Source: a virus. From it: 27,686 nucleotides of DNA. Every line of letters begins with the position of its first letter. The first letter of the stretch is position 1. A program made the position numbers and the translations under genes. Below are positions 1-27,686 of the stretch, one piece after another. The notes beneath the pieces were generated by a model. That model saw nothing but the letters and a program-made list of their open reading frames with translations, did no database searches and was not told the DNA's origin. Where the stretch lies: positions 1 through 27,686 of the IMG/VR virus record IMGVR_UViG_3300035698_004472; one strand, 5' to 3'.

Positions 1-38
1 AAACCACAAAACAAACTTAAATTAATAATTAAATATTG

Positions 39-75
39 GTTATCTGGTGGCGTTGAAAAGCGACCCGCCAATAAC
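39..75 (+). promoter_or_regulatory. Leader hairpin with GAAA tetraloop
   Basis: The plus strand folds into one stacked hairpin: GTTAT 39-43 pairs with ATAAC 71-75, GGTGG 46-50 with CCGCC 65-69 (one G-T wobble), and CGTT 51-54 with AGCG 59-62, closing a GAAA loop at 55-58. It lies upstream of the first gene in an otherwise AT-rich leader and is more GC-rich than its surroundings. It resembles the hairpins in many other gaps of this window. Function is unknown; an RNA processing or protection element is an inference. Confidence 0.5.
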
Positions 76-88
76 TAAACAAATAACA

Positions 89-130
89 ATATATACAAAA
101 CACGTATTTACATATCTGTTTTGTATATAT
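89..130 (+). promoter_or_regulatory. 14-bp inverted repeat before first gene
   Basis: Positions 89-102 and 117-130 are perfect reverse complements (14 bp) around a 14-nt spacer, ending 11 nt before the ATG at 142. It could be an mRNA hairpin close to the ribosome site or a DNA operator for a dimeric repressor. The sequence alone does not separate these. Confidence 0.5.
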
Positions 131-141
131 CAATTAAAACT

Positions 142-537
142 ATGGCAAATATAATAAACGAGATAATGCCTTTCGGCTCATGTGATATAGAAAGAGCCAA
201 CAACTTAATAGATGAGGCAGGAAACGAAGCAGAATATTATGAATTAGAGGGCGAAACAGCTGATTATATAGATGAGTTAATAAATGACTGCGAAACAAAA
301 CTCCAAGATATTGATGTTGTTGCATGTGTTTATAGTACAATACTCCGTAAAGCAAAAGAAGAAATAGAAGAGGAAACAGGCAAGGACATTGAAAACGATT
401 ATAATGTTTATGTAGCAGGTAATTACCTTGCTACTTCGCTTGATAGTGATAAATTTGAAGAAGTAAAAGAACTTATTAAAACAATAAAGGAGCCAACAAA
501 ATTTATAACATGGTTTTTTGAAGAAATGATAGGTTAA
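142..537 (+). CDS. Hypothetical acidic protein
   Basis: This encodes 131 residues. I chose the ATG at 142 over an upstream TTG at 121 because the TTG lies inside the inverted repeat and because AAAACTATGG matches the start context of many genes here. The product is acidic, rich in Glu, Asp and Ile, and looks mostly helical, with no signal peptide, membrane segment or metal-binding cysteine pattern. I recognise no family. It is the first complete gene of the rightward cluster and is followed by a hairpin, so it may be its own transcription unit. Coding status is likely given the length, start context and clean stop; function is unknown. Confidence 0.7.
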   Translation: MANIINEIMPFGSCDIERANNLIDEAGNEAEYYELEGETADYIDELINDCETKLQDIDVVACVYSTILRKAKEEIEEETGKDIENDYNVYVAGNYLATSLDSDKFEEVKELIKTIKEPTKFITWFFEEMIG

Positions 538-547
538 TCCCTTTTAG

Positions 548-575
548 CCTTGTATATCCTAAACTATATGCAAGG
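548..575 (+). other. Intergenic hairpin
   Basis: A 10-bp stem pairs 548-557 with 566-575 (one T-G wobble at 553/570) around an 8-nt loop. It sits just after a stop codon and has no T-run, so it is a poor fit to an intrinsic terminator. A TTAATTAAT-type AT box follows before the next start. Confidence 0.55.
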
Positions 576-608
576 AATAAAGATAATTAATTAATAACTA
601 ATAATTAT

Positions 609-803
609 ATGCATTTAGCAGTAGAAACAAAAAAGAATTTAACAGGATTTTACAAGATAGACGGTAGACACTTAAAAAAGTTTATTAAAAAGGTAGAAAA
701 AGACATAAAGAATGTTAAGGAAATATGGAAGTATGACTATTTAGAAAAAATAGGTAATATTGGTTTTTATAAAAATTCAAAGGTAATAAAAATTTATAAC
801 TAA
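609..803 (+). CDS. Hypothetical small basic protein
   Basis: This encodes 64 residues, strongly basic, with a Lys-rich middle (KKFIKKVEKDIKNVKE) followed by aromatic residues. There is no Shine-Dalgarno sequence, and the start context TAATTATATG is typical for this window. A hairpin and AT box lie upstream and the next gene starts 4 nt after its stop, so it probably begins a short operon with the zinc-binding microprotein and the 111-residue protein downstream. The charge could suit nucleic-acid binding, but that is only inference. No family was recognised. Confidence 0.55.
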   Translation: MHLAVETKKNLTGFYKIDGRHLKKFIKKVEKDIKNVKEIWKYDYLEKIGNIGFYKNSKVIKIYN

Positions 804-807
804 TAAT

Positions 808-954
808 ATGATTTGTAATCAATGCAAGCAAGATCAAGCCCAAATCCAACAGGCAACCGATAACTATTATAAAGTAGTCTATTGTACAGCCTGTAATTTT
901 CAAGAGCATTTAAGAAACTATAATAATAAAACTAATAAAACTAATAACAAATAA
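808..954 (+). CDS. Zinc-ribbon-like microprotein
   Basis: This is a 48-residue gene. It has two CxxC pairs, CNQC near residue 3 and CTAC near residue 26, separated by about 20 residues. That spacing is typical of a zinc ribbon or zinc knuckle, which binds one Zn2+ and often contacts nucleic acid or a protein partner. The C-terminus is a low-complexity Asn/Lys/Thr tail. It starts 4 nt after the previous stop and ends 4 nt before the next start, consistent with a shared transcript. It is one of at least six small Cys-rich proteins in this window. Zinc binding is inferred from spacing only and the target is unknown. Confidence 0.6.
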   Translation: MICNQCKQDQAQIQQATDNYYKVVYCTACNFQEHLRNYNNKTNKTNNK

Positions 955-958
955 ACGT

Positions 959-1294
959 ATGACAAACGAAATCAAACAACGCCTTGACTATCTACGTGAA
1001 GAGATCAAACAGGAACGTATTAGCTACGGAGAAATTGCAGAATTAATGAGCCTTGCCGAACACATAGAGGAGGGCGACAATGAGCTTAGACAATGGGCAG
1101 GAATACCCGAGGGCTATAATATTATAAACAGAGAGAGCGAAATTGACAATCTTATAACGTATATAGGAGAATGTGGGCATGATAGACAAAACGACAAAGA
1201 GTTGATGAAGGATGATTTAAAAATGTTGATAGGGTGGACTTGTAAAAATGTTTATTCTTCTGAAAGTACAAACGACTACATAGAGATTAATTAA
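959..1294 (+). CDS. Hypothetical phage protein, 111 aa
   Basis: This encodes 111 residues. The first half (EIKQERISYGEIAELMSLAE, then an acidic segment and WAGIPEG) looks like a helical module of a kind I associate with small uncultured-phage proteins of unknown function. That is an impression from memory, not a search. The second half is acidic and ends with a Trp-Cys segment. There is no signal peptide or enzyme motif. It follows the microprotein by 4 nt and precedes another small gene by 21 nt, so it is probably co-transcribed with both. Confidence 0.65.
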   Translation: MTNEIKQRLDYLREEIKQERISYGEIAELMSLAEHIEEGDNELRQWAGIPEGYNIINRESEIDNLITYIGECGHDRQNDKELMKDDLKMLIGWTCKNVYSSESTNDYIEIN

Positions 1295-1315
1295 AGCATA
1301 ATAATAAATAAAACT

Positions 1316-1438
1316 ATGGAAAATGTAATTATTATCAATCCTCATAGTTGTACACGTGAGGAAAGAGCCGAGCTAATAAAGCATTTAAATGACAATAATT
1401 GGGATTTTAGAGAGAAAGAGCAGAAAGAAGAATTTTAA
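1316..1438 (+). CDS. Hypothetical microprotein, 40 aa
   Basis: This 40-residue ORF has the start context AAAACTATGG, identical to that of longer genes here. It begins with a short hydrophobic strand (NVIIINPHS) and continues with a charged helix ending in KEQKEEF. It is followed directly by a strong hairpin. Coding is supported only by start context and spacing; no family was recognised. Confidence 0.45.
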   Translation: MENVIIINPHSCTREERAELIKHLNDNNWDFREKEQKEEF

Positions 1439-1446
1439 AATCTTTT

Positions 1447-1477
1447 AGATTGGCTATATTAAATAACTAGCCAATTT
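1447..1477 (+). other. Intergenic hairpin
   Basis: A 10-bp stem pairs 1447-1456 with 1468-1477 (one G-T wobble) around an 11-nt AT loop. It begins 9 nt after a stop codon and is followed by an AT box and the next start. There is no strong T-run. Confidence 0.55.
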
Positions 1478-1507
1478 ATAAAGAAATTTAATAATTAATA
1501 AAACATT

Positions 1508-1658
1508 ATGACAAACAAAGAAAAAAAGATCAAAGAAGTTGCCAAAAACTTTAAAATGTTATTTGGTAACATCCAAACAGGCAGAAGAGAAATTTGATAG
1601 GGTTATGGAAGAATTTGCAGAAGATTTGATTAATATAGGATATAACATTAAAGACTAG
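1508..1658 (+). pseudogene. Small ORF with possible frameshift
   Basis: The ATG at 1508 opens a 29-residue frame (start MTNKEKKIKEV) that stops at 1595-1597. A second frame, shifted relative to the first, overlaps its end and continues as AEEKFDRVMEEFAEDLINIG to a stop at 1656-1658. Joined near 1570-1590, the two parts would form one helical, charged protein of about 49 residues, like the other small proteins here. The explanation could be a true frameshift mutation, a sequencing or assembly indel, or two tiny separate ORFs. There is no classic slippery heptamer at the junction, so programmed frameshifting is not favoured. Confidence 0.35.
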
Positions 1659-1757
1659 CTTAACCCTCTTATTGCTCATAAACCCCTATTTGTGAGCAAA
1701 ATAGAGGCTACACAAGCCTATCTAAGCATTTACAACGTACAAACACCCACGATTAAC
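1657..1757 (+). ncRNA. Structured intergenic element, copy 1
   Basis: This is the first of two diverged copies of an approximately 100-nt intergenic element. Its core is a hairpin: CCTCT 1665-1669 with AGAGG 1703-1707, and TTGCTCA 1672-1678 with TGAGCAA 1693-1699, around a 14-nt loop. Compared with copy 2 at 1924-2027, the inner stem differs at three pairs and all three still pair, while the loop is nearly unchanged. This indicates selection on RNA structure. It lies between two tiny genes. Function is unknown; mRNA processing, stability or translational control are possibilities. Confidence 0.65.
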
Positions 1758-1779
1758 TTATTAATTTAATCTTAATAAT

Positions 1780-1923
1780 ATGGAAAAAATAAGAATAGAC
1801 TATAAAAACGAAGAAGAAGAAGAGAAAGCAATGGAAAAAGCAAAAGCAGAAAGTCAAACAAGGGGAATTAAAAACGTAAATTTTATAGATTCTAAAGCTG
1901 GATATATAGAATACATGAGCTAG
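1780..1923 (+). CDS. Hypothetical microprotein, 47 aa
   Basis: This 47-residue ORF has the no-Shine-Dalgarno context TTAATAATATGG. It is very charged, with a run of five Glu near residues 11-15 and then KAMEKAKAES, so probably one helix, ending in an aromatic stretch (GYIEYM). It lies between the two copies of the structured intergenic element, so gene plus element may form a duplicated unit. However, the encoded protein and the preceding small ORF do not obviously resemble each other. No family was recognised. Confidence 0.45.
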   Translation: MEKIRIDYKNEEEEEKAMEKAKAESQTRGIKNVNFIDSKAGYIEYMS

Positions 1924-2027
1924 AGCTTAATCCCCTCTTATTGCCTGTAAACACCTATTTGCAGGCAAAATAGAGGTTATACAAGCCCCTAAGACGTTTT
2001 ACAACGTCTATACACACACGAATTAAC
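1924..2027 (+). ncRNA. Structured intergenic element, copy 2
   Basis: This is the second copy of the element at 1657-1757. CCTCT 1934-1938 pairs with AGAGG 1972-1976, and TTGCCTG 1941-1947 with CAGGCAA 1962-1968, around the same type of 14-nt loop (TAAAC, one variable base, CCTATTTG). Relative to copy 1, three stem pairs change in a compensatory way (T-A to C-G, C-G to T-A, A-T to G-C). Further 3', AGACGTT and AACGTCT form a second 7-bp hairpin with a TTAC loop that is not preserved in copy 1. It precedes the 194-residue gene. Confidence 0.65.
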
Positions 2028-2050
2028 AAAAGCCCGTACGTTAAAATTAA

Positions 2051-2635
2051 ATGAAAACATATAAAAAAGTTATTGAAAAAAATTGCTTAGTTATCAGTAT
2101 TGACGTTGATCCTATCAGTCCAAGAGAAGACTCAAATTTAGGCTATTTTATAACCATTGATAGGGATTATTCAAGTCCGGATAGCAACGAAACTATAATT
2201 AATATAGTAAAAGCAACTGGAGATTTTGCAACTGATCAAGATGATCATATTAAGAGAATAAAAGAAGACGTTAAAAGCGAAATAGACGAAAAAGTTATAG
2301 CAATTTATCCTATTACTAAGCATGAGCATGGTAACACTTATTACTCAATCGGTAATTCCCAAGGTTTTGATTATTCAAATAATGGATTCTATATTATTAC
2401 AGATAAAACTCAAAAGGAAATTGGAACATTAAGAAAAGATTTTAAGGATAACATCAAGCACGAATTAGACGTATATAATAAATACGTTAATGGTGATATA
2501 TATAGGTTTATACTTTATAATCAAAAAGGAGAAGTCGAAGACTCTTGCGGCGGATTTTATGATATTGACGATATTAAAGAATGTTTACCAAAGGAATACC
2601 AAAAAGAATGTTTATGTAATTATTTAAAAGAATAA
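2051..2635 (+). CDS. Hypothetical phage protein, 194 aa
   Basis: This encodes 194 residues and is soluble and acidic. The N-terminal half contains strands around CLVISIDVDPISPRED and GYFITIDRDY. The C-terminal part contains GDIYRFILYNQKGEVEDSCG followed by GFYDIDDIKE, a pattern I recall from small phage and metagenomic proteins of unknown function in which GDVYGF is followed by a SCWGF-like segment. That resemblance is from memory only. The ATG at 2051 is preceded by A-rich sequence with no Shine-Dalgarno. It follows copy 2 of the structured element and is separated by 4 nt from the next small gene. No enzymatic role can be assigned. Confidence 0.7.
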   Translation: MKTYKKVIEKNCLVISIDVDPISPREDSNLGYFITIDRDYSSPDSNETIINIVKATGDFATDQDDHIKRIKEDVKSEIDEKVIAIYPITKHEHGNTYYSIGNSQGFDYSNNGFYIITDKTQKEIGTLRKDFKDNIKHELDVYNKYVNGDIYRFILYNQKGEVEDSCGGFYDIDDIKECLPKEYQKECLCNYLKE

Positions 2636-2639
2636 CTAT

Positions 2640-2801
2640 ATGAATGATAAACAAAAAGAAGAATATATCAAGGCTATGACTAAAATATCAGCCCTTGAGC
2701 AATACTTGTTTATACTTATTCGCAATACAGTTATTAATAACAGTATACAAAGAAGTATAAAAAGCATAAAAAAACAAACAGAAAACTTTTTTTCAACGTA
2801 A
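2640..2801 (+). CDS. Hypothetical small helical protein
   Basis: This encodes 53 residues and starts 4 nt after the previous stop. It is probably helical and amphipathic, with a hydrophobic centre (EQYLFILIRNTVI) and a basic C-terminal part (RSIKSIKKQTENF). It ends about 30 nt before a strong intrinsic terminator, so it is the last gene of the first transcription unit. The hydrophobic stretch is short for a membrane helix. No family was recognised. Confidence 0.55.
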   Translation: MNDKQKEEYIKAMTKISALEQYLFILIRNTVINNSIQRSIKSIKKQTENFFST

Positions 2802-2830
2802 TAGCAACTTTTAACCTATTACACGAACTA

Positions 2831-2868
2831 AAAAACAACATTTTAAACGGGCAAATGTTGTTTTTTTT
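2831..2868 (+). terminator. Intrinsic terminator, probably bidirectional
   Basis: A perfect 13-bp stem pairs 2831-2843 with 2853-2865 (arms AAAAACAACATTT and AAATGTTGTTTTT) around a 9-nt loop containing GGGC, followed by a T-run to 2868. The A-run on the left would serve the other strand. It ends the first gene cluster at 142-2801. Confidence 0.85.
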
Positions 2869-2870
2869 AT

Positions 2871-2901
2871 TATAATATCAATATTTTACATTGATATTAT
2901 A
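2871..2901. repeat. 12-bp inverted repeat
   Basis: TATAATATCAAT 2871-2882 and ATTGATATTATA 2890-2901 are perfect reverse complements around a 7-nt spacer, directly after the terminator. Being purely AT-rich with a short spacer, it is a weak RNA hairpin but a plausible operator or origin element. It lies at the start of the non-coding stretch before the gene at 3162. Confidence 0.55.
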
Positions 2902-2939
2902 TAAAATAAATAATAAAACCAACAGAACGGAGGGGGCAA

Positions 2940-2972
2940 ATGTTTCAACCAGTCAAACAGAATACAGTATAA
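2940..2972 (+). other. Possible leader peptide with strong RBS
   Basis: The ATG at 2940 is preceded by GGAGGGGGCAAATG, one of the strongest Shine-Dalgarno sequences in the window, yet the frame encodes only 10 residues (MFQPVKQNTV). The stop falls inside the first copy of the 20-bp tandem repeat. It may be a leader peptide, or the remains of a longer gene cut short. A second tiny ORF of 14 residues starts at 3051 (MKNKNKRVVAGKQS). Neither can be confirmed as translated. Confidence 0.3.
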
Positions 2973-3003
2973 CGAGGAACGCAACAGTATAACGAGGAAC
3001 GCA
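2964..3003 (+). repeat. 20-bp tandem direct repeat
   Basis: The unit ACAGTATAACGAGGAACGCA occurs twice without a gap, at 2964-2983 and 2984-3003, with no mismatch. It lies in the non-coding region between terminator and next gene. It could be a recent slippage duplication or a pair of iteron-like binding sites. Outside these two units the stretch 2902-3082 shows only AT-rich sequence and GGAGG at 3014. Confidence 0.8.
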
Positions 3004-3082
3004 AAAGTTTCGTGGAGGTAATCATTCTAAATAATTAACATAAATCAAAAATGAAAAACAAAAACAAAAGAGTTGTTGCAGG

Positions 3083-3317
3083 CAAACAATCCTAAAAAAC
3101 TCAAAAACACAAAAAACTTATTAATTACACAAAACTAACTTTATATTTATACCTAACTATTATGACTTTTATATTTATAACAAAACCAATTAAAACAACC
3201 AATACAACAACAAACTTATCCCACAAACTACCAACTGCAATCAACACACAAACTCCCAACTTAATCCAACAAACTCTTATTAAAATTAAAAACAACAATA
3301 CTATAAACATACAAACC
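3083..3317 (+). other. G-depleted, C-retaining strand segment
   Basis: By hand count, this 235-nt segment has only two G (3164 and 3237) but about 57 C on the plus strand; the G at 3164 is that of an ATG. The change is abrupt on both sides. It includes about 80 nt of non-coding leader and the first 50 or so codons of the gene at 3162. An RNA from this strand would be almost unable to form G-C or G-U pairs. Possible reasons are an unstructured leader, a replication-origin strand bias, or directional mutation. Confidence 0.7.
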
Positions 3318-3566
3318 GAACTTATAAAGACATTATGGGAGGAGTCGCTAAAATTATGCGACACAATACTTTGCTACAATGCAAAAGGGAATAGTCCAGT
3401 TGGATCAGTAGACCGAGGGCCATGTATGTATAATGACTACTGGCGCAAAGACATCCCCGACAGCATCGCTTTTTCGATGGATTGTATTGACGAAATGGTA
3501 AAGGATTTTAGAAAAGGAAAACAAAGACAATGGTACGGATATAGAAAATGGAAACTAAATAATTAA
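3162..3566 (+). CDS. Hypothetical protein with low-complexity N-terminus
   Basis: This encodes 134 residues. The first 55 or so come from the G-depleted segment and are Thr/Asn/Ile/Gln-rich (for example TTNTTTNLSHKLPTAINTQT). The rest has ordinary composition with features of a folded domain: LWEESLKLCDTILCYNAKG, GSVDRGPCMYNDYW and a basic C-terminus (FRKGKQRQWYGYRKWKLNN). There is no later in-frame ATG before the domain except the Met at CMYNDYW, so 3162 is the best start. The N-terminal half may be real or an accident of biased composition. No family was recognised. Confidence 0.5.
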   Translation: MTFIFITKPIKTTNTTTNLSHKLPTAINTQTPNLIQQTLIKIKNNNTINIQTELIKTLWEESLKLCDTILCYNAKGNSPVGSVDRGPCMYNDYWRKDIPDSIAFSMDCIDEMVKDFRKGKQRQWYGYRKWKLNN

Positions 3567-3609
3567 TCATAACTTATGGATAAGAGGTGGAAAGAGTGGA
3601 TAACTTTTT

Positions 3610-3639
3610 AAGGGTAATATAAATAAAAATATTGCCCTT
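3610..3639 (+). other. Intergenic hairpin
   Basis: An 11-bp stem pairs 3610-3620 with 3629-3639 (one T-G wobble) around an 8-nt A-rich loop. It lies after the gene ending at 3566 and 38 nt before the promoter at 3677. GTGGAC follows rather than a T-run, so termination would be weak; an A/T-rich run does precede the left arm. Confidence 0.55.
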
Positions 3640-3676
3640 GTGGACAAGATATATTATTGCCTAATATTACAATAGC

Positions 3677-3705
3677 TTGACATACACCAGTATATCCTAT
3701 ATAAT
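3677..3705 (+). promoter_or_regulatory. Consensus sigma70-type promoter
   Basis: TTGACA at 3677-3682 and TATAAT at 3700-3705 are both perfect consensus hexamers, separated by exactly 17 nt. This is the cleanest housekeeping-sigma promoter I see in the window. Transcription would start near 3712, directly at the beginning of the structured non-coding segment, with no ORF nearby. It implies strong early expression of that RNA by the host polymerase. Confidence 0.85.
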
Positions 3706-3711
3706 TAGTAG

Positions 3712-4213
3712 TATAGTACATTAATAATAGATATTATCGTTTATTACATTCAGAGGAGACCACCATAAAAATATCCTTGGGAATAGAATTAAGACCTTTA
3801 TTCTTAGGTCTCTTCTGAATATAGTAAATGATATTATATTTATCTAATCATCTTGGGAGAAAGTATCGGATAGAAAGGACACAATAATTTTCATATAAAA
3901 GCCTTTATATAAGATTCTTTTCTTCTCGTACAGTCCTTCTAGATGATTAGATAAACATACTATTGTTATCAGATTTTACATCTATTTAAAGATAGATGTA
4001 ATAAACAATATACCCCTTAATATTTTTACATAAATAGTATCTGGACAGGAGAATATATCTTTAATGTATATACTCTATCAAGATTCAAACACCAGAATAA
4101 GTCATGGCCTAGTAGTAACAACCTGTTACCACTTAACCATAGACCTGCCTGGAGGGGACGTAATACAAATGGGGAGGACTAGGTTGCGTAGACCGACATC
4201 CTCCCTCCCATGG
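3712..4213 (+). ncRNA. Large structured RNA, class unknown
   Basis: About 500 nt with no credible ORF follow a consensus promoter. Helices visible by eye: (A) 3731-3761 with 3807-3837, about 31 positions with two mismatches and three G-T wobbles, capped by a small hairpin (TAAGA with TCTTA); (B) 3840-3853 with 3941-3954, a perfect 14 bp, enclosing 3875-3880 with 3933-3938 and a 7-bp hairpin 3893-3899 with 3904-3910; (C) 3961-3967 with 4004-4010, enclosing 3976-3985 with 3992-4001, a perfect 10 bp; (D) 4049-4058 with 4068-4075; (E) a GC-rich 3' domain closed by 4103-4107 with 4208-4212, containing 4115-4119 with 4125-4129, 4108-4113 with 4178-4183, and 4172-4178 with 4199-4205. The last two cross, so they are a pseudoknot or alternatives. 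CAGAT 3970-3974 with ATCTG 4039-4043 is another possible pseudoknot. Size and phage context recall GOLLD or ROOL RNAs, but I cannot identify the class. The 3' end is approximate. Confidence 0.75.
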
Positions 4214-4217
4214 TTTT

Positions 4218-4358
4218 ATGAATTTAGAATTAAAAATAGGAAAACACAAAACAATAATTACAAGTGTTGAGCATAAAAGTTCAAACGAAGTAAAAGAAAA
4301 ATTATTTGAATTTTTAGTAACTGTAATAAATATAAAAAAAATACTTGAAAAGAAATAA
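4218..4358 (+). CDS. Hypothetical small protein, 46 aa
   Basis: This 46-residue ORF starts right after the 3' end of the structured RNA. It begins with alternating charged and hydrophobic residues (MNLELKIGKHKTIITSVEHK), likely beta strands, then a helix (EVKEKLFEFLVTVINIKKIL). The next gene starts 2 nt after its stop, supporting an operon. No Shine-Dalgarno is visible. No family was recognised. Confidence 0.45.
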   Translation: MNLELKIGKHKTIITSVEHKSSNEVKEKLFEFLVTVINIKKILEKK

Positions 4359-4359
4359 T

Positions 4360-4533
4360 ATGTATAGATTAATAAGAAAAATAATATCTAAATATCATAA
4401 TCTTAGATTAAATTGGAAGCTAACAGGCAAATATGTAGAATGCCAAACATTATCAGAAGCTTACGAAAAAGCCGTTACAAATAAAAACTCTATTATTTTA
4501 ATTGGAGAGGATAAGATTAAAGTATATAAGTAA
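4360..4533 (+). CDS. Hypothetical small protein, 57 aa
   Basis: This encodes 57 residues. The ATG at 4360 is preferred over an upstream TTG at 4345 because it follows the previous stop by one base and has the local AATAATATG context. The N-terminus is basic (MYRLIRKIISKYHNLRLNWK); the rest (TLSEAYEKAVTNKNSIILIG) looks like a helix and strand. Genes of this operon are spaced by one or two bases. No known domain was recognised. Confidence 0.5.
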   Translation: MYRLIRKIISKYHNLRLNWKLTGKYVECQTLSEAYEKAVTNKNSIILIGEDKIKVYK

Positions 4534-4534
4534 T

Positions 4535-4837
4535 ATGTCAAAAGAATTAAAACCAAAAACTAAATTCGTATTTGATACTGGTAATCTTCCAGATTTTTCT
4601 AAAGAAAGAGATTTTAGAACTGAAAGACGATTATTTTTAAAAGCATTCAAGACATATAATAAAATTTTATCTAAGAGTAAATTCTTTTGGAGAATTAAAT
4701 ATCTATTTTATAAATATATATTAAAACATACTTACACCATAGGAGTTGACATAGGTAGTCAAGATATAGATACTTCTGTCATTGTAAGGCACGATAAAAA
4801 AGGAAATCGTATAGTTGAAAAAATATGTCAAAATTAA
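4535..4837 (+). CDS. Hypothetical protein with RNase H-like strand motif
   Basis: This encodes 100 residues, with the ATG at 4535 chosen because it lies one base after the previous stop. The N-terminal two thirds is basic and aromatic (RRLFLKAFKTYNKILSKSKF). The last 30 residues, TIGVDIGSQDIDTSVIVRHD plus a G-containing turn, look like the first beta hairpin of an RNase H-like or actin-like fold (D in a V-D-I-G context), as in RuvC or terminase nuclease domains. The rest of such a fold is absent. It may be a fragment of a larger enzyme, or the resemblance may be chance. It overlaps the next gene by 13 nt in another frame. Confidence 0.5.
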   Translation: MSKELKPKTKFVFDTGNLPDFSKERDFRTERRLFLKAFKTYNKILSKSKFFWRIKYLFYKYILKHTYTIGVDIGSQDIDTSVIVRHDKKGNRIVEKICQN

Positions 4838-4992
4838 TACTAAACGAAGAAGCAAAAAACCTCCTTGCTAAATGGCGCCCGACACTAAGCAACGCAGATG
4901 ACATTGCCATCAGAGATCTTGTTAATAACGGAGGTAAATATCAAAAGGACAATATAATAAAACTAATTAAATTATTAAAGAAACGAGTATGA
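4825..4992 (+). CDS. Hypothetical small protein, 55 aa
   Basis: This 55-residue ORF begins within the end of the previous gene (ATATGTCAAAATT context) and ends with an ATGA overlap onto the next start, typical of translational coupling. The sequence (LILNEEAKNLLAKWRPTLSN, then DDIAIRDLVNNGG and a basic helix) looks helical and soluble. A possible internal RBS (GGAGG at 4929) lies too far upstream to serve the next gene. No family was recognised. Confidence 0.5.
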   Translation: MSKLILNEEAKNLLAKWRPTLSNADDIAIRDLVNNGGKYQKDNIIKLIKLLKKRV

Positions 4993-5330
4993 AAAAAAAT
5001 AACAAAGAAGAAGATGAACTAAAAATAAAAGATAGAGTTTATTACGTTCTTAAAGGAAAAGAAGATTTATTTTACTATCTTTTTGGAGGTAATATAAAAG
5101 AAATAACGGACAAGGGTGATGAAAAGATATGTACAATATCTGAATGGAGTGGTTATAGCAATAACGAAGAAGTAGAAGAAGCAAATATATTTAAAACAGA
5201 AAAAGAAGCAGTAGAAAGAGAAAAGTATTTAAATTATCCTTTATTTAAAAAAACTATTGAAAAATTATTTTCATACAACACTGAACGAGAGAAGAAGGTT
5301 AGTAGAGCATTACAATCATTAATTAAATAA
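4989..5330 (+). CDS. Hypothetical protein, 113 aa
   Basis: This encodes 113 residues and starts in an ATGA overlap with the preceding gene. The N-terminus is charged (KKNNKEEDELKIKDRVYYVL), and the middle is strand-rich with YYLFGGNIKEITDKGDEK and ISEWSGYS, ending in a helical segment (TIEKLFSYNTEREKKVSRAL). There is no signal peptide or catalytic motif. It is the last gene of the small-gene operon that starts after the structured RNA; the exported-protein gene follows 13 nt later. Function is unknown. Confidence 0.6.
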   Translation: MKKNNKEEDELKIKDRVYYVLKGKEDLFYYLFGGNIKEITDKGDEKICTISEWSGYSNNEEVEEANIFKTEKEAVEREKYLNYPLFKKTIEKLFSYNTEREKKVSRALQSLIK

Positions 5331-5343
5331 TATATAACAAATT

Positions 5344-12337: not shown

Positions 12338-12876
12338 TAATACATAATTATAAACATCCACCATTAAAAGAGCTGTGTGAGATATTCGGAGTTTCCATGG
12401 TGTGGGCCATTAATAAGAGAGTCAGAAATTTTAGAGATGAGATTGAAGATTTACAGAGACAAAAAGGTATAGCTATAAAACATATTATCCAAGACGGATG
12501 GTCATTGTATGAACCGGCTAAAATAGACAAGCAAATCATGAAAATAGAAAAGACTGTTAAATGGCTTAACAAAATAAAGAAAGTTAAAGACGATGTTGAA
12601 TTTCAAGAGGTGATGTCGCGAGGAGTTGACCTTAGTGTTATAAAAGACATTCCCATAGATGAAGTCTTAGATCGATACAATAGAAGGTATGACAAGAATA
12701 GGTTCTTCAAACTGAGGCCAGAAGAGACTACAGCATCAGCACAATTCAATGTTGAAAAGACTCTTTTCTGCGATCGGGGAAATAGTAATGAGGGCGGAAG
12801 TGTAGTCGATTTAATGATGGTTTTAGAAAAATGCTCAGTCGGAGAGGCTATTAAAAAACTAACTTATATATTATGA
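12334..12876 (+). CDS. Degenerate CHC2 zinc-finger primase-like protein
   Basis: This encodes 180 residues and starts in an ATGA overlap with the helicase gene. The N-terminal 45 residues look like a helix-turn-helix (LKELCEIFGVSMVWAINKRV). Residues 105-180 follow the layout of the DnaG CHC2 domain: IPIDEVLDRYN, RPEETTASAQFNV, LFCDRGNSNEGGSVVDLMMV and SVGEAIKKLTYIL, matching DnaG patterns such as CPFHxEKTPSF, HCFGCGxGG and DxIxF. Of the four usual zinc ligands only Cys146 seems to remain. The fold appears kept while the metal site is lost. It may bind single-stranded template or couple helicase to priming. The similarity is by eye and needs a profile search. Confidence 0.6.
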   Translation: MIIHNYKHPPLKELCEIFGVSMVWAINKRVRNFRDEIEDLQRQKGIAIKHIIQDGWSLYEPAKIDKQIMKIEKTVKWLNKIKKVKDDVEFQEVMSRGVDLSVIKDIPIDEVLDRYNRRYDKNRFFKLRPEETTASAQFNVEKTLFCDRGNSNEGGSVVDLMMVLEKCSVGEAIKKLTYIL

Positions 12877-13052
12877 AAACTAAAATTAAGCTCATCAAAA
12901 AAACAACATATATTATTGATGATGAATCTGAATTAAAATTAATAAGATTCTGTTTGGACTATTGTTGGCACAGAGCAACTAAACATAAAACACCGGTGTC
13001 CGGGCTAGACAAAGGAATTAATAAAATGAGAAAAGAATTCGAAAAAAACTAA
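12873..13052 (+). CDS. Hypothetical protein, 59 aa
   Basis: This encodes 59 residues and starts in an ATGA overlap with the CHC2-like gene, so it is likely coupled to the replication operon. It starts with a basic strand (KTKIKLIKKTTYIIDDESEL) and continues LIRFCLDYCWHRATKHK, with Cys and His that might bind metal, ending in a Lys/Glu helix. No family was recognised. Confidence 0.55.
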   Translation: MKTKIKLIKKTTYIIDDESELKLIRFCLDYCWHRATKHKTPVSGLDKGINKMRKEFEKN

Positions 13053-13073
13053 TAAATTAATAAAATAAATATT

Positions 13074-13277
13074 ATGGTGAATCCACTATTAAAATTTAAA
13101 GAAGACAACAAGCTTACTTTTAAACAAGTAGCTGCAAAATTAGGCAAGGGAGAAATTACGACTATTCAATTAGCTCGTATGACTCCAGAGTCATTACGTA
13201 CCAAGCAAGTAGATACTATTTTAATAGTAAAAGAAAAGCTAGGAATAGACTTAATTGAGTATATCGAGAACGGATAA
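13074..13277 (+). CDS. Small helix-turn-helix-like protein
   Basis: This encodes 67 residues. The pattern LTFKQVAAKLGKGEITTIQL, then MTPESLRTKQVDTILIVKEK, resembles a Cro/C1-type helix-turn-helix in which QVAAKLG is the first helix. The second helix is less typical, so DNA binding is only plausible. The C-terminus (LGIDLIEYIENG) is helical. It starts from ATATTATGG without a Shine-Dalgarno and precedes the hairpin and gene of the probable single-strand-binding protein. It could be a regulator or a small structural partner. Confidence 0.5.
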   Translation: MVNPLLKFKEDNKLTFKQVAAKLGKGEITTIQLARMTPESLRTKQVDTILIVKEKLGIDLIEYIENG

Positions 13278-13303
13278 TAGTTTAATTAATTATATAAAGA
13301 TTG

Positions 13304-13332
13304 GTATTACAAGCACAGCGTGGTTGTGATAC
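13304..13332 (+). promoter_or_regulatory. Leader hairpin of SSB-like gene
   Basis: GTAT 13304-13307 pairs with ATAC 13329-13332, then a T-G wobble, ACAA 13309-13312 with TTGT 13324-13327, a G-G mismatch, and CAC 13314-13316 with GTG 13320-13322, with an AGC loop. It ends 13 nt before the ATG at 13346 and supports that start over a TTG at 13301, which would place the hairpin inside the coding region. Such a position is suitable for translational control. Confidence 0.55.
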
Positions 13333-13345
13333 TAAAACTACAACT

Positions 13346-14083
13346 ATGGGTTTTATCGAAAGGGACAACAAAATTTTTGCCAAAATCACAGCAGATGGCA
13401 TTGTAAGAATTCCTACAAGTGAAACAGATCCAGAAGCAGTTACACGTGAAGTGGAATTGTCAGACGGAGCTAAAAAAACTTATCACGAGTTGGAGAAGAA
13501 AGGAATTCAAGGAAAAATTGAGAGCATCGAATTTAAAGAAACAGATTATGGCAAGATGTTAAACATTACATTTGCATTAGAGGAAGGACAGAGAAATCAA
13601 ATTGTACTAGGTTTGTCAGCAGGGAATAACTTTGCCACTTCATTCATGGAGAGATTGCCTAACTTAGATTTATCAAGAGAGATTTCATTATCTCCATGGG
13701 CAATGGAAAAGAACGGAAAATCTACTAAAGGAATGGTTGTATGGCAAACACCAAAAGACGCAGAAGAAGGAACAGCTAAAGTAAAAGTACCGAGCTTTTT
13801 TAAGACACCTTATGTAGAAGGAACAAGAAGTAAATTATTAAATAATTATCCTGCACCAGAAGGTGATGGCAAAGGATTTGATAAAGACGATTGGAAAATG
13901 TACTTCACAACTGTTAAGAAATTCTTAATTAAGTTTACAGAAGAAAATATCATTCCTACTATCGGAGCAGGGTTTGATACTTCTAGTGCTAAACCAGGTA
14001 GCTTAGATGACGTAGAAACAAAAGAAGAAGATAAAGGAGCAGAAAATGAAGACGGAGTTAAGGTAGAAGACGTACCTATGTAG
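13346..14083 (+). CDS. Probable single-stranded DNA-binding protein
   Basis: This encodes 245 residues. The start at ATG 13346 fits the local context ACAACTATGG and leaves a hairpin in the leader. The body is strand-rich (KIFAKITADGIVRIP, KIESIEFKETDYGKMLNITF, NQIVLGLSAGNNFATSFMER). It ends in an acidic tail (SLDDVETKEEDKGAENEDGV and then KVEDVPM), a hallmark of SSB proteins such as T4 gp32 and T7 gp2.5, where the tail contacts replication partners. It lies between the primase-helicase and recombination genes. No recognisable signature was found, so the assignment rests on tail, composition and context. It could also be another DNA-binding replication accessory. Confidence 0.5.
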   Translation: MGFIERDNKIFAKITADGIVRIPTSETDPEAVTREVELSDGAKKTYHELEKKGIQGKIESIEFKETDYGKMLNITFALEEGQRNQIVLGLSAGNNFATSFMERLPNLDLSREISLSPWAMEKNGKSTKGMVVWQTPKDAEEGTAKVKVPSFFKTPYVEGTRSKLLNNYPAPEGDGKGFDKDDWKMYFTTVKKFLIKFTEENIIPTIGAGFDTSSAKPGSLDDVETKEEDKGAENEDGVKVEDVPM

Positions 14084-14095
14084 TAATTTTTTAAA

Positions 14096-14119
14096 GTGGG
14101 ATTATGAAAATAATCCCAC
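14096..14119 (+). other. Perfect hairpin with GAAA tetraloop
   Basis: GTGGGATTAT 14096-14105 pairs perfectly with ATAATCCCAC 14110-14119 around a GAAA tetraloop, 12 nt after the stop of the SSB-like gene. A T-run precedes the left arm and none follows the right arm. It is followed by an ATTATTAATTAAATATAAAA box and the next ATG. It could be a 3'-end stabiliser or attenuator. Confidence 0.75.
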
Positions 14120-14149
14120 CCATAAAGATTATTAATTAAATATAAAAAT

Positions 14150-14401
14150 ATGTACACAGAAAACATTAAAATGGAAGATTCTAGGACTGTGGAGACTACG
14201 GGTTACATGGGAAAGACTATCTTTTCTAAATGTATATTTGGTCTTCATTCTGTCCTTAGTAAAGAAGATGATTACGAAGAATGTAAAAATATAATTAAAA
14301 AAAGAATTGATGATCACCTCGATCAAAGACAAAAAGAGATTGAGGAACGAGCTAATAAATTTAAAGCAGGTGTTAACAAAAAACCTGCACCTAGTCTATG
14401 A
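14150..14401 (+). CDS. Hypothetical protein, 83 aa
   Basis: This encodes 83 residues. The first half contains GYMGKTIFSKCIFGLHSVLS and the second is a charged helix (KNIIKKRIDDHLDQRQKEIEERANKF), possibly coiled coil. The start context AAAAATATG lacks a Shine-Dalgarno. The gene begins a new unit after the hairpin and AT box and overlaps the next gene by ATGA. No family was recognised. Confidence 0.55.
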   Translation: MYTENIKMEDSRTVETTGYMGKTIFSKCIFGLHSVLSKEDDYEECKNIIKKRIDDHLDQRQKEIEERANKFKAGVNKKPAPSL

Positions 14402-14646
14402 GTGAAGATTCTGAAATGTGGGAAGAAATACATAAAGAAAATAAAAAGAGGAAAAAAGAGAATCAGAAAAATTCTTTAAAAATATTACAAGAAAAAGGTA
14501 TAACTTGGCAATTATTAAATGATGATACTTGTCATTATAGAGTTGGTGAATTTGATTATTGGCCGACTACTGGTAAATTTTATAATCAGAAAACAAAACA
14601 AAAAGGACGTGGAGTTTTCAATCTAATAAAAATTTTAAAAAACTAA
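14398..14646 (+). CDS. Hypothetical protein, 82 aa
   Basis: This encodes 82 residues and starts in an ATGA overlap with the previous gene. The N-terminus is a charged helix (EEIHKENKKRKKENQKN). The C-terminal half, GITWQLLNDDTCHYRVGEFD followed by YWPTTGKFYNQKTKQKGRGV and a NLIKIL helix, fits a small phage domain in which a WPxTGxFxxxxxxxxGRGVxNL pattern recurs; I know it only as a hypothetical family. It might bind nucleic acid. It is co-oriented with the recombination genes that follow. Confidence 0.6.
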   Translation: MSEDSEMWEEIHKENKKRKKENQKNSLKILQEKGITWQLLNDDTCHYRVGEFDYWPTTGKFYNQKTKQKGRGVFNLIKILKN

Positions 14647-14656
14647 ACATAAAACT

Positions 14657-15655
14657 ATGGATGATACAAAAAAAGAGTTTGAGATTGATGAATTCAATCC
14701 CAAAAAAGAAGAGCTAGTCACACTAGCTGAAAAATACAAAGGCCTTACAATTAAAAACATGAATGACATTGAAGGTTATAGCGCTGTTAATAAAGCACGT
14801 AAGGAATTGAAAACTGTTAGATGCGATTATGACAAGCAGGTAGAGGGTGCTATAAAATCAAAAAGAGATGATTATAATTCTTTTAGAACGAATCTATTAA
14901 AATTAAAAGATTCTTTTGTAAAGATTATTGAACCATTAGAAATAGAATTGAAAGGCAAGACCGACGCTATAGATGATGAGAGAGCAAGGAAACAAAGAGT
15001 GGCAACTCTTCCGGAGAGAAAGGAAAGATTAGAAACAATAGAGGGTGTTTGGAGTGACGAAGATATATTATCTATGGATGATAAAGAATTCGACACAAAC
15101 TTTAATGAAGCGAAAACTCTTTGGTTAGAAGAGAAAGAAAGAATGATGAAAGAAAAGGAAGATAAGATTAAAGCAGATGAAGAAAGAATTGAGAATGAGA
15201 AGAAAATAGAAGCAGAGAAAAAGAAAGCACGTGAAGAAGCATTAGAAGAAGCAGAGAAGCAAGCTAAATTAGACAAAGAAGAGTCTGAAAGAAAGATAAT
15301 TGAAGAAGCTGCTAAAGTTGAGCATGAAAAAAAAGAATCAGAAGCAAGGGCTGTAGTAGAGAAGCAAGAAGCTATCGCTACTGAGAGAAAAAAAGCAGAA
15401 GTTGAGAAGCAAGCTATTATAGATGAGCAGGCTAGAAAAGACAAAGAAGCTAAGGAAGAGATCGAGAGAAAAGAAAAAGTTGAGGCTGAGGCAAAGGCCG
15501 AGGCTGAACTTAAACAAAAAAGAATAGATAATGATAAAAGTTATCATGAGTTCTTAGATAGGAATAAGTATGTTGAAGGACCAGGTTTTTTATTAACTAA
15601 CACAGATACTAAAGTCGTTATCTATAAAAAGATTGATGAGTTTATTAAACCATAG
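14657..15655 (+). CDS. DUF1351-like coiled-coil recombination-associated protein
   Basis: This encodes 332 residues. Residues 20-110 include YSAVNKARKELKTVRCDYDK followed by FRTNLLKLKDSFVKIIEPLE, matching the layout of DUF1351 phage proteins, which often lie beside exonuclease, SSB and single-strand-annealing genes. Residues 150-290 are a long Glu/Lys/Ala coiled coil (for example KIEAEKKKAREEALEEAEKQ). The C-terminal segment (HEFLDRNKYVEGPGFLLTNT) is a short folded end. The PD-(D/E)XK nuclease gene starts 4 nt after its stop. A role as scaffold or partner in recombination is inferred from neighbourhood only. Confidence 0.65.
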   Translation: MDDTKKEFEIDEFNPKKEELVTLAEKYKGLTIKNMNDIEGYSAVNKARKELKTVRCDYDKQVEGAIKSKRDDYNSFRTNLLKLKDSFVKIIEPLEIELKGKTDAIDDERARKQRVATLPERKERLETIEGVWSDEDILSMDDKEFDTNFNEAKTLWLEEKERMMKEKEDKIKADEERIENEKKIEAEKKKAREEALEEAEKQAKLDKEESERKIIEEAAKVEHEKKESEARAVVEKQEAIATERKKAEVEKQAIIDEQARKDKEAKEEIERKEKVEAEAKAEAELKQKRIDNDKSYHEFLDRNKYVEGPGFLLTNTDTKVVIYKKIDEFIKP

Positions 15656-15659
15656 CTAT

Positions 15660-16460
15660 ATGATAAAAAAAGAAGATTACTTTGATAGAGTCAAAGGAGC
15701 AAAAGCATTGACTAGATCAAAGATAATGGATTTTAAGAAGTGTAAATCCTATTTTAAGAAAAAACATATAGAGGGTACTCTTGAAAAGAAATTACTTGGG
15801 GACCCTTTAATCAAAGGATCAGCTGTAGATTGTATTTTAACAGAATCAAGAGAAAAGTTTGATGCAACATATTATATAGTATCTGGAAACAGGAATAAAA
15901 AAGCACTTGATTATGAATTCCAACTAACTGAGACTCTATACAGAGAGATTCTTTCTCTTGCAGATAGTGTTGAAAGGCAAGATGCTTATAAAGAAATAAA
16001 AGCAAAAGGATATATTGCCCAGGAGCTTATTCAGGTTGATATGGAATTAGGTGAACATTTTGATTGCTTATGTGGCCTCCCAGATTGGTATTTGATTTCA
16101 AAGGATGGAAAACATTGTCATATAGTCGATCTTAAAACCTCTAAAGATGGTGATGATAGAAAATATTTATGGCATTGTGTTGACTATTTTTATTTTGAGC
16201 AGCAAGCACTTTATCAATTAATTTTAGCTAAACTTCACCCAGAAATTGAAACATTTATTTCTGATCATTTAGTTGTAGAAAAAGATTCTAATGGTATATA
16301 TGATTGTTATATCTATACGCTTGCTAAGAGCAGAATTGAAAGAGAGAAAGTTAATATGCTTGCATACATCGAACAAATAAAAAATGAGAAAGACTTTTTA
16401 CCTAAGAACGTAAGCTTCAAAGATGCGATTACTATTGGAGCGTTAAATAACGAAGAATAA
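15660..16460 (+). CDS. PD-(D/E)XK exonuclease, RecE/Cas4-like
   Basis: This encodes 266 residues. The ATG at 15660 is preferred because an earlier in-frame ATG at 15633 lies inside the DUF1351-like gene and 15660 follows its stop by 4 nt. Motifs: LTRSKIMDFKKC near 17-28, the KGSAVDCILTE block at 52-62, GLPDW at 139-143 (first catalytic Asp), VDLKTS at 156-161 with D157 and K159, and QQALY at 181-185. This is the RecB-like nuclease pattern shared with RecE, lambda-type exonucleases and Cas4. The enzyme probably degrades one strand of duplex DNA to make 3' tails for annealing. The single Cys near 28 does not suggest an intact Fe-S cluster. Confidence 0.85.
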   Translation: MIKKEDYFDRVKGAKALTRSKIMDFKKCKSYFKKKHIEGTLEKKLLGDPLIKGSAVDCILTESREKFDATYYIVSGNRNKKALDYEFQLTETLYREILSLADSVERQDAYKEIKAKGYIAQELIQVDMELGEHFDCLCGLPDWYLISKDGKHCHIVDLKTSKDGDDRKYLWHCVDYFYFEQQALYQLILAKLHPEIETFISDHLVVEKDSNGIYDCYIYTLAKSRIEREKVNMLAYIEQIKNEKDFLPKNVSFKDAITIGALNNEE

Positions 16461-16464
16461 TTAT

Positions 16465-16821
16465 ATGACAAACGAAAAAATATTTAAAAAAGCAATAGAG
16501 AAAGTTATTAAGAATGGCTGGAAAGGCGTTAATCCATTAGAGATTAAAATTGAACCACACGATAAAACTATTCCAAGAGATATAATTGATGTTATGAGTT
16601 GGATTACAGCACAACCTTATATTATAGAACTTATCTTTTTTCCTGACTTTGCAAAAGCTCTTTGGGGAGAGGAGTGGCAAGAGGGTGATTGTATAAAACA
16701 ATCTGCTGATGAGATGTTTTTAAGACCTCCGTCTAGATGGAAATATTATCAACATCAAATGTTAGACGAGATACAAGAAGGTAAAGACCCTATTAAATAT
16801 TTAGAACAATTTATAAAATAG
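16465..16821 (+). CDS. Hypothetical phage protein, paralogue B
   Basis: This encodes 118 residues and is a paralogue of the gene at 6373-6708, with shared KKAIEK, KNGW, PDFAKALWGEEWQEGDCIKQ, ADEMFLRPPSRW and a C-terminal PIKYLEQF. Divergence is strongest in residues 25-50. Having two copies 10 kb apart in one phage suggests dosage or specialisation. No function is known to me. It lies 4 nt after the nuclease gene and 7 nt before the helicase gene. Confidence 0.75.
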   Translation: MTNEKIFKKAIEKVIKNGWKGVNPLEIKIEPHDKTIPRDIIDVMSWITAQPYIIELIFFPDFAKALWGEEWQEGDCIKQSADEMFLRPPSRWKYYQHQMLDEIQEGKDPIKYLEQFIK

Positions 16822-16828
16822 AAACAAA

Positions 16829-18217
16829 ATGAAAGTAATAATAGGTAGTAAAATTAAAATCGTTGGGGCGGAAGAGAGGGTTAAGCGTTTAATGCGAAAA
16901 GCATTGACATTAGTTAACCCTCAATACCAGATGGCTGTATGTATGGCTCGTAAGGACCCAGCAAAAAGAAAGATGTTGTATGCCATGACTCCGACATTCA
17001 AATATTACACAGAAGTTTTAGATACATTTATTGTTTCACGTGGACTTAAAGAAAGGATATTAAGATTTTTTAAGGTGAACAAATTTGAATATGAACTAGA
17101 AGAAAATTATTGTTCTAAGTTAATGAAGAATTATCTAGCAGAAAAAATTGTTCTTCGTGATTACCAAGAAGGTGATGATGATACTATCCTACAACATAAA
17201 CAAGGGATAATAAAACTAGGGACAGCTTATGGAAAAACTATTATTGCTTTAAAACTTGCAGAAGAAAACAGATTAAGAACATTAATAATTTGTTGTAAGG
17301 CAGAATTATCAGAGCTATCAAAATACAAGCATGACTTCAAAGAGATCTACGGATATGACATAGGAGTAATCCAGGGTAAAGTTTGTAACATCTCCGATGT
17401 CACAGTCGCAACCATGTCTACTCTAGCCAGAAGTGATTTATCTAAGCTAAAAAATGAGTTTGGAATGCTAATAGTTGACGAATGTCACGTTTCATTGTCT
17501 GATAAACGTAAAAAGGTGGTAGAATCGTTCAATTCTTACTACAGATACGGTATGTCAGGCACCCCAGGGCGAGCTAACGGTCAATCTGAGGCTGTAAAGT
17601 TCTTATATGGCTCAATAATCATAGACAAGAAACTACCTCAGGACAAGCCTTCTGTGCATGTATATAAAACAAATGTAGACGTTGGGGCATCACAATACCA
17701 CGAAATGGAAGAGGCGGTAATGTATAGCGTAAAAAGAAACGTTATAATAAGAAATATTATAAAAGAGAGATTAAGTGAAAACAGAAGAATACTTGTATTA
17801 ACTAAAAGAATAGAACATGGGGTAATAATAAGAGAGGAATTAAAACATTTTTATAAAATAAATTCCATAGCAATATCTTCAAAAGATCCTGCTAGTATGC
17901 GGAATGAATTAATACAGGCTCTCAGGAGCGAGCAGAAAGACTTTCAAGTATTAATAGGAACATATAGTCTCCTATCTACTGGTGTGGACATTGAAAGATT
18001 AGATACTGTTATTCTAGCCATGTCAATAAAGGTGGACGGTGAGTATGATGCTACGTTAATACAATCAGTCGGTAGAATATTACGTCTTTATGGTAAGAAA
18101 CAAAAACCTTTAATAATCGATCTAGATGATAATTTAAATAAAATAATGCACAGACATCATAACTCTCGAATGGCAGTGTACAAACGCGAGGGATGGTGTG
18201 TGAGTAAAATGAATTGA
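16829..18217 (+). CDS. SF2 DNA helicase, XPB/UvsW-like
   Basis: This encodes 462 residues. Motifs: LRDYQ (Q-like) at 109-113, Walker A GTAYGKT at 131-137, Walker B VDECH with DECH at 217-220, motif III SGTPGR at 243-248, motif V TYSLLSTGVDI near 378-388, and motif VI QSVGRILR at 412-419. This is the order of SF2 helicases of the XPB/UvsW/RAD25 group in phages, which act in recombination-dependent replication by branch migration or fork remodelling. The N-terminal 100 residues (IIGSKIKIVGAEERVKRLM and following) may be a DNA-binding domain. It is flanked by nuclease, methyltransferase and resolvase-like genes. Confidence 0.92.
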   Translation: MKVIIGSKIKIVGAEERVKRLMRKALTLVNPQYQMAVCMARKDPAKRKMLYAMTPTFKYYTEVLDTFIVSRGLKERILRFFKVNKFEYELEENYCSKLMKNYLAEKIVLRDYQEGDDDTILQHKQGIIKLGTAYGKTIIALKLAEENRLRTLIICCKAELSELSKYKHDFKEIYGYDIGVIQGKVCNISDVTVATMSTLARSDLSKLKNEFGMLIVDECHVSLSDKRKKVVESFNSYYRYGMSGTPGRANGQSEAVKFLYGSIIIDKKLPQDKPSVHVYKTNVDVGASQYHEMEEAVMYSVKRNVIIRNIIKERLSENRRILVLTKRIEHGVIIREELKHFYKINSIAISSKDPASMRNELIQALRSEQKDFQVLIGTYSLLSTGVDIERLDTVILAMSIKVDGEYDATLIQSVGRILRLYGKKQKPLIIDLDDNLNKIMHRHHNSRMAVYKREGWCVSKMN

Positions 18218-18218
18218 T

Positions 18219-18683
18219 ATGAAAAAAATAATAGATGTTTGTTGTGGTAGTAGAATGTTCTGGTTTGATAAGAAAAATAAAGATGTTATTTTTAATGATA
18301 TAAGAAAAGAAAAGCATATACTATGTGATGGGAGAAAACTAGATATAAATCCGGACACAATGATGGACTTTACTAATTTATCTAAAATAAAAACAGGAAC
18401 AATGAAGCTAGTTGTATTCGATCCTCCTCACATGAAAACATTGGGAGCTAATAGTTGGATGGCGAAGAAGTATGGAAAATTAACTGGTGATTGGAAAATA
18501 GATATATCAAAAGGCTTTAAAGAATGTTTTAGAATCTTAGATAAATATGGTGTGTTAATATTTAAGTGGAATGAAACTGATATTAAAACAAGTGAAATAT
18601 TAAAACTTACAAACAACAAACCATTATTTGGTCATTTGTCTGGTAAAAGGTCAAATACTCATTGGATTTGTTTTATGAAATAA
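18219..18683 (+). CDS. Class I SAM-dependent methyltransferase
   Basis: This encodes 154 residues. The start IIDVCCGSRMFWFDKKNKDV matches a widespread phage methyltransferase family that opens with DxCCGxRMFW. FDPPHM near residues 68-73 corresponds to the (D/N)PP(Y/W/H) catalytic motif IV of amino-methyltransferases. The rest, GFKECFRILDKYGVLIFKWN, is the usual strand and helix after motif IV. Substrate is uncertain: adenine N6 in DNA is likely, but no target domain is visible. It begins one base after the helicase stop. Confidence 0.85.
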   Translation: MKKIIDVCCGSRMFWFDKKNKDVIFNDIRKEKHILCDGRKLDINPDTMMDFTNLSKIKTGTMKLVVFDPPHMKTLGANSWMAKKYGKLTGDWKIDISKGFKECFRILDKYGVLIFKWNETDIKTSEILKLTNNKPLFGHLSGKRSNTHWICFMK

Positions 18684-18687
18684 ACAT

Positions 18688-19173
18688 ATGATAGTCACAT
18701 CAAAACAACACGTAAACAAATATAAGCTACAAACACCTTATTTAGAGAAGGATTTGCAAGGGAAGATTGGGAGGTGGATTAATGAAAAGCTAAGGACATT
18801 TAATCTACCAGAAGAATTGCTAGGGTCACTCAATGAAGTAAAGATTTCTACAGGTGGAACAATAGCTTTTTCTAAATTTGAAGACCAACAAATTCCATCA
18901 TTAATGAAGTCTGATAAGAGTGGACTTTACCATAAAATGACAGATGCTTCATTTGGATCTAAGCCAGGAGATTTCGTTATAACAAAGGGTGGGTATATAT
19001 TCTGTCAGTTTTGGAAAAATAGGCAACAAGAGATATGTTATTATATGGACATTCGTTCTGTAATAATTAAAGTAAAATTGAGAGGAGAGAAGTCGATTAA
19101 GGAAACAGACTTCATGTTACATGGCCACAAAATTAATTTAGCTGACTATAAAGTTGGCATTAAGAAGAAATAG
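18688..19173 (+). CDS. Possible PD-(D/E)XK resolvase-like nuclease
   Basis: This encodes 161 residues. The centre, KMTDASFGSKPGDFVITKGG followed by YIFCQFWKN and a FYMID-like YYMDIRSVI, resembles Holliday-junction-resolvase-like phage proteins in which a SD..xxxKPxDF segment precedes a beta strand and an IDI/VDI strand. A catalytic (D/E)xK triad is not certain, since the usual ExK is replaced by CQFWK. It lies between methyltransferase and phosphatase genes and near the helicase, a context compatible with recombination. Confidence in function is low; an alternative is an unknown phage protein. Confidence 0.4.
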   Translation: MIVTSKQHVNKYKLQTPYLEKDLQGKIGRWINEKLRTFNLPEELLGSLNEVKISTGGTIAFSKFEDQQIPSLMKSDKSGLYHKMTDASFGSKPGDFVITKGGYIFCQFWKNRQQEICYYMDIRSVIIKVKLRGEKSIKETDFMLHGHKINLADYKVGIKKK

Positions 19174-19174
19174 T

Positions 19175-19600
19175 ATGAGACTAGGAAAAATAAAACAAAA
19201 AGCTATTGTTGTAGATATTGATGGAACTATTGCCCTAAAGGGAGATAGAAGCCCTTATGATTGGGATAGCGTCGATAAGGACACAATCAATAAGACAATA
19301 GTAGACTTAGTAAACTTGCTAGGCTCTCATTATATAGTAATATTAGTATCTGGTAGAGACGCATCATGCAAGGAGAAAACTATAGATTGGTTAGAAAAAA
19401 ATGATATAGATTATGATTTATTGTTTATGAGAGAAGAAGGAAATAACGAAAAAGATGTTCTTATAAAACAAAGAATATATAACAAGCTTATTAAAGATAA
19501 TTATAAAGTTCAATTTGTTCTTGATGATAGAAACCAAACCGTTGCAGGTTGGAGAGAAATCGGTTTAACATGTCTTCAAGTAGCAGAAGGCGATTTCTAA
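19175..19600 (+). CDS. Polynucleotide 3'-phosphatase (Pnkp C-terminal-like)
   Basis: This encodes 141 residues of the HAD superfamily; the ATG at 19175 follows the preceding stop by one base. Motif I is VDIDGT with catalytic Asp14 and Asp16, followed by RSPYDWDSVDKDTINK as in T4 Pnkp. Motif II is VSGRDASCKEKTIDWL, then MREEGNNEKDVLIKQRIYNK and DDRNQTVAGWREIGLTCLQV with the AEGDF ending, all aligning with the T4 phosphatase domain from memory. It removes 3'-phosphates or 2',3'-cyclic phosphates from RNA or DNA ends. The N-terminal P-loop kinase half of T4 Pnkp is missing and no kinase is seen elsewhere in the window. Confidence 0.9.
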   Translation: MRLGKIKQKAIVVDIDGTIALKGDRSPYDWDSVDKDTINKTIVDLVNLLGSHYIVILVSGRDASCKEKTIDWLEKNDIDYDLLFMREEGNNEKDVLIKQRIYNKLIKDNYKVQFVLDDRNQTVAGWREIGLTCLQVAEGDF

Positions 19601-19604
19601 CTAT

Positions 19605-19739
19605 ATGCGTAAATGTTTAGTATGTGGAAAGTCTTATCACTACCCATCATGGAAGACATGTAGTATTGAGTGTCGCAATTTTCGTAAGAACAAACAAATT
19701 GATGAGTATAGAAAACGTAAAAAACTAAAGAAACAATAA
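19605..19739 (+). CDS. Zinc-finger-like microprotein
   Basis: This encodes 44 residues, 4 nt after the phosphatase stop. CLVCG at 4-8 and CSIEC at 19-23 form a CxxC...CxxxC zinc-binding pattern, followed by a strongly basic helix (RNFRKNKQIDEYRKRKKLKK) that could contact nucleic acid. The next gene starts one base after its stop. No Shine-Dalgarno is apparent. Family unknown. Confidence 0.6.
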   Translation: MRKCLVCGKSYHYPSWKTCSIECRNFRKNKQIDEYRKRKKLKKQ

Positions 19740-19740
19740 T

Positions 19741-20199
19741 ATGAAAGTAAGAACAAAAGAAAATGGTTCAAACAACGATGATTGGAAGACCCCCTCCTAT
19801 CTTTTAGATAAAATAAAAGAGGAGTTTGGAGAATTTTATGATCCTTGCCCTTATCAAGCTAAATTTGACGGTTTAAAATCAGAATGGGGAGATGTTAATT
19901 TTATAAACCCTCCATATAGCACAGGAAATAAAACAGCATTTATTAAAAAAGCAATAGAAGAATATAAGAAAGGAAAGACTTGTATATTGTTAATACCAGC
20001 CTCAACTGAAACAAAGGATTTTAAAATGCTTTGGGAAAATGCAAATGAAATAAGATTCATACATAAAAGAGTAAAATTTCATGGTTATAATACCAAAAAA
20101 AAATGGGTGACAAATGCTACTGGCCAAACTGGAAGCATGCTAATTATATTAAGAGAACATAATTATTTAAAACCGATAACTTCTTTAATTATTTATTAA
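19741..20199 (+). CDS. Phage DNA adenine N6-methyltransferase (Dam-like)
   Basis: This encodes 152 residues. It opens NNDDWKTPSYLLDKIKEEFG, with WKTP at 15-18, DPCP at 34-37 and the catalytic NPPYS at 56-60, the standard layout of short phage N6-adenine methyltransferases of the Dam-related family. LLIPASTETKDF and IRFIHKRVKFHG match later strands. The length is near that of other short versions. Modification of GATC or another site cannot be told from sequence. It is the fourth methyltransferase in the window. Confidence 0.92.
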   Translation: MKVRTKENGSNNDDWKTPSYLLDKIKEEFGEFYDPCPYQAKFDGLKSEWGDVNFINPPYSTGNKTAFIKKAIEEYKKGKTCILLIPASTETKDFKMLWENANEIRFIHKRVKFHGYNTKKKWVTNATGQTGSMLIILREHNYLKPITSLIIY

Positions 20200-20203
20200 A
20201 ATT

Positions 20204-20338
20204 ATGATTAAATTATTTCCAACAATACTTATAGTCTTAGACTTGGGAGCTTCAATAGTTTATCTCTGTAATGGAGATATTAAGAAAGCTATATATTGGA
20301 TTGCTGCTATGACTTTAACTATATGTGTAACTTACTAA
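20204..20338 (+). CDS. Small membrane protein, 44 aa
   Basis: This encodes 44 residues, 4 nt after the methyltransferase stop. Two hydrophobic stretches, about residues 3-21 (FPTILIVLDLGASIVYL) and 30-44 (IYWIAAMTLTICVTY), are joined by a short charged turn (CNGDIKKA). It is probably a two-helix hairpin in the inner membrane. Small phage proteins of this type include holins and exclusion proteins, but position and length give no firm evidence for either. Confidence 0.5.
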   Translation: MIKLFPTILIVLDLGASIVYLCNGDIKKAIYWIAAMTLTICVTY

Positions 20339-20349
20339 TATATAATAAT

Positions 20350-20688
20350 ATGAACTTAAACAAGGTAGACACAAACATTCAACAGAAGAGGAAACACTTT
20401 AAGAAGTTTTCTAAGTTGATTGAAAATCAATTCAATCATGGCGGTGTTAAATATGAAGTAAGCAAGACAAAAGAATTGTCTGATATGATCTGTGAGATGT
20501 TCCCCGGGGACTGTGGAGTAGATTATGTGCTAGGAACTATAATGAAATATGTAGGTCGGTATAAAAACTTCGGTAGAGAAAAAGATTTATTAAAAATTGC
20601 TACGTATTCTTATATCCTTTGGCTAAAAGGTGAATTCTATAATCTTAAAAAAGAAGACCACGATGAGGATGTAAAAAAGAAAGGCTAA
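20350..20688 (+). CDS. DUF3310-like phage protein
   Basis: This encodes 112 residues. The ATG at 20350 is preferred because an earlier in-frame start overlaps the membrane-protein gene and 20350 has the AATAATATG context. The core VDYVLGTIMKYVGRYKNFGR followed by EKDLLKIATYSYILWLKGEF resembles DUF3310-type domains, in which a LGNxxKYxxR segment precedes a DLxKAxxYL helix and which are often annotated with phage nucleotide metabolism. The family's activity is not certain to me. It is the last rightward gene, ending 40 nt before the terminator. Confidence 0.55.
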   Translation: MNLNKVDTNIQQKRKHFKKFSKLIENQFNHGGVKYEVSKTKELSDMICEMFPGDCGVDYVLGTIMKYVGRYKNFGREKDLLKIATYSYILWLKGEFYNLKKEDHDEDVKKKG

Positions 20689-20727
20689 TATTAGCAAACA
20701 CAGGATGCTCTCTAACGCATTTAAAAA

Positions 20728-20760
20728 AAGAACAGGTACTATTTAACCTGTTCTTCTTTT
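20728..20760. terminator. Bidirectional terminator between convergent clusters
   Basis: AAGAACAGGT 20728-20737 pairs perfectly with ACCTGTTCTT 20746-20755 around an 8-nt loop. An A-run precedes it and a T-run follows, so it can end transcription from both sides. It sits between the rightward gene ending at 20688 and the leftward gene ending at 20778. Confidence 0.92.
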
Positions 20761-20777
20761 TATTTTTGTGTTTATAT

Positions 20778-23777
20778 TTATTTTGGTATTTTTATTCCAT
20801 TTATTATTTGTATAACAAATTCTTCCTTTTTCTTTTTACTTGAGTTCTTAAATTTATCATGTGTCTCTACTGTCTGTATTACTTTTCTAATAAGCTCGGG
20901 ATTAGTATTAGCAGGAAGTCCTAGCTTCATAATCATTAATGCTGGGAAGACTGAATCGTTCATAGCTGTTCTTATTTTAGTAACAGTCTTTTCCATTAAT
21001 TCCTTTTTATCTAAATCGCTTAAACCTTTATATCCTTCTGATTCAATCAATGTATCTAAAGTACCTTTTAATGTCTTGCCATTATACTGTTGATATATAT
21101 CAAACTCAAAGTTGTCCATCTTAACACCAGAGACAGTCTGTGACGGCATACCAATCACAACTCCGATTCTTTTAGCTTCGTTAATAACTGGGTCATCAAC
21201 TTTCTTTTTAGTAGAAAAAGGATCAACTATATTCAACCTACCACCTGGAACAGCCACGTCTTCACCAAAAATATTTCTACGTTTTGGAATCTTCTCTCTA
21301 AGTACTGGGAGCTTCTCTTGAAACGCCTGAATAATTCCATCCGGATCACGAAGCGTTGGATCTATTGTCCTTCCTATCCTACCTATAATAGATGGCACAA
21401 CAGATGATGTAGTTTGTTCTACAAAACTACCAGCTGAACGCTCAGGGTCAGTTAAGGCCTTTAAACCACCAGAGATACCTTTTAAAAACGTCTGTTCAGT
21501 TAAGCCTCTCAGAGCCTCGCCTCCTATTTTGGCTGCTAATTCAGTCCCCTCTGATTCCTTGCTAGATTCACTATATACAGCACCAAGAGCAAGTAAATTA
21601 CCAAGAGGTGATATTCTGTTTAATTGATACCATGTATCTCCTACTAATATTGAATTAGGTTGTTTGCCTTCTGCAAAAAAGAAATCACGTTCTTTTTTAT
21701 TAGTTGGGATATTACCGGTCATTTTACCTTTTTCTGCAAGCATTGCTCCAAAAGCTATTACTCCTGTTCCTGTTACTGCTCTTCCTAAATCTTCAACTAA
21801 ATCTTTTTGACTACGTGTCTTCGGGTCCATTACTTTAATCATTGCTTTTATAAAACCAAGAGGTGAGAAATCTGATATTCTAGCTGCGATGTTAGTAGGT
21901 GTTTTTGTAAATGGAGCAAGTATCTCAAGCCCAGTTAGTGTAGCTTGTGATCCTTTAGAACCTTTTCCTGTTTGTTTAGCAGTTCTAATTTCACCAGCAA
22001 GTTTACCTTTAAATCCAGTGATTCCAGAAGCTAATGAATTCTTACTTTGAAATGTGGCATATTCAGCTGCATCAATCGCATTAACTACCATCTCATTAGT
22101 AGGGCTTTGTAGCAATTCTGATACTTCCTTTTTAAATGCCGGACCTTTAAGACCTAAATTTTTAGCATTTAACCAGGCTTGTTTTTCTAATGATTCTTGA
22201 AGCGCTGCTTGTCTAAATATAATATCTCCAGCTCCTAATGTTCTGAATACTGTCTTAGTATAACCATTTAAAATAGGGTTCTTAAAATTAACTTGTTTTG
22301 GTATATCATATTTTGTTAATAGCTCATCACTATAAACACCAGTCCTTAAAAACTTCCCAGCATCTTTAATCCCTGCTAGGCCACCTTTCACCTGAGCGGC
22401 TATTGTTTTAGGAGATATGGTTGTTGTTCTTTTACCAGTCACTAAAGAGGCAAGAACATCAAGGCCAACACCAGGAACATCTTTAGCAGTCTCTAATGCG
22501 CGCATAGTAACATTACCACCTAGATTTGCGAATTGAGTAGTAGGGGATGTAAGTAGCCCTGCTTTCCATAGGGTTATACCTTTTTCGGCAGCAGTAGAAT
22601 CACGAAGAGTAGATATAAAAGTAGCAAGTCCATTAATATCTTTTTTACCAATTAAATCAAGGATAGCTTTTCTTACATCAGGTGGTACATCTTTCTTAGT
22701 TCCTAATTCTCTTTGTGCTTTACGTAGCCATATATCCGGTTCAAGCGTTTTATTAGCGAGTATTCTAAATGAGGCAACTGCACGACCAGCCTCTGTTCCA
22801 CCTTGTACTAATTTCTTTAAAGCATCATCTAATTGTTTTTCTGCTAAACCTATTTTTCCTCTAAGCTTTGTTTCTAAAACTGGATTTACTACTATTTCTT
22901 GTTCTGATTTAGTAATAAATTCTGAATGATTATTAATTAAATTACGAAGACCAACAACTTCTTGATCAGTAATTATTCCAGACCTAGATTGTTTAATTAA
23001 CTGCTCTGGGTCAACACCTAATGCTTTAGCTGCTTCTTCCATTTCACCAAATGTTCTAACAGTCCTTTCCCGTAGTCCTAAAACATTTAACTTCTTTTCA
23101 ATATTCTTTAAAATATCATCAGCTACATTTAATTTATCTCCTCTAAATCTTTGTGATACTATCTTTCGTTTTACAGTCCTAGCTACTTGTTCGATAGACT
23201 CTCCAACTACTTTTTTTGCTATTTTTTTTGTACCAAGAGGATCAGTAAAGCCAAATGCTTCAATTCCTAAATCTCCCAAAGCTTCTCTTTGTATTTTTTC
23301 TTGTTCTGGAGTTGTCTCAATCCCAAATGATTCAGAAGCTAGAGTTCTAAATAAGAAATTTACTTTTTCTTTTTGCCCTATTACTTCTCCAGTCGGCAAA
23401 AAACCAGACTCTTTTTTAGCCCTTTCTGTAAATCTTTGTATATTTAAATTAGCTATTTCTTTTCTTTTGTCATCTAGCCCTTCACCTATTTCAGCACGAA
23501 GAGGCTCTGGCTTTTCTTGAAATATTATTCTTTTACCAGATTGTTCCCCTATTTTTCTAAGAGTGTTAGCTCTTTCTTCTTGTGCTACCTGTTTAACTTT
23601 TTCTTCACCAACAGGAGTAAGAGGCGCTCTTAACGCCTCTTCTTCTTTGCCTTCCGGATTAGTAGCTCTTTCTAGTTCAGCTAGTTTATCAGTCATCCCT
23701 CTCTTTTCTAATTGAGTTCTAAGAGCTGGATCTATTTCAAGTTTTTTATGTGGTATTAAAAAATTAAAAAATCCCAT
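20778..23777 (-). CDS. Large virion protein, probable ejection protein
   Basis: This encodes 999 residues. The central part contains LWKAGLLTSPTTQFANLGGN followed by VTMRALE, a pattern (WKxxLLSxPTTHxxNxxSN) that I associate with large internal virion or ejection proteins of phages. The N-terminal 250 residues are charged and helical (EKVKQVAQEERANTLRKIGE). The remaining part alternates amphipathic helices and Gly/Ala-rich stretches (VTGTGVIAFGAMLAEKGKMT), which might interact with membranes. No lytic transglycosylase motif was seen. It is the last gene of the leftward late cluster and lies 4 nt from the coiled-coil virion gene, a context typical of podovirus-like ejection protein operons. A tape measure is the main alternative. 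Confidence 0.6.
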   Translation of the reverse strand: MGFFNFLIPHKKLEIDPALRTQLEKRGMTDKLAELERATNPEGKEEEALRAPLTPVGEEKVKQVAQEERANTLRKIGEQSGKRIIFQEKPEPLRAEIGEGLDDKRKEIANLNIQRFTERAKKESGFLPTGEVIGQKEKVNFLFRTLASESFGIETTPEQEKIQREALGDLGIEAFGFTDPLGTKKIAKKVVGESIEQVARTVKRKIVSQRFRGDKLNVADDILKNIEKKLNVLGLRERTVRTFGEMEEAAKALGVDPEQLIKQSRSGIITDQEVVGLRNLINNHSEFITKSEQEIVVNPVLETKLRGKIGLAEKQLDDALKKLVQGGTEAGRAVASFRILANKTLEPDIWLRKAQRELGTKKDVPPDVRKAILDLIGKKDINGLATFISTLRDSTAAEKGITLWKAGLLTSPTTQFANLGGNVTMRALETAKDVPGVGLDVLASLVTGKRTTTISPKTIAAQVKGGLAGIKDAGKFLRTGVYSDELLTKYDIPKQVNFKNPILNGYTKTVFRTLGAGDIIFRQAALQESLEKQAWLNAKNLGLKGPAFKKEVSELLQSPTNEMVVNAIDAAEYATFQSKNSLASGITGFKGKLAGEIRTAKQTGKGSKGSQATLTGLEILAPFTKTPTNIAARISDFSPLGFIKAMIKVMDPKTRSQKDLVEDLGRAVTGTGVIAFGAMLAEKGKMTGNIPTNKKERDFFFAEGKQPNSILVGDTWYQLNRISPLGNLLALGAVYSESSKESEGTELAAKIGGEALRGLTEQTFLKGISGGLKALTDPERSAGSFVEQTTSSVVPSIIGRIGRTIDPTLRDPDGIIQAFQEKLPVLREKIPKRRNIFGEDVAVPGGRLNIVDPFSTKKKVDDPVINEAKRIGVVIGMPSQTVSGVKMDNFEFDIYQQYNGKTLKGTLDTLIESEGYKGLSDLDKKELMEKTVTKIRTAMNDSVFPALMIMKLGLPANTNPELIRKVIQTVETHDKFKNSSKKKKEEFVIQIINGIKIPK

Positions 23778-23780
23778 ATA

Positions 23781-25265
23781 TTAATTTTGTATTTCAATAT
23801 TTATATCTGATATTGATTCACCAATTAGTTCATCTAATGTTTTAGTTTCTCCCCCTCTAACTTTAACTTGTGCCGATGTTAAGAATGGCAACGCAGTAGG
23901 ATCATTCTCGTTTAAACGAGGTGTAAATAATTCATCAAATTTACCAACATCACCACCTGGAGTTGCTGCTACTCTTTCGCGTTCTTTTATAAATACAGCT
24001 GTATCAAATTTACCATCTTCTCCAACACTATCATTTAATATTTTAGCTGCTTCACCAAATACCTCTGCTTCTTGTTGATTTAAGATAACTGTAGTACTAG
24101 CTGCTCTTGTTTTTGTTTTACCAACTCCCTCAGCCTTACTTATTACCTCTCCTGTATTTTTGTTTATTACAGACAAATTACCAGCATCGTCTGTAGCTTG
24201 TACTGTGTCAGGATTTTTAAGCCCAGTAATAGTAAAGACAGTGCCAGTATTAGGATCTGTTATTTCTTCTGTTTGTCCTTCTGGCAATTCTTTCATTAAT
24301 GATATTATGTTACTGCCTGTAAAGAATGCTTTTTCTGATTCTGGGATTGCTATACCTACAAATTCTTGGCCATCTATAACAACTACTTCTCCTTCTGGTA
24401 TTTCTTTAGCTATATCAAAGGCTGCCTTTGTTCCTAGTCTATCTTCTGCTCTTTGTGATAAGAATAAGTTTTCTCTTGCGATTAACTGTCGCTCTGCATC
24501 AGCTTTTAAATCATTAGCTAGTTTAACAGCATCGACAGCATCGTTATAATCCTCTCTCTTACCAGTCCTAATGTATGCTTTCTGAGCTGCCTTAGCGACC
24601 TCAATAGCCCTAGACTGAGCTACTTTAAGCATTGATACGTTTCTGTCAAGAACCTGTCTTTTTCTGTCTAGCTCGCCCCCAGCACCTACAAATGCCTCTC
24701 CTGTTCTTGGGTCTGTTCTTTGTATTGCGGCTGCACCAGACTGTTGAGTATTAAGAAAACCACCTTTTTGCCCTGCTCTTACAACTTCAGCTGGTAATGT
24801 TACACGCCTTCTTTCTTCTGCCTCTTCTATCCCTTGGTCAAATTGAGCGCCGGCTGCATCACCTGCTTCTTCTATACTCTTTAAATCTTCATCTGTTATA
24901 TCATTAATATTTTCTCTAACCTTATTTAGTTCATCAAGAGTGTTTTGAACACTGTCAGTACCACCTTCTGCATCATTTATTCCACTACTTATATCATTCT
25001 CATTCTGTTTTGCTTCATCTTCTAAGTCATCAGCTCCATCAGAAACATTAAGATTAGCAGGTGTGTCAGTAATACTAGGAGCAGCAACTGGCAAAAAAGT
25101 ACCAAGTCCTGATACTTGATTAAGTCTTCCTTCTACATCAGCTGAATCAAAGTCTTGAAATTTATCAGGACTATCTTGTTTTAATGTTACTTCTGCATCT
25201 TCTAAAGATACTATCTCACCAGCTTTACCAGCGGAGTCCATTCTTTGTACAAATTGTTTTGCCAT
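23781..25265 (-). CDS. Probable virion protein, coiled coil
   Basis: This encodes 494 residues. The start at 25265 (MAKQFVQRMDSAGKAGEIVS) was chosen because an upstream start at 25370 overlaps the propeller gene, and 25265 lies 7 nt downstream of its stop. Residues 110-190 form an acidic coiled coil (for example TLDELNKVRENINDITDEDL), residues 230-300 an Ala/Lys helical segment (MLKVAQSRAIEVAKAAQKAY), followed by a strand-rich part (EIPEGEVVVIDGQEFVGIAI) and GNLSVINKNTGEVISKAEGV. The composition is typical of internal virion proteins; no enzymatic motif was seen. Its place between tail and ejection-type proteins suggests an ejectosome part. Confidence 0.55.
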   Translation of the reverse strand: MAKQFVQRMDSAGKAGEIVSLEDAEVTLKQDSPDKFQDFDSADVEGRLNQVSGLGTFLPVAAPSITDTPANLNVSDGADDLEDEAKQNENDISSGINDAEGGTDSVQNTLDELNKVRENINDITDEDLKSIEEAGDAAGAQFDQGIEEAEERRRVTLPAEVVRAGQKGGFLNTQQSGAAAIQRTDPRTGEAFVGAGGELDRKRQVLDRNVSMLKVAQSRAIEVAKAAQKAYIRTGKREDYNDAVDAVKLANDLKADAERQLIARENLFLSQRAEDRLGTKAAFDIAKEIPEGEVVVIDGQEFVGIAIPESEKAFFTGSNIISLMKELPEGQTEEITDPNTGTVFTITGLKNPDTVQATDDAGNLSVINKNTGEVISKAEGVGKTKTRAASTTVILNQQEAEVFGEAAKILNDSVGEDGKFDTAVFIKERERVAATPGGDVGKFDELFTPRLNENDPTALPFLTSAQVKVRGGETKTLDELIGESISDINIEIQN

Positions 25266-25272
25266 ATTATTC

Positions 25273-27192
25273 TTATTTAAATGATTTATATAATTGTCTT
25301 TTTTCAGGCTGTGAATACACTCTCCATCTAAAACCATAACTAAGGATTTCCCAATCGAAATCTTCACCATCTGATTCGAAATCTAAACTGATATTATAGA
25401 ATGGTCCTGGGTTAAAGTCTTTACCTAAATATATTCTAAATTTTTTAAGGCCACTAAAATCTGCATTCGTACCAAACCTTTCTGTACCAAATGAATTTAA
25501 TCCAAATACATTAAAAGATGAGCTATCATATATGTAATCTGTTTCCGTACCTAACAACTCTGCACTGAATGACTGAGTATAACCATCTTCATCTAATAAT
25601 AAACTGATAGTTAGAGCTGTGTTTGTTTTTATATAACCCTCGATAAACATATCAACAATTTGTTTTTGCTCTTGTGGTCCACTAAGGTTATATTGTTTAC
25701 TTCTCCAACTAGCAGTTACACCATAAATATCATCAATCGGTGTGTTATTAACTTGATATACATTAGTAGCGTTATTACTACCGAAATATAATTCTTCACT
25801 ATCACCATCATTATATATAGTAAAGTCACTCACATTCCATCCTAATATCGGGCTGTCCCACATTTTCTGTTTTATATTCCAAACTAGAACAACATTGTTT
25901 TCAGTAACGTCAGTATCTTGTTTAACTGCAAAGTAAGCTTTGTCTTTGAATACTATTCCAGAAGCATCGTCAAAATTCATAGCATCAACAGTCGGTTTAA
26001 TTACTGTTGATATTGGTCTTACTTGAGGATAGTCAAATGACTCAACACGCAACAACTCCATTATCTGATTGTCTTGAGTAATGAAATATACAGCATTACC
26101 ACCTGTAAATATTGCCTTTTGGCTTATAGCTCCTATTGTCTGTGACTTACCATCAAAAGGTTTGAGGTTTGCTATTGTGTAGAGTGAGTCTGATATTGTT
26201 GCTTTATGGATAGAGCTTCTTGTAAAGAAGTAAATACTCGATTCGTCTGCTACTATCCCTGTAACTGCTCCACCACCTTCTCCTAAATTAAATATACCTG
26301 GAGCTGTAGCAGTTGAGTCTATAACTAAATCAGCGCCTACAAAATTAGTAGCGTCCCCATATTCTGAAAAATAAACTGCCTGAGTTGTAGATGATATACC
26401 TGCTATAAATAATCTGTTATCACGAGCAAAGTATATGTCTCCTTTAGGTCTGGCTGCGTCTGTTGTTACTGCCTGCGCTACTGCTTCGTTATCAATACAA
26501 GCTACTGTAGTTGATGCTGATAGATTAAATGTATTACTTGTAATAGAACCATAGGCTATTTCTGCTCCACAATATATGATAGAACCTGTCAATAAGAAAC
26601 CAGTAGTATCATCAACTGTTATTTCTGAATCACCAGCTGAAACAGCTCCATTAAGAGGAGAATAATCACCGCTCCATCTCATTCCATTGTCTGTGTTATT
26701 ACCAAAGTAAACGTATGATTGCAAGTCTGTATTTATATTGAAGTCTGCAAACCCATAATCAAGACCAGTTGTTAGCCCTGTTTTTAATGTTTCCCAAGAG
26801 TCTCCTGTTTCATCATAAAACTCAACAACTGTTGAATAAGTTCTCATTAATATACTAGAACCATCTCTTAACCTGAAAGTGTGGACTGAATTAATAGGGA
26901 CTTCACTTGAAGTAGCTGTTAATGTGTCCGGGAATATTTCATATCCTAGATTCCTAGTACTGATTCTATCGCCTTCATTAACAGTAGTATTTTGTCCTTG
27001 TGGATTAGCACCATTAGATACCTTTGTAGGGTCTAGATTTGTTTGATAGCCATTAAATTTATCGACTACAAGCCATTGCGCGTCTGAAAATGATCCCCCT
27101 ATATTAGTAGTGCTATTAGCACTACCAATATCGTTAGTACATCCTGATAATACAAAAACTAATAATAGTATTAATGATATTTTTTTTAACAT
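25273..27192 (-). CDS. Tail beta-propeller protein with lipobox
   Basis: This encodes 639 residues. Repeated strand motifs such as [52 protein letters not shown] and ELYFGSNNATNVYQV indicate a beta-propeller like the phage packaged-DNA stabilisation and tail-hub family (P22 gp10-like). The part KQIVDMFIEGYIKTNTALTI near the C-terminus is a beta-sandwich-like end. The unusual feature is the N-terminus MLKKISLILLLVFVLSGCTN, a complete lipoprotein signal with lipobox LSGC (Cys at residue 18). That would export and lipidate the protein, which does not fit normal virion assembly in the cytoplasm. It could be an unused N-terminus, a true secreted form, or a wrong start; the next in-frame Met lies far downstream. 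Confidence 0.65.
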   Translation of the reverse strand: MLKKISLILLLVFVLSGCTNDIGSANSTTNIGGSFSDAQWLVVDKFNGYQTNLDPTKVSNGANPQGQNTTVNEGDRISTRNLGYEIFPDTLTATSSEVPINSVHTFRLRDGSSILMRTYSTVVEFYDETGDSWETLKTGLTTGLDYGFADFNINTDLQSYVYFGNNTDNGMRWSGDYSPLNGAVSAGDSEITVDDTTGFLLTGSIIYCGAEIAYGSITSNTFNLSASTTVACIDNEAVAQAVTTDAARPKGDIYFARDNRLFIAGISSTTQAVYFSEYGDATNFVGADLVIDSTATAPGIFNLGEGGGAVTGIVADESSIYFFTRSSIHKATISDSLYTIANLKPFDGKSQTIGAISQKAIFTGGNAVYFITQDNQIMELLRVESFDYPQVRPISTVIKPTVDAMNFDDASGIVFKDKAYFAVKQDTDVTENNVVLVWNIKQKMWDSPILGWNVSDFTIYNDGDSEELYFGSNNATNVYQVNNTPIDDIYGVTASWRSKQYNLSGPQEQKQIVDMFIEGYIKTNTALTISLLLDEDGYTQSFSAELLGTETDYIYDSSSFNVFGLNSFGTERFGTNADFSGLKKFRIYLGKDFNPGPFYNISLDFESDGEDFDWEILSYGFRWRVYSQPEKRQLYKSFK

Positions 27193-27209
27193 AAATTTTA
27201 TATAATTTT

Positions 27210-27686
27210 TTATAGATGTTGCCCTGGGTCTTTATCTAATTGAACTCTACTGGTAACTATTACTGGTATAAGATTAGGATATTTTCTATCAAAATCTGTT
27301 TGAGCTTGTGCTAATTCGTCTGAGGCATCCCTGAATCCAAATACATTTTCTACTTCTGAAAATAAAGATTTGTTAGCTCCGTAAGCTATCAGGTCAACCC
27401 ACTCATAATCACCTATTAATTTGTCTGCTGTATCTATATCGGCTGTTGATTCTGTTGTATCTATGAAAAATTCTTTATCACCTTCTGATGCTGCGTCTGA
27501 GATAACATTAAATCTTGAATAATACCAGTAGTCAAGTAACTCCCATGACCTAAGATTTGATTGGTCAAGGTAATATGTATCACTAGCAGTTATTGTTAAT
27601 ACCACCACTTCTGATCCTATTGATGTATTGTCAAAGGTCCCTTCTTCATCAGCTTCATTTAAATCATAAGCAATAAGGTTCCATTG
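27210..27686 (-). CDS. Probable tail or adaptor protein, 5' partial
   Basis: The frame is open to the right edge of the window, giving at least 158 residues and no start; a GTG at 27608 is internal. The sequence includes WNLIAYDLNEADEEGTFDNT, LTITASDTYYLDQSN, then SWELLDYWYYSRFNVIS and a VTSRVQLDKDPGQHL C-terminus. The beta-rich, acidic character fits a tail adaptor or connector protein, but I recognise no specific family. It lies 17 nt upstream of the propeller gene in the leftward late operon. Confidence 0.6.
   Translation of the reverse strand, partial: QWNLIAYDLNEADEEGTFDNTSIGSEVVVLTITASDTYYLDQSNLRSWELLDYWYYSRFNVISDAASEGDKEFFIDTTESTADIDTADKLIGDYEWVDLIAYGANKSLFSEVENVFGFRDASDELAQAQTDFDRKYPNLIPVIVTSRVQLDKDPGQHL

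Follow-up and report, generated by a model that had tools for sequence, protein, structure and literature searches.

The segment of about 506 nt (positions 3712-4217) that follows the perfect sigma-70-type promoter of an uncultivated bacterial virus is an orphan, but a real and statistically strong feature. It is probably an early leader, large and structured. The account that we prefer, though tentatively and with less than even confidence, is that this segment constitutes the untranslated 5' leader of the early-type operon at 4218-20688, that its first ~290 nt are folded and that it acts in cis. Processing, stability or elongation control is the best reading of such a role. The window, that is the whole stretch of DNA analysed, is a podovirus-like phage fragment of 27,686 nt (IMGVR_UViG_3300035698_004472), to which positions refer unless another phage is named.

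The genome has a GC content of roughly 31%. Its plus strand carries small and replication genes in runs (a primase of the D5/DUF5906 kind, a helicase, an exonuclease, methylases and an RNA ligase) and its minus strand the structural genes, including those for an internal virion protein and for a tail protein akin to phage stabilisation proteins. A Shine-Dalgarno-like motif is absent at 37 of the 39 gene starts of the window, nearly all of which are preceded by A/T-rich regions. These motif-poor starts suggest a host from a group in which Shine-Dalgarno sites are scarce. No tRNA was detected by ARAGORN in the window, itself a fragment. Kin phages were retrieved via the primase: G001 (39,077 nt; primase 41-43% identical over its full length), G002/L003 (13,271 nt; primase about 42% identical) and the more distant L055. 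A methylase-based search retrieved L056, while a Walker-A pattern led to three phages that are not kin.

The promoter (3677-3705, plus strand) is a perfect TTGACA-17-TATAAT, as an earlier note on this DNA had claimed, and the only perfect one in the window. Matches at 12 of 12 positions arose 6 times in 150 shuffles of the whole window, two strands being scanned, or about 0.04 times per window. Perfect copies with a similar TATATAAT core are found in G001 (at 34315 and 3008) and in L003 (at 7387). To judge from the position of the promoter, transcription would start near 3712, and the segment is presumably transcribed. In the kin, promoters of this type precede the primase and share its strand. 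The genes adjoining the promoter have no detectable counterparts in these phages, so that it is by this place ahead of the primase and by the common strand that the promoter positions are taken as equivalent. Upstream of the promoter, an A/C-rich, G-depleted tract at 3043-3330 shows a reversed GC skew of about -0.25.

When compared with shuffled sequences, the segment as a whole folds unusually well (z -6.9). The excess is held by 3712-4036, for which z reaches -9.1 and none of 100 shuffles does as well. Folding of the plus strand predicts in this part a closed domain (3722-3968), beginning about 10 nt past the expected transcription start, in which helix P1 (3722-3730 with 3960-3968; pairing probability 0.91) and two long hairpins form a three-way junction. 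Long hairpin 1 (3731-3837) pairs arms 3731-3761 and 3807-3837 over 31 positions, mostly Watson-Crick. Long hairpin 2 (3838-3956) has a perfect 14-bp core (3840-3853 with 3941-3954) and an imperfect upper stem. Short hairpin 3 (3976-4001) consists of 10 perfect base pairs (3976-3985 with 3992-4001). The stems of all three had been described beforehand at these positions, and their scored segments indeed pair with ensemble probabilities of 0.96-1.00. Hairpins 1 and 2 also rank first and second among all inverted repeats of the window: they score 37 and 36, and the highest score in 12 shuffles is 29. Alternative pairings of 3735-3749 with 3996-4010 and of 3717-3732 with 4053-4068 were rejected, their pairing probability being 0.00.

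The earlier description of a structured RNA of ~500 nt thus holds for the 5' ~290 nt, where the fold is strong, and fails for the 3' part: in 4036-4216 no structure beyond chance is detected (z -1.3; 26 of 200 shuffles as good). A GC-rich 3' domain closed by pairing of 4103-4107 with 4208-4212 had been proposed as well; this is not confirmed, and the closing helix has a pairing probability of 0.00. Composition, codon score and folding describe the plus-strand stretch 4101-4212 as the 110 nt richest in GC within the window (about 51-52% GC), neither coding nor significantly structured. The gene-free control region of L003 also contains a GC-rich island (~6610-6730), with no obvious similarity to 4101-4212.

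The 506 nt after the promoter are noncoding. The only ORF of more than 60 aa in the segment (4064-4270) has a codon score of -0.19, versus 0.15-0.50 in the 24 larger genes; codon usage rules out a coding explanation and agrees with the reported absence of a credible ORF. Shine-Dalgarno-like motifs are not enriched in the leader, where there are 4 in 506 nt, a number also held by 9% of windows of sequence. The surrounding gap (3567-4217) had been called the largest gene-free region, a distinction it deserves only when ORFs of 40-47 aa at 1316-1923 are counted as genes.

By annotation and terminator scan, a plus-strand block of genes encoding the primase, RNA ligase, methylases and helicase runs from 4218 to 20688. 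At 16.5 kb it is the largest of the fragment, and it is presumably read from the 3677 promoter. The only terminator-like hairpin on the plus strand between 4200 and 20800 is found at the end of the block (20728-20755), just before the convergent structural genes. Because the 3' end of the segment has no terminator-like site on the plus strand, the first gene starts 5 nt past the proposed closing stem of the 3' domain and the next such site is that at 20728-20755, the segment would appear to be an operon's 5' leader. In its sequence anatomy, promoter, untranslated segment and gene block succeed one another without an intervening terminator, as in an early leader. The first ORF (4218-4358, plus strand) encodes 46 aa with phage-like codon usage (score 0.29). 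The region upstream of its start is unusually GC-rich and devoid of a Shine-Dalgarno motif, and the accessibility of this start, 0.31, is the second lowest of 36 (median 0.59), only the start at 4535 being less accessible still. PADLOC and Pfam identified no partner protein among the neighbouring genes. The RNA ligase gene inside the block lies at 8597-9445 (PF09414, E 2.6e-16).

Transcription from ~3712 would yield the leader and then the long operon message. The first ~290 nt are expected to fold, through the closing helix, the two long hairpins and the short one, into a compact domain that most likely works in cis on its own transcript. It is established that 5' folds stabilise messages and that RNase III cuts duplexes (reviewed in PMC3997798). 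The long near-perfect duplexes of the leader would be the kind of substrate suited to RNase III cutting, and the folded 5' end may shield the long phage message from decay, which suggests a role in processing or stability. Until processing of the leader, the structured entry region, which has no Shine-Dalgarno motif, probably allows little translation of the first ORF. A presumed polycistronic message that begins with long, almost perfect duplexes recalls the hairpins processed by RNase III and the stabilising 5' stem-loops found in bacterial and phage messages. It differs from these in having two adjacent very long hairpins joined by a closing helix, and the likeness is one of duplex length.

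Searches for relatives of the segment were negative. No Rfam family matched, including those that the earlier note had singled out for a covariance-model search (GOLLD, ROOL, HEARO, OLE, group I and II introns); for GOLLD this holds window-wide. Searches at the gathering threshold, and with relaxed filters on 3560-4300 (E <= 10), returned nothing beyond chance matches, mostly miRNA and snoRNA families landing on the long hairpins. In 50,697 phage records, a distant blastn search with the segment revealed no homologue, the best match (E 0.05 across 34 nt) being dismissed, and the exact RNA pattern had 0 matches across viral contigs. An 18-mer of the GC-rich part matched genome contigs 7 times, in unrelated taxa and about as often as expected by chance, and was likewise dismissed. 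The segment is absent from 14 virus records that are kin, share the promoter or carry the primase motif, each searched whole; none of G001, G002/L003, L055, L056 and the three Walker-A-pattern phages carries it. The promoter pattern occurs at 34 loci in viral contigs, which have only the 29-nt promoter as common sequence, and behind none of them is there a leader both ORF-free and equally strongly folded. Counted from the first base of the -35 hexamer, an ORF begins after 59 nt in G001 (promoter 34315) and after 63 nt in L003. As the leaders of the kin are this short after the same promoter, the function of the leader is not common to the group. Since no relative was found, the segment is probably a control leader and it would be premature to call it a new giant RNA; nor can a new class be claimed from a single sequence.

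The main rival explanation places the function in the DNA. The two adjacent long inverted repeats would be a protein-binding or replication site, or a decaying inserted palindrome, with no function as RNA. We regard this as rather unlikely. The minus strand of the segment folds equally well (z -6.7), and both strands folding alike is what such an element would show. A G-U pair on one strand is an A-C mismatch on the other, and when the arms are aligned strand-neutrally the two wobble directions are tied 13:13 (if only the three 5' hairpins are counted, 10:6, which is not significant). Given this tie, selection of one strand for its RNA fold is without sequence evidence. In addition, the kin do without the segment, and the strongest inverted repeats of G001 and L003 are located in control regions devoid of genes, ahead of promoters and not in leaders. 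Together with the strand tie, this location keeps the DNA-level explanation serious. However, an element directly behind a perfect promoter would be transcribed, the segment has no iteron-like direct repeats inside, and there is no second copy of it within the fragment. The argument for RNA is one of position, namely the start of the folded domain just past the expected start site of the window's sole perfect promoter. We infer from it that the RNA form, rather than the DNA form, is the one that matters.

It is improbable that the segment is a free, trans-acting large phage RNA, GOLLD- or ROOL-like in function and possibly of a new class. Such an RNA would share with the segment its phage origin, size of ~500 nt, strong promoter, lack of an ORF and strong 5' fold, and GOLLD and ROOL are themselves phage-encoded, untranslated and several hundred nt long. 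They have distinct covariance models and often lie near tRNA genes or islands, a frequent trait though not a strict one, and what is conserved universally in GOLLD is its 3' region (PMC12286853). In contrast, the segment appears to be an operon leader and has an unstructured 3' part with no terminator-like site at its end; two long hairpins, not multi-branched domains, dominate its fold. The window, a fragment, has no tRNA genes or island, and neither covariance model reached E 10 on 3560-4300, so that the earlier suggestion of a divergent GOLLD or ROOL member finds no confirmation. With homologues lacking too, a free GOLLD/ROOL-like RNA is poorly supported.

Quite improbable, and suggested by analogy, is a put-like antitermination leader, the nascent domain of which would bind RNA polymerase and let it cross the long operon. 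The precedent is provided by the put RNAs of phage HK022, two-stem-loop leaders of ~70 nt downstream of early promoters, which act over at least 10 kb and need no dedicated protein (PMC9378689). Like putL and putR, the segment has the anatomy of a hairpin leader in cis that follows an early phage promoter, its closed two-hairpin domain lying near the expected start at the head of a 16.5-kb block. However, at ~250-290 nt versus ~70 nt the domain is 3-4 times longer than put and has no sequence or family link to it, the likeness being anatomical only. Moreover, the block offers no terminator-like hairpins on the plus strand to cross, and the kin manage without the domain. The most far-reaching proposal, also quite improbable, is a new class of large phage RNA that has its own strong promoter, is released from the operon transcript and acts in trans during infection of a Shine-Dalgarno-poor host.

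Several other repeats and hairpins were observed. Two 89-nt intercistronic repeats of the window (1664-1752 and 1933-2021) are 76% identical and form the same 16-bp hairpin. Three neighbouring pairs differ between them on both sides with the pairing kept (UA/CG, CG/UA, AU/GC), which argues for a selected hairpin more strongly than anything in the 3712-4217 segment; no copy of this repeat was found in the other loci. A gene-free stretch contains, at 2964-3003, a perfect tandem repeat of a 20-nt unit (ACAGTATAACGAGGAACGCA, twice). At 2830-2866, where the first plus-strand gene group ends, a perfect hairpin of 14 bp with a T run behind it resembles a terminator. In the kin, gene-free regions of 1-1.4 kb, rich in repeats and palindromes (L011 11333-12740, corresponding to G001 31333-32740, and L003 6382-7390), separate the leftward terminase side from the first promoter that reads rightward. 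The region of L003 folds with z -8.95 on its minus strand. Two intercistronic elements of L011 (13101-13150 and 13323-13375) place a common frame, TAAACCCCGGCC...CGTTGGTGTTTAAT, around different hairpins. Strong hairpins at or directly upstream of the primase start occur in two kin (L010 966-1060 and L055 9342-9442) and were not seen in the window.

The reading of the segment as a cis-acting leader is thus favoured by helix probabilities of 0.91-1.00, the z of the 5' fold, the noncoding sequence, the GC-rich and poorly accessible start of the first ORF and the place ahead of a block free of internal terminator-like sites on the plus strand. Against it stand the lack of a homologue, the wobble tie, the folding of the minus strand, the short leaders of the kin and the still lower accessibility of the start at 4535. 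With no known homologue, the segment is mainly a candidate for RNA-seq and larger metagenome searches. If the RNA reading is true, a phage in which nearly all genes are free of Shine-Dalgarno motifs would begin its main operon with a folded leader of unusual size, and this would offer a handle on the control of early expression in such phages.
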